This document shows positions 1-64,000 of a DNA stretch of 64,000 nucleotides, piece by piece. The notes beneath the pieces were generated by a model. It was not told where the DNA came from, did not search any database, and was given only the letters and a program-made list of their open reading frames with translations. Location: assembly GCA_902500825.1 (NCBI GenBank), contig CABVRX010000013.1:1-64000 (forward strand). Direction: 5' to 3'. A program made the position numbers and the translations under genes. The stretch is from an uncultured Nitrospira sp. (GTDB lineage Bacteria > Nitrospirota > Nitrospiria > Nitrospirales > Nitrospiraceae). Every line of letters starts with the position of its first letter. Within the stretch, counting starts at the first letter, position 1.

Positions 1-66
1 CGTGAAGGGATTGGACTCTAAATCCCGGTGCTACTCAAGACGGGGGTGATGTCGAGAGAACGGAGT

Positions 67-106
67 AAAAGGGCCATCCCCCGGCAGGGGGTTGGCCCTT
101 TGCTTT
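67..106. terminator. Strong hairpin with T-rich flank, probably a bidirectional terminator
   Basis: A ~15-bp stem with one mismatch (AAAGGGCCATCCCCC against its near-complement) and a GGCA loop is followed by CTTTTT on the plus strand and by TTTTACT on the minus strand. It lies about 25 bases beyond the stop of the minus-strand BACON-Fn3 gene, and would also end a plus-strand unit entering from the left edge. Confidence 0.8.
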
Positions 107-128
107 TTGGGCTGATGCAGCTAGTGGA

Positions 129-836
129 TCATTGGATAGTCTTGCTGACCTCGTTGGACGGGGCACTCTCACCGGCGCTGTTATATGCTGTGACGGCGAA
201 GTAGTACATGCGGCCCACGGTCAAACTGTTCACAGTCGAGGATGTGACGTTGCTCACCGTAATGGTTCGTGTATAGAGACGGGGGGCCTCCCCGACGTAT
301 ATTTTATAACCGCTGACTGTGCCGGTGGCCGCATTCCACGTGAGAGTGGCGGTAGATGTCGTGGGTGAGGGTGACGGTGGTGGCGAGGTAGGGGAGGGAG
401 AGAGAATCAACGTCACCGGGATCACCTTACTGCCCCAGGTGCCCGCCTTAATCGTAATGTTAGCATTGTAGGTGCCTGCTCCGAGTCCTGTCGTGTTGAC
501 GTATACCGTAATTGTCACCCGATTGGTAATGGTCGTTTTGGTCGGAGACACCCGAAGCCAGGAGGCATTCTCCGAGGCCGTGAGTGTCGCCGGGGTCGAG
601 CTGTTACTGTAGACGTAGAACCACTGGCTCGGTGGGTTTGCACCGCCTTGCACCGCATAAAACGTCCGTGATTGTCTGTTTGTTGTTAACGACGCAGCCA
701 CGCTTTCAGAAGCGAGACCCAGGCAGAAGACCGCCGTGAGTCCAAGCACCGACCAGAACCCCGATGGGGCCAAAGCGTAAGGCGCACGACGAGACAGTAT
801 TGTTTGATAGGTGTATGCCCTAAAAAAGTGTCTCAT
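129..836 (-). CDS. Secreted BACON-domain plus fibronectin type III protein
   Basis: About 235 residues: a basic N-terminus, a hydrophobic signal segment ending near ASESVAA, a BACON-like beta domain (NASWLRVSP, then GLGAGTYNANITI), a Pro/Ser-rich linker (PTSPPPSPSPT) and one Fn3 domain (GYKIYVGEAP ... YYFAVTAYNSAGESAPSNEV). BACON and Fn3 domains usually mediate extracellular carbohydrate or protein contacts; no catalytic domain is seen. A start three codons upstream (845) is possible, but the paralogue at 7885-8574 begins with the same MRH, and the purine-rich GAGGAAAGG would then sit at normal distance. The substrate is unknown. Confidence 0.85.
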   Translation of the reverse strand: MRHFFRAYTYQTILSRRAPYALAPSGFWSVLGLTAVFCLGLASESVAASLTTNRQSRTFYAVQGGANPPSQWFYVYSNSSTPATLTASENASWLRVSPTKTTITNRVTITVYVNTTGLGAGTYNANITIKAGTWGSKVIPVTLILSPSPTSPPPSPSPTTSTATLTWNAATGTVSGYKIYVGEAPRLYTRTITVSNVTSSTVNSLTVGRMYYFAVTAYNSAGESAPSNEVSKTIQ

Positions 837-1185
837 CAGGATCATGGCCTTTCCTCATTGATTAGCTGTTGCATAACGGAGCCTCCGAACAATGCCCATT
901 TGTAAAATCTTCCAGCATGCATGACCATCAATTCAGTTGAGATGGATCGGGAATGCTGCCGTTTGCTCCCTGAGCTGAAATGGCCCACGGCGGTTCAGAG
1001 CTGGTGTCGGTACAACGATCAATAAGGCTCTTATCGTTTAGAATTGGACCAAATGCAGTTCTGTCATGAACCTTGATGACCAATTGCCGACGCGTAACCG
1101 TGGCGAGCCCTCGATATTAAACGTTCATAAATCTGATAAGGATACGTGATACTTCCTACTGACCGACTGCCCATCTCTTGAAATT
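837..1185. other. Intergenic region, no gene seen
   Basis: About 350 bases between two minus-strand secreted-protein genes. It carries the GAGGAAAGG ribosome-binding region of the downstream gene. I see no convincing ORF, RNA or terminator. Confidence 0.5.
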
Positions 1186-1761
1186 TCATGATTGAGCCGA
1201 AGGGGTTACTGCCACTATCTCATTCGAACAGAGACTCTCCGACTCATTGAACGCACGGATAGCAAAAAAATATGATGTGTTGGGCTCGAGCCCGGTGATT
1301 GTGGCAGTTGGAGCGGCGATGGCTTGGCTTTCCCCATGAGAGCATGAATTTGACTCTTCTGAAGTTGACTCTTCCGAGCTAGACTCTTCTGAACTTGGTT
1401 CTTGTGATGAGTATTTCCCATAGTAGATGTAGTAACCATCGACATGGATGTCGGAGGGATGATCCCAGGTCAAATGTGCGGTAACTCCAGTTAGTGTGGG
1501 AATCATTGTAATTACTGGATCCGTTTCTCCAGCAAAACTTATCCCCTCGGAATCAGCCTCCTCGGAATTAGGAGCAAGAGGCGAATCCCCTCCTGCTGTA
1601 GCGTCTGTTGGTGTAGAAAGGCTAGAGATTATCGGCCCTCCCGCTCCATCATTTGAGCAACCAGCCAGTAATATGAGCGACAGAATCAAAAGTGCCGGAT
1701 GAGCCATTGAGATGATAAATTTCCGTGAGCCAAAGCTAACCGAATCCTCAAGCGTCAACAT
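1186..1761 (-). CDS. Fn3-domain lipoprotein with a Ser/Glu repeat insert
   Basis: 191 residues. A long n-region and hydrophobic segment end in a lipobox (LLAGC), so the protein should be lipidated at that cysteine. The rest is a single Fn3 domain of the type found in the two BACON-Fn3 neighbours (GYYIYYGKYSS ... NTSYFFAIRAFNESES), interrupted by a low-complexity loop made of repeated SSEES-like units. The start at 1761 is favoured by AGGAGT six bases upstream; an internal Met before HPALL lacks such a site. Function is unknown; a cell-surface adhesion or binding role is inferred only from the domain. Confidence 0.85.
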   Translation of the reverse strand: MLTLEDSVSFGSRKFIISMAHPALLILSLILLAGCSNDGAGGPIISSLSTPTDATAGGDSPLAPNSEEADSEGISFAGETDPVITMIPTLTGVTAHLTWDHPSDIHVDGYYIYYGKYSSQEPSSEESSSEESTSEESNSCSHGESQAIAAPTATITGLEPNTSYFFAIRAFNESESLCSNEIVAVTPSAQS

Positions 1762-1848
1762 GAAGACACTCCTATAGATGAATTAACATGGAGCTGTGAC
1801 GGTACGAACCAATGGTGATCAATATAAGATTTAGGGAGGATCACCACA

Positions 1849-1883
1849 TTGCTCGCTTCCCTAGGCGAAAGGGAAGCGAGCAA
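1849..1883. repeat. Perfect 14-bp inverted repeat (hairpin)
   Basis: TTGCTCGCTTCCCT and its exact complement are separated by a 7-base loop. There is no T-run on either strand, so it is not a standard terminator. It lies ~90 bases upstream of the Fn3 lipoprotein start and ~190 bases left of the IS3 remnant, inside the gene-free stretch 1762-2073, in which I see nothing else. Confidence 0.75.
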
Positions 1884-2073
1884 AAGTGATGCCGAGAGAA
1901 AATTATCGACAATTTTGATTTTTATATGCTTTAAGCGTTAGTCGAGACTCATAAAGTGTAGAATGTGAAGGGTTCAACCTTCAAAAAAACAAGAAAGAAC
2001 AGAAAATCCTAATTCCCCCTTTACGTTTCCCCCAAAACGACGGCGATTCAATCTAGAGGAAGATGCCGCTTCA

Positions 2074-2779
2074 ATGATGCCCCGGGAAAAGGAGGAGCGC
2101 TATGAAGCGGTGGAAGTTTACCGGGAGAAAATTATCTATGCCCTCCGACTCCGCATCCGTGACTTCGCGCATGCCCGGCCGCGGTTTGGCTATCAGCGGA
2201 TCTGGGTAGTGCTGCGTCGAGAAGGCTGGCTTGTGAACCGGAAGCGGGTCTGTCGGCATAAACATAATGGCCTTGCATCGGGGTCCAGCTCCAGTGCCCG
2301 TCGGCCCGTCCGAGCGGTGGAACATGGATTTTGTGCAGGATACCCTCGCCGACGGTCGCCCGGTTCGAATCTTGACGGTGGTCGATAACTGGAGTCGCTC
2401 CAGCCCAGTCATAGAGGCCGAATTTCGGATGTCGGGTGAGCCGGATCCTGGATCGCGTGTTCGGTGAAGGGCTGGACTCTCGCTCCATCACGGTGGATCA
2501 TGGGACCGAATTCCGATCGACTTCATTCGATCGGGCAAACCGGTCGAGAATCGCTTCATTGAGAGTTTCAATGGGCGCTTGCGGGACGAGTGTTTGAACG
2601 TGGAAGTCTTCTTCACGCTGAAGGCTGTGCGGGAGAAACTCGCCCGTTGGTAGGCAGACTACAACCACCTGCGTCCGCACAGTGCACTGAAAGATCAGGC
2701 GCCCGCCTGCTTTGCGGCAGAGTGGCTCGCCACCACGCTGCCTCTGACCTCTTCCGAATTACTGGAGGCGCTCACGTGA
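2074..2779 (+). pseudogene. IS3-family transposase (orfB) remnant with frameshifts and an in-frame stop
   Basis: Three reading frames together restore an IS3-family integrase-type transposase. The HTH-like segment RPRFGYQRIWVVLRREGW comes first, then the catalytic block ERWNMDFVQDTLADGRPVRI with VVDNWSR, then ITVDHGTEF, and finally the tail ENRFIESFNGRLRDECLN and YNHLRPHSAL. Frame breaks occur near 2250 and 2430. About 15 residues are missing between the second Asp and the Glu blocks, and a TAG interrupts the tail at about 2654 (ARW*ADYNHL). It cannot encode an active transposase. The first ORF and the 5' end are missing. Confidence 0.9.
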
Positions 2780-2877
2780 GCTATGTTAGCTTCGCATGGC
2801 CGCACTGGCGGCTCAAACCGATCACGCGCAGGCCAAATCCTCAGGTCATAATTGGTCTACATTCGTGGGGCGGGTCA
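2074..2877 (+). mobile_element. Truncated IS3-family insertion sequence, right end preserved
   Basis: Downstream of the transposase remnant the sequence ends in GTGGGGCGGGTCA (2865-2877). Read inward this gives TGACCCGCCCCAC, the TGA...-type terminal repeat expected for IS3-family (IS407-like) elements. I find no matching left end, so the element is 5'-truncated. Confidence 0.65.
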
Positions 2878-3269
2878 AGAGACACCGAATTTCCAGCTCT
2901 CTGTGGTCTAGTTTCTGGGGAGAGGTCAGAAGCCAGAGCTTACTCTTTCGAAGTATTTCCTTGACGAGGGAGCGCATGGCAGAGGCTGGCTTCCAGAAGA
3001 GCCCTATCGCGAGTCTCTGTTTGTACAGCTTAATGTTATCAATAGGTTATGAGAGTGGGGGTTCCGTGAATTAGGTGGTAGGCTAGGGTTGCCATTTGTG
3101 GCTGAAGAGGTTGGTGTTTGGTTAGGTCTCGACTGTTTACGGCGGAAGAGGTACATTGAACCAAAGAGAGGACCAATTAGGCAGGGCCGATTATCAAGCA
3201 AATAACTCAAGCGTTCATGCGCGCTCTTAAAGGGACGGCGAGTCGGGAGCGGGAAAGAGGAGGGAGGGA
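2878..3269. other. Gap between IS remnant and sugar cassette
   Basis: About 390 bases with no supportable gene. Its right end holds the ribosome-binding site (GAGGAGGGAGGG) of the epimerase gene; the promoter of the cassette should lie here but no clear -35/-10 pair stands out. Confidence 0.5.
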
Positions 3270-3833
3270 ATGATTTTTATAGAAACGAAGCTGAAAGGTG
3301 CGTACATTCTCGACCTGGAACGTCGGGAAGATACGCGCGGTTTCTTTGCCCGTGCTTTTTGCCAGAAGGAATTTGAGGCGCACGGGCTGACGCCCGTTAT
3401 TGCCCAAGCCAATGTGGCATTTAACGCGAAGAAAGGCACATTGCGAGGAATGCACTTTCAATTTCCCCCTGCGGCCGAAAGCAAGCTCGTGCGTTGTACG
3501 AGGGGAGCGATTCTCGATATCATCGTCGACCTCCGTCCCGAGAGCCCGACTTACCTTGAGCATATCGCGATTGAATTGAGCGAAGATAATCAGCGCTCAC
3601 TTTATGTGCCGGAACGATTTGCGCATGGATATCAAGCGTTGAGGGACAGTACCGAGACAAGCTATCAGGTGGGGGAATTTTATACGCCCGGATGCGAGGG
3701 CGGCTTGCGGCATAATGATCCTCGGTTGAAACTTCAGTGGCCCCTGCCGGTCGCGAGCATTTCGGAGAAGGACACACTGTGGAAGCTATTCGATGACATT
3801 GAACCGGAGTTGAAGCAAAGAATGAGCGTCTAG
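3270..3833 (+). CDS. RmlC-like dTDP-4-dehydrorhamnose 3,5-epimerase family protein
   Basis: 187 residues, the usual RmlC length, a single cupin fold. The signature RGMHFQFPP carries the catalytic His; FAHGYQAL and YTPGCEGGLRHNDP match the family core. Members epimerise 4-keto-6-deoxy nucleotide sugars, but several in non-rhamnose clusters act on other sugars. No rmlA, rmlB or rmlD lies nearby; instead the next genes are a SAF-domain oxidoreductase and a cytidylyltransferase-like enzyme, so the true substrate may be CDP-linked. A strong GGAGGGAGGG lies 3 bases before the ATG. Confidence 0.9.
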   Translation: MIFIETKLKGAYILDLERREDTRGFFARAFCQKEFEAHGLTPVIAQANVAFNAKKGTLRGMHFQFPPAAESKLVRCTRGAILDIIVDLRPESPTYLEHIAIELSEDNQRSLYVPERFAHGYQALRDSTETSYQVGEFYTPGCEGGLRHNDPRLKLQWPLPVASISEKDTLWKLFDDIEPELKQRMSV

Positions 3834-3923
3834 CATCGAGCGTTGTCACGCCATGAAGTCAATCGTGAAGCAACGAACGATGTCAGCAAGGTTACAGCAC
3901 GATTCTGGTGCGAGGAGGTAGAA

Positions 3924-5312
3924 ATGATTCTTGTAGACAGTGCCCTCAAAGCTCGAGAAGCAGAAGGAAGACCAATTCGTGTTGGAATGGTTGGCGCGGG
4001 ATTTATGGGGCAGGGGCTGACGAATCAGATCGTTCACAGCGTCCCAGGAATGCGCATGGCGGCGGTGTCGAATCGTCGTCTGAAGCGAGCCTTCGATGTG
4101 TATACCTATGCAGGACTCAAGGAAATAGTCGAGGCGACTACACAGGGACACTTGGATGAGGCGATTCGCGCTGGAAAGCCGGTGGTGACCGAAGATGCGT
4201 TTCTGCTCGCACAATCCGAGGAGATCGACATAGTGATCGATGTCACCGGCTCGGTCGAATTCGGCGCCCATATCGTTCTCGAGGCGTTCAAACACGGCAA
4301 AGACGTCGTGCTGATGAATGCTGAAATCGACGCCACGATCGGGCCAATCCTGCAAGTCTATGCGGAGAAGTACGGTGTCATCATGTCCGCCTGCGATGGG
4401 GATGAGCCGGGGCTTCAGATGAATCTCTATCGATGGGTAAAAGGGTTGGGGTTGATCCCGCGCGTAGTCGGAAATATCAAGGGACTCCAAGATCCTTATC
4501 GTAATCCTACGACACAAAAGGGGTTTGCAGAACGCTGGGGACAGAACCCTGCCATGGTAACGAGTTTCGCAGACGGAACAAAGATCAGCTGCGAGCAAAC
4601 GATTGTAGCGAATGCGACCGGATTTGTCGTGAGATCCAGAGGGATGTCCAGGGGGATCGAGTATAAAGACGACGTCCTCAAGATCGGCCAGCGCTATGAT
4701 ATTGACGAACTTCGACGGCTCGGCGGGATCATCGATTACGTGGTGGGCACACCGCTCACCAAGGCCTTTGTCCTGGCCGAACATCCGGATCCCAAACAGC
4801 AACACTACTTGAATCTCTATAAGATGGGGGAGGGACCGTTATATTCATTTTTTGTTCCCTATCATCTCGTTCATTTCGAGGCCCCGAATGCGATCGCGCG
4901 TGTTGCTTTGTTCCGGGATTCTCTTGCCAAGCCGTTGGGCGGTCCAGTGGTCGAAGTTTGCACGGTGGCGAAACGCGACCTTAGGGCGGGCGAAATCCTC
5001 GATGACTATGGGATGTACATGACGTACGGCGAAGCGGTGAATACGGACGAAATGAGCCGGGGCCGGTACCTTCCTGAGGGGCTTGTTGAGGGATGCCTCC
5101 TCAACAAGGATATCAAGAAGGACGAAGTCATCACGTACGACGATGTGAAGCTTCCGTCCGGCCGATTGGCCGATAAGCTACGAGCTGAACAATATAAGTA
5201 TTTTAGAGGCGAGACCTGGCTCGAGGAGCATATTGCTTCGCCCGAAATGGTAGGACAAATGGCCTGCCAATCTATTTCACAAATCAAGACTTCTTCCCAT
5301 TCTTATTCATGA
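3924..5312 (+). CDS. NAD(P)-dependent oxidoreductase with C-terminal SAF domain
   Basis: 462 residues from the ATG at 3924, chosen because GAGGAGG lies five bases upstream; an in-frame ATG at 3843 has no such site. The N-terminus is a Rossmann fold with RVGMVGAGFMGQG, followed by a homoserine-dehydrogenase-like core (DIVIDVTGS, DGDEPGLQMN). The last ~80 residues form a SAF domain (AKRDLRAGEILDDYG, LLNKDIKKDEVITYDDV), which in other families closes over sugar or sugar-acid substrates. The family recurs with RfbF- and RfbC-like genes in polysaccharide loci; its reaction is not established. It is probably co-transcribed with the epimerase (90-base gap). Confidence 0.88.
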   Translation: MILVDSALKAREAEGRPIRVGMVGAGFMGQGLTNQIVHSVPGMRMAAVSNRRLKRAFDVYTYAGLKEIVEATTQGHLDEAIRAGKPVVTEDAFLLAQSEEIDIVIDVTGSVEFGAHIVLEAFKHGKDVVLMNAEIDATIGPILQVYAEKYGVIMSACDGDEPGLQMNLYRWVKGLGLIPRVVGNIKGLQDPYRNPTTQKGFAERWGQNPAMVTSFADGTKISCEQTIVANATGFVVRSRGMSRGIEYKDDVLKIGQRYDIDELRRLGGIIDYVVGTPLTKAFVLAEHPDPKQQHYLNLYKMGEGPLYSFFVPYHLVHFEAPNAIARVALFRDSLAKPLGGPVVEVCTVAKRDLRAGEILDDYGMYMTYGEAVNTDEMSRGRYLPEGLVEGCLLNKDIKKDEVITYDDVKLPSGRLADKLRAEQYKYFRGETWLEEHIASPEMVGQMACQSISQIKTSSHSYS

Positions 5313-5339
5313 AGTCCATCGCCCACACCAATTGGGCTA

Positions 5340-5366
5340 GGACCCCACGCCGACCAACTGGGGTCC
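5340..5366. repeat. 8-bp inverted repeat between sugar genes
   Basis: GGACCCCA and TGGGGTCC flank an 11-base loop, 28 bases after the SAF oxidoreductase stop, inside the 261-base gap before the cytidylyltransferase gene. No T-run follows, so a role as terminator or attenuator is only possible. Confidence 0.4.
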
Positions 5367-5573
5367 GATCTACCATCGTTTGGCGGACCGTTGAGCTTTT
5401 TTGCCGAGATTTGATCGACCGAACGGCTAGCATTGGTTTCTTTCAGAATCGCCACAATTTGGACCTCAGTGAATTTCGATTGCCGCGTGGGACCCTCTTG
5501 GCTAGGAGGAGGGGTATGCTTCTGCCAGAAGATTCTTCTTCTGATCTGTCCTGAGTTTTAGGGGGTATACACT

Positions 5574-6377
5574 ATGAAGGTCGTGTTGTTTTGTGGCGGC
5601 TTAGGGATGCGCTTAAGAGAATACTCGGAGTCGATTCCGAAACCCATGGTTCCCATCGGCTACAGGCCCATCCTGTGGCATGTGATGAAGTACTACGCCC
5701 ATTTCGGACATAAGGATTTTGTTTTGTGTCTCGGTCATGCAGCCGATACCATCAAGAAATACTTCTTGAACTACGAAGAGGGCATATCGAATGATTTTGT
5801 GCTTTCCGAGGGGGGAAAGCGTCTCGACCTGTTGAATACGGATATCAGCGATTGGCGAATTACATTTGCCGACACCGGACTCACTGCCAACATCGGGCAG
5901 CGGTTGAAAGCAGTAGAAAAATATCTGGACGGGGAAGAGATGTTCCTCGCCAACTATAGCGACGGCCTGACGGATCTTCCGCTTTCCACTCAGCTCGATC
6001 ATTTTTCCAAAGAGGACAAAGTCGGCAGTTTTGTCTGTGTCAAGCCGCGCCTGAGCTATCATATTGTGACATTGAATGGACAGGACGATATCGAGAAGAT
6101 TCAGGACATGAACCAGACCAATATTCGGATCAACGGTGGATTCTTTATTTTCAAAAAAGACATCTTTCGCTATATCGGCCCAGGAGAAGAACTGGTTCGG
6201 GAACCCTTCCAGAGATTGATCGACGAAAAGCAACTCACCGGATATAAGCATGACGGTTTCTGGGCTTCCATGGATACATTCAAAGATAAACAAGCCTTAG
6301 ATGAGATGTATTCCCACGGCGATGCGCCGTGGGAGGTATGGAAGCCACGTTCCAAGGGAAAAAGTTTTCTCTCCTAA
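5574..6377 (+). CDS. rfbF: Glucose-1-phosphate cytidylyltransferase-like nucleotidyltransferase (RfbF family)
   Basis: 267 residues, close to RfbF length. The nucleotide-binding loop FCGGLGMRLREYSESIPKP holds the GGxGxRL and KP motifs, and LANYSDGLTD supplies the metal-binding Asp. RfbF makes CDP-glucose from CTP and glucose-1-phosphate, the first step to CDP-linked deoxysugars; no CDP-glucose 4,6-dehydratase (rfbG) is present here. AGGGGG lies about 9 bases upstream of the ATG. Together with the RmlC-like and SAF genes it points to an activated sugar for surface polysaccharide. The exact sugar is not determined. Confidence 0.88.
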   Translation: MKVVLFCGGLGMRLREYSESIPKPMVPIGYRPILWHVMKYYAHFGHKDFVLCLGHAADTIKKYFLNYEEGISNDFVLSEGGKRLDLLNTDISDWRITFADTGLTANIGQRLKAVEKYLDGEEMFLANYSDGLTDLPLSTQLDHFSKEDKVGSFVCVKPRLSYHIVTLNGQDDIEKIQDMNQTNIRINGGFFIFKKDIFRYIGPGEELVREPFQRLIDEKQLTGYKHDGFWASMDTFKDKQALDEMYSHGDAPWEVWKPRSKGKSFLS

Positions 6378-6395
6378 CCATAGGCGGATCTTTTA

Positions 6396-7070
6396 TTGTC
6401 CACGCTGATTCCCGTGAAAACCAGCCTGCCGATTCAGCTTGATCGCAGACGGTTGAACATCCTGTGCATTGGAGCTCATGCCGACGACATTGAGATTGGA
6501 TGCGGCGGGACGATTCTCAAGCTGCTGCAGACCCATCCCGGTAGTCGTGTGGTATGGGTGGTCCTGACAGCCAGAGGAGATCGTAGGAAAGAAGCGGTGA
6601 AAAGTGCCGCCGCGTTTCTTCGGGGAGCAGCCTCTACGAAACTCGTCGCCAAATCTTTCAGGGAAAGCTATCTGTCGTATCAGGGCCATGAGGTCAAGAA
6701 GTATTTTGACATCCTTCCACATGTGATCGATCCCGACCTCGTCTTTACCCATTCTCGACAGGACCTCCACCAAGACCATCGCGTCGTGTGCGAATTGACG
6801 TGGAATACGTACCGTCGCCATCAGATTCTCGAGTACGAGATCCTAAAGTACGATGGAGACCTCGGCCAACCCAATCTGTACGTGCCGCTCACGGACGAAG
6901 TCGGCCGAGAAAAAGTGCGGTTGCTTATGGAGGGATTTGCGACACAGCGCGGCAAGCGATGGTTCGCAGAGGATACCTTCTACGGACTCCTCCGAATTCG
7001 GGGGATCGAATCTCCCAAGGCAACCAGGTATGCCGAGGCCTTCTATGCAAGAAAGGTCGTGCTTGAATAG
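6396..7070 (+). CDS. PIG-L family (LmbE-like) N-deacetylase
   Basis: 224 residues. GAHADDIEIGCGG is the zinc-binding AHxDD motif at about residues 27-31, and HSRQDLHQDH near residue 125 gives the other ligands. PIG-L enzymes remove N-acetyl groups from GlcNAc-type sugars or conjugates. The start is a TTG at 6396 with AGGCGGA about 10 bases upstream; there is no ATG near the conserved N-terminus. It follows the RfbF-like gene by 18 bases and is probably in the same operon, suggesting deacetylation of an amino sugar in the same pathway. Confidence 0.88.
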   Translation: MSTLIPVKTSLPIQLDRRRLNILCIGAHADDIEIGCGGTILKLLQTHPGSRVVWVVLTARGDRRKEAVKSAAAFLRGAASTKLVAKSFRESYLSYQGHEVKKYFDILPHVIDPDLVFTHSRQDLHQDHRVVCELTWNTYRRHQILEYEILKYDGDLGQPNLYVPLTDEVGREKVRLLMEGFATQRGKRWFAEDTFYGLLRIRGIESPKATRYAEAFYARKVVLE

Positions 7071-7091
7071 ACTGGAAACATTGAGGACCTG

Positions 7092-7232
7092 ATGAAGTTG
7101 AGAGCCGGAGATTGGGTGGAGGTCAAGAGTAAAGAGGAAATTCTTGCCATGCTCGACAAGAATGGGCAACTGGAAGGTCTGCCGTTCAGGCCGCAGATGA
7201 TGCACTACTATAGATCAGTGGTGTCCGGTTAA
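7092..7232 (+). pseudogene. Truncated N-terminus of a conserved polysaccharide-locus protein
   Basis: 46 codons beginning MKLRAGDWVEVKSKEEIL and ending in TAA after SVVSG. The opening (RAGDWVEV, KEEILAMLD, GLPFRPQM) resembles the start of a much longer uncharacterised protein found in other sugar clusters, so this is probably a remnant cut by the neighbouring IS4-type insertion. It lies 21 bases after the PIG-L gene in the same orientation. Confidence 0.55.
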
Positions 7233-7309
7233 AACGAGCTCCATGAACTTGGAAGCCAGAACTGGAGTGGGATGTGAAGGGATAAAGAGTGGTGTCGATT
7301 TGAACACCG

Positions 7310-7757
7310 ATGGGCGATTCGAGTAATCTGCCGAGTTTTGCCCCGAAGACGGCTGCCATGAAGATTGGCCAGACTCTGGTCGCCCCGTTGATGGACGTTC
7401 TGCACTGGACAACCTTCATGCGCCTCGTCAATCGCCATGGCGGCAATTGTTACGTGAAGTCGCTCACCTGCGCCGAGCAATTCCGCGTCATGACCTTTGC
7501 GCAGCTCACCTATCGAGAGCGCTTGCGCGACATCGAGGTTTATCTCTCGATGCAAGCATCCGAACTCTATTATATGGGGGGGTAGCCAGGGGATTAAGCA
7601 TCCCATTCCGGTCGATGCCCACGAACTTCGAGACTGACGTATCCATGCCGAATTGGCCCATCATTTGATTGTGCAGGACAGGAAGCGCTACATCGGCGAA
7701 AGCCTGGAGGGCGAGTTGGCGTACATGGCCTACGCGCTGGATGCAACCACCATTTGA
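7310..7757 (+). pseudogene. IS4-type transposase remnant (DUF4372 N-terminus)
   Basis: The first 91 codons form the N-terminal domain of an IS4-family transposase (PLMDVLHWTTFMRLVNRHGG, CAEQFRVMTFAQLTYRERLRDIE). A frameshift ends it at 7585. The protein continues in another frame with PIPVDAHELRD, an internal TGA, then RIHAELAHHLIVQ and YALDATTI, where a further stop falls just at the first catalytic Asp block. The catalytic domain and both ends are missing, so the element is dead. Confidence 0.85.
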
Positions 7758-7884
7758 CGTCTCTCTCGGAAACGACGGCAAGTCAGAACTAGAGGAGAAT
7801 GCGGAAGCCATCACTGTACTCTAGTTGAGAACTATCGTTGTTTTCAGGGAGACGTTACTCGCTTTCAGGATATCACTCTGGTGA

Positions 7885-8574
7885 TCAATAGATGCTCTTG
7901 CTCACCTCGTTGGAGGGTGAGCTCTCGCCGGCACTGTTATAAGCGGTCACAGCGAAAAAGTAGGTCGTCCCGGTAGACAAGCTGTCAATGGTATAGGACG
8001 TGAGGTTGCCGACTGTGATTGTTCTTGTATAGAGGCCTGAAGCTGTCCCTACGTAAACTTTATAGCCATCCAAGGTTGGGTCGGTGACAGGGTTCCACGC
8101 GAGTGTGGCTGTCGTCGCTGATGGTAGTGGCGGGGAGGGAGGTGACACCATTAAAGTTACAGGGACTGTCGCACTTGCCCGTTTCCCGACCTTGACCGTA
8201 ATGATTGTGTTGTAGGTGCCTGCTGCTAGACCACTTGTATTAACAGCCACCGAGAGCTGCGCAGTGCTTGTCATGGATGTTGTTGCCGGCGAAACCGTCA
8301 GCCAGGAGGCAGTATCTGTGCTGGTTAACATAACATCACTTGAACGGTTCCTGGAGACGGATAGCGTCTGGGCGGGTGGGCTTGTTGTACCTTGAACGGC
8401 ATTGAACGTCAGGGCTGTCGGACTAATGGTAAATGCCAAGCATTCAGAAGCTAGCCCAAGGCCGATGAAAGCGGTGACCGTAAGAACCTGCCGAAACCGG
8501 AGAGTGGCTGAAAAACTATTCTTACAACGAGACCGTGCTGTTTGGGGGATGTATTCCATAAATAAGTGCCTCAT
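7885..8574 (-). CDS. Secreted BACON-domain plus fibronectin type III protein (paralogue)
   Basis: 229 residues with the architecture of the protein at 129-836: signal sequence (GLGLASECLA), BACON-like domain (TASWLTVSP, GLAAGTYNTIITV), short Pro linker and Fn3 domain (GYKVYVGTASGLYTRTITV ... YFFAVTAYNSAGESSPSNEVSK). The last ~90 residues are very similar between the copies, so they derive from one duplication. GGAGGAAA lies ~13 bases upstream of the ATG. No ligand can be named. Confidence 0.88.
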   Translation of the reverse strand: MRHLFMEYIPQTARSRCKNSFSATLRFRQVLTVTAFIGLGLASECLAFTISPTALTFNAVQGTTSPPAQTLSVSRNRSSDVMLTSTDTASWLTVSPATTSMTSTAQLSVAVNTSGLAAGTYNTIITVKVGKRASATVPVTLMVSPPSPPLPSATTATLAWNPVTDPTLDGYKVYVGTASGLYTRTITVGNLTSYTIDSLSTGTTYFFAVTAYNSAGESSPSNEVSKSIY

Positions 8575-8937
8575 CGGTGTGTTTGCATTTCCTCCGTGCG
8601 AGGCGTCCCGACATCATTTTTGTTCATTGCCCGCACGTGGCTGAAACAGGAAAAGCAAAAAAAATGCCTAACAGCAAGTATCTACTGTTCGTTAATTCAT
8701 GAGGAGTTCTAAGTGTTGTTCTCGTTCTAAGGGCTCAGCGAGTGTCCTCATAGGTAACATGCGCATCAAATATGTGCATGATGTTCGTTCAGCCTGCCGC
8801 GCGCCCCTGGCTCCCCTCTCCGCAGTACACCTCGCCTGTGAGAGATTGAAAAAACCTATCCATACTGCATCGCCTCCCGTATGATTCATGTGGTTGCGGC
8901 AGCAATTCGTTTCAGCATATAAGGTGGGAGATCGATA
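8575..8937. other. Divergent intergenic region
   Basis: About 360 bases between the minus-strand BACON-Fn3 gene and the plus-strand membrane-protein gene. It must hold both promoters, but I see no clear -35/-10 pair. The short ORFs in it have no ribosome-binding site or recognisable protein. Confidence 0.4.
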
Positions 8938-9207
8938 GTGTCGGCTGTTCGGATTGTGACACAAGAGGAAGCCCCTCCTGCACCCGTCACGACTGTACAC
9001 ACCTCTGCTACGGGAGTCTGGATCTACATTGTTACAACGATGGCACTCATTGCAGTGATCGGCACATGGCTGGTTTGGTTCTCGGCGTTTATTCAGAGGA
9101 GTCTTCACGAAGAAGATATTCGAGCAGCTTGCCGACGGGCCATGCCGGAAACGGCTGACCGTTGTTTTGATACGGTGATCATTCAGCGGGGAGGGATACG
9201 GCGTTGA
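8938..9207 (+). CDS. Small single-pass membrane protein
   Basis: 89 residues starting with GTG; GGTGGGAG lies about 9 bases upstream. One strong transmembrane helix (WIYIVTTMALIAVIGTWLVWF, about residues 28-48) is followed by a short domain with two Cys (RAACRRAMPETADRCFD). Its TGA overlaps the ATG of the outer-membrane gene (TGATG), so the two are translationally coupled. Not recognised. Confidence 0.65.
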   Translation: MSAVRIVTQEEAPPAPVTTVHTSATGVWIYIVTTMALIAVIGTWLVWFSAFIQRSLHEEDIRAACRRAMPETADRCFDTVIIQRGGIRR

Positions 9208-10187
9208 TGGCGGCATGGCAGGTACATGCTCAGGTATGTTCATCGATTGGTCTTCTGCTGCTCATGACCTCGTCTGCTCCAAGCTGGGGACAGGATTCTG
9301 ATCCTCACGTACAGCCGCGTGTGGAATTATCTGTGAGGTCGTGGTTGTTTACGGCAGGCGAAGCAAAATGGAGTCACAATGCTTCGGGGCTTGACCCACA
9401 ACTTGGCGACCCTACCTCTAAACTCACGTATAAGGACAACGATACCCATCTGATAGGGCTAGGAGCGAAAGTGCATGTGAATCGACGATTGTCGTTGCAG
9501 GGAGAGTTTGCCTTTTCCGTGGACTTTGATCGAGGCTCATTGATCGATGATGACTACCTAGCAGGACAACGATTGTTCTCGCGCACAAGCAGCGACATCA
9601 TGGGAAAAGGAACCTGGTATGTCCAGGCAAATGCGGGGTATCGCGCAGTCGAATTTCCGAACGGCCGCGGCCATTTCGATGTGCTGGCAGGGGTACAGTA
9701 TTGGAGAACGACGTACGAGGCAACCGGGTTCAGTCGAATCGTTTGCGATTCGTCGGTCATCAGTTGCACTCCTGCTGCATCTAGTTTTCCGGCGATCAAG
9801 AATACAACCCATTGGATTACGCCGCTACATGTTGGGGGGGACTTCGAATATCGAGTCATGCCGCGAGTCAGCGCAAATTTCAGGATGACATTTTCTCCCG
9901 CCAGCGTCGTCTTCAACGAGGATATCCATTTTCTACGCAGTGATTTGCAACAGGACCCAAGCTTTTCGATGTGGGGCCTCGGATTAGGTGCAAGTGTTGA
10001 ACCCTCAATACGTGTCAGGCTGACCGATCATCTTTCGCTCACAGGTGGGTATCGCATCATGTGGAACAGGACGTATTATGGCAGATGGCAAAATCATCCC
10101 ATCGGAAGCGGGTCCGAAAGCGCTCCTATCAATGAGTTTCAAACAATCCGCCATGGTGTCGTCGTCGGGCTGACCGGGTCCTTTTAG
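9207..10187 (+). CDS. Outer-membrane beta-barrel protein
   Basis: 326 residues with a signal peptide (SIGLLLLMTSSAPSWGQ), alternating hydrophobic and polar strands throughout and a C-terminal Phe, as expected of an outer-membrane barrel. Motifs GEAKWSHNASG, SKLTYKDNDTHL and HFDVLAGVQYW resemble omptin-fold or related small barrel proteins, but omptin catalytic residues cannot be assigned. It starts inside the stop of the small membrane gene and converges on the helicase gene. Role unknown. Confidence 0.8.
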   Translation: MAAWQVHAQVCSSIGLLLLMTSSAPSWGQDSDPHVQPRVELSVRSWLFTAGEAKWSHNASGLDPQLGDPTSKLTYKDNDTHLIGLGAKVHVNRRLSLQGEFAFSVDFDRGSLIDDDYLAGQRLFSRTSSDIMGKGTWYVQANAGYRAVEFPNGRGHFDVLAGVQYWRTTYEATGFSRIVCDSSVISCTPAASSFPAIKNTTHWITPLHVGGDFEYRVMPRVSANFRMTFSPASVVFNEDIHFLRSDLQQDPSFSMWGLGLGASVEPSIRVRLTDHLSLTGGYRIMWNRTYYGRWQNHPIGSGSESAPINEFQTIRHGVVVGLTGSF

Positions 10188-10208
10188 ATTGCTCAATTGA
10201 TGGACCAG

Positions 10209-11264
10209 CTATCGCCTCGGGCGTCCGGCCGGTAGGGTTTCTTCTTCATACTCAAAGAAAAGTTGCTTGGCTTCCGGATGGAGTTGGCTGGAGTGGCCGT
10301 AAGGGATTCCAAGCGTTTTAAACAACGGCGTTAATTTCCCGTTCGGATGCAGATAACCGGCTCTGAGGGGTACGGTACGCTTGCCGTGACGCACGAGTCG
10401 GCAAACAGTGGATCGGATGGAGGTCAGCCAATCGGCGATGTCCTGCGGATTGCCGATCGAGGCAGAGAGCAATAGTAGTCTGGCCTGTGAAGGGCAAAAG
10501 ATGATGGTCTCTTCCCATACCACTCCGCGCTCAGGGTCAGCGAGATACTGAGACTCGTCTAAAATGACAAGCCCTAGTGTGTCCAACCTCACATCGATTT
10601 CTCCGCTGGCGGCATCATAGAGCAGGTTTCGCAGGATTTCCGTCGTCATGATGAGCAACGGCGCTTGCCCGTTCTCCTGGCGATCTCCGGTCAGAATGCC
10701 GACCGCATCAGGGCCGAAGATCCGAGAAAACTCCGTATATTTCGTGTTGGACAAGGCCTTAAGCGGCGAGGTGTAAATGACCGTCCGATTGTCTTCCATG
10801 GCTCGGCGGGCGGCTTCAACGGCTACATACGTTTTTCCGCTGCCGGTGGGGACGCTGATCACGACGTCGGTCTCCCTCACGGCAGACAAGGCTTCGGTTT
10901 GCCAAGGGTCTGGTACGAACGGTTGCGGAGACGGCACGCCGATCCCTTCCAGCCACTCCGACAGCGAGACGGCGGTTTCAGCAGATTCCGACTCTGCTCT
11001 ACGTGGCGCTGCTTTTTTGCGAGCGATCGTCGGAGGAAGATGGATGTGGGACGATCCGGATTCTGACCGAGCATGCTGTTCTCCGATCAAGGCCTGCAGA
11101 TCGGATTCGAGGCCGGCGCGATTCTGGCTCGAATGCTGAAGAAGCAGCTCGATCAGGCGCTTCTTGCCGGCACGAAAATGGCGATGGACACGTCCACGGG
11201 CCAGGCGATGTAAGAGCGTCACGGGTTGTTGGACAAGCAGTTGTTCAAGTTCGTCAGTATTCAT
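10209..11264 (-). CDS. Ski2-like DExH helicase, N-terminal half (RecA1)
   Basis: 351 residues. After ~140 residues without known motifs comes the Q-like region (PDPWQTEALSAV), Walker A (SVPTGSGKT), motif Ia (YTSPLKALSNTKY), a variant motif II (LDESQYLADPERGVVWEE, where Mtr4/Ski2 have DExH) and motif III (LLSASIGNPQDIADWL). It stops after RecA1. Motifs IV-VI are in the gene at 11261-13120, which is transcribed first. The ATG at 11264 overlaps that gene's TGA (ATGA). Likely an RNA or DNA helicase acting as a two-subunit enzyme; substrate unknown. Confidence 0.9.
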   Translation of the reverse strand: MNTDELEQLLVQQPVTLLHRLARGRVHRHFRAGKKRLIELLLQHSSQNRAGLESDLQALIGEQHARSESGSSHIHLPPTIARKKAAPRRAESESAETAVSLSEWLEGIGVPSPQPFVPDPWQTEALSAVRETDVVISVPTGSGKTYVAVEAARRAMEDNRTVIYTSPLKALSNTKYTEFSRIFGPDAVGILTGDRQENGQAPLLIMTTEILRNLLYDAASGEIDVRLDTLGLVILDESQYLADPERGVVWEETIIFCPSQARLLLLSASIGNPQDIADWLTSIRSTVCRLVRHGKRTVPLRAGYLHPNGKLTPLFKTLGIPYGHSSQLHPEAKQLFFEYEEETLPAGRPRR

Positions 11265-13120
11265 GGCAATTCCTCCAACACTCCACGTCGGATCAATGTG
11301 ATGGCTTGCGAAGCAGAGTCGGCGAGGCCGGGGTGCGTAGATTTTAAAGCCTGCACCTGTGACAAAAATTCCAGGGTCCTCGCCAATAATCGGTAGATGT
11401 CGCCCTCCGCCATCGTGGTCAGACGACAAAGTCCGATCCATGTGAGAGAGGGATCGGCGACCCAGCGCTCAACCAAGGCTGCCACATCGGCGCGTAGGAG
11501 GGGAGGATCTTCGTAGGGAGATAAACTCTCCGCCAACTTGCGAACCTGCCCGAGTAAAGAACTCAGCCCAGGACTGATGCGTGGGAACGCTCCGGGACGA
11601 TCATCATCGTGAGCCAGACTGGCTAAGATACCGGCGAGGAGAGATGGGTCCGCTCCTGTAAAGGCTTCAGCACGGATGAGTTCCGTAATCAGCAGCGAAT
11701 GATCGATCCGGATCAGTCGTGCCCAGTCGCCTTCGATGGTTAATTGTGTCGCCGGGGTGAGATACCCGAATTTCTGCAGTACTTCCACGCGTTCTTGGAA
11801 GCGATGCCACAAACTGGTCCGCAGTGCTTGTATCGATTTCGTGTGGCGCTGCTGTTCCTGGCGAAGTCGGGATGCAGTCATGAAGTCCTTGTGGCAGGCT
11901 GGTCGCGAAGGGCAAGTCGGGCAGGGGAAGTCACCCAACGATTGGACGATGGCATCAGGCAATGGGTCGATGCCGGTGGATACGAGTATGGGAAGTACGG
12001 GCAAACGCGACGGCAGTTCTTCTAAGTGATGGCTGAGTCGATCGAACGTGTCAGTGGAGCACCAGGGATATGCTGGCGTCTCCGCGCACTCGTAGGTGCG
12101 ATCGTAGACTTCCTTCACGCTGGTGACTGGGCATTCGGTGACGGCGCTGTCCGATCGTAAGACGGTGAGCATGGAATTCTTTTGCCCCTTACTCCGATAT
12201 TGCCGGAGCACAATCCCGCGTCCTCTGCTGAGTCCTATGACACGCCCCGCTGTCAAGAACGGCAACCGTGCTGAAATTTCTGGAGATTCCGCCCGGTGCG
12301 TCTGATGTCGTGTGTGGCGGTGTCTTCGCGCATGGTCGAAGGTGTGCCATTGGGTGATCCAGTCCGTACAGACGCGAGGGCCGAACGGCTCCATCTGCAC
12401 ATGGAGCGCGTCGAGTTTTTGCTCGAGGAGTTCGGCGCGTTGATTCAGTTGGAATTGAGCGAAACTTTTGGCCAGAATCCCTTGAATCTGTTCATGGGGA
12501 TGAGCTTTCAGGAGGTTCAAAACCATCGGGTAGCTGATGGTAAACTGGCTGTCGATGGCTTCCGGCTGTCCGGTCAATCCTTTGGTCAGAACCGTCAGAT
12601 CGATATACGGAGAGGGAGTTACGATCGCAAACCCAACGTGATCCTTCCCGCGGCGACCGGCTCGTCCTGCAATCTGCTGGACTTCGCCGATGGTCAGGTC
12701 AGTGAAGTCGCGGGACTTGCGGATGCTCGATTGGGTGATCACGACCGTCCTGGCGGGAAAATCGACGCCGGCCGCCAAAGTCGTCGTGGCGAATACCGCG
12801 TCGAGATGGCCTTGTCGCATCAACTCTTCGATCGCGATTTTCCAAGAAGGCAGATGCCCGGCATGATGGGCGGCGATCCCGATCCGTTTCACAATGGGAA
12901 TCAACGGGTGTTCGGCAATACTGGGGTGCTGAACTGTGATCCGTTCAAGTGCGACGGCGATCGCTTCCTGTCGTGCCGGAGGGAGCACAAGATCGGCATG
13001 GTCAAACGTTTCCATAGCCTCGTCACAGGCCCGGCGTGAAGTGAGAAACACGATGGCTGGTGTGAGGTGTTTGTGACGAAGCGCAGTGATGAGGTCAACC
13101 GGATGGATCGACGGCGGCAT
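11261..13120 (-). CDS. Ski2-like DExH helicase, C-terminal half (RecA2 plus C-terminal domains)
   Basis: 619 residues. It opens directly with RecA2: motif IV (PAIVFLTSRRACDEA), motif V (FATTTLAAGVDFPARTVVI) and motif VI (IAGRAGRRGKD), followed by a winged-helix and helical region as in Mtr4/Ski2-type proteins. A cysteine cluster near residue 400 (CPTCPSRPACH) could bind metal. There is no Walker A or B, so it cannot hydrolyse ATP without the partner encoded downstream at 10209-11264. Its start overlaps the end of glgC by 26 bases. Confidence 0.9.
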   Translation of the reverse strand: MPPSIHPVDLITALRHKHLTPAIVFLTSRRACDEAMETFDHADLVLPPARQEAIAVALERITVQHPSIAEHPLIPIVKRIGIAAHHAGHLPSWKIAIEELMRQGHLDAVFATTTLAAGVDFPARTVVITQSSIRKSRDFTDLTIGEVQQIAGRAGRRGKDHVGFAIVTPSPYIDLTVLTKGLTGQPEAIDSQFTISYPMVLNLLKAHPHEQIQGILAKSFAQFQLNQRAELLEQKLDALHVQMEPFGPRVCTDWITQWHTFDHARRHRHTRHQTHRAESPEISARLPFLTAGRVIGLSRGRGIVLRQYRSKGQKNSMLTVLRSDSAVTECPVTSVKEVYDRTYECAETPAYPWCSTDTFDRLSHHLEELPSRLPVLPILVSTGIDPLPDAIVQSLGDFPCPTCPSRPACHKDFMTASRLRQEQQRHTKSIQALRTSLWHRFQERVEVLQKFGYLTPATQLTIEGDWARLIRIDHSLLITELIRAEAFTGADPSLLAGILASLAHDDDRPGAFPRISPGLSSLLGQVRKLAESLSPYEDPPLLRADVAALVERWVADPSLTWIGLCRLTTMAEGDIYRLLARTLEFLSQVQALKSTHPGLADSASQAITLIRRGVLEELP

Positions 13121-14333
13121 GTAGCTTCATTCCCTTTGAGATGACCACAAGACCTGATTCCGTGACGGTAAATCGTTGCGCGTCGGCCTCTCGATCGTAC
13201 CCAATTTCCGTATGAGGAGGGATCGTCACATCTTTGTCGATGATGGCGCGTTTAATCCGGCTCTCTGCGCCGATGGTCACGTTTTCCATGACGATGGATT
13301 CACGAACATCCGCATGGTCTTGCACGCGGACGTTCGGGGACAAAATCGAATTTTGGACCCGTCCACCAGAAACGATGCAGCCGCCGCAGACGATCGAATC
13401 GAGAGCGACACCCATCCGTCCTCCCTGAAAATCCTGCGCGAAGACGAATTTTGCCGGCGGAAACTGTCCTTGATAGGTTCGAATCGGCCATTCAGAGTGG
13501 TACAGGTTAAATTGAGGATCAACGGCGACCAAATCCATGTTGGCTTCCCAGTATGCGTCGAGTGTCCCAATGTCCCGCCAGTACTTGACAGCTTTCCTGT
13601 TGGCGTCCTGAAATTTGAAGGCATAGACACGCCCTTGTTCGATCATTCTGGGAATGATATTTTTCCCGAAGTCATGCGCGCTACCCTCCCGTGCGTCTGC
13701 AATCAAGTGTTCGCGGATCGCCTTTGTACGGAACAGGTAGATGCCCATCGACGCAAAGGCATGGGCGGGATCGTTGGGGAGCGGAATGGGATGCGCCGGC
13801 TTTTCATCGAAGCGGGTAATCCGATAATCTTCATCCACTGCGATCACTCCAAAACGAGAGGCTTCCTGGACGGGAATGTCGATGGCACCGACGACCGCAT
13901 CCGCGCTCTTGGCGATGAGCCAGTGGTACATTTCCGCATAGTTCATTTTGTAGACGTGATCGCCGGCGAGGATCAGCAGAAATTCCGGGTGTTCTCCGTC
14001 GATCAAGAACATATTCTGATACACGGCGTCGGCGGTGCCACGGTACCAATCTTCGCTGATGCGTTGTTGAGGAGGGACCGAGGCGATATACTCGCCGAGT
14101 TCAGCGTTGAGGATATTCCAGCCGGTCCGGATATGGCGATCGAGCGAATGCGACTTGTATTGAATGAGCACGACGATCTTACGAAGTCCGGAGTTGAGGC
14201 AGTTACTTAAGGTAAAGTCGATGATACGATACTTCCCGCCGAAGGGAACAGCCGGCTTCGCACGTTGGTCCGTCAGCGGAAAGAGTCGCTCGCCTTTTCC
14301 ACCGGCCAATACCATAGTAAAGATGTTTTTCAT
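13095..14333 (-). CDS. glgC: Glucose-1-phosphate adenylyltransferase
   Basis: 412 residues, near the usual GlgC length. [12 protein letters not shown] is the nucleotide-binding loop; [12 protein letters not shown] and FDEKP hold catalytic and substrate residues, and the C-terminal third is a left-handed beta-helix ([18 protein letters not shown]-type repeats). It makes ADP-glucose for glycogen synthesis in the cytoplasm. The start at 14333 ([12 protein letters not shown]) fits the family; in-frame upstream codons are not conserved. No other glycogen gene is nearby; it shares its operon with the split helicase. Confidence 0.95.
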
Positions 14334-14472
14334 AGGCCGAATTCTAGCAGGACCTCCATGAAATAGAAAGGAAGCGGAATCGTTGACTTCCCGTCCCATG
14401 CGGATAATACTAGCCTCCAGAACACGGGAGTGAGCATCTCCGGGTCCGTTGACCATGAACAAAGGAGCGAGC

Positions 14473-14775
14473 ATGAAGCGAGATGTCGTTGTCGCGGCTC
14501 TCCCGCGAGTCGATTCGAGGCGGGTGGCGAAGCTTGCGGAGAAATCCTCAGACCCATTACGCAACATGGCCTGGCGCCTGGAAAAGCTGGAGGGACAGAT
14601 CCAGAAGCTGTCCGAACTGGTTCGGGACCATGCCGAGGATATGGATCGATTGGTTCGTATCGTTGCAGAGAACCAGGATGTGGTCCGCCGGCAGTTGCTT
14701 CGGAAGCATCATGAGAAAGTTCGGGTGAGAAAGCATCTCCGTGAAATAGGCCTCAAGGTTGGAGTGGACCGCTGA
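14473..14775 (+). CDS. Small coiled-coil protein, unknown function
   Basis: 100 residues from an ATG with AAAGGAG five bases upstream. A central heptad-like stretch (LRNMAWRLEKLEGQIQKL through VRIVAENQDVVRRQLL) predicts a coiled coil; the C-terminus is basic. It has no signal or membrane segment and is divergent from glgC. Not recognised. Confidence 0.7.
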   Translation: MKRDVVVAALPRVDSRRVAKLAEKSSDPLRNMAWRLEKLEGQIQKLSELVRDHAEDMDRLVRIVAENQDVVRRQLLRKHHEKVRVRKHLREIGLKVGVDR

Positions 14776-14860
14776 TCGCACAGACGAAGTCACGCCGGCT
14801 TATCCCTTCACGCTCTTGTTCAATTTCGGCAGATTGGTGACTGCCGCAATCCTTACGTCG

Positions 14861-14891
14861 TTGTCACGTCGATGAACTCATCGGGTATAAT
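14861..14891 (+). promoter_or_regulatory. Sigma70-type promoter of the efflux operon
   Basis: TTGTCA (14861-14866) and a perfect TATAAT (14886-14891) are separated by 19 bases. Transcription would start near 14898, downstream of the first possible GTG at 14895. This argues that the TolC-like protein starts at the GTG at 14916, which has AGGAGAGG upstream. Confidence 0.65.
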
Positions 14892-14915
14892 TCGGTGATC
14901 AGGAGAGGTGTATTT

Positions 14916-16274
14916 GTGCAGGTGAGCCCAACATGGCGTGCTGGACGTATGGTTCAACGACTGCGCATTGTCTCTCTCTGCGCCACAATCGCACACGGCG
15001 GTTACGTTGGTGACGAAGCGCTGGCGACAGAGCAATCGACGAACGTAAGTTCCGGTATTGCTTCGTCGGTCATCTTACCTTCGATATCAACGCTACGATT
15101 GAGCTTGGAGGAGACGATCGGTCTTTTTCTTCGGCAGAACCTTGATCTGTTGATCGCGAAATACGGGATCGAGTTCAGCAAGGGGCAGCAGATTACTGCC
15201 CGACTGTTTCCAAACCCCGTTGCCTCCATGGGATTGGTGAGTTCACCAGTTCAAGGCCGCACGATGGGGAACAGCGGACAGGTCTCTCCGCAGATCCAGC
15301 AGTTGGTCGAGTTGGCGGGCAAACGAGGTTATCGGATCGAGAGTGCGGAATACGGACTGCAGTCTGCGGAGGCCGCCTTTGAAGATGCGGTTCGGCAACT
15401 GAGTTTCGCCGTCAAGGATGCCTACTACCGTGTCCAACTGGCGCGGAGACGGCTGGCATTGGCGGAGGAAAATAAAGATCGTTTCTCGCGGATTCTCGAA
15501 GTCAATACGATTCGATTCAAGAAGGGGTTTATTGCCGAGGTCGATTTGATCCGTATCCGGTTGCAGTTTATCGACTTTCACTCGCAAGTGATTCTGGCCA
15601 TTCAAGAAGCGCAGTCGGCTAGATCAGATCTTAGACAATTGTTGCGGTCTTCGCCGGCGAGCGACCTGGAACTGACCACCGAACTGGATTACAAGCGGGT
15701 AGATCCGGACATCGTCAAGCTCCGTGCTGTGGCCATCGACGCGCGCCCCGATGTTCGCACAAAGCGGATGATGCTGTCACAGCGCGAGGCTGAACTGAAG
15801 CTCGCCAAAGCGTACCGGATTCCCGATGTCACAGTCGGGGCGGGTTATGCCATCCAAGGCTCGCATGGCCCCGACAACTCTAACCAGATGGCTCTCAGCT
15901 TTGGTGTGCCGCTGCCGTTGTTCAATCGCAACCAAGGCGGTATCATGCAGGCGGAGGTTGCGATGCAGGTTGCAGGAGCTGACCTCGGCAAGACATTGAA
16001 TCAAGTCGAGAATCAAGTAGATGCCGCCTATCGCAATTTGATCGAAAGTCGTCGATTGGTTGAAGCGTTTCTGGGAGGGGTGCTTGATGATGCGCGCTCG
16101 ACGATTGCGATCGTCGAGCGGGCCTATGAGCGAGGTGGAGTCACTCTGCTTGATTTGCTCGATGCCGCGAGGACGTCGAGGACGATTCAGCAAAACTATA
16201 TTGAAGCCTTGTTCAATTACCAACGGAATGTGATTCAACTGGAGAGTGCCGTCGGACAGGAACTCGCATCATGA
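14916..16274 (+). CDS. TolC/CzcC-family outer-membrane efflux protein
   Basis: About 452 residues from GTG 14916 (or 459 from GTG 14895). It contains two OEP repeats of long alpha-hairpins (LSLEETIGLFLRQNLDLL at the first, VDAAYRNLIESRRLVEAF and GGVTLLDLLDAARTSRTIQQNY at the second), with the ITARLFPNPVASMGL segment typical of CzcC. It forms the outer-membrane channel of a tripartite RND pump. It is the first gene of an operon and the adaptor lies 40 bases downstream. The N-terminal signal is poorly defined, so the start is uncertain. Confidence 0.9.
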   Translation: MQVSPTWRAGRMVQRLRIVSLCATIAHGGYVGDEALATEQSTNVSSGIASSVILPSISTLRLSLEETIGLFLRQNLDLLIAKYGIEFSKGQQITARLFPNPVASMGLVSSPVQGRTMGNSGQVSPQIQQLVELAGKRGYRIESAEYGLQSAEAAFEDAVRQLSFAVKDAYYRVQLARRRLALAEENKDRFSRILEVNTIRFKKGFIAEVDLIRIRLQFIDFHSQVILAIQEAQSARSDLRQLLRSSPASDLELTTELDYKRVDPDIVKLRAVAIDARPDVRTKRMMLSQREAELKLAKAYRIPDVTVGAGYAIQGSHGPDNSNQMALSFGVPLPLFNRNQGGIMQAEVAMQVAGADLGKTLNQVENQVDAAYRNLIESRRLVEAFLGGVLDDARSTIAIVERAYERGGVTLLDLLDAARTSRTIQQNYIEALFNYQRNVIQLESAVGQELAS

Positions 16275-16314
16275 TGCAGCCGGTAAGAATCGGGTTGAGG
16301 TCTCAGATTCGCAG

Positions 16315-17487
16315 ATGAAAGCCTTTCCTGGGTATTCCTGCAAGTGTTTCCCCGATCTTTCCTTAGCCCTCGCCTTGATCCTGGTTCTCTTGTTTCTCTC
16401 CACATGCGGTCCAAACGACCAGCCTCCGAGACTCGATGCGTCGACACACCAGTCGGCCAAGAACGGGACGCTACTTCAGGTCGGGACGGAACCTCATGTC
16501 GAGACGATGATCGTCGAGTTCAGTCCGTCTCGGCAGGGTTTAACCCTCTCGGGTAAGATCGCCTACGGCGAGGACCGGTACTCGCGGATTTCCTCTCCTT
16601 TACAGGGGCGTGTCATGGAAGTGCGAGCCCGTCTGGGGGGAAGGGTAAAAGCCGGGGATGTTCTACTGGTCGTCGATAGTCCTGATATTGCACAGGCTTA
16701 CTCAGAATATGTCAAGGAGGACTCCGAGTTACAGTATGCGACGAGGGCGTACGAATTGGCGAATGACCTGTATGAGACCAAGGCACTGGCTCTTAAGGAC
16801 TTGAAGCAAGCGGAAAACGAATTGATCAAAGCCCGAGCGGAGTTTCGCCGCGCGAAAGAACGGTTGCTTTCGCTCAGGATTGCGCCGGACGAGTTGAGCA
16901 AGCCACTGGATAAGCAACGGATCACGTCACGATACGAGATGAAGAGTCCGTTGACCGGGGTCGTTGTCGAACGTACCGTCACACCCGGACAGTCGGTGAC
17001 CGGAGATCCCGTCAATGTGCTCTTTACGGTTGCTGACTTGGATGTACTGCAGGTCGTGGCCGATGTCTACGAGCGTGATCTGTCATTGGTACGGGAGGGA
17101 CAGTCCGCAGTTGTGAAAGTAGAGGCTTATCCCGACGTCGAATTTCCCGCTGTGGTGATGGTCGTTGAGGATGTCGTGGACTCCGCGACCAGAACGATTA
17201 AGGTTCGGGCTCGCGTCGACAATGAGTCGCACAAGTTGAAGCCCGAGATGTTCGCTCGCCTGCAACTCGATGTCAGTGACCAGCGACAATTTCTGACTGT
17301 CCCGCGTGAGGCAGTACTGGAGGTTGACAGCAGACAGTTTGTGTATGTTGTGGAAAGCGAAAACCGGTATGTGAAACGGGAAGTCAAAACCGCTAATGTT
17401 TCCCCAGGCCAGACTCGCGTCCTCGAAGGGCTGGAGCAAGGAGAGCGGATCGTGACCAAAGGCGCCGTCTTGATAAAAGGGCAATAA
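16315..17487 (+). CDS. RND efflux periplasmic adaptor (HlyD/CusB family lipoprotein)
   Basis: 390 residues. The signal segment ends in a lipobox (FLSTC), so it is probably anchored in the inner membrane. A barrel-sandwich half (SRISSPLQGRVMEVRARLGG ... GDVLLVVDSPD), a helical hairpin with coiled-coil content, the second lipoyl half (SPLTGVVVERTVTPGQSV) and a beta-barrel/membrane-proximal domain follow in order. It links the TolC-like channel and the RND pump. His/Met-rich metal sites are not evident. The ATG at 16315 is the natural signal-peptide start, though its ribosome site is weak. Confidence 0.9.
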   Translation: MKAFPGYSCKCFPDLSLALALILVLLFLSTCGPNDQPPRLDASTHQSAKNGTLLQVGTEPHVETMIVEFSPSRQGLTLSGKIAYGEDRYSRISSPLQGRVMEVRARLGGRVKAGDVLLVVDSPDIAQAYSEYVKEDSELQYATRAYELANDLYETKALALKDLKQAENELIKARAEFRRAKERLLSLRIAPDELSKPLDKQRITSRYEMKSPLTGVVVERTVTPGQSVTGDPVNVLFTVADLDVLQVVADVYERDLSLVREGQSAVVKVEAYPDVEFPAVVMVVEDVVDSATRTIKVRARVDNESHKLKPEMFARLQLDVSDQRQFLTVPREAVLEVDSRQFVYVVESENRYVKREVKTANVSPGQTRVLEGLEQGERIVTKGAVLIKGQ

Positions 17488-17550
17488 GTCACGGACGCAT
17501 AAGCGACGAGTCTGTCTTGCCTCCGCAGCGTCGCCGAGTACAATGAAATC

Positions 17551-20500
17551 ATGATCGCTAGAATCGTCGAGATCTCACTGGTACAGCGGTTCTTGGTCTG
17601 CACGCTCGGGTTTCTGCTGTTATTCGGGGGCCTCTACGCCTTCCATCTCCTCGACATTGTGGCCTATCCTGATCCTTCCCCACCGATGGTGGAGTTGATC
17701 ATCCAACTTCCTGGATATTCGGCGGAGGAAATTGAGCGGCAGATTACGATCCCCATCGAGGTCGCTTTAAACGGGACTCCCGGACTCACCGATATGCGGT
17801 CGCTCTCGATTTTCGGCCTCAGCGACGTCAAGGTGTATTTCGACTTCAATAGCGATATCTTTCGGGACCGTCAGGAAGTGTTGAATCGGCTCAACTCCGT
17901 TCAACTACCTCAAGGGGTGCAGCCGGTGCTCTCACCTTGGTGGGCCATCGCGGAGATCTATCGGTATGAGTTGACCGGTCAGAACACGAGTTTGACCGAT
18001 CTGAAAACCATTCAGGACTGGCAGGTCCGACGGGCGTTCAAACGTGTGCCGGGTGTCATCGATGTGACGACGTTCGGCGGTACTACGAAGGAATATCATG
18101 TCGATATTGAACCGGAAAAATTGATCGGCTACGGCGTCAATCTTTCGCAAGTCATGGTTGCCTTAGCGAACAGCAACGCCAATGTCGGTGGCAACTATTT
18201 GACGATCGGTGCGCAGAGCTACAACATTCGAGGGTTGGGACTCATCAACGACTTGGACGATATCGAAAGCGTGATGGTGGCTGAAAAAGATGGAACGCCG
18301 ATCTTCGTCAAGACCTTGGGAAAGGTGACGGTCGGACATCGCGTGCGTCTTGGAAAAGTAGGGATCGATGATCGCGACGATGTGGTGGAAGGAGTCGTGC
18401 TGCAGCAACGCGGCTATAAGGCCTTACCGGTTCTCGATAAAGTACGTGCGAAGGTCGAAGAGCTGAATGGGTTGAAATTGCCGTCCGGCGTCAAGATTCG
18501 GACGATCTACGATCGAACAGCTTTGATCAACACGACCGTGAAGACGGTCACGGACATTCTTATCAGCGGCATGGTGCTCGTGTTTATCATCTTGGTCGTA
18601 TTTCTCGGCAATCTCCGCGCGGCCTTTATTGTCGCACTGACCATTCCGCTCTCGCTGCTTTTTACCTTCACGATGATGGTGTTTGTCGGACAGTCAGCCA
18701 ACTTGATATCATTGGGGGCGATCGACTTTGGGATCATCGTGGACGCGACGTTGGTCATGGTCGAATGCATCTTTTTCCAGTTGGCGCACCGGAAGACACA
18801 GGGGATCACGATTCACCAACATATCATCCGAGCTGCCGGCCAGGTCGGAAGGCCTATCGTCTTTTCCACGGCGATCATCGTAGTGGCTTTTGTGCCGCTC
18901 TTTACGATGACCGGAGTCCCTGGGAAGATCTTCGCGCCCATGTCTATTACATACGGGTTTGCCCTGTTTGGCGCTCTCTTGATGGCCTTTACACTTGCAC
19001 CTGTCCTCTGTTCATTCCTCTTGCGCTCGTCAGTCAGTGAAACCGATACAGCCGTAGTCGGTGTCGTACGCAAAGCCAATGCAAGGGTTGTTGGATGGGC
19101 CTTGGAGCATAGAATCATGGTGGTTGGTGTTGCGACAGGCCTGGTGATGCTCGCTTTTCTGGCATTGCAATCGTTGGGTGGTGAATTCATGCCGCCTCTG
19201 GAGGAAGGCAACTTATGGGTTCGAGCCACGATGCCTGTCGATATTTCTTTCGATCAGGCCGATCGACTGACCAACGAAATTCGTCGCGCGTTCCGGCAAT
19301 CTCCCGAGGTGGAAACGGTCGTTTCACAGCTGGGACGGCCGGACGATGGGACGGACCCAACCAGCTTTTTTAACGGAGAATTTTTGGCGAATCTCAAACC
19401 CACCTCACAATGGCGTCGAGGATTGAGCAAAGAAGATCTGATTGAAGAAATCGAGCATCGGCTGAAAAGCATCCCCGGCGTTATTTTCAATTTTTCTCAG
19501 GTTATCGAAGATAACGTAGAGGAGGCGATGTCTGGTGTGAAAGGTGAGAACTCGATCAAATTATTCGGTTCCGATCTCAAAATCATGGATGCGAGGGCGG
19601 TCGAGATCGAATCGGTGATGAACACGGTTTTCGGCGTGAAGGACTTGGGTATCTTCCGGCTGATGGGTCAGCCGAATTTGCTGATTCAAGTCGATCGCGA
19701 AGCGAGCGCCCGGTATGGATTACGGGTCTCCGATGTGAATGCGGTCGTTCAGGCCGCCATTGGCGGTCAAGCGGTGACCCAGGTGTATGAGGGAGAGAAG
19801 CTGTTCGATCTGGTCGTCAGGTTTCTTCCAGAATATCGTCAGGATATCGATTCTATCGGTAATATTCTGGTGAGCACTCCGGATGGGGCACGCATTCCGC
19901 TCAAACAGGTGGCGGCCATTACCATGCAGACCGGAGCCTTCATTATCTATCGCGAAAACAACCAGCGATATATCCCGATCAAATTCAGTGTGCGGGATCG
20001 CGATCTTCAGAGTACGGTAGAGGAAGCTCAGATGAAATTGGCGCAGCAGGTCACGCTGCCCGAGGGCTACCACATGGAATGGGCTGGGCAGTACGACCAA
20101 CTGAAAGAGGAACAGAAGCGGCTGGCGAAGATCGTACCCGTGACCCTCGTCATCGTTTTCTTTTTACTCTATACGACATTCGACTCTCTGAAGAATGCCT
20201 TGCTGGTGTTGGCCGCTGTCCCCTTCGCGTTGGTGGGAGGCGTACTGGCGTTGGTGATTACTCATACCCATTTCAGTATTTCAGCCGCAGTGGGAATGAT
20301 TTCGACCTTGGGCGTTGCGATATTGGGTGGCGTGTTGCTGATCTCGCGCATTGAAGAGTTCCGAAGGGAGGGGGTTGAGTTGCGGCAAGCCGTGATACGC
20401 GGCGTCGATGTCCAGATGCGTCCCATCCTAATGGCAACCTTGGGCGCGGCTATCGGATTACTGCCGGCTTCTCTGGCGACCGGCATCGGCGCTCAGGCTC

Positions 20501-20622
20501 AGAAGCCGTTGGCGCGTGTGGTGGTTGGAGGGATGCTGACGGCGGCATTCTTGATCCTCGTGGTGTTGCCGGTTCTCTACGAAATCGTCCATCACCGTGA
20601 TAACCTTAAAGCGCAGGAATAA
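17551..20622 (+). CDS. RND efflux permease, CzcA/CusA (heavy-metal efflux) family
   Basis: 1023 residues with 12 transmembrane helices and two large periplasmic loops. The fourth helix carries DFGIIVDATLVMVE, the HME-RND signature with the proton-relay Asp residues and Glu; the usual following Asn is Cys (VECIFF). Other family marks are DIVAYPDPSPP near the N-terminus and GGEFMPPLEEGNLW in the second half. It exports metal cations or other small molecules by proton antiport with the two upstream gene products. The replaced VEN motif and lack of a metal-rich adaptor leave the substrate open. Confidence 0.92.
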   Translation: MIARIVEISLVQRFLVCTLGFLLLFGGLYAFHLLDIVAYPDPSPPMVELIIQLPGYSAEEIERQITIPIEVALNGTPGLTDMRSLSIFGLSDVKVYFDFNSDIFRDRQEVLNRLNSVQLPQGVQPVLSPWWAIAEIYRYELTGQNTSLTDLKTIQDWQVRRAFKRVPGVIDVTTFGGTTKEYHVDIEPEKLIGYGVNLSQVMVALANSNANVGGNYLTIGAQSYNIRGLGLINDLDDIESVMVAEKDGTPIFVKTLGKVTVGHRVRLGKVGIDDRDDVVEGVVLQQRGYKALPVLDKVRAKVEELNGLKLPSGVKIRTIYDRTALINTTVKTVTDILISGMVLVFIILVVFLGNLRAAFIVALTIPLSLLFTFTMMVFVGQSANLISLGAIDFGIIVDATLVMVECIFFQLAHRKTQGITIHQHIIRAAGQVGRPIVFSTAIIVVAFVPLFTMTGVPGKIFAPMSITYGFALFGALLMAFTLAPVLCSFLLRSSVSETDTAVVGVVRKANARVVGWALEHRIMVVGVATGLVMLAFLALQSLGGEFMPPLEEGNLWVRATMPVDISFDQADRLTNEIRRAFRQSPEVETVVSQLGRPDDGTDPTSFFNGEFLANLKPTSQWRRGLSKEDLIEEIEHRLKSIPGVIFNFSQVIEDNVEEAMSGVKGENSIKLFGSDLKIMDARAVEIESVMNTVFGVKDLGIFRLMGQPNLLIQVDREASARYGLRVSDVNAVVQAAIGGQAVTQVYEGEKLFDLVVRFLPEYRQDIDSIGNILVSTPDGARIPLKQVAAITMQTGAFIIYRENNQRYIPIKFSVRDRDLQSTVEEAQMKLAQQVTLPEGYHMEWAGQYDQLKEEQKRLAKIVPVTLVIVFFLLYTTFDSLKNALLVLAAVPFALVGGVLALVITHTHFSISAAVGMISTLGVAILGGVLLISRIEEFRREGVELRQAVIRGVDVQMRPILMATLGAAIGLLPASLATGIGAQAQKPLARVVVGGMLTAAFLILVVLPVLYEIVHHRDNLKAQE

Positions 20623-20668
20623 GCAGTCGGCAGATGCATTGGACAAGAACGAAAGGAGCGCCATCATC

Positions 20669-21463
20669 GTGAGACAATCTTTCCTGTTCCGACTGGGAAT
20701 CATCGGGATGCTCGGCCTGATGGGCGGAGCGGAACCACTGTATGCATGGGCGGATCAGATCCAGGCCTGGAAAGTTCAAATGCCTTATGAGGCGCCGCCG
20801 AAAAGCCAGGATGTGCCGGATGTTTCGATTCCCCACACTAAGAACCCGCTTAGTCCTGAAGAGCTCAAGCGCACCGAAGCCTTGCTGCCGTTGCTGGAAG
20901 GTAAACAGGAGTTCTGGGCGATGGGGGAGTTCGTGCATTTGGGAGAGCCGGCTGTGCCCGTCCTTATTCAGGCCCTGGCTATGCCGAGCCCGCGGATTCG
21001 GTACAATGCAATCGAAACCTTGCTGATGATGAAGGGAGTCGACGGGGTACCCGCCCTTATCTCCACTGCAAAGGAAGCCGGCGAAATTCCTCGTGTTCGG
21101 GAACATGCCCTGCGTGTTGCCGTTCGCCTGGATTCGACGAAAGCAACTGAGGCGATTGAAGTCATGGCAAAGGATCCAAATCCATCCGTCAGAAAAGCTG
21201 CGGCATTCGAATCGCGGTATGTCCGCCAAAAGGACGTCATCCCCATCTTAATTCCGCTGGTGAGCGACGACGAGCGGTTTGTGGCGCTGTCGGCGCTGCA
21301 ATCACTCTGGCTTCTGACTCGCCATGAGATCGAATCCCATGATTGGGATACATCGACCAAGCAGGATCGTGCGACGTGGTCGAGCGAATGGACCGAGTGG
21401 TGGGACGCCAACAAGGAGATCTTTGAGATTCCCGCACCACAACGGCCGAAGCGGAGTTCGTAA
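20669..21463 (+). CDS. Exported HEAT-repeat protein
   Basis: 264 residues from a GTG with AAAGGAG about 10 bases upstream. A signal peptide (FLFRLGIIGMLGLMGG ... AWA) is followed by HEAT-type helical repeats (GEPAVPVLIQALAMPSPRIR, GVPALISTAKEAGEIPRVRE, ATEAIEVMAKDPNPSVRKAA) and a Trp-rich tail (WSSEWTEWWDANKE). Probably a periplasmic scaffold protein. It follows the RND gene by 46 bases. Function unknown. Confidence 0.82.
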   Translation: MRQSFLFRLGIIGMLGLMGGAEPLYAWADQIQAWKVQMPYEAPPKSQDVPDVSIPHTKNPLSPEELKRTEALLPLLEGKQEFWAMGEFVHLGEPAVPVLIQALAMPSPRIRYNAIETLLMMKGVDGVPALISTAKEAGEIPRVREHALRVAVRLDSTKATEAIEVMAKDPNPSVRKAAAFESRYVRQKDVIPILIPLVSDDERFVALSALQSLWLLTRHEIESHDWDTSTKQDRATWSSEWTEWWDANKEIFEIPAPQRPKRSS

Positions 21464-21539
21464 CGATCAGCCGGGGAGCTTGCGAGCTCGGAGATTCCTA
21501 TGTTACGAATGATACACCATGAGATCAAAGAGCGGAACG

Positions 21540-22064
21540 ATGCTGAAAATCGCGAAGCTGGGTAATCCTATCCTTCGAAAAATTGCCGCGCCGATCGATC
21601 CGCGTGAGATCAAATCATCCGATATTCAGCGGTTGATCGACGACATGTTCGAGACGATGTATGACGAACCGGGCATCGGGCTGGCCGCTCCCCAAGTTTC
21701 ACGTTCGATTCAACTGGTTGTGATGGCCTGCAAAGGCGAAGGCGGTTTTCCAGAGACAGTGCTCATCAACCCGTCGATCGTCTATTACGGGCCTGAACAG
21801 GTAGAAAACTGGGAAGGTTGCCTGAGCGTGGATGGATTGAGGGGCAAAGTGACCAGGCCCTCACTGGTCCGAGTCAAGGGGCTGGATCGGAAGGGTAAAC
21901 CACTGGATTTCGAGGCGACAGACCTGTACGCGGTCTGTATTCAACACGAACTCGACCATTTGATCGGCAAAGTCTTTCTCGATCGCATGACCGATATGTC
22001 CACCCTGACTCAACTCCAAGAGTTCTCGCACTATTGGCAAAAAGAGCCCACAAACGTAATTTGA
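21540..22064 (+). CDS. def: Peptide deformylase
   Basis: 174 residues. All three deformylase motifs are intact: GIGLAAPQV, EGCLSV and QHELDHLIG, supplying the Cys and two His metal ligands and the catalytic Glu. It removes the formyl group from nascent protein N-termini. The family usually begins close to LKIAKLGNPILR, so the ATG at 21540 is chosen; an ATG seven codons upstream (21519) is also open. Unusually it is not next to fmt but within an efflux/export operon. Confidence 0.95.
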   Translation: MLKIAKLGNPILRKIAAPIDPREIKSSDIQRLIDDMFETMYDEPGIGLAAPQVSRSIQLVVMACKGEGGFPETVLINPSIVYYGPEQVENWEGCLSVDGLRGKVTRPSLVRVKGLDRKGKPLDFEATDLYAVCIQHELDHLIGKVFLDRMTDMSTLTQLQEFSHYWQKEPTNVI

Positions 22065-22086
22065 TGCCCGCCTTGTCGAGTCTGTT

Positions 22087-23811
22087 GTGAAGTCCCTTCT
22101 TCGCGTCCTGCTGTATCTTCGCCCCCACCGCGCTCTTGCGGTCGCGACACTTGTCTCCGCTGCATGCGCGACGTCGATGGAGCTGGTGCCTCCTTGGGTT
22201 ATCAAGATCATCATCGACGATGTGATTCAGGCGAAGCAGGCGTCATTGCTGCCATGGGCGATCGGTCTCCTGCTGGGCGCTCATGTGCTCAAGAATATAT
22301 TTGCCTCGCTCAGAATCCGGCTGAATAATCAACTTGAGCAGATGGTGGTTCACGATCTTCGCCGACATATCTTTTCCGCCCTCCAACGTCTGTCCATCAC
22401 CTATTTTGAGAATCGATCGACGGGGGAGATCATGTCCCGGGTGACAAACGACACAGAGCATGTCGAGCGGATCTTCATTGACGGGGTCGAGGGCATGTTG
22501 ACGGCGTCGTTGACTCTGATCGGGATCACGGGACTCTTGTTCATGCTCAATTGGAAGTTGGCGGCCCTTTCGTTCTTGCCGATCCCGTTGCTGGCGTTGT
22601 CCGCGAGCTGGTTTACGTCGAAGGTCCATGGGTATTATCGGGAGACCCGCCAGAGCGCCGCTGAGCTGAACGGCTATCTACAAGATTCCTTGTCCGGGAT
22701 TCGGGAGACGATGGGGTTTGGCCGCCAGATACATGAACAAGCACGGTTCGACAGGCTGAGCCACGCGTATAGCGAGAAGAACCTCAAGGCGATGGTTTTG
22801 TGGTCGATGTATTCGCCGGGAATGATTCTGGTCGCCGCCGTTGGGACGGTCGTGATCCTTTGGTACGGGGCGGGAGAAGTCATGGAGGGTCGTCTCACAC
22901 TCGGCGAGTTGGTCTTGTTTCTATCCTATCTGACGATGTTCTATGTCCCCATCAATCAGATCCATTCGGTCAATCATATGCTGCAACATGCGTTGGCGGC
23001 GAGTGAGCGGGTCTTTGACGTACTGGATACGGTTCCGGAAGTCGCCGACCGTCCTCGTGCCGTGACTCCGGTCCATCGTGCGCATGGAGCAGTTCGATTC
23101 GACCAGGTTCGGTTTCACTATCGACCCGATGTTCCGGTACTGGGAGGGGTTTCAGCGGCCGTACTTGCAGGAGAACGCGTGGCACTGGTCGGGATGAGTG
23201 GGGCGGGGAAGAGCACACTCTTGAAGTTGTTAATGCGATTTTATGACGTCACAGACGGGGGGATCTGCATCGATGGGAAAGATGTGCGTGATCTGTCGAT
23301 CGCGTACCTACGGCAGCAGATCGGGTTCGTACAACAGGAGCCGTTCTTATTCAATGGGACGGTTCGAGACAACCTGTTATATGGTGATTTGCATGCAGAC
23401 CAGGCTCGGCTGGAAGCGGCTGCGCGCGCTGCTCGTGCGCATGAGTTCATCACGGCGTTGCCTGAAGGGTATGACACCTGGATCGGTGAACGGGGCGTCA
23501 AACTGTCGGTCGGGCAAAAACAGCGAGTCTCGATCGCACGGGTGCTGTTGAAGGATCCGCCGATCGTCATTTTTGACGAGGCGACATCCAATATTGATAC
23601 AGAGACCGAGGTGAAGATCCGCGAAGCGTTGGCCGAGCTTACCATGGGGCGAACGACGTTCATCATCGCCCATCGATTATCCACGCTTCACGATGTGGAC
23701 CGGATTCTGGTCATCGATAAAGGTCGATTAGTTGAGGAAGGCCGACATGACGAACTGCTCAGCCGAGGAGGGGTGTACACAGGTCTGTACGAGGCTCAGT
23801 TTCAGGTGTAG
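22087..23811 (+). CDS. MsbA-like ABC exporter (fused permease and ATPase)
   Basis: 574 residues, GTG start. The first ~320 residues form six transmembrane helices of an ABC type-1 exporter (LRVLLYLRPHRALAVATLVS onward). The ATPase has Walker A (GMSGAGKST), Q-loop (VQQEPFLFNGTVRDNL), signature (LSVGQKQR; the usual LSGGQ is varied), Walker B (IVIFDEAT) and H-loop (IIAHRLS). It acts as a homodimer or half-transporter exporting lipids or hydrophobic compounds. It follows def by 22 bases. Confidence 0.92.
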   Translation: MKSLLRVLLYLRPHRALAVATLVSAACATSMELVPPWVIKIIIDDVIQAKQASLLPWAIGLLLGAHVLKNIFASLRIRLNNQLEQMVVHDLRRHIFSALQRLSITYFENRSTGEIMSRVTNDTEHVERIFIDGVEGMLTASLTLIGITGLLFMLNWKLAALSFLPIPLLALSASWFTSKVHGYYRETRQSAAELNGYLQDSLSGIRETMGFGRQIHEQARFDRLSHAYSEKNLKAMVLWSMYSPGMILVAAVGTVVILWYGAGEVMEGRLTLGELVLFLSYLTMFYVPINQIHSVNHMLQHALAASERVFDVLDTVPEVADRPRAVTPVHRAHGAVRFDQVRFHYRPDVPVLGGVSAAVLAGERVALVGMSGAGKSTLLKLLMRFYDVTDGGICIDGKDVRDLSIAYLRQQIGFVQQEPFLFNGTVRDNLLYGDLHADQARLEAAARAARAHEFITALPEGYDTWIGERGVKLSVGQKQRVSIARVLLKDPPIVIFDEATSNIDTETEVKIREALAELTMGRTTFIIAHRLSTLHDVDRILVIDKGRLVEEGRHDELLSRGGVYTGLYEAQFQV

Positions 23812-23861
23812 TGCATCGGGCAGTGGTCGATTTCAACTTCAGCCCCTGTCGCCTTGGGTAG

Positions 23862-23891
23862 TTGCGGGTGCGAAGAGGAGCTGGGTATACT
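23862..23891 (+). promoter_or_regulatory. Possible promoter of the small zinc-ribbon genes
   Basis: TATACT (23886-23891) lies 18 bases after a weak TTGCGG. If used, transcripts begin near 23898, which supports translation of the next gene from the ATG at 23923 (AAGGAG upstream) and not from the in-frame TTG at 23854. Confidence 0.35.
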
Positions 23892-23922
23892 CCTTGAGTC
23901 GAACAAGGAGATCTGTGAGTCA

Positions 23923-24117
23923 ATGGTGTTACTATACGAGAGCGATCCACTGGATGACGAACATGCACGCGGCCGTTTCTACCACGTCTGCCAGGGGCGA
24001 ATCGATCGTACTCCTTTGAATGTCCCGGAGTCAGATCGTCCATACGAGTGCCCACAGTGTGGAATTGATCTCGAAGCCGAAGATTTCTTCGTAGCCCTTC
24101 AAAAAGGATCGGTGTAG
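23923..24117 (+). CDS. Small Cys-containing protein, unknown
   Basis: 64 residues (87 if TTG 23854 is used). It has one CPQC pair and an additional Cys (YHVCQG), suggesting a small metal-binding fold. It is followed after five bases by another small protein with two CxxC pairs, so the two may work together. Not recognised. Confidence 0.65.
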   Translation: MVLLYESDPLDDEHARGRFYHVCQGRIDRTPLNVPESDRPYECPQCGIDLEAEDFFVALQKGSV

Positions 24118-24122
24118 GACCA

Positions 24123-24332
24123 ATGACCGGAAGCACGGGGAGAAAAACGGTAGGGGTTTCGCGAGGCCTGATGATGCTGTGCGATACCTGTTATGCTCAA
24201 ATCGTCAACGAAAAACTTCCGGACGGGAAGAACTTTGTGGCTGACTTCGAAGCCCTGCTGGATCGGATCTGTCCCGGTTGCACCGACATCAACCGACCCC
24301 TCATCGACGACATGGCCGGCAGCGGCGAGTAA
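24123..24332 (+). CDS. Small protein with two CxxC motifs
   Basis: 69 residues with CDTC and CPGC about 30 residues apart, a spacing that could form one zinc site. No signal peptide or other domain is seen. It is probably co-transcribed with the gene five bases upstream. The 170 bases after it hold no feature I can support. Confidence 0.7.
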   Translation: MTGSTGRKTVGVSRGLMMLCDTCYAQIVNEKLPDGKNFVADFEALLDRICPGCTDINRPLIDDMAGSGE

Positions 24333-24503
24333 TGGCGATTGACCGGACTTCTGAATGATCGGGTGATCGTATCGTGTCGGCGATGGGCTTATCCTACCGC
24401 AAGTAAAAAGAAATGAGCTGCTGATTCTAACTCTGACCGTCGGGCATCGTAGCGGTGTGTATGAATCTTGGCGGGAAAGCGGCTGAAGGCATTGACCTAA
24501 CCG

Positions 24504-24845
24504 TTATTTACACTCCTTCCCATTGAAGTACATGCAGGTCGATTCGCCTGATTTGACCTTCCATGTCTTGATCAGTGGACGCTTGTCCTCACCCCGCATC
24601 TCAACGACGAAATCCACAAGGCCGGAAATGGGAAGCTTCTCGATATGGGGCTTCGCGGCATCCGGCACCTCGACGTAGAACACGCGTCCACTTGTGGAGA
24701 TCAGGATCTGACTCTGTTCCTGATCGATATAAATCACTGGGCTGTAAAAGCTGCGTTCTTCGGCAAAGACCGGAGAAATCGGTGAGACGAGTAGGTACAG
24801 AAGAAGAGAAAGGCCACACTGAAATGATGGTCGTCGAACGGGCAT
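24504..24845 (-). CDS. Small secreted protein, unknown
   Basis: 113 residues from ATG 24845, with GAGGAG eight bases upstream. A signal peptide (LSLLLYLLVSPISPVFA) precedes a short beta-rich domain (FYSPVIYIDQEQSQILISTS, VDFVVEMRGED) and a C-terminal segment with two Cys (GESTCMYFNGKECK) that may form a disulfide. It lies at the distal end of the sulfur-transfer cluster but with a 75-base gap, so a functional link is not shown. Confidence 0.75.
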   Translation of the reverse strand: MPVRRPSFQCGLSLLLYLLVSPISPVFAEERSFYSPVIYIDQEQSQILISTSGRVFYVEVPDAAKPHIEKLPISGLVDFVVEMRGEDKRPLIKTWKVKSGESTCMYFNGKECK

Positions 24846-24919
24846 GCACAACGCTCCTCATTCAGGCTGCAAAGAAACATTAGTACATTCTGGTGACGAT
24901 GTGAACCGTAAAATGAGAC

Positions 24920-25429
24920 TCAACGAATAATGACGTCGGCAGGTGTGACGCGACCGGCTTTGATCCAATAAGTCTTGATGTCCGGCTCTGTGTTCATGAG
25001 TGAAACGAGAAGATAGGCGGGAAGGGGCAGGTTGATCTTGGGCCAAATCTCTTCGTAGTCGGTGGCAATTTTAATGTCGGTGACCGACGGCCGGGCAGGG
25101 TCGTGGGGGTGCGAGTGGTAGACGACTTGTAGATCGAGCCCGTTGTTGCGCATGTCCTTCTTTGCGGTTGAGAAATCCTGCATGTCCATGACAAAGGCGA
25201 TTTCCGCCCGTTCGTCGGGCGAGAGCCGCTCGAGATGCGCAACTTTGGCCGAATCGAACGAAGACAAGTTTTGCGCCCCCTCCATCGCAACGATGTTCTT
25301 GATGCGATAGAGACGGCTGACGATACCGTCAGTTCCGGCGAGCAGCCCGCAACATTCGTACGGAGTAAGTTCTTTCGCGTGGGCGATAATGTCGTCGAGA
25401 ATGATTTGGGAAATGACGAGGTCGGCCAC
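24920..25429 (-). CDS. JAMM/MPN+ metallopeptidase of the sulfur-carrier cluster (Mec+-like)
   Basis: 169 residues. The JAMM residues are complete: Glu in PYECCGLLAG and the HSHPHDPARPSVTD stretch (HxH...S..D). Relatives such as Mycobacterium Mec+ hydrolyse the bond between a sulfur-carrier protein and newly made cysteine. Here it is one base from the MoeB-like E1 and in the same operon as a MoaD/ThiS-like carrier, so the expected job is releasing cysteine or another thiol product, or processing a carrier precursor. Cytoplasmic. Confidence 0.9.
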   Translation of the reverse strand: MADLVISQIILDDIIAHAKELTPYECCGLLAGTDGIVSRLYRIKNIVAMEGAQNLSSFDSAKVAHLERLSPDERAEIAFVMDMQDFSTAKKDMRNNGLDLQVVYHSHPHDPARPSVTDIKIATDYEEIWPKINLPLPAYLLVSLMNTEPDIKTYWIKAGRVTPADVIIR

Positions 25430-25430
25430 G

Positions 25431-26234
25431 TTAAATCGTGCAGGTGACGGTGTAGTCTAGGCTCAGATCTTTGATCTTAGGATTGGGGCCACACAGAGGA
25501 CAGGCAGGGTCTTTGGGCCGACCAACCTTTCGAAACTTCATTTCCAGCGCATCGTAGATCAACAATTTATCAGCAATCGTCTCTCCGATGCCGAGAATTT
25601 CTTTGATCGCTTCTGAGGCTTGAAGAATGCCCATGGTGCCGGCGAGGACACCAAGCACGCCGGCTTCTTGGCAATTCGGGACCAACCCTGCCGGCGGGGG
25701 CTCGGGATAGAGACAGCGGTAGCAGGGGTAGCCTTGGTGCGGTTTGATCGCCGTCAGCTGCCCCTCGAACCGAAACATGCTGGCGGAGATCAGCGTTTTC
25801 TTCGCGAAGAAACAGGCGTCGTTCACGAGAAACCGCGTCGTGAAGTTGTCCGATCCGTCCAGCACGATATCGTATTGCGAGACGAGAGAGAGGATGTTTT
25901 CGGCATCGACCAGCTGATGATAGGCGTTGATGGTAATGTCAGGATTAATGGCCGACAAGGTTTTTCTGCCGGACTCCACCTTCGGCTGTCCGAGCGTCGC
26001 GGTCGAATGCATGATCTGTCGTTGCAGATTTGAGAGGTCCACGACATCCCCATCGACCAAGCCGATGGTCCCAATGCCGGCGGCAGCGAGATACAGGCCG
26101 GCTGGAGAGCCAAGGCCGCCTGCGCCGATCAGCAGAATCTTGGCCCGCTTGAGCTTGAGTTGTCCCTTGCCCCCGACATCCTGAAGAATGATGTGTCGGC
26201 TGTAGCGCTGAATCTCTGATTCGGACAGGTCCAT
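25431..26234 (-). CDS. moeB: MoeB/ThiF-type E1 adenylyltransferase (copy 1)
   Basis: 267 residues. GAGGLGSPAGLYLAAAG is the ATP-binding loop; DGSDNFTTRFLVND is the conserved E1 core; CYRC and CPLCG form the structural zinc site. It lacks a rhodanese domain. It adenylates the C-terminal Gly-Gly of a ubiquitin-like sulfur carrier so that a thiocarboxylate can form. The nearest carrier is the MoaD-like protein at 26479-26751. Two bases separate it from the NIL gene. Confidence 0.92.
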   Translation of the reverse strand: MDLSESEIQRYSRHIILQDVGGKGQLKLKRAKILLIGAGGLGSPAGLYLAAAGIGTIGLVDGDVVDLSNLQRQIMHSTATLGQPKVESGRKTLSAINPDITINAYHQLVDAENILSLVSQYDIVLDGSDNFTTRFLVNDACFFAKKTLISASMFRFEGQLTAIKPHQGYPCYRCLYPEPPPAGLVPNCQEAGVLGVLAGTMGILQASEAIKEILGIGETIADKLLIYDALEMKFRKVGRPKDPACPLCGPNPKIKDLSLDYTVTCTI

Positions 26235-26236
26235 CG

Positions 26237-26476
26237 TTATTCAACCACGTTCAATTCAATCGGATCGACGACACAGCCCTTGGCTCGCAGCCCGGCAACC
26301 GCCCGTTCAATTTCCACCGTCTCACCGGACAACTCCACGTCCGCCCAGCCCGTGGTGTCGCGAACATCGGCTCGCCTGACGTCGGTCACGACCTTATATT
26401 CGCGTCCGATCTGGTAGATAATCGGCTCCCTGATCTTGTCTTCAGGAAAACGGATATGGAAGCGCAAGTGTGCCAT
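26237..26476 (-). CDS. NIL-domain protein
   Basis: 79 residues, essentially one NIL domain (LRFHIRFPEDKIREPIIYQI ... TGWADVELSGETVEIERA), a ferredoxin-like fold known as the C-terminal ligand-sensing part of the methionine importer ATPase MetN and in homocysteine-forming sulfur proteins. A free-standing copy between a carrier and its E1 suggests that it binds methionine or a related sulfur compound or serves the transfer step. Three bases from the carrier gene. Confidence 0.85.
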   Translation of the reverse strand: MAHLRFHIRFPEDKIREPIIYQIGREYKVVTDVRRADVRDTTGWADVELSGETVEIERAVAGLRAKGCVVDPIELNVVE

Positions 26477-26478
26477 GG

Positions 26479-26751
26479 TTACCCTCCCGCGATCGCCGGG
26501 ACGATGGACACCTCATCGCCGTCCTTGAGGGACGTGTCCTTCCCCTTGAGGAAACGAATGTCTTCTTCGTTGACATAAATGTTCACGAAGCGACGGAGCT
26601 CTCCCGTTTCATCGCACAAACGATCTTTGATGCCGGGATGTGTGCTATTCAATGCTTCGATCATCTCCACCACGCTGTCGGCTTTGGTCTCGACCTCTCC
26701 CTGGCCTTTGGTCAGGGGGCGAAGCGGAGTCGGAATACGAACTTTAATCAT
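26479..26751 (-). CDS. MoaD/ThiS-family sulfur-carrier protein (CysO-like)
   Basis: 90 residues, a beta-grasp fold ending in the free tail VPAIAGG needed for adenylation and thiocarboxylate formation. [16 protein letters not shown] and [12 protein letters not shown] are typical of the MoaD/CysO branch. It is surrounded by threonine synthase, NIL, E1 and JAMM genes and not by molybdopterin or thiamine genes, which favours a CysO-like role. It overlaps the stop of thrC by four bases. Confidence 0.92.
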
Positions 26752-27998
26752 GCGTCACCACCACCGTTCTTTCCCATTTTAAACGTTTTTTCAAAGTCCA
26801 CCAGGCTGGGCTGAATGCGTACTGGGCGACCGACTGAATCGATCACCGCTTCCTGGGTCTTCAGGCCGTTGCCGGTGACATAGGCCACCGTCACCTCATT
26901 CTTTTTGATCACCCCTTGCTTCACGAGCTTCTTGAGCACGCCGATCGTGACACCTCCGGCTGTTTCCGCGAAGATGCCCTCGGTTTGGGCCAGCAGTTGG
27001 ATGCCTTCCACCACTTCCTCATCCGTCACCATGTCCATGGATCCATGACTCTCGGCGGTCGCCTTGAGCGCATAGTATCCATCGGCGGGGTTACCGATGG
27101 CCAGAGACTTGGCGATCGTCTGCGGTTTCACGGGCTTGAAGAAGTCGCGCCCGGCCTTGAACGCGGTCGAGATCGGCGAGCAGCCCTCCGCTTGGGCGCC
27201 GTTGACCTTCGTGCGAACATTATCAATAAGACCCAAAGCCTTCATCTCATGAAGGCCTTTCCAAATCTTGGTCAAGAGGGAGCCCGACGCCATCGGAATG
27301 ACGACTTGATCCGGCGTTTTCCATCCCAATTGTTCCACCGTCTCAAAGGCAAGGGTCTTGGAGCCCTCAGCATAGTAGGGACGGATGTTGATATTCACGA
27401 ACGCCCAGCCATGTTCGCCGGCAATCTCGCTGCAGAGCCGGTTGACATCGTCGTAATTGCCTTCGATCTCGACGACATGGGGCTTATAAATGAGATTACC
27501 GAGCACCTTTGCCGCTTCAAGGTCCCCAGGAATGAATACATAGCAGTGCAGATTGGCGGAGGCAGCGTGCGCGGCCACGGAGTTCGCCAAGTTGCCGGTC
27601 GACGCGCAGGCCACCGTTTCGAAGCCGAGCTCACGCGCTCGCGTGAGGGCCACGGCCACGACGCGATCTTTAAACGACAGGGTCGGGTGATTGACCGTGT
27701 CGTTCTTAATGTAGAGCTCGTCGAGCCCAAGATACGCACCGAGGTTCTTCGCCCGTACGAGCGGGGTGAAACCTGCGTGCGGTCCCACGAAGTTCGTCCC
27801 TTCGACCGGCAGCAGGTCAAGGTAGCGCCACATGCTGCGCGGACCGTCTTCGATCTTCTTGCGTGAAATAGTCTTCTTGATCTCGTCGTAGTTGTACTTC
27901 ACCTCAAGGGGGCCGAAGCACATTTCGCAGACGTGGATCGCTTTCGTCGGGTATTCCTTGCCGCACTCACGGCAGATCAGCGCTTTCATTTTGCTCAT
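26748..27998 (-). CDS. thrC: Threonine synthase
   Basis: 416 residues. An N-terminal zinc-ribbon-like segment ([19 protein letters not shown]) precedes a fold-type II PLP domain: the PLP Lys lies in LSFKDRVV and phosphate-binding glycines in ASTGNLANS. It converts O-phosphohomoserine to threonine. AGGTGG is seven bases before the ATG. Its place between two E1 genes and a sulfur carrier is odd for threonine synthesis; a side or alternative role making homocysteine from the same substrate is possible but only inferred. Confidence 0.9.
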
Positions 27999-28019
27999 CG
28001 TCGCACCACCTTATCAAAC

Positions 28020-28838
28020 CTATGCTGATGGACGCATGGCGCACCCGGCATAAGGGTCCCCATCGTCGAACAGCTCGGTAATCGTCGGATGTTCCCCGCA
28101 GAGCGCACAATTCGGGTTTCGGCGGACTTTGATTTCTCGGAATAGGGTTTTGCGCGCATCGAAGTCGAGCAGGCGGTCCGTCAGCGGCCGTCCGATCCCG
28201 AGAACAAGCTTCAAGGCCTCTGTCGCCTGAATCGTTCCGATAATGCCTGCCAAGACGCCGATCACTCCTGCCTCCTGGCAGGAGGCGACCAAGCCGGGCG
28301 GTGGAGGCTTCTTGAACACGCAACGATAACAAGCCGATTTCTTCGGGATGATGGTCGTGACGCGTCCGTCGAATCGCAGGATGCCGCCATGGACCAGCGG
28401 TTTGCCGGCGAAAAAGCAGGCGTCGTTGATCAGAAATTTCGCCGTAAAATTATCGACACCGTCGATGACGACGTCGTAGTCGCCGACGATTTTGAGGGCG
28501 TTGCCGGCCGTGAGCCGTTCTTCGTACATCGACACAGAGACATCGGGGTTCAATGCCTGGATCTTTTCTTTGCCCGAGATGACCTTGGGGCGACCCACGT
28601 CGGGAGTATGGTGAAGAATTTGGCGTTGGAGATTGGTCAGATCCACCACATCACTGTCGATCAACCCAATGGTGCCGACTCCGGCCGCGGCCAAATACAA
28701 GGCGGCAGGGGAACCGAGACCGCCGGCACCGACGAGAAGAATCTTGGATTTGGCGATTTTCTTCTGCCCCTTGCCGCCGACTTCAGGCAGCAGGATATGC
28801 CGGCTGTAACGGTTGATTTGTTCTTCGGTGAATTCCAT
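28020..28838 (-). CDS. moeB: MoeB/ThiF-type E1 adenylyltransferase (copy 2)
   Basis: 272 residues, closely similar to the E1 at 25431-26234 (GAGGLGSPAALYLAAAG, DGVDNFTAKFLINDACFF, zinc pairs CYRC and CALCG). Two E1 copies in one cluster match two beta-grasp carriers: the free MoaD-like protein and the ThiS domain fused to cysteine synthase. It is 21 bases upstream of thrC. The palindromic repeat separates it from the synthase gene. Confidence 0.92.
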   Translation of the reverse strand: MEFTEEQINRYSRHILLPEVGGKGQKKIAKSKILLVGAGGLGSPAALYLAAAGVGTIGLIDSDVVDLTNLQRQILHHTPDVGRPKVISGKEKIQALNPDVSVSMYEERLTAGNALKIVGDYDVVIDGVDNFTAKFLINDACFFAGKPLVHGGILRFDGRVTTIIPKKSACYRCVFKKPPPPGLVASCQEAGVIGVLAGIIGTIQATEALKLVLGIGRPLTDRLLDFDARKTLFREIKVRRNPNCALCGEHPTITELFDDGDPYAGCAMRPSA

Positions 28839-28845
28839 CTCAAAT

Positions 28846-28972
28846 AGGAATGCTGAAAATGGCCTCTAGCTTTGTTCTCGGCTCGAAGAATTCCTCAACG
28901 TACCCCAGAGAGTACGCCTCCAGACTCTTCTCGCCTGCGGCCTCGCTGGCGACCGTTTTGAGCATTCCTCCT
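28846..28972 (+). repeat. Dispersed palindromic repeat, copy A
   Basis: A ~125-bp imperfect palindrome running from AGGAATGCTGAAAA to TTTTGAGCATTCCT, with TTGTTCTCG, CTCAACGTACC, GTACGCCTC and GCGGCCTCGCTGG inside. The same element occurs at 39568-39687 and, inverted, at 55853-55970. It lies between the cysteine synthase and E1 genes and could fold as a strong transcript hairpin. Copy A is the most diverged. Confidence 0.85.
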
Positions 28973-28988
28973 ATTAACTGGCTGTTGG

Positions 28989-30128
28989 TCAGATATTAAA
29001 ATACTTCTCGATGCTGATATAGCGTTCGCCTGTATCGCACAGGATGGTGACGACATTCTTATCGGGTCCCAATTCATCGGCGATCTTTTGGGCGGCGAAC
29101 ACATTGGCGCCGGCGGAAATGCCCACCAGCAGGCCTTCCTTCTTCGAAAGCTGTTTCGCGGTCTGATAGGCTTCGTCGTCCGTCACGGTGATCACGCGGT
29201 CAAGAATTTTCCGGTTGAGGACCTTAGGAATAAAGCCAGCACCGATCCCTTGAATTTTATGCGGTCCTGGATCTCCGCCGGACAAAACCGGTGAGGTGGC
29301 CGGTTCGACGGCGATCACTTTGATCTGCGGATTCTTTTCCTTGAAGACTTCACCGCATCCCGTGATGGTCCCACCGGTTCCAACAGCGGCTACAAAGGCA
29401 TCGATCTTCCCTTCGAGCACGTCCCAGATTTCCAGTGCCGTCGTCATCTTATGTATTGCAGGGTTGGCCGGGTTCGAGAATTGATCGGGCATAAAGTACG
29501 ACGGATTTTGGGCCAAGATACTTTCCGCCTCCTTAATGGACCCTTTCATGCCCTCCCACGCCGGTGTCAACACCAGCTGTGCGCCATACGACGACAGCAA
29601 GCTGGCCCGTTCCATGCTCATGCTTTCCGGCATCACGAGGATCAGTTTGTATCCACGCACGGCCGCAACCAAGGCCAATCCGATGCCTGTGTTTCCGCTG
29701 GTGGGCTCAACAATGGTTCCGCCAGGCTTGAGCTTCCCTTGACGTTCTGCCTTATTGATCATGCTGAGGCAGATCCGATCCTTGACGCTGCCGCCTGGGT
29801 TGAAAAACTCGACCTTCCCGTAAATCGTCGCTGAGCCGGGCTTTGAAAGACGGTTCAACCGGACAAGCGGAGTCTTTCCGATCAGCTCGGTGATATCTTT
29901 GTGCAGCGTCGTACTCACCGACCCCCCTCCCATATAAAAGAGGAACTCCACGTGATCTCCTTCATTAAGGAAGGTTGTCGCAAGATGGGCACGATCCAGC
30001 ACCTTGTCGTTGACCTCAACGGCGACCATCTGCGGCTCGATGTTCTTGGTCTTTAACAAATCGAGGACGGTTCCGCTCTGGATCTCCTCTGGCTTTCCAT
30101 TGATCTTGACCTGCACGGATTCTCCCAA
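28989..30128 (-). CDS. cysK: Cysteine synthase with N-terminal fused ThiS-like sulfur carrier
   Basis: 379 residues. Residues 1-69 are a complete ThiS-like beta-grasp domain ending FLFYMGGG, aligned with the C-terminal Gly-Gly of free ThiS. Residues ~75-379 are an O-acetylserine/O-phosphoserine sulfhydrylase (ELIGKTPLVRLN, PLP Lys in GGSVKDR, TSGNTGIG, GTGGTITG, GISAGAN). The enzyme makes cysteine from an activated serine and sulfide or a protein thiocarboxylate. The fusion places carrier and synthase on one chain. Whether the Gly-Gly is exposed by cleavage, for example by the JAMM enzyme of the cluster, is unknown. Confidence 0.92.
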   Translation of the reverse strand: MGESVQVKINGKPEEIQSGTVLDLLKTKNIEPQMVAVEVNDKVLDRAHLATTFLNEGDHVEFLFYMGGGSVSTTLHKDITELIGKTPLVRLNRLSKPGSATIYGKVEFFNPGGSVKDRICLSMINKAERQGKLKPGGTIVEPTSGNTGIGLALVAAVRGYKLILVMPESMSMERASLLSSYGAQLVLTPAWEGMKGSIKEAESILAQNPSYFMPDQFSNPANPAIHKMTTALEIWDVLEGKIDAFVAAVGTGGTITGCGEVFKEKNPQIKVIAVEPATSPVLSGGDPGPHKIQGIGAGFIPKVLNRKILDRVITVTDDEAYQTAKQLSKKEGLLVGISAGANVFAAQKIADELGPDKNVVTILCDTGERYISIEKYFNI

Positions 30129-30272
30129 GTTGGCTTAGAGATTAAAGAATTTTGAAATTAGCAAAGGCATGCGCTGCTTGTCAAGGTTACGGTACTCATG
30201 TGAGAGACACACACGCTCAAGAGGATTCATGCTCCACGATATCAGCTGAACGGAGAGGATAGTCCTGGATGG

Positions 30273-30704
30273 TTGCTTGACTTTGATCCGGCTCGTCGCC
30301 ACTATGCCGCCTGCAAGGTCTCCAGAATGTGGAAAAAGAACTTCCTCTTTCGCGCCGCTGAATCGACACCGTTGGCCGAGTCCGAGAACGAGCTGTTCCA
30401 TGATACGGAACCGGCGCTGGACAGTGCCGGCCTTGTCCTGGATAAGTTTCTCTCGGTCTGGGTACAGGGCGAAGGGACGGAGGAAAAGCCGTCGACCTTT
30501 ACGAATCTGTATGTCCGAACCGCGATGCTGGATATGAGGAAACACGTGAGTCTGCTCCAGCCACTTCAAGGGCGCTCACATCAGATCAAACAATTACTCA
30601 CCAAGGAGCAGAAAGAGTTTCTCCGACAATGGCTTCAGGTGCATGCCCCTGAGGCCTGGGAGTCGTCTGAAGATCACTTCCGTGACCTTTTCGAGCTGGA
30701 ATGA
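30273..30704 (+). CDS. Conserved hypothetical protein
   Basis: 143 residues from a TTG; an ATG at 30327 (MWKKNFLF) is an alternative, and the frame stays open upstream to 30204, so the start is uncertain. The sequence is soluble and mildly helical (LLTKEQKEFLRQWLQVHAP). Its stop overlaps the PLD-like gene (ATGA), which indicates an operon. Not recognised. Confidence 0.6.
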   Translation: MLDFDPARRHYAACKVSRMWKKNFLFRAAESTPLAESENELFHDTEPALDSAGLVLDKFLSVWVQGEGTEEKPSTFTNLYVRTAMLDMRKHVSLLQPLQGRSHQIKQLLTKEQKEFLRQWLQVHAPEAWESSEDHFRDLFELE

Positions 30705-31267
30705 TCCGGCCTTCACCGCTCCAATTATTCACGCAGCGCTGCCGAAGGATCGCCATCTGGCTGTTTGCCGCAGTCCTGTTTGCGCCAAACTGGGCGGTCT
30801 CTGCGGCATCGGTGGAAGTCTGGTATGGCCCGGAGGATAGGCCGCTCGAACAGCTCGTGCGGATGTATGATCGCGCCCAACGATATATCTTCGTCGCCGT
30901 ATACGGGTTGACATCGCCGCTTACGGTGAAGGCGCTGGTCGAGGCGAAACGGCGCGGTGTGGATGTTCGTATTGTGACGGATCGCGAGCGACTTGAAGAT
31001 GTGAAACAGTCGACGGCCCTCTCAACGTTGCACGAAGCCGGGATTCCGATCAAGATCAATCGGCATGACGCTTTGATGCATTTGAAACAGGCGGTGATCG
31101 ACGACGAGATCAATACCAACGGGTCCATGAATCAGACGACCAGTGGAAATCGCTATAATGATGAGCGGCTGGATATCATCAGGGACCACACGCTTGCCGT
31201 CAAAACGCGTGAAAAGTTTCTTTCGCTCTGGAACGATCACGAGCGATTCCAGGAGTGGAAAAAGTAG
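30701..31267 (+). CDS. Phospholipase D-like protein (Nuc-type, single HKD motif), exported
   Basis: 188 residues with an N-terminal signal or anchor (IAIWLFAAVLFAPNWAVSAA). One HKD motif is present: HLKQAVIDDEINTNGSMNQT, with His, Lys, Asp and the following GS-N residues. The length and single motif match Nuc-like nucleases, which dimerise to form the active site. Likely substrates are nucleic acids or phospholipids outside the cytoplasm. It overlaps the upstream gene by four bases. Confidence 0.85.
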   Translation: MIRPSPLQLFTQRCRRIAIWLFAAVLFAPNWAVSAASVEVWYGPEDRPLEQLVRMYDRAQRYIFVAVYGLTSPLTVKALVEAKRRGVDVRIVTDRERLEDVKQSTALSTLHEAGIPIKINRHDALMHLKQAVIDDEINTNGSMNQTTSGNRYNDERLDIIRDHTLAVKTREKFLSLWNDHERFQEWKK

Positions 31268-31401
31268 GAACGTTGAGGGTGGGGTGCAACGCATTTTTAT
31301 GGCCGAGAAAGACTGAGGAACAATGGATCGCCTGACGGAAGCTGGATTGTTGCCAGATCATTCTGTGCGTGACAGGGTAGTCAGAGGCAGTCAGTAACAT
31401 C

Positions 31402-32157
31402 ATGCAATCGGTCGATTGGACGATAGATGGATTGCCTGAAGAGACACAAAAACTCTTAAAGCTATACGTGAAAGATGTCGCAAAAATCTATGAAAATGAA
31501 TTGGAAGGGATTCTGTTGTATGGCAGTGCGGTGCGAGAAGAATTCTTGCCGGGTCGTTCCAATCTCAACCTGCTGTTGGTGATGTCGTCTTATGACCTCG
31601 CGGTGCTGAAAAAGTATGACACCATTCATAAGCGCTGGAGCAAAGAGCAAGTGGTTGTCCCTCTGTTCCTCACGTCCGGCGATCTCCAATCCGCTTCATT
31701 GGCCTTCCCTCTTGAATACCAAGACATCCACGAATGCCATCGACTGTTGTGGGGACAAGACCCCTTCGTCGGTCTCAAGATCGATACTCGTTACTTGACC
31801 TCAGAAATTCTCCAGGCGTTACGAGGAAATCTGCTCCGTCTGCGTCAGCGCCTCGTGGAGGGGAGGAGCACCGAAGAAGCCATGACCATCCTCTTGTCGC
31901 TCTCCATCACCGCGCTTCTGCCGGCGCTTCGAGGTTTGCAGCGACTGCTGTCACGACCTGTGCTTGCGCATGGGGAGGCGCTCCTGAACGATCTTGAATC
32001 TTATCTGGAAATCGACCTGACTGGGCTTCGCGATGCACTCTTGCTCAAACGTGGGCACATCTCGCCAGGCCAGAAAGAGATCCCAAGGCTCATGGACCGA
32101 TATCTTGAAAGTCTGACGAAGCTCGTGACTACCGCCGAAGCCCGAATCACACGATGA
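31402..32157 (+). CDS. Nucleotidyltransferase-like protein lacking the catalytic Asp pair
   Basis: 251 residues. The N-terminal domain has the LLYGSAVREEF turn of pol-beta-type nucleotidyltransferases, but the expected S-D-x-D strand reads GRSNLNLLLV, with Asn or Leu in place of the metal-binding Asp residues. The second half is all-helical, like HEPN or substrate-binding domains of such proteins. It is probably inactive as a transferase and may serve regulation or binding. Overlaps the TPM gene by four bases. Confidence 0.72.
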   Translation: MQSVDWTIDGLPEETQKLLKLYVKDVAKIYENELEGILLYGSAVREEFLPGRSNLNLLLVMSSYDLAVLKKYDTIHKRWSKEQVVVPLFLTSGDLQSASLAFPLEYQDIHECHRLLWGQDPFVGLKIDTRYLTSEILQALRGNLLRLRQRLVEGRSTEEAMTILLSLSITALLPALRGLQRLLSRPVLAHGEALLNDLESYLEIDLTGLRDALLLKRGHISPGQKEIPRLMDRYLESLTKLVTTAEARITR

Positions 32158-32906
32158 TCGCTCGATCAGAGACACACACAATAGGGATCGCTTTCATCAG
32201 CCTGGTACTCGTACTGTGGGCCGTCGATACACACGCGTCGCTCTATGATCGGCCCAAAGAACGTATCCCGCTTCCCAGCCCTATTGGATATGTCAGCGAT
32301 CATGCACAAGTGGTGGAGCAGGAGTGGAAGGACCGCATCCGGTCCGTCTGCATCGATCTTGAAAAGAAAAGCGGTGTAGAGATGGTGATCGTCACAGTCC
32401 CCAGCATCAAGCCGTATCCGTCGGCCAAGCACTATGCGGACGCGCTGTATGAAAAATGGCAAATCGGTTCGACGCAACAGGAACATGGGGTGATGGTCCT
32501 AGTGGCGGTGCAGGAGCGGCAGGCGGCGATGGCCTTGGGGCGCAAAATGTTTCCGGTCATCACGCCGACTGTCAGGAATGAGGTCAGTCGTGACTATCTT
32601 CAGCCGGCGATCGAACGGGGTCATTTCGGGGAAGGGTTGTATCGAACGGCGGTTGCCTTGGCGACGCCGGCGCAAGAAGTACGGCTCAATACTCCCTCAC
32701 GGCCTCGCATCAAAGGACTCGGAATTTGGATTACGCTTGGTACCACCATCGCCGTCGTGTTGTTTTTCTGGTGGATCAGCCGCCCCGATCTACGACATCC
32801 CTATCGACGCATCCAGAAAGGTGAATATTGGGGGACCGGCCAAGGCGGATTCGGCGGCAACTGGGGTGGCTTTGGCGGCGGCACCAGCGGGGAGGGGTAC
32901 AGATAG
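32154..32906 (+). CDS. TPM-domain membrane protein
   Basis: 250 residues: signal segment (FISLVLVLWAVDTHA), a TPM domain (VSDHAQVVEQEWKDRI, SGVEMVIVTVPS, ALYEKWQIGSTQQEHGVMVLVA), one transmembrane helix (GIWITLGTTIAVVLFFWWI) and a Gly-rich tail (GGFGGNWGGFGGG). TPM proteins act at the membrane, some as phosphatases or in photosystem or respiratory complex upkeep. Starts inside the previous stop. Confidence 0.88.
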   Translation: MIARSETHTIGIAFISLVLVLWAVDTHASLYDRPKERIPLPSPIGYVSDHAQVVEQEWKDRIRSVCIDLEKKSGVEMVIVTVPSIKPYPSAKHYADALYEKWQIGSTQQEHGVMVLVAVQERQAAMALGRKMFPVITPTVRNEVSRDYLQPAIERGHFGEGLYRTAVALATPAQEVRLNTPSRPRIKGLGIWITLGTTIAVVLFFWWISRPDLRHPYRRIQKGEYWGTGQGGFGGNWGGFGGGTSGEGYR

Positions 32907-33004
32907 TCGAGTAGGCGCTCCTGTCATGAGAGCGCGGGAGCTGTAGCCTGCTTTCATCAAATCTCTCCTTCAGCTATACTCCAGACATGAAAAAGGAAAG
33001 TGTA

Positions 33005-33259
33005 ATGACCAGGGTGAATAGCGCTGATGCCAAGAGGCAGTTAGGCCAAATTCTTGCGCGCACAGCTCGCACCAAACGTCGGGTGATAGTCACCAGCCGA
33101 GGCAAAGATGTGGCAGCAGTTGTGCCGATCGAAGACGTGCAACTGCTCGAAAACATCGAAGATCGATTGGACCTCGATGAGGCCCGTGCGGCATTGGCGA
33201 GTGTCAAGAGAGAAGGCACGGTCGCGTGGACGAAAATCAAGCGAGATCTTGGTTTATGA
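33005..33259 (+). CDS. Phd/YefM-type antitoxin
   Basis: 84 residues from ATG 33005, which has AAAGGAAAG upstream; an ATG at 32987 is also open. The N-terminus (NSADAKRQLGQILARTA, RRVIVTSRGKDVAAVVPIED) is the DNA-binding fold of Phd/YefM antitoxins, and the C-terminal part should wrap the toxin. It is five bases before the RelE-type gene. Such pairs autorepress their promoter; a TATACT lies just upstream. Confidence 0.85.
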   Translation: MTRVNSADAKRQLGQILARTARTKRRVIVTSRGKDVAAVVPIEDVQLLENIEDRLDLDEARAALASVKREGTVAWTKIKRDLGL

Positions 33260-33264
33260 GTTGA

Positions 33265-33525
33265 GTGGTGACGTATCAGATCGAGTTCTCTCGTCAAGCC
33301 GCTCGCCAGTTCAGGAACCTGCCATCCCAGATTCAACAGCGACTCAAATCACGAATCGACTCCCTTGCCGCAATGCCACGTCCTCATGGATCTGAAAAAC
33401 TCAGCGGCGCTGATCAGCTCTACCGTATTCGTGTTGGAGACTATCGCATCGTCTATGCCGTTGAAGACAATCGACTATTTGTGCTCGTCGTAAAAGTTGG
33501 CCATCGTCGTGAGGTCTATCGTTAG
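33265..33525 (+). CDS. RelE/ParE-type toxin
   Basis: 86 residues, GTG start (a second GTG follows at once). FSRQAARQFRNLP, LSGADQLYRIRVGDYRIVY and VVKVGHRREVYR are the core RelE signatures, including basic residues used for mRNA cleavage. Paired with the antitoxin directly upstream. Confidence 0.88.
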   Translation: MVTYQIEFSRQAARQFRNLPSQIQQRLKSRIDSLAAMPRPHGSEKLSGADQLYRIRVGDYRIVYAVEDNRLFVLVVKVGHRREVYR

Positions 33526-33568
33526 GACCAGAGTCAGAATGACCAGTATCTGTACCGGAGGCCCATTC

Positions 33569-34342
33569 ATGAAGACCAGTTATTCCTGGAAGCACTTCCC
33601 GCATTCCCTGCTTGTCATTGCCACTCTCGCCGTGCTCGTGTCTGGTTGCTCCACCACGAGCAAGGAAACCAAGAGTGCGTCAGTTTCCCCTCAAGAGCCC
33701 ACCGATGCTGCGATTGAGCGCTACATCCGGGCTCATCCGGAAGTGATCGAACAATCGCTCCAGGGATTGCTGGCCAAACGCGAAGCAGAACTGAAGGAGC
33801 GTCACAAAGCTGCCCTGGCAACGAAGCAAAACGAACTGTTGCACGATCCGGCATCACCGGTCAGCGGCAATCCGAAGGGCGAGATCACCCTGGTCGAGTT
33901 TTATGACTATCGCTGCGGATTCTGTAAGAAGGCAGCTTCGGCTGTCACGGAACTCCAGAAGGTCGATCCACGGGTGCGCGTCGTCTACAAGGACTTCCCC
34001 ATTCTGGGTGAACCATCGGAACTCGCGGCCAAGGCCGCGCTCGCGTCTCAAGCGCAAGGCAAGCACCAAGCCTTCCACGAAGCGTTGCTCGCTTCCCACG
34101 CAGACATGAGCAAGGAAGCTATCTTGAAGATTGCCGTGAATGTCGGTCTCGATGCCAAGCGCCTGGAAACGGACATGGCCAATCCGAAGTGGCAGGCCGT
34201 CATTGAGAAAAATCGAGCCCTGGCCCGCGAACTGGGCATTTCGGGGACACCAGGCTTTATCGTGGGCAATGAACTGGTACCTGGATGGTTGGATTTGAAC
34301 GGACTAAAAGAACTCATTGCGCGGGCGGGACACGGACGATGA
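33569..34342 (+). CDS. DsbA-family thiol-disulfide lipoprotein
   Basis: 257 residues from ATG 33569 (GGAGG seven bases upstream). Lipobox VSGC puts lipid at Cys27. An N-terminal helical stretch with HPEVIEQSLQGLLAKREAEL precedes a thioredoxin-fold DsbA domain with CGFC at about residues 116-119 and a cis-Pro in SGTPGF. This type oxidises or isomerises disulfides in the periplasm (DsbG/ScsC-like). A decayed second copy of its 3' end lies at 35076-35279. Confidence 0.9.
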   Translation: MKTSYSWKHFPHSLLVIATLAVLVSGCSTTSKETKSASVSPQEPTDAAIERYIRAHPEVIEQSLQGLLAKREAELKERHKAALATKQNELLHDPASPVSGNPKGEITLVEFYDYRCGFCKKAASAVTELQKVDPRVRVVYKDFPILGEPSELAAKAALASQAQGKHQAFHEALLASHADMSKEAILKIAVNVGLDAKRLETDMANPKWQAVIEKNRALARELGISGTPGFIVGNELVPGWLDLNGLKELIARAGHGR

Positions 34343-34499
34343 TGAATGATGGCCCGGATCTATAAATGGAACGACGGTCATCTCAGTGGCGCTTGACGAC
34401 GGCTGGTAACTGGCTGAAAATGCGCCATGCATCGGAAGTTCGTAGCTTCCGCGGATCATCTAAACAAGCTAAGTGTTATAGCTAAAGCAGAAAAATAGC

Positions 34500-34772
34500 A
34501 TGCCAACGATTTCCATGTTTTATGGGATTCTCATTCGGATGTTCTTTCGAGACACCGAGAAACACCACATGCCACACATACATGCCGACTATCAAGGTAA
34601 AGTTGCAGTGTACTCCATCCCTGACGGAACGCTTTTGGCCGGCGACCTGCCTTCGAATAAACACAAGCTAGTCGTCGCATGGATCGAGATTCATCAAGAA
34701 GATCTGCTTGCAGACTGGGATTTGGCTGTCAAAGGTAAGAAACTCTTTCCAATCAAAGGACTTGACCAATGA
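34500..34772 (+). CDS. DUF4160 protein
   Basis: 90 residues. MFFRDTEKHHMPHIHADYQGK is the hallmark region of DUF4160 (conserved His residues). The next gene overlaps by four bases and is DUF2442; the pair recurs in bacteria and is thought to be a toxin-antitoxin-like module, although its activity is not settled. No ribosome site of good quality precedes the ATG. Confidence 0.85.
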   Translation: MPTISMFYGILIRMFFRDTEKHHMPHIHADYQGKVAVYSIPDGTLLAGDLPSNKHKLVVAWIEIHQEDLLADWDLAVKGKKLFPIKGLDQ

Positions 34773-35026
34773 GAATTACGGAACTACACGCAGACCCAAA
34801 CTGGGTGCTATCCATCGTGACAGATGATGGTCGCATCGGCCGGTTTGATGTGAGCCCCTATCTTCAGTATGAGGCGTTCGAGGCGCTTAGAGACCAGAAC
34901 GAGTTTGTGAAGATCATCAATGGTGGGTACTTTGTCGAATGGGATTGTGGTGCTGATTTGTCAGCGGACACTATTGAGGCACGGTGGCAGCTTGTTGGAG
35001 AGGCAGCCCGACAGAGAACCGCATAA
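34769..35026 (+). CDS. DUF2442 protein
   Basis: 85 residues. ITELHADPNWVLSIVTDDG and GRFDVSPYL ... FVKIINGGYFVEWDCGADLSADTI are typical of DUF2442. It is translationally coupled to DUF4160 (ATGA). The bases right after its stop, GCATAACAA then CGGCGGACTTCGC, look like the left half of an integron attC but lack a matching right half. Confidence 0.85.
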   Translation: MRITELHADPNWVLSIVTDDGRIGRFDVSPYLQYEAFEALRDQNEFVKIINGGYFVEWDCGADLSADTIEARWQLVGEAARQRTA

Positions 35027-35075
35027 CAAATCGGATCGGCGGACTTCGCTAATCCCTCCCTCTGATTTTACGATA

Positions 35076-35279
35076 CGTCTCGGCCTCAATGCGAAACGGC
35101 TGGAAGCCGACATGGCCAATCCCAAGTGGCAGGCCGTCATTGAGAAAAATTGAGCCCTGGCCCGCGAACTCGGCATCTCTGGGACGTCCGGCTTCATCGT
35201 TGGTAATGAGCTGGTACCGGGATGGTTGGATTTGAAGGGGCTGAAGGAGTTGATCGCGCGGGCGGGACAGGGAAAATGA
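35076..35279 (+). pseudogene. Decayed second copy of the DsbA-like 3' end
   Basis: About 200 bases align with 34143-34342 of the intact DsbA-like gene (LEADMANPKWQAVIEKN, then ARELGISGTSGFIVGNELVP, then GLKELIARAG). A CGA-to-TGA change creates a stop in the middle and no 5' part with CGFC is present. The DUF4160/DUF2442 pair lies between the intact gene and this fragment. Confidence 0.9.
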
Positions 35280-35502
35280 CGAATCGTTGGAAAGGCACAG
35301 GCACAGTATGGGCAGCCGGTGTTCGCAGGCCGCTGGATGGGCTGCGCGCCACTCAGGAGAGTGCTGTTATGCCGACCCGTATAAGAACCTATACTCAACG
35401 GTCATGGTGTATCGTTCACGAATCGCAGTGGCCTGTTATACGGACAGAAATCGGGCGTTCCAGCTCTTATGCGGATTGGCCTAAACATAGTTGGGTGGCA
35501 TC

Positions 35503-35877
35503 ATGAAGCGCTTGGCACGGTTCGCGGCCGCATTGGTACTGCTGACCCTGGTATCCGGGTGCTCGACGATTGGGAGCAAGTACGGGTCGAAGCACCGCGA
35601 TGAGCACGGCATGCCCCCGCAATTCGGGTACGCGTACTCCGGCATGGTGAGCTGGACAGGCAATTGGTGCTACTTCGTCTCACCGAACATGGAACACCTT
35701 CACATCAAGATCATTGTCGCCCCATTGATGTTTGTGTTCTTGCTAGTTGACCTTCCGCTCAGCGCTGCTGCGGATACAATCGTTCTGCCGTTCGAAGTGT
35801 TCCATGAACCGACGACACCACGTCTGACACTGACCGACGAGTGCAACTATTCGAGTATGAAATTGATCAAGGATTGA
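35503..35877 (+). CDS. YceK/YidQ-family lipoprotein (probable integron cassette gene)
   Basis: 124 residues. Signal peptide with lipobox VSGC, then GSKYGSKHRDEHGMPPQFGY, a hydrophobic mid-segment (LMFVFLLVDLPLSAAADTIVLPFEV) typical of YceK/YidQ proteins and a short tail. Role unknown; probably an outer-membrane-attached protein. The stop codon is four bases before an attC site, the geometry of a mobile gene cassette, and a GTTGGGT core-like sequence occurs just before the gene at 35490-35496. Confidence 0.82.
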   Translation: MKRLARFAAALVLLTLVSGCSTIGSKYGSKHRDEHGMPPQFGYAYSGMVSWTGNWCYFVSPNMEHLHIKIIVAPLMFVFLLVDLPLSAAADTIVLPFEVFHEPTTPRLTLTDECNYSSMKLIKD

Positions 35878-35881
35878 TGCC

Positions 35882-35965
35882 GCCCAACAACGCGCTTCAC
35901 CGGACGCACCCGCTTCGCGGGAGTTCCCTCGCTTCGCCCGGCGCCGGTGAGCGCGGGCGTTAGAC
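35882..35965 (+). other. Integron attC recombination site
   Basis: 84 bases from GCCCAAC (R'' box, RYYYAAC) to GTTAGAC (R' box, GTTRRRY). The arms pair as CGCGCTTCACCGG against CCGGTGAGCGCG, leaving one unpaired T in the left arm, the extrahelical base pattern used by integron integrases to choose the strand. The centre (CGCTTCGCGG) is a variable stem. It directly follows the lipoprotein stop in cassette orientation. No integrase gene is present in the window. Confidence 0.85.
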
Positions 35966-35985
35966 CTTCGAGGAGAGGCAACCTT

Positions 35986-36121
35986 ATGACTACTCGGCGC
36001 AGTTTGGTAAGTTACTTGGTGCTCTCACGGCAGCCACCTTCCTGGGTGGCACAAAGGAAGCATTTGCGGTGACGAATGGCAAAGATACTTGGTTTATGCC
36101 AGAGGAGAGTGATCATCACCT
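35986..36121 (+). pseudogene. Frameshifted N-terminal fragment, agmatine-deiminase-like with Tat-type leader
   Basis: ATG at 35986 with GAGGAGAGG upstream gives MTTRR, then a one-base deletion shifts the frame. The other frame continues QFGKLLGALTAATFLGG, a twin-arginine-type leader, and WFMPEESDHHLQTW, resembling the start of agmatine deiminase family enzymes. The similarity then ends. It begins 21 bases after the attC, where the next cassette's gene would start. Confidence 0.5.
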
Positions 36122-36346
36122 GCAGACATGGATTCATAAGGACAGGGTCGGGTCTTGCAATCAAGTATTGTGTATCTGCTCCGGCGCGTGGCCTGCATCA
36201 CGTGACGTTTGGGGATCGTTTCATGGCAGAGCCTCGATGATTCAGTAGCCTGCCGCCATTCTTTCACCATCCAGCCCTGATCTATCCATATTGCACCTCG
36301 GTCTGGCGGTGCGTATGATCGCACGGCTCCATCTCGAGGAGGTTCT
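36122..36346. other. Gap before the metallo-beta-lactamase-fold gene
   Basis: No gene or RNA can be supported here. The right end holds GAGGAGG, the ribosome site of the next gene. Confidence 0.4.
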
Positions 36347-37078
36347 ATGGCGAAGATCACCGAGATCGCTCCGGACCTATTTCGAATCACGACCTTCCTT
36401 GCACCGTTCAATATTCAGTTCAGTCAGTTTTTGATGCGTGACGATGAACCGCTGTTATTTCATACCGGCCCGCGGGCGCTGTTTCCAGAAGTCAAATCCG
36501 CCGTGGCGTCGCTTATCGATCCGCAGACGTTGCGATGGATTGGCTTCAGCCATTTTGAATCCGACGAATGTGCGACAGTGCCGGAGTGGCAGCGACTGGC
36601 TCCGCACTCAGAAGCGGTGTGTAGTCTGGTGGGCAAGATGGTGAGCGTTGATGATTGTCTGGCGCTTCGTCCCGCCAAAGGGATGGCCGATGGCGAGCTA
36701 ATCGAAACCGGGCGATACCGCTTTCGCTTTCTGGCGACGCCGCATGTGCCCCATTGCTGGGAAGCCGGGCTACTGTTCGAGGAAACGGAGCGGACGCTCC
36801 TGTGCTCGGATCTCTTTCACCAAGACGGGGATGTCGAACCGATGACGGAATCGGATGTCATCGACCGCTGTCGGAAGACGCTGCTGGGCTATCAGCAAGG
36901 TCCGTTGGCGAATTACGTGCCCTATTGTTCCGTGACTGATGCGACGCTACATCGGCTGGCGGCGCTACATCCGAAGCAACTGGCGACCATGCACGGCTCA
37001 GTCTATGTCGGCGATGGAAGTAAAGCGCTTCACGATCTTGCTACTGTTTGGCGGGAGGTCCTCAGTCCGCAGTCATAA
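36347..37078 (+). CDS. Metallo-beta-lactamase-fold protein (flavodiiron/ODP-like domain)
   Basis: 243 residues with GAGGAGG before the [12 protein letters not shown] corresponds to the HxExD metal-binding motif of the flavodiiron oxygen-reducing branch, with further ligands in [18 protein letters not shown] and MHGSVY. It lacks a flavodoxin domain. It could bind a diiron centre that senses or reduces O2 or NO; hydrolase activity is less likely. Single gene. Confidence 0.85.
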
Positions 37079-37162
37079 TCTGAACTGATTGGCTGCAACC
37101 ATCCATGTAATAGAACCGACCAAAGAAGGTGTTGATTGCGCTGCCACAGTGAGGAACAGTGC

Positions 37163-38371
37163 ATGGGCAAGAACATCATCATCTGCTCGGACGGCACCGG
37201 AAACACATTCGATCGCCACGTGACCAACGTGACGCATCTGATCGAGTGTCTGGCACTAGATAATCATAATCAGCAAGTGGCGGTGTATGACCAAGGTGTG
37301 GGCACGAGTGTACATCGCTGCAGGAAGGTGGATGCGTACAAGGAAGATCTCAAAGACAAAGAAGCCCTTCGGGTTCTACCGCCTCCGATCGAATCAAGGT
37401 TCCGGCCAAAGGCGTGGTTCGACCGCGGGCGTGGGCTCCTCTTCGGCTACGGTCTCAAGGAGAATGTTCGCGAAATGTATCGAGAGCTATCGAACTTGTA
37501 TGCTGGATCTGACGATCGAGTGTTTCTGTTCGGCTTTAGTCGCGGTGCGTTCACGGTGCGCGCCTTGGCCGGGTTGTTATACCGGTGCCGACTTCCGCAG
37601 CCTGGGGTCACCGACTTTGATGCACGTTTCAACCGAGCATGGGAACTCTATGAGCCGATGCGTGAGGATGAGACAGCGACCATGCCGTTCCGCAAGGACC
37701 AGCGATGGTGTCCTATTCATTTCCTTGGCATGTGGGACACGGTGAAATCCTATGGCGGACTTAACCCCGTCATGTTGCCGCATCTTCGTCACAATCCCAT
37801 CGTAAAATATGTTCGTCATGCCCTTGCGCTGCACGAACACCGCGCGTGGTTCCAACCCACGACGTGGGGATTACTCGACTTAGATAAGGAAGGTGCCGTG
37901 ACGCGTCTCAAGAAAGCGGATCTCCCATCTTACGAACAGCAAGATATTGATGAGGTGTGGTTCGGTGGCTGCCACTCCGACATCGGTGGCGGCGACAAAG
38001 AAGAAGTTACCGCAAGAATTGCCTTGCGTTGGATGTTGGGCGAAGCCGTAAACGTCGAGTGGGGCCTGAAATTGAACCATACAGGCAGGGCGTTACTCGG
38101 AACCGACGATCTGCCAGGGTTACCGGAGATCCATGATTTATGGAATCTCGGTTGGTGGACAGTGGAGCAGGTGTTGAGGAAGGAGATCGACAATAGCGGC
38201 ATCCATCCCATCAAAAAATGGGCATGGGGAAGTAATGGAAAACGAGAACCCGCCAAGCGGCTTCATCGTTGCGGCGGTAAAGTTTTCCTGCACGTGACCG
38301 TGGGCAGTAGGTATTTGGTCCCGGGCAAGGTCGTACAGCGTCACACCAAGTCATTGCCCAATGAAGCCTAA
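37163..38371 (+). CDS. DUF2235 alpha/beta-hydrolase-like protein
   Basis: 402 residues from the ATG at 37163 (GAGGAA seven bases upstream; the frame is open from 37136). KNIIICSDGTGNTFD opens the DUF2235 domain, GFSRGAF is the nucleophile elbow and GGCHSDIGGG holds the late Asp/His region. Relatives include Tle1-type phospholipase effectors, but no type VI secretion gene is near and no signal peptide is seen. Likely a cytoplasmic lipid or ester hydrolase. Confidence 0.88.
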   Translation: MGKNIIICSDGTGNTFDRHVTNVTHLIECLALDNHNQQVAVYDQGVGTSVHRCRKVDAYKEDLKDKEALRVLPPPIESRFRPKAWFDRGRGLLFGYGLKENVREMYRELSNLYAGSDDRVFLFGFSRGAFTVRALAGLLYRCRLPQPGVTDFDARFNRAWELYEPMREDETATMPFRKDQRWCPIHFLGMWDTVKSYGGLNPVMLPHLRHNPIVKYVRHALALHEHRAWFQPTTWGLLDLDKEGAVTRLKKADLPSYEQQDIDEVWFGGCHSDIGGGDKEEVTARIALRWMLGEAVNVEWGLKLNHTGRALLGTDDLPGLPEIHDLWNLGWWTVEQVLRKEIDNSGIHPIKKWAWGSNGKREPAKRLHRCGGKVFLHVTVGSRYLVPGKVVQRHTKSLPNEA

Positions 38372-38489
38372 ACCTTCCTCAACGGTTCTCGCCTTCCCAC
38401 CTCGCCATAGACCTGTCTCTCTCGAAAAAGTAGAATACGTCCAACAGTCGTTCCTTTATAAAGATTGAGGACTGACGAGAACAAGGAAT

Positions 38490-39116
38490 ATGAAGATCGT
38501 CGTTATCGGAGCTTCGGCTGGAGTGGGACTTCTGGTCACGCGGCTCGCCCTTGAAAAGGGACATGAGGTTACCACCTTCTCGCGCCGGGTCGTTCCACTT
38601 CCGGATCACGCTAAACTGAGAAGAGTGCAGGGTAGTGCGACTAACCTAAATGATGTAAGAGCCGCAGCAGAAGGAGCTGACGCCATTCTGGTGACACTCG
38701 GCGTGAAAAGCCCCTTCGCCACCACGCTGTTTTCCGACTCTGCGCGTCTCCTGCTACAGGTGCAACAGGAGACCGGTTCCTCTCCAACGCTCATCGTGTT
38801 AACGGGTTTCGGTGCAGGCGACAGCTGGAGCTACAACTCGCTTCCCATGAAGATCCTCTTTACGCTGCTCCTCAAGAAAGTCTACGCGGACAAAGGTGAG
38901 CAGGAGCGCATAATTGCAGACGCGTATCCCCGCTGGGAAATCGTGCGCCCGGGCCGGTTAACCAACGGCACGATGACGGGCCGTTATCGCGTACTGGACG
39001 AGTTGGTGAAAGGGATGCGGGTAGGCGCTATTTTCCGTTCTGATGTGGCGCACTTCATGGTGGCGCAGGCGGAGAATCCCACCTACCTCGGCAAGTATGC
39101 AGCGCTCACCTATTGA
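38490..39116 (+). CDS. NAD(P)-binding atypical SDR protein
   Basis: 208 residues. VVIGASAGVGLLV is the dinucleotide-binding loop; the fold continues as an NmrA-like short-chain reductase without the classic YxxxK. WEIVRPGRLTNG is the conserved late motif of this group. Role unknown, often a redox sensor or flavin reductase. It converges on the DUF5069 gene with a 7-base overlap. Confidence 0.88.
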   Translation: MKIVVIGASAGVGLLVTRLALEKGHEVTTFSRRVVPLPDHAKLRRVQGSATNLNDVRAAAEGADAILVTLGVKSPFATTLFSDSARLLLQVQQETGSSPTLIVLTGFGAGDSWSYNSLPMKILFTLLLKKVYADKGEQERIIADAYPRWEIVRPGRLTNGTMTGRYRVLDELVKGMRVGAIFRSDVAHFMVAQAENPTYLGKYAALTY

Positions 39117-39559
39117 TGGTGATGTGCCGGTTCTCGTCTTGGGACGGCCCGTCTTTCTTCCAGATCTTGCAGATCCGACCAAGCGGCAATATCGGTGCGT
39201 GATGGGTCGATGGCGGCCAGGTATTTTTTGAACTTGGCCGCACTTTCAGGAGAACTCGGTCCACGTGCCAACAGCTTCTGATTCCATTCTTCCAACTCAG
39301 TAGGCTGGTGCGGTGTTGCTGTTTGCTCAAGCCATTTCACGACTCCGTCATCGGTCGAATTGGCCTTCACCGCCGAGGTGAACTGCTCGCTGGTAATCCC
39401 GACAAACTCCATCAGTCGGTCGTCCATTGGACAGGGGTAGATATATTCCCCCTCTGTCCCTGCGACCACGGCCCGGCACTTGTCGATCATGCGGGCGAGG
39501 TGGGCATAGCCCGCCAGCTTGAATCGCATGCTGCGAGGGAAGTCTTTCCGTAAGTCCAT
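39110..39559 (-). CDS. DUF5069 protein
   Basis: 149 residues beginning MDLRKDFPRSMR and containing LARMIDKCRAVVAG and EGEYIYPCPMDDRL, all typical of DUF5069. No function is known. The C-terminal tail is His-rich (PAHHHQ). Palindromic repeat copy B starts nine bases upstream of the gene. Confidence 0.85.
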   Translation of the reverse strand: MDLRKDFPRSMRFKLAGYAHLARMIDKCRAVVAGTEGEYIYPCPMDDRLMEFVGITSEQFTSAVKANSTDDGVVKWLEQTATPHQPTELEEWNQKLLARGPSSPESAAKFKKYLAAIDPSRTDIAAWSDLQDLEERRAVPRREPAHHHQ

Positions 39560-39567
39560 CGTTAGCA

Positions 39568-39687
39568 GGATGCTGAAAAAGTCTGCCAGCGGCGTTCTCG
39601 CATCGCTCAGAGGCTCAACGTACCGAAGCGTACGCCTCGCCCCTTCGCTCGCTGCGGCCTTGCTGGACAGCCTTTTTGAGCATCCTT
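39568..39687 (+). repeat. Dispersed palindromic repeat, copy B
   Basis: 120 bp from AGGATGCTGAAAA to TTTTTGAGCATCCT. Nested complementary blocks: the ends, CCAGC/GCTGG, and a central ACGTACCGAAGCGTACG. It is nearly identical to the reverse complement of copy C (55853-55970) and related to copy A. It lies between two minus-strand genes. Confidence 0.92.
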
Positions 39688-39711
39688 ATCCTAAAGTTTG
39701 TCCACAACCTG

Positions 39712-40383
39712 TTAGAGCAATTTATGGTTCTTAAAGGTCAGGTTTTTGACAACGACCTGGCCATTCTCGTAGGTGATGATCCGTCTGGTCGCTGGAAGGT
39801 CTGACGAACCGACGCGGACATGGGTATCGGTGAAGCTTTCGACGTTGGTCAGTTTGCCGTCGGTCGGCGAATAGTAATAGACCGTGTATTTGGTCGTGAG
39901 ATTCTTCTGGTCCTGTGTGATCGCGCTCTCCTCGACGTTGATCGTAAAGGCGAACGGGTTCATGCCGGGATGAGCCATCTTGCGGTTGATCTGTGTGATG
40001 CGGTTGTCCTTGATCCGGTAGAAGGAATTCGAGCCATGGATATTCAGTTTGGTGCCGAGCGGATGACCATCTTCCTCCATCGTCAAGGAATACTTTCCGT
40101 CGGATTCTTCGAAGCTTCGCGGTCCCCGATGGACCGCAATCATGCCCAGTTGCTCTTGCGCCCATTTTTGGGTCTCACCATCACCAAGCTGAACAGATAC
40201 TTCGCGTGGGCCTTTGACGATGACGGGGCCGCTGGTTTCTTTTCCGTTTACATTGACGGTGAGGTCAGCCGTAAACCCCTGAAAGTCTTTTTGCCACCGT
40301 GCGGTCCTTTCGAACGCTTGGCGCAGTAGATCACGTGCTTGAGGGTCATCGGTGATGGTTGAAGATTCTTGCGTATGCTCCAT
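39712..40383 (-). CDS. DUF3386-like protein
   Basis: 223 residues, soluble, starting with an acidic tail. ARDLLRQAFERTARWQKDFQGF and GTKLNIHGSNSFYRIKDNRI, KYTVYYYSPTDGKLTNVESF match DUF3386, known mainly from cyanobacteria. No catalytic motif is apparent. It is divergently transcribed from the basic-tail protein gene at 40631. Confidence 0.75.
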   Translation of the reverse strand: MEHTQESSTITDDPQARDLLRQAFERTARWQKDFQGFTADLTVNVNGKETSGPVIVKGPREVSVQLGDGETQKWAQEQLGMIAVHRGPRSFEESDGKYSLTMEEDGHPLGTKLNIHGSNSFYRIKDNRITQINRKMAHPGMNPFAFTINVEESAITQDQKNLTTKYTVYYYSPTDGKLTNVESFTDTHVRVGSSDLPATRRIITYENGQVVVKNLTFKNHKLL

Positions 40384-40630
40384 GGTAGATCTCCTCTTCA
40401 GAAAAGCATCGACAGGCTATATGTATACCGACACGAGCCGTCACACTCAATAGTGAAATCCCTGGGCCGGCAGTTTTTTTCTGTGCCAGAGCCCGCTGAT
40501 ACATCACGCAACATTCGATATTCCAAAAATCATCATAATTCTGATATACTTCGGCGATTTTTTTGAGTTGGTGTATTTGGACCGCAACAGTCCTGATCAG
40601 CCGGTCAGCCTGCGTTGAGGAAGGATGGGC

Positions 40631-40972
40631 ATGGAACGACGAGCTGCTTCGCATACCGAAGAAGAAGAGATGAACCAACGCCGCAAGCTTTTGAATGCGG
40701 CGAGACGAGGCGACACGAAGGCTATCAGCAGGTTGTTCGAACTCTATCAAGTACGTGTGCTCAGCGGAGACCAATTAGCCAAGGTCAATCGCACTGCTGT
40801 CTACATGACTCCCGTCAAGCACAACAGCAAATCAAGGGCTGCGGAGAAAAGCGAAAAAGCGAGTGCTTCGAAGGCAGGAAAGAAATCGAGCAAAGTCTCT
40901 AAACCGGTTGCTAAACAGCAGCCGGTTAGCACAGCCAAAAAAACAACCAACAGCCCATCCAAGCATAAATAA
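40631..40972 (+). CDS. Basic protein with sigma-like N-terminus and Lys/Ser/Ala-rich tail
   Basis: 113 residues from ATG 40631 (GAGGAAGG six bases upstream). NQRRKLLNAARRGDTKAISR followed by LFELYQ resembles the opening of sigma-70 region 2, but no other sigma region follows. The last ~55 residues are low-complexity and strongly basic (KKSSKVSKPVAK, AKKTTNSPSKHK), like histone-H1-type tails. Nucleic-acid binding is inferred from charge. A TATACT with an upstream TTCCAA suggests its own promoter. Confidence 0.75.
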   Translation: MERRAASHTEEEEMNQRRKLLNAARRGDTKAISRLFELYQVRVLSGDQLAKVNRTAVYMTPVKHNSKSRAAEKSEKASASKAGKKSSKVSKPVAKQQPVSTAKKTTNSPSKHK

Positions 40973-40984
40973 GAGAAGGTTGGG

Positions 40985-41281
40985 CTACTGCACGGCGACT
41001 CTGAGTCCGCCTCCTGCGAGTTTTGCCGCAATATCATCCGCCTGTTCTGTCGATCCGGTAAAGACGATCGCTTCTCCATCGTGATCGATACGCCAGGCCA
41101 ATTCAAATGCTTTGTTTGAGTTCATGCTGGGAATAAATCGGCAAAAGAGCTCGATCACCTGTTGGTATGTGTGACAGTCGCAGTTGTACACGACGACACG
41201 CGACTCAAATCCGGTTCCTGAACCGGTTTGCACGTCTTCGGTGGTGTCCGGAATTGTCTGTGGTGTGGAGGGTGTCGGCAT
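40985..41281 (-). CDS. clpS: ClpS-type ATP-dependent protease adaptor
   Basis: 98 residues. The ClpS core is visible: RVVVYNCDCHTYQQVIELF (replacing the usual LxNDDxTPxEFV), AFELAWRIDHDGEAIVFTGS with the conserved H-x-x-G, and the C-terminal AAKLAGGGLRVAV. ClpS delivers N-degron substrates to ClpA/ClpC. The variant binding loop resembles the alternative ClpS2-like form, so specificity may differ. No clpA in the window. Confidence 0.85.
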   Translation of the reverse strand: MPTPSTPQTIPDTTEDVQTGSGTGFESRVVVYNCDCHTYQQVIELFCRFIPSMNSNKAFELAWRIDHDGEAIVFTGSTEQADDIAAKLAGGGLRVAVQ

Positions 41282-41349
41282 TGAGCGGGGCTTCTAGCAG
41301 AGCTGGCGGAAACAGTTCGACTCCGAGTCGCCGGATGTCATGCAGGAAA

Positions 41350-41562
41350 TTACACCTTGTCCATATCGATTACTTCGGTTGCATCCCATAGGTTTTTCAA
41401 CTCGGCATCAGCCAAATCCTTTTCACGATCTGTTTCGGTTTCTTCTCCAAATGTTCGTCGCGGCGGTCCTGATGTCGCGTCCGTGTCCCTGTCCTCAGTG
41501 ACCGATGCGGTATTCGCCTGGGAACGGCGCCGTTTCTTTGACGGATCCATGTTGACCGGCAT
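41350..41562 (-). CDS. Small charged protein, unknown
   Basis: 70 residues from an ATG with GGAAGGAG five bases upstream. Basic start (MDPSKKRRRS), acidic second half (EETETDREKDLADAELKNLW). Probably disordered with a short helix. Not recognised. Confidence 0.6.
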   Translation of the reverse strand: MPVNMDPSKKRRRSQANTASVTEDRDTDATSGPPRRTFGEETETDREKDLADAELKNLWDATEVIDMDKV

Positions 41563-41710
41563 GAGGCTCCTTCCGAGAACCGCTGTCTTCAATGGTAGTC
41601 TTCTCTAATTGCGACCGTCTTGTCAATCGTCGAAGGACGCTGGGTGGCTCCAACCAGGATGGGTTCTACCGCCTCGTTCTCTATTTCAACGTAGCGATCT
41701 TGTGGCCCGC

Positions 41711-42841
41711 TCAGAATAGCTGCTCTGCCACTGTATCGGCGTAGCGCCGGCCCAAGGACGTCAGTCGTACCCAATTGTGATCGGCATCGAGCAGGCCCTT
41801 CGCGATCAGTGCTTCGATCTGATGATCTCGTTCCGCTGCCGTGATGGTTGTTCGAGGGACACCACGAAGAAGACGCAAGCCGAACACTAGGGCATCTCGC
41901 TGACGCTCGGATACCGAGAGAGTTGTGTGGTCCGTCATCGGCAGACGGTTGTCGTTCAAACAGGCAGCATAGGCGCCGAGATCCGCAACATTTCCAAACC
42001 GGATTCCATGAAGATAGGACTGCGCACTGGGGCCGAGCCCAAGATACTCGCCACCGGTCCAGTAGAGGAGATTATGGCGACAGGCACAATCGGGTTTGGC
42101 ATAGTTGGAAATTTCATAGCGGGAAAATCCTTCTTGAGCGAGAAAACGCTCCGCTGCAGATTCCATGTCGATCTGAAGCATGTCGTCAGGTGGCGAGACA
42201 AGATTCCGAGCGATGTTCTGAGCAAGCCTGGTGTCTTCCTCAATGGTCAGGGCATAACAGGAGATATGCGACGGGGCCAGCATCATGAGCGATTCCAAGG
42301 TGTGTGCCCAATCCTGCAACGATTGGCCCGGCAGCCCATACATCAGATCGAGGTTGATATTGCTGAATCCAGCGTGACGTGCGGCCTGGACTGCGACCGC
42401 CGTATCCTGTACTTGTCCAAAACGACCAATGGAAGCGAAGTCCTTGTCTTCCATGGACTCCGCTCCAAAGCTGATCCGATTGAATCCTGCATCAGCCAAA
42501 ATCGTGAGATCTTGTACGGTGACGGAGGTGGGGTGGGCCTCCACTGTGATTTCGGCCGCGCTGGCAATCGGCCATGTTGCTCGAATCAGCGTCAGAAGTG
42601 AGGCCAACTGATCGGCAGGGAGGGATGTCGGCGTTCCTCCACCGAAATAGATGCTCTGCAAGACGTGGCCGTCCAGAGACGCTTTTCGACGATAGAGCGA
42701 AATTTCTTGGACAAGTGCTGAGTGAAACAGCGCCATGCTATCGGACTGAGCAATTTCGAGGTAGAAAGCGCAAAAGTGGCAACGGCGGCGACAAAATGGG
42801 ATATGAACGTACAAACCGAGGTTTTCGTCCGAAGGGCTCAT
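41711..42841 (-). CDS. hemW: HemW-like radical SAM heme chaperone
   Basis: 376 residues. YVHIPFCRRRCHFCAFY holds the CxxxCxxC cluster motif, FGGGTPTSLP follows, and RISFGAES and INLDLMYGLPGQS match the HemW branch. HemW binds heme and is linked to its insertion into respiratory proteins; the annotation as coproporphyrinogen oxidase is a common error for this family. The C-terminal domain is present. Its ATG overlaps the upstream 90-residue gene (ATGA). Confidence 0.92.
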   Translation of the reverse strand: MSPSDENLGLYVHIPFCRRRCHFCAFYLEIAQSDSMALFHSALVQEISLYRRKASLDGHVLQSIYFGGGTPTSLPADQLASLLTLIRATWPIASAAEITVEAHPTSVTVQDLTILADAGFNRISFGAESMEDKDFASIGRFGQVQDTAVAVQAARHAGFSNINLDLMYGLPGQSLQDWAHTLESLMMLAPSHISCYALTIEEDTRLAQNIARNLVSPPDDMLQIDMESAAERFLAQEGFSRYEISNYAKPDCACRHNLLYWTGGEYLGLGPSAQSYLHGIRFGNVADLGAYAACLNDNRLPMTDHTTLSVSERQRDALVFGLRLLRGVPRTTITAAERDHQIEALIAKGLLDADHNWVRLTSLGRRYADTVAEQLF

Positions 42842-43110
42842 CGTTTCAGCGAGAAGGGAAGGGGTTGTGAGAAATTCTTAGCCACGACGATTTCGATTTC
42901 GTCGGCCGGCGAGACGCCTCGGTTGCGGATATGCGACGCCCACCCGTCATGCCTGCGGAGCGATTCAAAGACGGATTTGAGCAGTTGCGGTTTGATCCGG
43001 GATTCCCACTCGTGCAGCCAATGGCGTTCGTCTTCGTCGCCGGCATAGTCGTCGGGAAACGAGGCTTCCAGCGTGAAGCGAATGGTAAATGTTTTGTCTT
43101 CCTGGTACAT
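42838..43110 (-). CDS. Conserved hypothetical protein upstream of hemW
   Basis: 90 residues, no signal or membrane segment. FTIRFTLEASFPDDYAGDED and LHEWESRIKPQLLKSVFESL suggest an alpha/beta fold. Translationally coupled to hemW (4-base overlap). Function not recognised. Confidence 0.75.
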   Translation of the reverse strand: MYQEDKTFTIRFTLEASFPDDYAGDEDERHWLHEWESRIKPQLLKSVFESLRRHDGWASHIRNRGVSPADEIEIVVAKNFSQPLPFSLKR

Positions 43111-43181
43111 AAGATCCCTGTCGTTGCGATTCAGCCGTCGTAATTTTATAATGCTCCTAGCAACCGAAGGAGTCGTGAGCT

Positions 43182-43406
43182 ATGCCTATCTTCGAATATG
43201 TGTGTCGAGAATGCAATCACCGTTTTGAGCTGCTGATGCAAGGATCGGCGGAGGCGGCTTGCCCCCAGTGCAAGACGACCAAGCTTGATAAACAGTTTTC
43301 CGCCTTTGGAGTCGGGGCCACGACCAGCTGGACATCCTCGGCCGGTCCCGGCGCATGCGGCAGTTGCGGTGATCCCCGTGGGCCCGGCGCGTGCTCAATG
43401 AACTAA
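43182..43406 (+). CDS. FmdB-type zinc-ribbon protein
   Basis: 74 residues. MPIFEYVCRECNHRFELL and CPQCKTTKLDKQFSAFG are the FmdB zinc ribbon (CxxC...CxxC), and the tail is Gly/Cys-rich (GACGSCGDPRGPGACSMN). Family members are small regulators of unclear role. AGGAG is upstream. Confidence 0.9.
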   Translation: MPIFEYVCRECNHRFELLMQGSAEAACPQCKTTKLDKQFSAFGVGATTSWTSSAGPGACGSCGDPRGPGACSMN

Positions 43407-43413
43407 ATGTCCT

Positions 43414-43740
43414 ATGGGCACCCATGATGAACAGGCAGTGCAACGCGCGATCTCGGTCATCTCGCAATCCGATCCGCTGATCAAGCTGCTGCAGCAAGTG
43501 CGATTGGGCCGAATGAAATCTACCGATACCGGCTTGCGTGCCGTGACGGAGTCTTGGCTGGGTATGTACGAGAAAGCCTTGGCCACGGATGATCTGACAC
43601 AATCCGGTCTGCGACGACTCAATCCTACCCCTCGGCTCACGGTCCTTATCGAGACCGGAGTGCTCACCGACGATCACTCGGGCGTGACTGCCTTGAGGGC
43701 CGTTTACGATGAACTGCTGGCTCGTGCCCCCGCTAAATAG
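43414..43740 (+). CDS. Hypothetical protein
   Basis: 108 residues, helical, no recognised domain (VQRAISVISQSDPLIKLLQQ). It lies seven bases after the FmdB gene and overlaps the next gene by up to 32 bases. Probably co-transcribed with both. Confidence 0.65.
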   Translation: MGTHDEQAVQRAISVISQSDPLIKLLQQVRLGRMKSTDTGLRAVTESWLGMYEKALATDDLTQSGLRRLNPTPRLTVLIETGVLTDDHSGVTALRAVYDELLARAPAK

Positions 43741-44419
43741 GTTGCTCGCACTCCTGCTTCCTCTCCTGTGTTTGTCTGGTCTGATCATTGCGCCGACCGC
43801 CATACGGGCGGACGATGGAATCGGCATTCGCCCGCTGAGAACGATTCTTCCAGCCACGCTTGTCTCACTTCTTCCACCTGATACGCATGTCCTAATCGAG
43901 AGGAGCGCCATCGAAGCGTTCCTTGCAGCGCTGGAAGGGGGGCCTCCCGATTGGGCCGCAGTCTATGGCCATGGTCATCACGATCCAGGACATGATGAGC
44001 GGCTCTTCAACCTGAACCGCGAGCGGGATGCTGCCCGCGAGGGGAACCCCGTTCTGAGCCGGCGTGTGGCATTCGTCTGGCCTGGAGAATTGTCGCAATT
44101 CGATCTCGAAACTCAGAGCTATGCGGTGGCGGTCGGGCCGGAGTTCAATGCAACACGTTGGGGGATGGTTCGATTCAAACCTGAGGAGTTCCCAAACAAT
44201 CTGCGCGTGAGGCCGGAAAAGAAACTCGCCGCTCGGATCAGTCGGAGTCTTGCCCAAGGTGAAAAGATTCACGTGTCGGTTGTGATGACCGGTGTACTGA
44301 TCCCTTCCGAGTCGATCATCTACGATTTCTCACACGAGGAGGAAGGAGTCGGCCTCATCATGCCCGTGGTGAGGGTTGAACAGGTGGAAGTTCTTTTCAG
44401 AGAACCGCAAACACCTTGA
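43709..44419 (+). CDS. Exported protein, unknown
   Basis: 236 residues (231 if GTG 43724 is used). A clear signal peptide (LLALLLPLLCLSGLIIAPTAIRA) precedes a beta-rich domain. HVLIERSAIEAFLAALEGGPPDW and a His-rich stretch (YGHGHHDPGHDERL) are notable; the latter could bind metal. No family recognised. Confidence 0.72.
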   Translation: MNCWLVPPLNRLLALLLPLLCLSGLIIAPTAIRADDGIGIRPLRTILPATLVSLLPPDTHVLIERSAIEAFLAALEGGPPDWAAVYGHGHHDPGHDERLFNLNRERDAAREGNPVLSRRVAFVWPGELSQFDLETQSYAVAVGPEFNATRWGMVRFKPEEFPNNLRVRPEKKLAARISRSLAQGEKIHVSVVMTGVLIPSESIIYDFSHEEEGVGLIMPVVRVEQVEVLFREPQTP

Positions 44420-44467
44420 TCTCACCGACGCGAGTTCGTCGTGATAGGCTATTATGGTTCCCACTGA

Positions 44468-45355
44468 TCAATGCGCGTCTTTTGCGCAGCGAAAGCCGGT
44501 GCCACTGGGACGGCTGTCCATCGTGCCCCAGTCGCGATCAGTCGCGCGGAGGCTGGCAGCCGGTTTGAGCCACGACCCGCCACGCATGGCCTTGATCGCA
44601 CCTCGGCTCGGACCCGTAGGGTCTGTGAGCGGGGCATGCTTATAATAATTCGGATCGTACCAATCCTGTACCCATTCCGCGGCATTGCCGGCCATTCCGA
44701 ATAGTCCGTAAGGGCTTACTGCTTGTGGAAAACTGTCGACCGGCATCGTCAGGACTTCTCCCTGTATACCGTGCTCCTTGGTCAGACGAGCGCCCTCACC
44801 TCTGACCCAGAAGGCATCCCAATCCGCTCCGCTGTTGAACTCGATCGTCTGTTGCGCCCAGTAACTGGCGCTGTTCGCCATGGTAAAGTCCCAGGTGTTT
44901 CCCCAGGGATACCGTCGACTATCGGTTCCGCGTGCGGCTTTTTCCCATTCCGCTTCGGTTGGGAGGCGTTTCCCAGCCCAACGGCAGTAGGCGTCGGCAT
45001 CCTCCCAGCTCACATTGACGACGGGATGGTGTTCGATGCCCGGGATGGGACGATTGTTCGTCCAGAGGGTTGCGGCTTGGCTTGTATTCGCCGGAGAGCG
45101 GTGATCCGTTGCTCGCACGAAAGCAGCATAGGCCTGATTGGTCACCTCAAAACGGTCAAGTAGGTAGCCGCTGAGGAGGATGCGCCGTTCGGGGTGTTCG
45201 TCGGGGAAGCCGTCGCTTCCCTCGGGGCTCCCCATTGTAAACTCTCCCGGAGGAATCAGGGCCATGTCTGTAGGGATATCCGCACCGGTTGCCGACGGCG
45301 GGTGATGGCTGATGGCAAGAAAGAGGAGACACAAGGAGAAAAAGGATCTGCCCAT
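44468..45355 (-). CDS. Exported FGE/SUMF1-family protein
   Basis: 295 residues. Signal peptide (FFSLCLLFLAISHHPPSATG), then a formylglycine-generating-enzyme fold: ALIPPGEFTMGSPEGSDG, VTNQAYAAFVRAT, NVSWEDADAYCRWAGKRLPTEAEWEKAARG, RYPWGN, MAGNAAEWVQDWYDP and SGTGFRCAKD. Only one of the two FGE copper Cys is present (FRC), so sulfatase activation is unlikely; it may be an oxidase or binding protein. The ATG overlaps the upstream TAA (TAATG). Confidence 0.9.
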   Translation of the reverse strand: MGRSFFSLCLLFLAISHHPPSATGADIPTDMALIPPGEFTMGSPEGSDGFPDEHPERRILLSGYLLDRFEVTNQAYAAFVRATDHRSPANTSQAATLWTNNRPIPGIEHHPVVNVSWEDADAYCRWAGKRLPTEAEWEKAARGTDSRRYPWGNTWDFTMANSASYWAQQTIEFNSGADWDAFWVRGEGARLTKEHGIQGEVLTMPVDSFPQAVSPYGLFGMAGNAAEWVQDWYDPNYYKHAPLTDPTGPSRGAIKAMRGGSWLKPAASLRATDRDWGTMDSRPSGTGFRCAKDAH

Positions 45356-46101
45356 TAGGGAGTCTTGATACCACAAGCCCTGGCGACCGCATCACGATAG
45401 TTCAGCCACAGAGACAAGCTTTTTTTTATGCATCTCAGAACGGATTGCCGAAGCGCGGGCGCGGTGTAATTGACGACCATGTCATAGGCATCGTGGCGAT
45501 GACCTGTTTCAACCATCTGGTGGGCTCGAATCAGGTCCATTCGGCTTGGCGAAATCCCATGATACCGCACCAAGGGATGAAGGCTGATGATGGATTCGAT
45601 ATCTTCAGGGTGTTCTTTTCCGGGAGCCGCGAGAATCTCCTTGCGATCCTTCACGCTGCCTTCAACGAAGATGGTCAAGGTCGCAGCGGCGATCACCCAT
45701 TGGCGGTGGTTCGACATGCGCTCAAGCCAGGCGCGATAGGTTCGGGCCGCAGGCAATAAATGGGTGTGTTCGAAATCCCGTCGGCGGAAGCCCAATCCTT
45801 CCATCATTGTCAGGAAGAGCTCGGGGTGAGATGTCCCTAACGAGAGTCCTCCGGTTTCTTCCTCGTAGATGTTTTCGGCCAGCATGTGACGAACCGAAAG
45901 TGGAGGGTTGGTTCCAAGAATACGTGCCAAGTAAACAGGAAAGTCTCGAACGTAGACGGCGTACTCGTGCTGAAAGTGAATTTTGAGCTGGGTGTTGCTG
46001 AGTCGGCCGGACGAAAAGTATTCCCAAGCCCAGTGGTGCTTGTCGTCCATGATTCTGAGGAGCGCTTCAAGAAATGCAGATTTCTTCATGTGGACGGCCA
46101 T
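45355..46101 (-). CDS. Heme-oxygenase-like diiron protein (PqqC/CADD-type)
   Basis: 248 residues, all-helical. AENIYEEETGGLSLGTSHPE, FVEGSV and HQMVETGH supply a ligand set like E...H...E...H-x3-D/E-x2-H of heme-oxygenase-like diiron oxidases and of CADD, which makes p-aminobenzoate. The usual Asp of the last motif is Glu. Substrate unknown. No pqq genes are near. It is coupled to the FGE-like gene by a TAATG overlap. Confidence 0.82.
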   Translation of the reverse strand: MAVHMKKSAFLEALLRIMDDKHHWAWEYFSSGRLSNTQLKIHFQHEYAVYVRDFPVYLARILGTNPPLSVRHMLAENIYEEETGGLSLGTSHPELFLTMMEGLGFRRRDFEHTHLLPAARTYRAWLERMSNHRQWVIAAATLTIFVEGSVKDRKEILAAPGKEHPEDIESIISLHPLVRYHGISPSRMDLIRAHQMVETGHRHDAYDMVVNYTAPALRQSVLRCIKKSLSLWLNYRDAVARACGIKTP

Positions 46102-46159
46102 GTTGACTTGCCTTCTCGGATGAAGCCTCGCTACAATTCGGAATACTGAGGAACAATCG

Positions 46160-46444
46160 ATGAATCCAATAACGATTCAGAATCCCGACGAAATTCTCAC
46201 TATGCTGGCCGACGTCACCCTTCGTGGAACGGGGTTTACGACCGACTCGCTACTTGACTATGTGCTAGAAGAAGGATTTACGGAACCAATCTTCCTCAAT
46301 GCCAGTGGCGAAGACCCCACTGCGTTCTTCAAGGGCCAACCGAATGCATGGGCCATTTATCAGGTCCGTGAATGGAAGCGTGTGCTGACCATCTCGGGTG
46401 GCCCAGGCCAGGAACGGCGCGCACGAATTACGGAAACCCCGTAA
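46160..46444 (+). CDS. Hypothetical protein
   Basis: 94 residues with no recognised domain. The tail (WAIYQVREWKRVLTISGGPG) is beta-like. No signal peptide. It is divergent from the diiron-protein gene. Confidence 0.6.
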   Translation: MNPITIQNPDEILTMLADVTLRGTGFTTDSLLDYVLEEGFTEPIFLNASGEDPTAFFKGQPNAWAIYQVREWKRVLTISGGPGQERRARITETP

Positions 46445-46499
46445 TTCGTATTCGAGTGTAAAGCCATGGCCGGCGAAGTGCAACCAATGGGTATGATTC

Positions 46500-46730
46500 A
46501 TGCGGATGATTCATCTGACTAACGCACAAAACGTCGGCGAACTCGCCATGATTAAGAGCTTGCTCGACGGCAACCGCATCGCCTACGTGGTCCATGGTGA
46601 ACATGTCAGCAGCCTCTATCCCGGTGTGCCTTTCTTTGTCAGCCGCGTTATGGTCGACGTGTCCGATCAGGCTCGTGCCGAAATCCTTCTGAGCCGTCTT
46701 CGACTTTCGATCCGCGAAGCATCAACCTAA
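46500..46730 (+). CDS. DUF2007 small protein
   Basis: 76 residues. IHLTNAQNVGELAMIKSLLDGNRIAYVV fits DUF2007, a small domain thought to take part in signalling, and VMVDVSDQARAEILLSRLRL closes the fold. Confidence 0.8.
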   Translation: MRMIHLTNAQNVGELAMIKSLLDGNRIAYVVHGEHVSSLYPGVPFFVSRVMVDVSDQARAEILLSRLRLSIREAST

Positions 46731-46789
46731 CCCCTTCGTTCGATGGATAGACCTGCCGCTGCGTCAGATCGCTGTCTTTTCTTCAGGAT

Positions 46790-47230
46790 CTATGGCTGAA
46801 TTTTGGGGTGCGGTTTTTCTGCGGGAAAATTGCCGGAGCGGCGTTCGCGTGATCCTTCGTACCATCCTCCTGTCAGTACCCCTTCCTCGAAATAGAGATA
46901 GCGGTGACGGACAACCGCCGAGCTTTCCCAATCTTCAAAAATCCATTCCTCTTGCCGTATACCGTCTTTGGTGAAGGTGGTGTTGATCGTCTGCGGACCG
47001 CCCCATGATTGCAGGACCTGTTCTTTAGTCATCCCCACCATGACACGATGCTGTTCGATGTGTTTGTGAAAGTCCGGATCGCCAAGTTGAACAATCATCG
47101 GCCATACCACCGCCATGATGACAAACAGCGCAAGCCCGGCATAAATGATGATCCTCACGGGGCGGCGGCGAATGAACGACGGTTCCTCGGGTTGTGATTC
47201 GGACGAAGTCGGCTGAAGGTCGGTGGTCAT
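46790..47230 (-). CDS. Membrane-anchored SmpA/OmlA-like domain protein
   Basis: 146 residues. One transmembrane helix (IIIYAGLALFVIMAVVWPMIV) follows a short cytosolic N-terminus. The outside part has VMVGMTKEQVLQSWGGPQTINTT and EEWIF, the BamE/SmpA pattern, which aids envelope protein assembly in other bacteria. Here it is tethered by a helix and not lipidated. Confidence 0.78.
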   Translation of the reverse strand: MTTDLQPTSSESQPEEPSFIRRRPVRIIIYAGLALFVIMAVVWPMIVQLGDPDFHKHIEQHRVMVGMTKEQVLQSWGGPQTINTTFTKDGIRQEEWIFEDWESSAVVRHRYLYFEEGVLTGGWYEGSRERRSGNFPAEKPHPKIQP

Positions 47231-47340
47231 GATGTCACGCAGAAGCCGCGCATGCTAACAACGGAAAGTGATGGAGTCAAGGAATGGGCTGTTTTTAGTA
47301 ATCAATTCCAAATAACAGGCGAAACGATATACTTGCAACC

Positions 47341-47901
47341 ATGTCCGATCGAGCATGCTGGAGAGTCGTTCCGCTCTGTGTACTCGTCGGTGTCTTAGCC
47401 GCTTGGCAATGGGGCGCCGTCGGGGCCTATGCTGTCACCGTGTATTCTTACATTGACGATCAAGGGAACCCGGTCTTTACCGACTCGCCCGAGACAATTC
47501 CTGAAAAATATCGCGCCAAGGTCAAGACGCATGAGCGTCCCGACTCGGTGAAAAAGTCGCCCTCGATGGTTGACACGATGCGTGATACGGTCAAAGAACA
47601 GGTGAAAGGTTTCGGGTTTCAAGTGCCGTCGGATCACGTCGACCTGAAGAATGCCGGCTGGACCCAGTTACCCATTCTGACCTATGCCGGTATCGCGGCG
47701 ATTGTTCTGCTGTGTATAATGTATTTCAGCAAAAACAGTCCCATGATCCGGTTGTTGGCCATGGGCCTGCTGATCGTCCTTGCGATCGGAACGCCGGTGC
47801 TCATGTATACGAGCGATGGCGGTCCCATGGACACCATGAAGAAAAAAGCCGCTGCATCGGGCCAAGCTCAACACGATCGTCTTCAGCAAGCTCCGCAGTG
47901 A
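47341..47901 (+). CDS. DUF4124-domain membrane protein
   Basis: 186 residues. Signal segment ending near GAYA, then the DUF4124 core YSYIDDQGNPVFTDSPETIPEKYR, and two transmembrane helices (LTYAGIAAIVLLCIMYF; LLAMGLLIVLAIGTPVLMY). TATACT lies only 8 bases before the ATG and no ribosome site is seen, so a leaderless transcript is possible. Confidence 0.82.
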   Translation: MSDRACWRVVPLCVLVGVLAAWQWGAVGAYAVTVYSYIDDQGNPVFTDSPETIPEKYRAKVKTHERPDSVKKSPSMVDTMRDTVKEQVKGFGFQVPSDHVDLKNAGWTQLPILTYAGIAAIVLLCIMYFSKNSPMIRLLAMGLLIVLAIGTPVLMYTSDGGPMDTMKKKAAASGQAQHDRLQQAPQ

Positions 47902-47930
47902 CGTTCTCACCTCCGGGCGCCTTCTGAAAA

Positions 47931-48719
47931 CTATTCTTCGTATTTCGGAACCGGTATGGTTTTAGGCGATGGCTTCGAGGCGCCTGACTGCTTGTCGAAT
48001 TGGTAGGAGTAAGGATTTGGAATCCGTTCATGGGTGTGCCGCTGCCGGAGGGTCACCAACTGGAGGCTCTGCGCGCTGATCTCCACACGGTCTATCAAGG
48101 CCTCGGTCGTCAAGCGATCGGGAAGCCCTTGGAGCGAGAAGAGTTGGTAGCAGAGCGTCCAGTCGAGCTGTTCTTTCCCATGCTCTCTCACGATAAAACG
48201 GGCATCGGGCGAAGGGAGACCCTTGAATAACAGTACCCACGTAGTGGATCGAAAGGCGGGGTTGGTCTGATCAGTTGAAGGACGAAACTCCGGAATCAAA
48301 CCCGGGAGTCGACTGATCGGCACAGCGGGAGAAAATTCAATGTCCACCAGCCGGACGGTCAGCAATCTGTTCTCATTGTAATCATTCGGGTCAACCGTGT
48401 AGCCGAAGGAGTAGCGGACATCAATGCCGTCGCGTGTAAAGGTGTATACGTCTTCACCGTTTTCAGGTGACACCAATTTGCTGTAGTACTTGGACCAGTC
48501 GGCAATCGGGTAATAGGTGAAGACGCGCAACGCGGATTTGCGGTCCCGTACGGCCTGCGGCATGCCGAGTTTTTCGTGCAGTTCCTTCTGGGAGAGCCCA
48601 AGAAAACCATCTTCGAAATAGGGTGCGGCAGAGGTGAGAGCAGGTCTGGTAAAAAAGAAGCTGACGTAAAGCAGAAGGCTCAATGCCGTGCTTCGTAAGA
48701 GGACCGAGACGTACGTCAT
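47931..48719 (-). CDS. Exported protein, unknown
   Basis: 262 residues with a signal peptide (LSLLLYVSFFFTRPALTSAA). GFLGLSQKELHEKLGMPQAVRDRKSA at the N-terminus resembles a SmpA/BamE-like turn, and DVYTFTRDGIDVRYSFGYTV continues it. The C-terminal half is unassigned. It is divergent from metH. Confidence 0.75.
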   Translation of the reverse strand: MTYVSVLLRSTALSLLLYVSFFFTRPALTSAAPYFEDGFLGLSQKELHEKLGMPQAVRDRKSALRVFTYYPIADWSKYYSKLVSPENGEDVYTFTRDGIDVRYSFGYTVDPNDYNENRLLTVRLVDIEFSPAVPISRLPGLIPEFRPSTDQTNPAFRSTTWVLLFKGLPSPDARFIVREHGKEQLDWTLCYQLFSLQGLPDRLTTEALIDRVEISAQSLQLVTLRQRHTHERIPNPYSYQFDKQSGASKPSPKTIPVPKYEE

Positions 48720-48836
48720 AGGTCATCGTAGCTAGGCCCCGAATTTCATGTCAAGGCAGGGTCGCCTGCTTGCCCGGCCTAAGGGCCTTCCAGTATGATC
48801 GCCGGTAATAAATTGGAAAACCTTCACAAGGGGATC

Positions 48837-51800
48837 ATGTCCATATCGTACGACAGTTCCATTGCAGCGCTCTTGCACGAGCGCATCCTTATTCTTGACG
48901 GTGCCATGGGGACGATGATCCAGCAACGCAAGCTGGAGGAGGCCGCCTTTCGCGGCGAGCGATTCAAGGACTGGACGAAGGATCTCAAGGGGCACAATGA
49001 CTTGTTGAATCTCACCCAGCCCACAATCATTGAAGAAATTCATCGGCAATATCTCGAAGCCGGTGCGGACATTATCGAGACTAACACGTTCAATTCGCAG
49101 TCGATTTCGCTTGCCGATTACAAGATGGAGACCTTGGGCTATGAACTGTCCAAAGCCGGGGCGGAATGTGCGACACGCGCGGTGGAGACAGTACAGCGGA
49201 TGCAGCCAGGACGGCGATGTTTTGTCGCTGGGGCGATCGGTCCTACGACCAAGACCTCGTCGATTTCCACTGATGTCAACAGCCCTGCCTCTCGCGGAAC
49301 GACCTATGAAGAGCTGGTGAATGCTTATGGCGAGCAAGTTCGGGGCTTGCTCGACGGTGGCGTCGATCTTCTGCTGGTCGAAACCATCTTTGACACGTTG
49401 AATGCGAAGGCTGCGTTCTTCGCAATCCAGCAGACGTTTGCGTCCGGCGCGCGCAGGGTTCCGATCATGGCGTCCGTGACGTTCATCCAAGCCGGCAGCA
49501 ATCGCGGGGTAACCGGGCAGACGGTCGAAGCCTTCTGGAATTCCATCTCCCATGTGCCGTTGTTGAGCGTGGGGATGAACTGCGCGCTTGGTCCCAAAGA
49601 AATGCGCCCGCTGATCGAAGAATTGTCACACATCGCGCCGATCTACATCAGCGCTCATCCCAACGCCGGGCTGCCGAATCCGTTGTTGCCGACAGGATTT
49701 CCCGAAACACCGGAAACGTTGGCACCCCAGCTGCGAGAATGGGCGGAGAACGGATGGTTGAACATCGTCGGCGGCTGCTGCGGCACGACGCCGGCCCATA
49801 TCAAGCGGATTGCCGAAGCCGTGCGTGCTGTGAAACCGCATGCACTCTCGAACGTCGAGCCATACACGCGATTGAGTGGTCTCGAAGCCGTCACCATTCG
49901 ACCCGATTCGAACTTCGCCAATATCGGTGAACGAACGAACGTGACCGGCTCGCCGGCTTTTGCCAAGCTGATTCTGGCCGGCGATTATGAGGCGGCGCTG
50001 TCGGTGGCGCGGCAACAGGTGGAAGGTGGTGCCCAAATTGTCGATGTGAACATGGACGAGGGCATGCTGGATTCCAAGGCCGCGATGGAAAAGTTTCTCC
50101 GCTTGGTGGCATCGGAGCCGGATATCTGTAAAGTGCCCATCATGGTCGACAGCTCCAAGTGGGAGGTGCTGGAGACCGGCCTGAAAAATATACAAGGTAA
50201 AGCCGTCGTCAATAGTATCAGCCTGAAGGAAGGCGAGCAGAAATTCGTCGACCAGGCGACGCTCATCCGCCGCTACGGGGCGGCCGTTGTCGTCATGGCT
50301 TTTGATGAAAAGGGCCAGGCAGACACGCTGGAACGAAAAAAGGAAATCTGTGCCCGTTCATACAAGATCCTCACAGAGCAAGTCGGTTTTCCTCCGCACG
50401 ATATTATCTTTGATCCGAACATCTTGACCGTCGCGACGGGGATCGAGGAGCACAATAACTACGCGGTGAATTTCATCGAGGCGACGCGCTGGATCAAGCA
50501 GAATCTGCCCGGCGCGAAGGTCAGCGGGGGGATCAGCAATATTTCCTTTTCGTTCCGAGGCAACAACGTGGTTCGAGAAGCAATGCATGCGGCCTTCCTG
50601 TATCACGCGATCAAGGCCGGTCTCGACATGGGCATTGTGAATGCCGGGCAGTTGGCAGTGTACGAGGAAGTTCCCAAAGATTTGCTCGAACTTGTCGAGG
50701 ATGTGCTGTTCAACCGACGACCGGACGCCACCGAGCGACTGGTGAATTTTGCAGAAACTGTGAAAGCGAAAGGAAAGGCGGCTGTCAAGGAGGATGAGTG
50801 GCGCAATGGGACGGTCGAGGAACGGTTATCCCATGCGCTCATCAAGGGTATCACGGACTATATCGACCAGGATACGGAGGAGGCGCGGCGAAAATATTCC
50901 AAGCCTTTGGAAGTCATCGAGGGACCGTTGATGGCCGGCATGAACGTCGTCGGTGACCTATTCGGTTCGGGCAAGATGTTTCTGCCCCAGGTCGTCAAGA
51001 GCGCTCGCGTGATGAAGAAGGCCGTGGCCTATCTCATGCCCTTTATGGAAGAAGAGAAGAAGCGGTCCGGAAATTTCCGGGCGCAGGGAAAGGTCTTGCT
51101 CGCGACCGTGAAGGGTGATGTCCATGACATCGGGAAAAACATCGTCGGCGTCGTGCTTGGCTGCAACAACTACGAAGTCATTGATCTTGGCGTGATGGTG
51201 CCCTGTGAAAAGATTCTGGCCGCTGCTCGAGAAAACAAGCCCGACATCATCGGCTTGAGCGGGCTCATCACTCCATCACTCGACGAGATGGTCCATGTGG
51301 CGAAGGAAATGACTCGCGAGGGTTTTGACCTGCCTCTCTTGATCGGTGGCGCCACGACCAGTAAGGCTCACACGGCGGTCAAGATCGCGCCTTCCTATGA
51401 GCCTGGCGTGGTCCATGTGTTGGACGCGTCACGAGCCGTGGGCGTCGTCGGAAGTCTGATCAGCCAAACACAGAAGCAAGATTTCGTGAAACAAGTGAGA
51501 GACGACTATGCGCGTGTGAGGCAGTCGCATCAGGATCGCGGTGCGAAGCCGCTTATCTCGATCGCCCACGCGCGTGCCAATCGGTTCATGTCGGACTGGG
51601 AGAAGGTCGATATTCCCACGCCGGCGACAGTAGGCGTTCGGACGATCTCTGATCAATCGTTGGTCGAGCTCATTTCTTATATCGACTGGTCACCCTTCTT
51701 CCACACGTGGGAATTAAGAGGACGCTATCCGACGATTTTTGATGATCCAGCCGTCGGGCCAAAGGCTACAGAGCTATACGACGATGCGCGACGTCTTCTG

Positions 51801-52532
51801 GATGAGATCGTCCAGAAGCGACAACTCAAAGCCAACGGGGTCTACGGATTCTTTCCGGCAGCGAGCCTAGGGGATGATATCGAGGTCTATCAGGATATCT
51901 CTCAGGAAACAGTACTCACGACGATCCATTATCTTCGTCAGCAATCGGAGAAGCCGGCGGACCAGCCCAATCTTTCGCTGACCGATTATGTTGCGCCAAA
52001 AGGTTCAGGTCGGCAGGATTACCTCGGAGCGTTCGCCGTCACAGCCGGCATCGGGTTGGATGAACTGTGCAAGCGGTTTGATAGAGACCATGACGACTAT
52101 AATTCGATCATGGCCAAGGCCCTTGCCGACAGGTTGGCCGAAGCCTTCGCCGAATGTCTCCATAAACGGGTCAGGGAAGAATGGGGGTACGGCAAGAAAG
52201 AACGATTGACGAATGACGACCTGATTCGGGAGCGATACCGTGGGATCCGTCCGGCGCCTGGGTATCCGGCTTGTCCGGACCACACGGAGAAAAAGCTGCT
52301 GTTTGATCTCTTGCATGTGGAGAAGAACACGGGAATCTCGCTTACCGAAAGCTTTGCCATGTTGCCGGCTGCTGCCGTAAGCGGATTCTATTTCGCCCAT
52401 CCGGACGCCAAGTACTTTGCCGTCGGCAAAATCGGCAAAGACCAAGTTGAAGACTATGCTCGCCGCAAGGGGATGGATCTTCGAACTGTCGAACGCTGGC
52501 TCTCGCCCAATCTGAATTACGAGCCTGAATAA
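48837..52532 (+). CDS. metH: Cobalamin-dependent methionine synthase
   Basis: 1231 residues, same length as E. coli MetH (start ATG 48837; an upstream in-frame ATG at 48795 is not needed). Domains in order: homocysteine-binding with zinc ligands ([18 protein letters not shown]) to ~330; pterin-binding ([22 protein letters not shown]) to ~650; B12 cap and B12-binding ([14 protein letters not shown], the DxHxxG His) ~660-900; SAM-binding activation domain ([28 protein letters not shown]) to the end. It methylates homocysteine from methyl-THF. No cobalamin riboswitch is seen upstream. Confidence 0.97.
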
Positions 52533-52622
52533 TATTTGCGTAAGACTGTAACCAGCGCACTTTCTCTTCAGCCCCCTCTTCCACTACAATAGCTGAACAC
52601 GAATCCTCCTTAAGGGTGTTCG

Positions 52623-54014
52623 ATGCAGGCACGTATCCTTGTCGTCGACGACGATCAAGATATTCTCAGCGCGCTCAAGAAGCGGTTGATCTGGATGGGG
52701 CACGAGGTCCTCACGGCCGAAGACGGCGAACAGGCGCTCAGGCTGGCGACTGAGGAGTCGCCTGACTTGATGCTGCTCGATATCGAATTGCCGGTCCTTA
52801 GCGGACTCGATATCCTCAAAAAGCTTGCTGAAAAACGTTCCGGTATTTCTCCGCAAAGCGTCCCTGAAGTGATCGTCATCACGGCATTCGGGACCATCGA
52901 TCGAGCCGTAGAGGCGATACGGCTTGGGGCGTGCGATTTCCTGACGAAACCGTTTGAGCCCGGTCACCTCTCCATCGTGATTGAGAAGGCCATGGCGCAG
53001 ATGGCCCTCACGCGTCAGATCGGTCTCCTGCAAGCAGAAGTGGGAGGACGGTATGAGCACGTGGTCGGGCAGGGTCCACGCATGGTTGAGGTACTTGAGA
53101 CGGCTCGGCGAGCAGCCGGCTCTTCCGCCACGGTATTGTTACTGGGTGAAACAGGGACGGGTAAAGAGGTGATCGCACGCGCGCTGCATCGGTGGAGTCC
53201 GCGTGCCGCGAAGCCGTTCGTCGTCGTGAACTGCGCGGCGTTGCCCGAGAGTTTATTGGAAAATGAGTTATTCGGACACGAGAAGGGAGCCTATACCGGA
53301 GCGGTGAGGCGCGAGCCAGGAAAAATTGAATCGGCGGAAGGCGGCACCGTCTTTTTCGATGAGATCGGCGACATGCCGGTGGGTCTACAGACCCGTCTGC
53401 TCCGCCTCCTGCAGGACCAGGAGTTTTACCGAATCGGCGGTACTCAGCCCATTCGCACCGATGTGCGTTTTGTTGCGGCGACGAATAAGGATCTGAAAGA
53501 GGCTATTCAGGAGGGACTGTTCCGTCAAGACTTGTTCTATCGTCTGAACGTCATCTCACTCACGTTACCCCCCTTGCGAAAACGGCCGGAAGATTTGCCC
53601 GCATTAGTGGACCATTTTGTCAGGCGACATGGGATTGCTATGGGTCGCCGAACGTTTTCTGTGAGCCAGGGTGCTCTGGAGCTGTTGCGCGACTATCATT
53701 GGCCTGGAAATGTGCGTGAGTTGGAAAATGTCTTGGTGCGGGCCATCGCCCTCTGCCCCGACGACTCTATTGAACCGGAGCATCTCGGGATTACGGTTCA
53801 ACGCAAGTTGCCGGTGGAAGCAGGCTTTGTGGAAGACGACTGTCTGAACTACCACGCCGTGATGGAACAGTACAGCCGAAAAGTTATTGAAGAAGGGTTG
53901 CGTCGCGCCGGATGGAATCAAACCAAGGCAGCTGAACTCCTCGGGTTGCAACGAACCTATTTAACGAGGCTTATCCGGCAGAGAGGGGTGTCTACCAAGC
54001 CTCCATCCACGTAG
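52623..54014 (+). CDS. Sigma-54-dependent response regulator (NtrC family)
   Basis: 463 residues: receiver domain (VVDDDQD, phospho-Asp in LLDIELP, Lys in LTKPFEP), AAA+ domain (GETGTGKEV Walker A, GAYTGA sigma-54 contact loop, GGTVFFDEIGDMP Walker B) and a Fis-type HTH at the C-terminus (RAGWNQTKAAELLGLQRTYL). It activates RpoN promoters when phosphorylated. Its partner is the histidine kinase that converges on it, six bases beyond its stop. Confidence 0.95.
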   Translation: MQARILVVDDDQDILSALKKRLIWMGHEVLTAEDGEQALRLATEESPDLMLLDIELPVLSGLDILKKLAEKRSGISPQSVPEVIVITAFGTIDRAVEAIRLGACDFLTKPFEPGHLSIVIEKAMAQMALTRQIGLLQAEVGGRYEHVVGQGPRMVEVLETARRAAGSSATVLLLGETGTGKEVIARALHRWSPRAAKPFVVVNCAALPESLLENELFGHEKGAYTGAVRREPGKIESAEGGTVFFDEIGDMPVGLQTRLLRLLQDQEFYRIGGTQPIRTDVRFVAATNKDLKEAIQEGLFRQDLFYRLNVISLTLPPLRKRPEDLPALVDHFVRRHGIAMGRRTFSVSQGALELLRDYHWPGNVRELENVLVRAIALCPDDSIEPEHLGITVQRKLPVEAGFVEDDCLNYHAVMEQYSRKVIEEGLRRAGWNQTKAAELLGLQRTYLTRLIRQRGVSTKPPST

Positions 54015-54020
54015 TCACAG

Positions 54021-55802
54021 TCAGGCGATTTGATGACTTGGCGCAATGATCTCTGCCGTGGCCGGTCGTGCCGATGTGACTGAGTGCAGGGTAAACGAAA
54101 AACAGCTGCCTCGGTCAGGTTCTGTCTCAACCCGCAATCGCCCATGATGCAGTTCGACCAGCGACTTGGCAATAGCCAGTCCAAGCCCTGCTCCCTTGGT
54201 CTTCTTGTGTGCGGTGGGCGCGCGATAGAACGGCTGGAAAATCCTGTCCACATCTTCTGGAGCGATGCCAGGCCCGACATCGCGTACTGAGATCCGGATT
54301 TCATCGGCGGATATTCTCTCGACGGCCAGGTCGACGATCGTATCTACCGGCGTGAATTTGACCGCATTGTGAAGAAGATTAAGAAGAATCTGTCGCAATT
54401 TTCCGGGGTCGGCGCTGACAAGGGGCAGATCGGACGGCAGCGAGATCACGATGCGTACGTTGCGTTCGAAGGTGAACGGATGAAGTTCTTCGACGGTCTT
54501 GGCGATCACGTTTCCGAGCGCCACCGGTTCTAACCGCAAGCTGATTTGCCCTATCTCAATTTGCGAGAGGTCCAGTAGTTCATCGATTAAGGTTTGAAGG
54601 CGTAAAAGGTTGGCCTCCACGCGCGAAAGCGACCGTCGTTGCTCGTCCGTGACCGCTCCATCTATCCCATCATGAAGATTGGCCAAATGGACCTTCATTG
54701 AAGTAAGTGGAGTGCGGAGTTCATGTGATGCGGTCGAGACAAACACTGTTTTATGACGGTCGATCTCCCGCAGTTTGGCATTGGCCTCGGCAAGTTCCTG
54801 CGTACGAGCGTCCACACGCTCTTCCAGGGTGTGGGTCAACTCGCGCAACTCGTGTTCGCGCGACTGCAATGCCGAGGCCATGGTGTTGAAGACGTGTGTC
54901 AGGGCTCCGATTTCATCGCGGGTGTGTATGGCCACGGTCGGTACTGTCTCCCCGTCGGCGAGTTTGGCCGCTGCGGAGGTGAGTCCCTGCAATGGAACGG
55001 TAATTCGGCGCGCCAACAGGACAATGATACAGACCCCTCCCGTCAGCGTACTCAGCGTAAGGAGAACGGCCTTCCACAATAACCGACGCAAGGCGTGCTG
55101 AAGATTGGACGTCGAAAGCCCGACTTGCACAAACGAGGGAGCGATCGGCTGAAGAGAAGTTGGGCTTTCCGGCGTATCCAACCGCTCCTCAAGCGTGAGT
55201 TGCAAGGCAGGATCCCATACGGTCGCATGAGAGTGATGCGGGACCTGGACCAGCATGTCGTAAAATATCGGGAGCTCGGAACCTCCCATGAGGGTGAATA
55301 ATTCTCCCAGCGTAAACTCGATGGTCGATCGAAGGGTTGGTCCGTCGTCGGCGAGCCAAATCCCGCTGACGAGCGGCTCGTGCATATCGGCGTTGGGCCG
55401 ACGGGACTGGACTAATTTCGTCACCGGAAACCGTCGCTGTCCTACCGATTGAGCGGAAAACTGCTGTTGCCATTCCTGCTTTCCAAAGCCGGCTTGGATC
55501 TCCCCACTCGAAGACACGACCGCTACATACGCCACCGGGCTGACGGCGAGCACCTCATGGATGAGTTGATTCAACCGATAGGTATCGCCGGCAACAATGC
55601 TGAATCGACCTATGCCCGCCAGGTGTTGCGCGAGCAGCGTTCCACTTTGCACCAGGCTTTCGGCAGCCGATCGCACTTGCTGTTGAATAAACAGCCAGCC
55701 TAATAGGAGACATGCGATAACCAGAATGGTCGCAGTACTCAGAGCGAGTTTCGTTCTGAGTGTAATCGAGAATGGGAGGGATGGCTGGATCAGCTCACCC
55801 AT
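54021..55802 (-). CDS. Membrane sensor histidine kinase
   Basis: 593 residues: transmembrane helix 1 (STATILVIACLLLGWLFI), a ~200-residue periplasmic sensor, helix 2 (LLTLSTLTGGVCIIVLLA), HAMP, a coiled coil, HisKA with SHELRTPLTSMK near residue 360, and an ATPase domain (LNLLHNAVKFTP, DVGPGIAPEDVDRIF, GAGLGLAIAKSL). Likely phosphorylates the NtrC-type regulator encoded on the opposite strand. The sensor domain follows the substrate-binding protein gene on the same strand, separated by repeat copy C. Confidence 0.95.
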   Translation of the reverse strand: MGELIQPSLPFSITLRTKLALSTATILVIACLLLGWLFIQQQVRSAAESLVQSGTLLAQHLAGIGRFSIVAGDTYRLNQLIHEVLAVSPVAYVAVVSSSGEIQAGFGKQEWQQQFSAQSVGQRRFPVTKLVQSRRPNADMHEPLVSGIWLADDGPTLRSTIEFTLGELFTLMGGSELPIFYDMLVQVPHHSHATVWDPALQLTLEERLDTPESPTSLQPIAPSFVQVGLSTSNLQHALRRLLWKAVLLTLSTLTGGVCIIVLLARRITVPLQGLTSAAAKLADGETVPTVAIHTRDEIGALTHVFNTMASALQSREHELRELTHTLEERVDARTQELAEANAKLREIDRHKTVFVSTASHELRTPLTSMKVHLANLHDGIDGAVTDEQRRSLSRVEANLLRLQTLIDELLDLSQIEIGQISLRLEPVALGNVIAKTVEELHPFTFERNVRIVISLPSDLPLVSADPGKLRQILLNLLHNAVKFTPVDTIVDLAVERISADEIRISVRDVGPGIAPEDVDRIFQPFYRAPTAHKKTKGAGLGLAIAKSLVELHHGRLRVETEPDRGSCFSFTLHSVTSARPATAEIIAPSHQIA

Positions 55803-55852
55803 TGCTGCCCGATAACTCCTTGGAGGTCATAGACCGAATCCACATAGTTCAC

Positions 55853-55970
55853 AGGATGCTCAAAAAGGCCTCCAGCAAGGCCGGAGCGAGCGAAGAGATG
55901 AGGCGTACGTTCGGTACGTCGAGCCTCTGAGCGATGCGAGAACGAAGCTGGTGGACGTTTTCAACATCCT
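55853..55970 (-). repeat. Dispersed palindromic repeat, copy C (inverted)
   Basis: 118 bp. Its reverse complement matches copy B over almost the whole length (AGGATG ... CGTTCTCGCATCGCTCAGAG ... GACGTACC ... TTTTTGAGCATCCT). It starts immediately beyond the stop of the substrate-binding protein and may end or stabilise that transcript. Confidence 0.92.
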
Positions 55971-55971
55971 G

Positions 55972-56943
55972 TCATGGGATCAAATCGGAATGGCTCGGCG
56001 TCTGGGCCATGACGCCCGGTCCGCTGAAGAGATGGCCGGCTACACGTATCAGCTCGGGGGACAGAGTCACGCCGACGTGCGACGCAGAATTTACGTTCAA
56101 CGCGAGCTGAGGGCGTTCTGGCGCCTGAATAAGACCGGCTAAGGCGCTGGGTTCTTTAAGCCGTGACAGGGCTATCCGTGCGGCCTGTCGTCCGACCGCC
56201 GAAGGATCCAAGACTAGTGCGCCGACCGCGCCTTGCTGAACCAGTGTCGACGAGAAGGTGAACAGCGGCACTTTGGCATCAAGCGTCGATTCCAGGAAAA
56301 ACGGAATGGCTGATTCGGAGATCACGGTCTGGTCTTGTATCAGCCAGAGCGCATCGATCGTTGGGAGTAACGCTCGGACCGCATTGGGAATCTCCGCTTG
56401 GCGGTGAACTGCGACTGCGAGGAGTTCCAATCCATACTGTTTGGCCGCCCGATGTGCCTGGAGGATAAAGTCACCGCTGCGTTCTTCGTCATAGAGGACC
56501 CCGACGCGATTACGATTGGGTAGGGCGGAGCGAAGCGCCGCGAGCTGCGTCTCTGCGGGAAGTCGGGCGGCGATTCCGGTCATGTTAGAGGCCGGGAGTC
56601 CATGTGTTTCCGGGTCGAGCACCATGCAGAACACCACCGGCTGGTCGACAATCTCCAGCTTCGCGGCCATGGCAGCCTTGAGCCCGACGGCGAAAATCAG
56701 ATCGTGGGGAGCGGCTCGCAGAGACTGAGCGATGTGCCGGCCTTCTGCGAGTCGGCCGTTGAAGTTATATTCCTTAACCGATATGGTCGCAGGGAGTCCT
56801 GCCTTAAACCCCACAACGGCTTGCTCGTAGTATGGAAGGTCGGCCGACTTGAGGATGGCAATCTCAGCGGCGCCGGCTATGCCGGATAGGCTTGTGAACA
56901 AGAAGAGCGAGAATGCAAAGAGTATCGGTAGCATCAAGGGCAT
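55972..56943 (-). CDS. ABC-type substrate-binding protein (TrpX/YtlA-like)
   Basis: 323 residues with signal peptide (LPILFAFSLFLFTSLSGIAGAA). IAILKSADLPYYEQAVVGFKAG, HDLIFAVGLKAAMAAK, VGVLYDEERSG and IDALWLIQDQTVIS match the COG2984-type periplasmic binding proteins. No permease or ATPase gene follows, so it may present a ligand to the nearby sensor kinase instead of an importer. The ligand is unknown. Confidence 0.88.
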   Translation of the reverse strand: MPLMLPILFAFSLFLFTSLSGIAGAAEIAILKSADLPYYEQAVVGFKAGLPATISVKEYNFNGRLAEGRHIAQSLRAAPHDLIFAVGLKAAMAAKLEIVDQPVVFCMVLDPETHGLPASNMTGIAARLPAETQLAALRSALPNRNRVGVLYDEERSGDFILQAHRAAKQYGLELLAVAVHRQAEIPNAVRALLPTIDALWLIQDQTVISESAIPFFLESTLDAKVPLFTFSSTLVQQGAVGALVLDPSAVGRQAARIALSRLKEPSALAGLIQAPERPQLALNVNSASHVGVTLSPELIRVAGHLFSGPGVMAQTPSHSDLIP

Positions 56944-57058
56944 CTCTCAGGCAATCGCTTGTTCATGGTAACCGATTTTCTCAACAGGGACTATAGGCGT
57001 GGGCCAGTTAAAATAATCCAAGCAACTCTTGGGCCACAGAACTGTGGTGATGAGTGAT

Positions 57059-59146
57059 TCAAAGCTTCACCGTGAGCCACCCCATCACTCGGGTGCCGAG
57101 GAGATCGCCGAGGGGATGCTCACGATGGTTGTCATTTAAAGCGTTGAACACCGAAAAAGCGACTTCGGCATCGCGCATATAGCCTGCCCCTGCTTGTTGC
57201 TGCCAAAATCGATAGCCAAGGCGGAGGTTTAACAGGTTATAGCTGCTGACATGCGGATCGACGAATGGCACCCCAAATGGAGCTAACGCTGTGAAGGTAT
57301 GGGCGACAGGATAGGTGGCTTGTCCGACGTAGTGGTAAGAGATGTCGGCCGAGACTCCATTGGACCAGATGCTTCGGAGACCGGCGTTGGCTTTATGACG
57401 TGGCGCGCCTCGGCGAACTGTGCCGAGAAATGTTTGATCGAAGAACTCATAGCTGTAATTGGCATAGCCGGAGAGCCACGTCGTAGCAAGAAACTCAACA
57501 CCCGCCTCCATTCCGTAAATATTGGCATGACCTCTGTCGTTGACGAAGGTTGCCTGGGTTGAGGAAGCATTGCGACTGCCGATCAAATCAGAGAGGTGAT
57601 TGAAAAAAAGGTCCCCTCGTGCACGCACTCGATGTTGAAACCACCAGCCTTGGTATCCAAAATCGCAGGCAATAATTTGCTCTGGGTCGAGGTTGGCCGA
57701 ACCGAGTATGGGAATAATATTCGTGACGGTCGTGGGCAACGGAGGTGCTAACCCCGTTGGAATCATCGTTTTCGCGCGTTGGTCCATGGAAGTTTCAATC
57801 ATGGTCGGTGGACGATATGCGACAGAGGCCGACGTACGGAATGAATGGTTGGGCGATGGATGATAAATGACTGCAAGGCGCGGACTAACGGTTGGATTGA
57901 TGAAGGTGTCAATGTCATAGCGTCCGCCGGCTACCAAGGAAAGTGTCGGTGTCAACCGCCACTCCTCCTGCACGAAGAGACCGAGCCGATCCTCACGAGT
58001 AAACTCTGAGATGCTGTTGCCGGAAAGACTGAGGTGCCGATAGTTGAGCCCATAGGTGAACTGATGAGAGTGTCCAAACCCTATCGTATGTTGGAGATCA
58101 ATGTTGTAGGTGTCGGCTGAGTTCGTGGACTGTGAGCTTCCGTTCCGATCGGTAATGGTCAGAAAATTGGACAGGAGCGGGTTCGCAGTGGGGAGTGAAG
58201 AACTTGAGAGCCTGGACCACCAGGTTCGAAGCGAGAAGGTTCCCCAGTCAAGTCCGGTGCTGACGTAAGCTTGTGTAAGTCGGGTGCTGGATGAGACAGT
58301 TTCGCCGATCTGTCCGTCATATCGGTTCATCTCTACGACTCCACCCGCCAAGTGCAGAGTGCTTGCGCCTGAAAGCGCGTAGTGGGTGGTTAGGTTGAGT
58401 TTGTGCGAACGAAAGGCCAGGGCGTCCGGATCTCGCCATTGTTGGTTCTGATCGCGCCCTGCGGACACCCGAAACTCCAGGTTGCCGATCGTGCCGGCGG
58501 TCGCCGCTGCGCTGGTAATGCTCCCCAATTCACCCCCGCCGAACTGAAGGGTCGTTCCTTTCATTTCACTCGGTGTCTTGGTGATGATATTCACGATGCC
58601 ATCGAAGGCATTGAACCCGTACAGGGCTGATGACGGACCCTTCAGCACCTCGATACGGCTGATTTCTGGGAGTGTCACCGGCAACGCTTTCCAGTACACA
58701 GTTCCTTGCAGGTCTACGTAAATTGAGCGTCCGTCTACGAGCACCAGCAGCTTATTGGCCATCGGCTGATTGTTTCCACGCATGCTGACGTTGAAGTCGG
58801 CGCCACTCATTTGCATGACTTCAAGTCCAGGGATGCGGCGAAGGATTGTGGGCAGATCGGTTGCCCCGGACATCCGAATATCCTCGTCGGTGATCACATA
58901 GACGTTTGACGGCGCTTGAGAAATCGGTTGTTCGTACCGGCTCGCGATGCTCACCGTTTCTTCCTTCAGATACAGCGCTTCGTCCCGGATCTGCTTTTCC
59001 GTTGTTGAAGATGTGCGAGGAATGGTGAAGGAAGTCTCAGCCCAACCGAGAAGTGGATCACTCAGCCAACAAGCGATGACGAAGAGGATTGTGGCCCATC
59101 TGTGGCTCATGCAGCGTGTCGCTTCAACAGTAGCCGGTGCTCGCAT
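57059..59146 (-). CDS. TonB-dependent outer-membrane receptor
   Basis: 695 residues (683 if the Met before SHRWATIL is used). Signal segment, then a plug domain (SNVYVITDEDIRMSGATDLP, ILRRIPGLEVMQMSG, GPSSALYGFNAFDGIVNIIT) and a 22-strand barrel ending in LTVKL. It takes up a chelate or cofactor at the cost of TonB energy. It is the first gene of the minus-strand unit with the binding protein and the kinase. The cargo cannot be told; no iron or B12 box is seen. Confidence 0.92.
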   Translation of the reverse strand: MRAPATVEATRCMSHRWATILFVIACWLSDPLLGWAETSFTIPRTSSTTEKQIRDEALYLKEETVSIASRYEQPISQAPSNVYVITDEDIRMSGATDLPTILRRIPGLEVMQMSGADFNVSMRGNNQPMANKLLVLVDGRSIYVDLQGTVYWKALPVTLPEISRIEVLKGPSSALYGFNAFDGIVNIITKTPSEMKGTTLQFGGGELGSITSAAATAGTIGNLEFRVSAGRDQNQQWRDPDALAFRSHKLNLTTHYALSGASTLHLAGGVVEMNRYDGQIGETVSSSTRLTQAYVSTGLDWGTFSLRTWWSRLSSSSLPTANPLLSNFLTITDRNGSSQSTNSADTYNIDLQHTIGFGHSHQFTYGLNYRHLSLSGNSISEFTREDRLGLFVQEEWRLTPTLSLVAGGRYDIDTFINPTVSPRLAVIYHPSPNHSFRTSASVAYRPPTMIETSMDQRAKTMIPTGLAPPLPTTVTNIIPILGSANLDPEQIIACDFGYQGWWFQHRVRARGDLFFNHLSDLIGSRNASSTQATFVNDRGHANIYGMEAGVEFLATTWLSGYANYSYEFFDQTFLGTVRRGAPRHKANAGLRSIWSNGVSADISYHYVGQATYPVAHTFTALAPFGVPFVDPHVSSYNLLNLRLGYRFWQQQAGAGYMRDAEVAFSVFNALNDNHREHPLGDLLGTRVMGWLTVKL

Positions 59147-59778
59147 CCGGTTTTCAGGTTAGAGTCGGCAGATTGTAATCGATAGATTGGCTCGATTAAG
59201 GAGCTGAGGTGGGGGAATGTACCGTAAATCAAACCGGGTATCCACACTTAGGAATAAATAGTATTCGCTGCAAGACCTGATTGTGTTGGGGGATAGCCTA
59301 CGTCGGTTCTTTGCCTCCAAGTGAATCGAATTGGATGCAGAATCCATTTAGATACATGTTCTCTATAAAGCCCCTCTTCCATTAGGTTTATATCGACTCA
59401 AGAAACATCTCATAGATCTCTCTCCATTGCGTAGTGAGCGCGACATCGGCAGTTTGATCATTCAGAAAGTACCCGCGACGCGTTGTAATCACAGTCAGGG
59501 TCTTTCGCTAGAACTCCTGGAATGAAACTGGCATTGCAGTTGGCTCCGTCAATCCCAGGCTGGAGCCAGACTGGATTCGCCCCATCCAGCAGCCTATCTC
59601 CTTGTGAGGTTTCGGCCTGGGTCGGCGAGTCCGGCGGTGATCTCCCAGTATCATCGCCGGTGTCGTTGTCATACGTGGCTAGGACGTGTATGGCGAAAAA
59701 CCTATCACGATCAAGAGGACGGCATGTGAGTCACAGTGCCGCTGACGAACGTATTCTGAGTAAAGGGGACGAGGTTGC
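59147..59778. other. Long intergenic region with repeat half
   Basis: About 630 bases between the divergent TonB receptor and the small plus-strand gene. It carries one copy of a 37-bp repeat (59320-59356). The ORFs in it have no good start or family. Promoters for the receptor should be here, but none is clear. Confidence 0.45.
59320..59356. repeat. 37-bp direct repeat, copy 1
   Basis: GTGAATCGAATTGGATGCAG followed by AATCCATTTAGATACAT. It recurs at 60931-60967 with two changes, 1.6 kb away in the same orientation, and does not resemble the 120-bp palindromic element. Confidence 0.85.
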
Positions 59779-59997
59779 ATGAATGTGAAGGGGTTCATCA
59801 TGGAAGACGATCATGGCAAGGAGTTTGTCGTGGTCTGTGAGAAGCCGTACGGGCAGCCGGAGAAAGTCTTCGCTCTCAGGGGCTGGCAACGACGGCGGAT
59901 GGTTCCGCTGCAATGTACCGGGCAAGAGCTTCGCCGAATCACCGGGGGAGTGGTGATGACACTCAATGAGTTGTTTCAAAGCCTTCGGAGAGTATGA
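59779..59997 (+). CDS. Small protein, unknown
   Basis: 72 residues from ATG 59779, with GGGGACGAGG upstream. EFVVVCEKPYGQPEKVFALRG is beta-like, and the second half is helical (TLNELFQSLRRV). Not recognised. It lies 70 bases before the LuxR-type regulator on the same strand. Confidence 0.62.
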   Translation: MNVKGFIMEDDHGKEFVVVCEKPYGQPEKVFALRGWQRRRMVPLQCTGQELRRITGGVVMTLNELFQSLRRV

Positions 59998-60066
59998 GGA
60001 TTCACAAGATAGAACCTCATGCTGGCTTAGTAAAGGGTGTGCGCGGGAGGGGGGGGTGACGAAGGC

Positions 60067-60852
60067 ATGTCACTTGCCGGCTCATCAAGAATCATGAATC
60101 TCGACACCGTCGTGTCCTGTAAAACTCAATGGAATGAAGCGCCTCTTCAGGCAATCCCCACAATCGTCAGTGTAATGGCTCAATCGCTTCGAATTCGAGA
60201 GCAAGCTCGTGTGGTTCTGATCGACGATTCGAGGATCGTTCTGGAAGGGCTACAGGCGGCCTTGTCAAGAAGCAGTCGGGTCCTGGTCGCCGGCACGGCG
60301 CGTACCGAAGGGGAAGCGGTTGTGCTCCTACAGACATGTCAGCCGCAGGTGGTCGTCTTAGATGTTCGAGTCGGGGGAGCGAGCGGCATCGATTTATGCA
60401 GGAGCATCCTTGAATCGTATCCGAACACCGCCGTCCTCTTCTTCACGGCTAATGACGACAAGTACACCCTTCAATTGGCCATTCTTGCCGGCGCCCGGGG
60501 CTATTTGTTGAAGGGGGCGTCACAGGAAGCCATCGTGAAGAGTATCGAAATCGTTGCAGCCGGCCAGGCAATTATGGATCAGCGATTGACGCAGCAGCTT
60601 CTCGTGTGGATCCGGGATGGAAGGCTAACTGCGCAACAGGATCGAATGGAAGATTGTTCAAGGTCTGAGATGCGGCTTCTTTCACTCCTTGCGGATGGAA
60701 AAAGCAACAAGGAAATTGCACAAGCGTTGAATGTCACCCCGAGCGCCGTTACGGCTCGCCTTCGTGCCGTCTACAAGCGATTGCATGTTTCCAGGAGATC
60801 GGAAGCGGTGAGGTGCTTCATACAGTGGGAACAGAGCGCTCTGGGCGCATGA
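60067..60852 (+). CDS. NarL/FixJ-type response regulator
   Basis: 261 residues from ATG 60067, with GGAGGGGGGG upstream (a GTG at 60037 is also open). Receiver domain begins at VVLIDDSRIV, phospho-Asp in VVLDVRVGG, Lys in YLLKGAS; LuxR-type HTH with LLADGKSNKEIAQALNVTPS and AVTARLRAVYKRLHV. About 45 residues before the receiver are atypical. No kinase is adjacent. It lies ~540 bases before the multicopper oxidase gene. Confidence 0.9.
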   Translation: MSLAGSSRIMNLDTVVSCKTQWNEAPLQAIPTIVSVMAQSLRIREQARVVLIDDSRIVLEGLQAALSRSSRVLVAGTARTEGEAVVLLQTCQPQVVVLDVRVGGASGIDLCRSILESYPNTAVLFFTANDDKYTLQLAILAGARGYLLKGASQEAIVKSIEIVAAGQAIMDQRLTQQLLVWIRDGRLTAQQDRMEDCSRSEMRLLSLLADGKSNKEIAQALNVTPSAVTARLRAVYKRLHVSRRSEAVRCFIQWEQSALGA

Positions 60853-61388
60853 ACCATTCTTATTGACGACGCTCTCGCCATCGTTCCGAGTAAATGTCCT
60901 TGATCTCTACAAGTCTCCTGCCCCGATACAGTGAATCGAATTGGATGCAGAATCTATTTGGATACATTGATGCCTGAATGGTGTTCTCCCATCTTGCCTG
61001 AGAACTGATGTCCATGGATGCGGCGGATGTAAACACTGCATTACGACTAACAAATTGACTGCTCTCACGGTCAAGCGCAAGGCTGATGTGCAGTCGTCGT
61101 TTGCTGGAATACAACTTGCTGGTGCGAGTCGGACGATTACTGTCGTAGACAGTGGGTCGTGAAGGTTGAGACCGAGTCGCCCCTTCTTATCATGTGGGTA
61201 GTCAGTGCTGGCGTCTCATGGTCGATTCCGTACTGTGTGGGATGAGCATAGGAAATCGTAGTGGGTGGCTCAAGAAATTGCGACAGAGGAAGAGTAAGTA
61301 GAGCCGGAGGATAGACAGGCCGGGTAACGTGAGGTTCGTTCCAAATATCCGAGCGGATCGTTTGTCATAACACCAGGGAGATGTACTT
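60853..61388. other. Intergenic region before the multicopper oxidase
   Basis: About 535 bases. It holds repeat copy 2 (60931-60967). An 84-codon minus-strand ORF (60860-61114) covers the repeat; it has no recognised domain and may be a gene remnant. The promoter of the oxidase is expected here, and GGGAG precedes its ATG. Confidence 0.45.
60931..60967. repeat. 37-bp direct repeat, copy 2
   Basis: Same sequence as 59320-59356 with C-to-T and A-to-G changes near the end. On the minus strand both copies open with ATGTATC and can be read as MY(P/L)N(R/G)FCIQFDSL, so either a shared protein fragment or a DNA site is possible. Confidence 0.85.
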
Positions 61389-63371
61389 ATGACACAAGAT
61401 GTAGCGGGCCGTTCTGCGAAAAACACGATGGGGAGCAGTTGGAAAGCATGCCTCGCCGGGGTTTTGGGGCTCATGCTGTGCCTGTCCGGCAACGAGTCGG
61501 CGCAGGCCACGACTGGAAATGGCGTTGTTGATCCATATGCAGTTCCAGTGATCAAAGACAACGGTCCTGGCGACAACAATCTTGCTTCCAACATCGTCGA
61601 AGTCAATATTGTGGCAGCTAAAACGGACAACGTTGATATTGGCAATGGCGTGCAGGCGAACGTGATGACGTTTAACGGGACGATCCCAGGTCCGCAGTTG
61701 CGGCTCAAGGTTGGAGACAGGGTCAAGGTGACGTTTACCAATAACCTCCCTTCTAAGTTTATTGATGGGAAGGAGGTTAATGTGTCGGGTATTCACTGGC
61801 ATGGCATCGAGTTGAATAATCAAAGCGATGGCACGGAAGTGACACAGGCTGCAGTGGATCCAGGGCATATGTTCATCTACGATTTCACCGTCACGCGGCC
61901 TGGGATCTTCTGGTACCATCCGCATCATCACTCGTCGACCAACCAAGTGGCCAAAGGACTCTACGGGTCAATTATTGTTGAAGATAATCAGGGCTATGAG
62001 GCAGCCCTCATCGCGCAGAATGTGATCCCTTCGGTAGACCAAACCAAGACGCTGGTGCTCAGCGACATCACGGTTTGCAATACTCCGGGGGCTAACCCGG
62101 CCACATTTGATGGCAATCTGCCGCACGTCAGCGGCATTCAATCGTGGGAGATCAACTACCAAAATCATCCTTTGACTCAGTCTCCATACATCCTCTGCGA
62201 ACAACAGCCGATGGATGAAAATGGAAATCTACTGAATCAGCCGGTCACCGCGGGAGACGTTCCGAACATTCAATCTCCCGTGCTGATTGGTCGTATGAGT
62301 GAAGGGTTTACGGTCCTGACCAACGGCGTCAATGTCGGAGGGAGGTTGGGAACTCCTTATAAGCCAGGCGATCTTCTCCCCAACGCAGTGACAACCCCCG
62401 TTAATGCCGGGCAGGGACTGCGGCTGCAAATCGTGAATCCCTCGCCGGTCCGTTACATGCGTCTCCGTTTAACGAACAGCAAAGGGAATCAAGCGCCACT
62501 GGTTCGAATCGGTGGAGAGGGCGGGTTGCTCAACAATGCGGTTGTTGAGGGGAGCAACGGTGCGGGGGGATTTGATTTTAAGTATGAGAAGGGCGAGATC
62601 CTCCTCCCGCCTGCAGGTCGTGCGGATGTGGTGGCGATGATTTCACCTTCTGAAAAGTTGGACTCCGTGCTCACCCTCTGGACGGAGGATTTTCAGCGAG
62701 TGGAGGCTACATACTCGTGGACTCCGACGGTGCCGGTGATGCATCTGAAAGTGAGTGGTCGTGTGGCCAATCCGTACAACCTTGGGCAGGGTAAGCCGCT
62801 GCTTGCGAGTTTGGGGGCGCAAGCGAGGGTCAAGGCTCTCGGTGCAGCCACCGGCGATCTTTTCGTTGGTGTCGGCGAGCAAGGGTCGGTGGATAAGGAC
62901 ATCAAGCTGACGTTCTCTAACAACACCGGCGCTTTTCAGCCGTCGATTGACGGGGTCCCGATGCCGCGTGATTTCACAGGCCTAGGCCCAGATGGTCTGG
63001 CCAGCAGCGGCAATCCGTTTTATCTGGTATCAGCCCGTCACGCAACCCTCTCCAATACGATGGAGCTGACGGTGACCAATATGACGGGGGCACACCATCC
63101 GTTTCATTTGCACGGGTTTTCAGTGCAGCCGATCACGCTGACCCCACGAGCAGAAATAACCGGCCCGTCATACACGTTCGATCGGGAGTTTCGAGACATC
63201 GTGGATGTGCCTGCGAATTACAGTCTCACGTTCCGGGTCTCCTTGGACGATCGCCCGACGTATGGCGCTCTGTCGGGCGGGGGAGGAGGTGTAGGTCGGT
63301 GGCTGTTCCATTGTCACATCCTTCCTCATGCCACATTCGGGATGATGTCGGAGCTTCACGTCCACCAGTAG
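61389..63371 (+). CDS. Periplasmic multicopper oxidase
   Basis: 660 residues. Signal peptide (ACLAGVLGLMLCLSG ... SAQA), then cupredoxin domains. All copper ligand groups are visible: GIHWHGIELNN, FWYHPHHHS, HHPFHLHGFS and the T1/T2/T3 motif HCHILPHATFGMM with a Met axial ligand. It oxidises a small substrate or metal ion while reducing O2. It is followed by a cupredoxin gene 71 bases downstream, which may be its electron partner. Regulated perhaps by the LuxR-type regulator upstream. Confidence 0.93.
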   Translation: MTQDVAGRSAKNTMGSSWKACLAGVLGLMLCLSGNESAQATTGNGVVDPYAVPVIKDNGPGDNNLASNIVEVNIVAAKTDNVDIGNGVQANVMTFNGTIPGPQLRLKVGDRVKVTFTNNLPSKFIDGKEVNVSGIHWHGIELNNQSDGTEVTQAAVDPGHMFIYDFTVTRPGIFWYHPHHHSSTNQVAKGLYGSIIVEDNQGYEAALIAQNVIPSVDQTKTLVLSDITVCNTPGANPATFDGNLPHVSGIQSWEINYQNHPLTQSPYILCEQQPMDENGNLLNQPVTAGDVPNIQSPVLIGRMSEGFTVLTNGVNVGGRLGTPYKPGDLLPNAVTTPVNAGQGLRLQIVNPSPVRYMRLRLTNSKGNQAPLVRIGGEGGLLNNAVVEGSNGAGGFDFKYEKGEILLPPAGRADVVAMISPSEKLDSVLTLWTEDFQRVEATYSWTPTVPVMHLKVSGRVANPYNLGQGKPLLASLGAQARVKALGAATGDLFVGVGEQGSVDKDIKLTFSNNTGAFQPSIDGVPMPRDFTGLGPDGLASSGNPFYLVSARHATLSNTMELTVTNMTGAHHPFHLHGFSVQPITLTPRAEITGPSYTFDREFRDIVDVPANYSLTFRVSLDDRPTYGALSGGGGGVGRWLFHCHILPHATFGMMSELHVHQ

Positions 63372-63442
63372 AATTCATGGAAACGAAGGCCATGTGTGAG
63401 CCGCATCTGTTCACACACGGCAAAACCGTAAAGGAAGGCTTT

Positions 63443-64000
63443 ATGAACATGCGACAGCTCGTATTGGCTCTATTCAGCATGCTGGTGGGATGGGGAACGT
63501 TTGATGTGGCCCAGGCCGCTCCTCCTGCTCCCTCTTCTAAGCCTCCTGTCGTCTCATTCGAGGCTGGAGACAGTCCGGGAAACTTTTTTACTTGTATAAA
63601 CACAGGCAACTCGCAATCACTCATCGGGTGTGTGCCTGCGTCCATTGGGGGGGCTGGACAGAAATCTCTCGCCGTCATTGCTCCCGGAGAAACGGTGGGG
63701 TTTCCCACGTATAGTGGAGAAGCAAGCACGGTCCATACGGCGCTGAGCTTGATTTACCCCACTGGAGCCAAAAACATGCCATTCAAGGCAGCCATCGATG
63801 TTCGCGACCCGGCACGGAGAGGGGTGGCTACGGTGACCTTGAGGGATCCGGGACTCTACGTCTTCGTTTGTGACATCCATGTCTACATGTTCGCGGCCGT
63901 CATCGTAGATGATCCTAAAACGAAAGTGAACGGGGGCTTAGGATTGGATCTCGGTAAACAGATTTCACTGGTCAACGGGGTTACGGTGCCGACCTATAGC
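63443..64000 (+). CDS. Cupredoxin-like periplasmic protein (cut by window end)
   Basis: 186 codons are present without a stop. AAGGAAGG precedes the ATG. Signal peptide (LVLALFSMLVGWGTFDVAQA), then a cupredoxin-type domain with HTALSL upstream and VCDIHVYM giving His, Cys, His and Met as a type 1 copper set. VTLRDPGLYVFVCDIHVYMF is the typical closing strand. The last ~30 residues read into a further domain (VNGGLGLDLGKQISL), so the protein is longer than a simple cupredoxin. Confidence 0.88.
   Translation, partial: MNMRQLVLALFSMLVGWGTFDVAQAAPPAPSSKPPVVSFEAGDSPGNFFTCINTGNSQSLIGCVPASIGGAGQKSLAVIAPGETVGFPTYSGEASTVHTALSLIYPTGAKNMPFKAAIDVRDPARRGVATVTLRDPGLYVFVCDIHVYMFAAVIVDDPKTKVNGGLGLDLGKQISLVNGVTVPTYS

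Follow-up and report, generated by a model that had tools for sequence, protein, structure and literature searches.

Integrons are usually described as intI-attI-cassette units. The window, a 64,000-nucleotide stretch from the genome of an uncultured Nitrospira sp., contains a hairpin with the features of an integron attC site directly behind a small lipoprotein gene. An earlier, sequence-only reading considered this site a complete attC without an integrase. The question is whether the hairpin is a genuine recombination site and, if it is, to what kind of integron it belongs and how a cassette came to lie there. The features of the locus are listed in Table 1.

Table 1. Features of the locus between the dsbA-like gene and the MBL-fold gene (window coordinates)
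Feature	Position	Strand	Basis
dsbA-like gene, conserved left flank	33497..34342	+	Pfam DSBA, 92 bits; gene order in most mapped relatives
DUF4160-DUF2442 gene pair, inserted after dsbA and ahead of the integron remnant; not part of the integron	34500..35026	+	Pfam matches
Duplicated dsbA 3′ end, accompanying the DUF pair; integron remnant starts after it	35067..35279	+	tblastn, dsbA residues 212-281, 83% identity
Putative intI fossil, last ~9 codons	35318..35344	+	GVRRPLDGL vs GVRSPLDGL/GVRSPLDGM, C-termini of near-complete and intact relatives
Element read as attI	35367..35496	+	HMM of 57 genus copies, E 3e-31; alignments; ends at core GTTGGGT, 35490-35496
Gene cassette 1	35491..35959	+	G|TT of attI core to G|TT of attC core; core positions
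Cassette gene, 124-aa lipoprotein, DUF1375/YceK-YidQ-like, lipobox LVSGC	35503..35877	+	
attC of cassette 1	35882..35965	+	Covariance model R1, 51.8 bits, model positions 1-72 of 72
Beginning of cassette 2, N-terminal piece (frameshifted and truncated) of a PAD_porph/agmatine-deiminase-like gene with Tat leader	35960..36152	+	Matches full-length relatives
ODP-family metallo-beta-lactamase-fold (MBL) gene, conserved right flank	36347..37078	+	

The attC site and its cassettes

The core boxes and pairing arms noticed at first sight are present. The R″ box GCCCAAC, which fits RYYYAAC, occupies 35882-35888 and the R′ box GTTAGAC, which fits GTTRRRY, 35959-35965; the left arm, GCGCT(T)CACCGG(A)CGC, pairs with the right arm, GCGCTCACCGGCGC, the L″ arm being located at 35892-35903. 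As had been claimed, the site follows the stop codon of the lipoprotein gene (35877) immediately. The folded bottom strand displays an R stem, an L stem and bulges. The extrahelical T reported earlier is T35897, but the count of one needs correction, A35904 being unpaired as well. Since both bases are on the L″ side of the + strand, the cassette has the same orientation as the lipoprotein gene. Comparison with 43 further attC sites, taken from plasmids, from this genus and from integrase loci across many phyla, shows the geometry to be standard. Class 1 cassettes (aadA1, aac(6′)-Ib and others) share the R″-L″-loop-L′-R′ order, the two extrahelical bases on the L″ side and the cut G|TT; unlike them, the cassette of the window is chromosomal and sedentary, has no resistance link, stands in the opposite orientation with respect to the integrase and has its own attI sequence.

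The covariance model R1 was built from 14 attC sites, some from class 1 cassettes on plasmids and others located next to IntI genes in other lineages, none of which is labelled as belonging to the genus or phylum of Nitrospira. Its structure is supported by covariation, with 87.8% of cells paired vs 67.6% in shuffles and a score of 0.533 vs 0.176. The model matches the site over its full length, with a score on the + strand (Table 1) that compares with 17.4 bits on the − strand and E values of 1.7e-10 in 295 kb and 2.2e-9 genome-wide; the sub-threshold score that would have spoken against a complete attC was not seen. With R1, held-out attC sites located next to integron integrases within the genus reach scores of 24-64 bits. 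In the genome, a draft of 50 contigs, part of the attC candidates were scored; among these the site ranks first by far, followed by a listed site of 21.4 bits at C1:118779. When both cores and arm pairing are required, a scan of the 64 kb picks out one site, compared with none in the reversed control, and a single attC is present within 33.4-37.2 kb with filters off. A search with the core motif alone, giving 107 matches vs 208 in the reversed control, is uninformative.

The reading of the hairpin as an ordinary terminator or a REP- or MITE-like repeat behind a gene, to which a GC-rich inverted repeat directly after a stop codon and a single-strand folding energy unexceptional for such GC-rich DNA (z −1.1 to −1.8 vs shuffles) would be congenial, is extremely improbable and was rejected, as it is contradicted by the score of a model from other phyla on the right strand with cores and both extrahelical bases, and as the hairpin has no T run, no terminator-like site, no Rfam match and no second strong copy among the scored candidates of the genome. 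By structure and model score, the stretch 35882-35965 is a genuine attC.

The boundaries of cassette 1 are set by the known integron cut G|TTRRRY. The product of its gene matches the DUF1375/YceK-like family with 22.3 bits at a cut-off of 20.3. No relatives of this lipoprotein were found in the 79 genus genomes or in the plasmid, viral-contig and species-genome collections, where the pattern-based scans reach close relatives only. Behind the attC, an ATG at 35986, 21 bases past the site, opens the fragment of a second cassette, readable at 36003-36152. Pfam and PDB searches with this 50-aa fragment gave no match, and it was identified solely through its full-length relatives in G066, G011, G027, G099 and other genomes; these are PAD_porph/agmatine-deiminase-like (370 bits). 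The earlier proposal of a frameshifted agmatine-deiminase-like second cassette agrees with the finding of the gene as a complete attI-gene-attC cassette in G075 and G066. At the loci L277, L278, L280 and L281, in several species of the genus, the Tat-leader gene of this family is again found as a cassette, accompanied by attC and mostly also by attI.

The attI element and the remains of an integrase

The core-like GTTGGGT that had been noticed ahead of the lipoprotein gene is the start of the cassette and the end of a repeat of about 100-130 bp. Among the copies of this repeat in the genus, 57 were aligned and match well up to ...CGGATCGGCCTAAACATTGTTAGGC and diverge completely beyond, so that conservation stops at GTTRRRY. 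In G094, which has an intact integron integrase of 435 aa, the element lies about 50 nt past the stop codon of the integrase gene. It is also located on the same strand behind near-complete or fragmentary integrases at L036, L041, L042, L221, L236 and L240, and in several of these loci attC sites come next, again on the same strand. Of these, L042 and L041 are the other copies in the genome of the window, at C1 and C6, both directly behind IntI 3′ remnants. Because the element ends at GTTRRRY and directly follows intI in relatives, it is read as attI. A view of the ~130-bp repeat as MITE-like, suggested by its inverted TTATGC/GCATAA motifs, was dropped, since copies lie behind the IntI stop codon on the strand of intI, stop at GTTRRRY and precede attC cassettes.

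The copy in the window carries an internal deletion of 33 bp. Twenty-two bases before it lies GGTGTTCGCAGGCCGCTGGATGGGCTG (35318-35344), fused to the duplicated dsbA end. This stretch of 27 nt was identified by its position and by alignment to relatives and has no score of its own. An intI 3′ motif is found near at least 11 of the 57 attI copies, vs 1 in 114 controls. Judging from these alignments, the integrase has shrunk at this locus to about its last nine codons. In the window fossil, in G094 and at L036, L240 and L236 the strand and order are the same, with transcription of intI running toward attI and the cassettes. This order, intI > attI > cassettes, is known from Treponema (PMC3607928) and is the Treponema-type orientation.

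Integron integrases are able to insert cassettes outside integrons, at attG sites (PMC12901181), and the core alone is short; the cassette might have entered a chance GTTRRRY site, by recombination of attC with a genomic site and no attI. This off-target insertion was rejected and is very unlikely, being contradicted by the 130 bp before the core, which belong to the conserved family found beside IntI genes and are preceded by the intI fossil.

A match to a sigma-70-like promoter (TTGAA.../TATTGT) is present in 32 of the 57 attI copies, for the most part at a single position; shuffled sequences give 3.8. The 33-bp deletion takes the −35 part of this putative promoter, conserved in other copies, out of the window copy, in which no promoter-like site was found; for this reason cassette 1 may be silent.

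The statement that the attC has no integrase holds for the whole genome, where there is no TIGR02249 match above the cut-off and no intact integron integrase; besides the 27-nt fossil, C1 and C6 each have one longer remnant of intI. As no intact integrase is present now, the array is frozen. The CALIN-like label suggested earlier is apt in that an attC is present without an integrase, but the locus is not a mere CALIN, since attI and the 3′ fossil of intI sit directly upstream. By the default of IntegronFinder 2, a CALIN has at least two clustered attC sites without an integrase, and here there is one. A complete integron has a functional intI, which is missing here, and a core-ended attI beside intI, for which 35367-35496 stands, its family lying beside intact IntI in G094. 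The locus is best described, with a probability of about 93%, as a remnant, integrase-dead chromosomal integron whose position between dsbA and the MBL-fold gene is fixed.

The gene order TPM-dsbA-[variable]-MBL-NADb is kept in most mapped relatives; in G007 only about 320 bp separate dsbA from MBL. Homology of the right flank to relatives restarts between 36151 and 36242, which delimits the integron remnant to about 35.3-36.2 kb. The DUF4160-DUF2442 pair with the dsbA 3′ duplicate is found, whole or partial, at the same locus in G010, G012, G013, G016 and G059 and also at L248 (2523-3265); in G010 it splits attI into overlapping halves. It looks like a small insertion unit carrying a copy of the dsbA end. 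On the right, the MBL gene adjoins a Tle1-like phospholipase domain protein (37136-38371; PF09994, 211 bits).

The same genome contains a second integron wreck behind a mazG-like gene (L042 8977-10847; C1:117.0-118.8 kb). It consists of an IntI remnant, an attI, two decayed attCs and a Tat-leader intradiol-dioxygenase-like cassette (113 bits); its upstream flank is common to G012, G016, G063 and G101. The 21.4-bit site at C1:118779 and a 26.3-bit C1 site (L042 9990-10052) lie behind the IntI remnant. The third attI of the genome (L009/L041; C6:107.4-107.8 kb) is accompanied by an IntI 3′ remnant with a stop and lies beside a polyprenyl-synthetase-like gene.

Probable cassette exchange at the orthologous place

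The same truncated junction of dsbA, intI fossil and attI is present in two other species, G064 and G084. Their identity to the window is 78-82% up to the core and at shuffle level past it; exactly from the attI core onward, the three genomes, that of the window (G000) included, all differ in sequence. At this locus an attC of its own is present in G064 (43.4 bits) and a weak one in G084 (19.1 bits). Damaged attI pieces remain at the orthologous place in G066 and G010. A conserved site accompanied by non-cassette sequence in related genomes, which would have told against an integron, was thus not encountered, as the orthologous site holds other cassettes.

In the ancestral integron, intI would have been read toward attI and the cassettes, as in the Treponema type. 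For capture of a circular cassette, an integrase would have bound its attC as a folded bottom strand and joined the circle to attI between the G and the TT of the core. The local integrase would have been lost before the three species separated, while cassettes were apparently still exchanged at attI afterwards. Because the same truncated intI/attI junction is followed by different cassettes in the two other species, capture here was probably performed in trans by the integrase of another integron of the cell; judged by these comparisons, cassettes were presumably exchanged after the resident integrase broke. Elsewhere in its genome, G084 retains an intact IntI. Recombination at dsbA is another way in which the shared junction may have spread, although a precise join to attI would even then call for an integrase.

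It is also possible, if less probable than exchange in trans, that the cassettes were captured under an intact resident integrase into one longer ancestral array and that later deletions left different first cassettes in the three species, with no trans activity. Multi-attC arrays do exist in the genus (L045, L226), and the presence of a second, broken cassette after the first suggests that the array here was once longer. Against this, the truncated intI junction is common to G000, G064 and G084, whose sequences nevertheless differ exactly from the attI core, and the precise removal of intervening cassettes would also need integrase activity after the truncation. This alternative concerns the in-trans step only; the integron remnant itself is the same under both.

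An orphan attI with a 27-nt integrase fossil, at an orthologous place in three species and with different cassettes, makes trans exchange and its evolution directly testable.

Integrons across the genus

The sequence-only reading regarded gene cassettes with attC but without an integrase as no usual feature of this lineage. The survey of the genus contradicts it: of 79 genomes, 63 have attC sites and 61 have attI, with IntI above the cut-off in 8. Integron remnants are common in the genus and mostly dead, and these counts trace the decay of integrons in nitrifiers as a natural series. A protein of the ammonia monooxygenase family, present in 49/79 genomes including that of the window, suggests that the genus is of the comammox type.

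The earlier work found on integrons in these nitrifiers reports only two CALINs, detected by IntegronFinder 2.0 in one species, Candidatus Nitrospira inopinata (PMC9024848). As in the window, an attC and a cassette are present there without an integrase in the genome, and the genus is probably the same; the window differs in having one attC only, together with an attI and an integrase fossil, which is beyond what a CALIN call describes. Chromosomal integrons of the Treponema type resemble those of Nitrospira in their gain and loss across a genus (PMC3607928), but they belong to another phylum, and in Nitrospira several dispersed, mostly integrase-dead loci occur per genome. The integron of the window itself is another case of a known remnant chromosomal integron; what may be new to a specialist are the tandem attI arrays of the genus and the probable trans exchange of cassettes.

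These tandem arrays contain 2-4 complete attI copies on one strand, often 0.6-3 kb apart (L221, L222, L223, L224, L225, L232; G026, G098, G065, G091). In several cases an attC lies 110-170 bp ahead of the following attI, which gives [attI-gene-attC] repeats. Many tandem attIs have a different conserved leader (CGACCCAAAGCAGAAGTACACGACCGACCGCTATCAGA...) in place of the intI end. The attI copies inside arrays of relatives of the window genome recall attI-type cassettes (attI-ORF-attI, delta-attI; PMC12901181), whereas the window has a single attI. In class 1 integrons such arrangements are rare and quickly excised (PMC12901181), in contrast to the tandem attIs here, which persist in integrase-poor genomes.

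Tentatively, and with rather less than even odds, the genus may be pictured as having a distributed integron, with many fixed attI landing sites, mostly without an adjacent integrase and some in tandem attI-gene-attC form, which would be filled and emptied by a rare trans-acting integrase; the window would then represent an orphan attI whose cassette was exchanged after integrase loss.

Outside the family, a genome of the same order (G042) contains three distinct integron integrases on contigs C39, C78 and C99 (L034, L036, L037), one of them with a premature stop.
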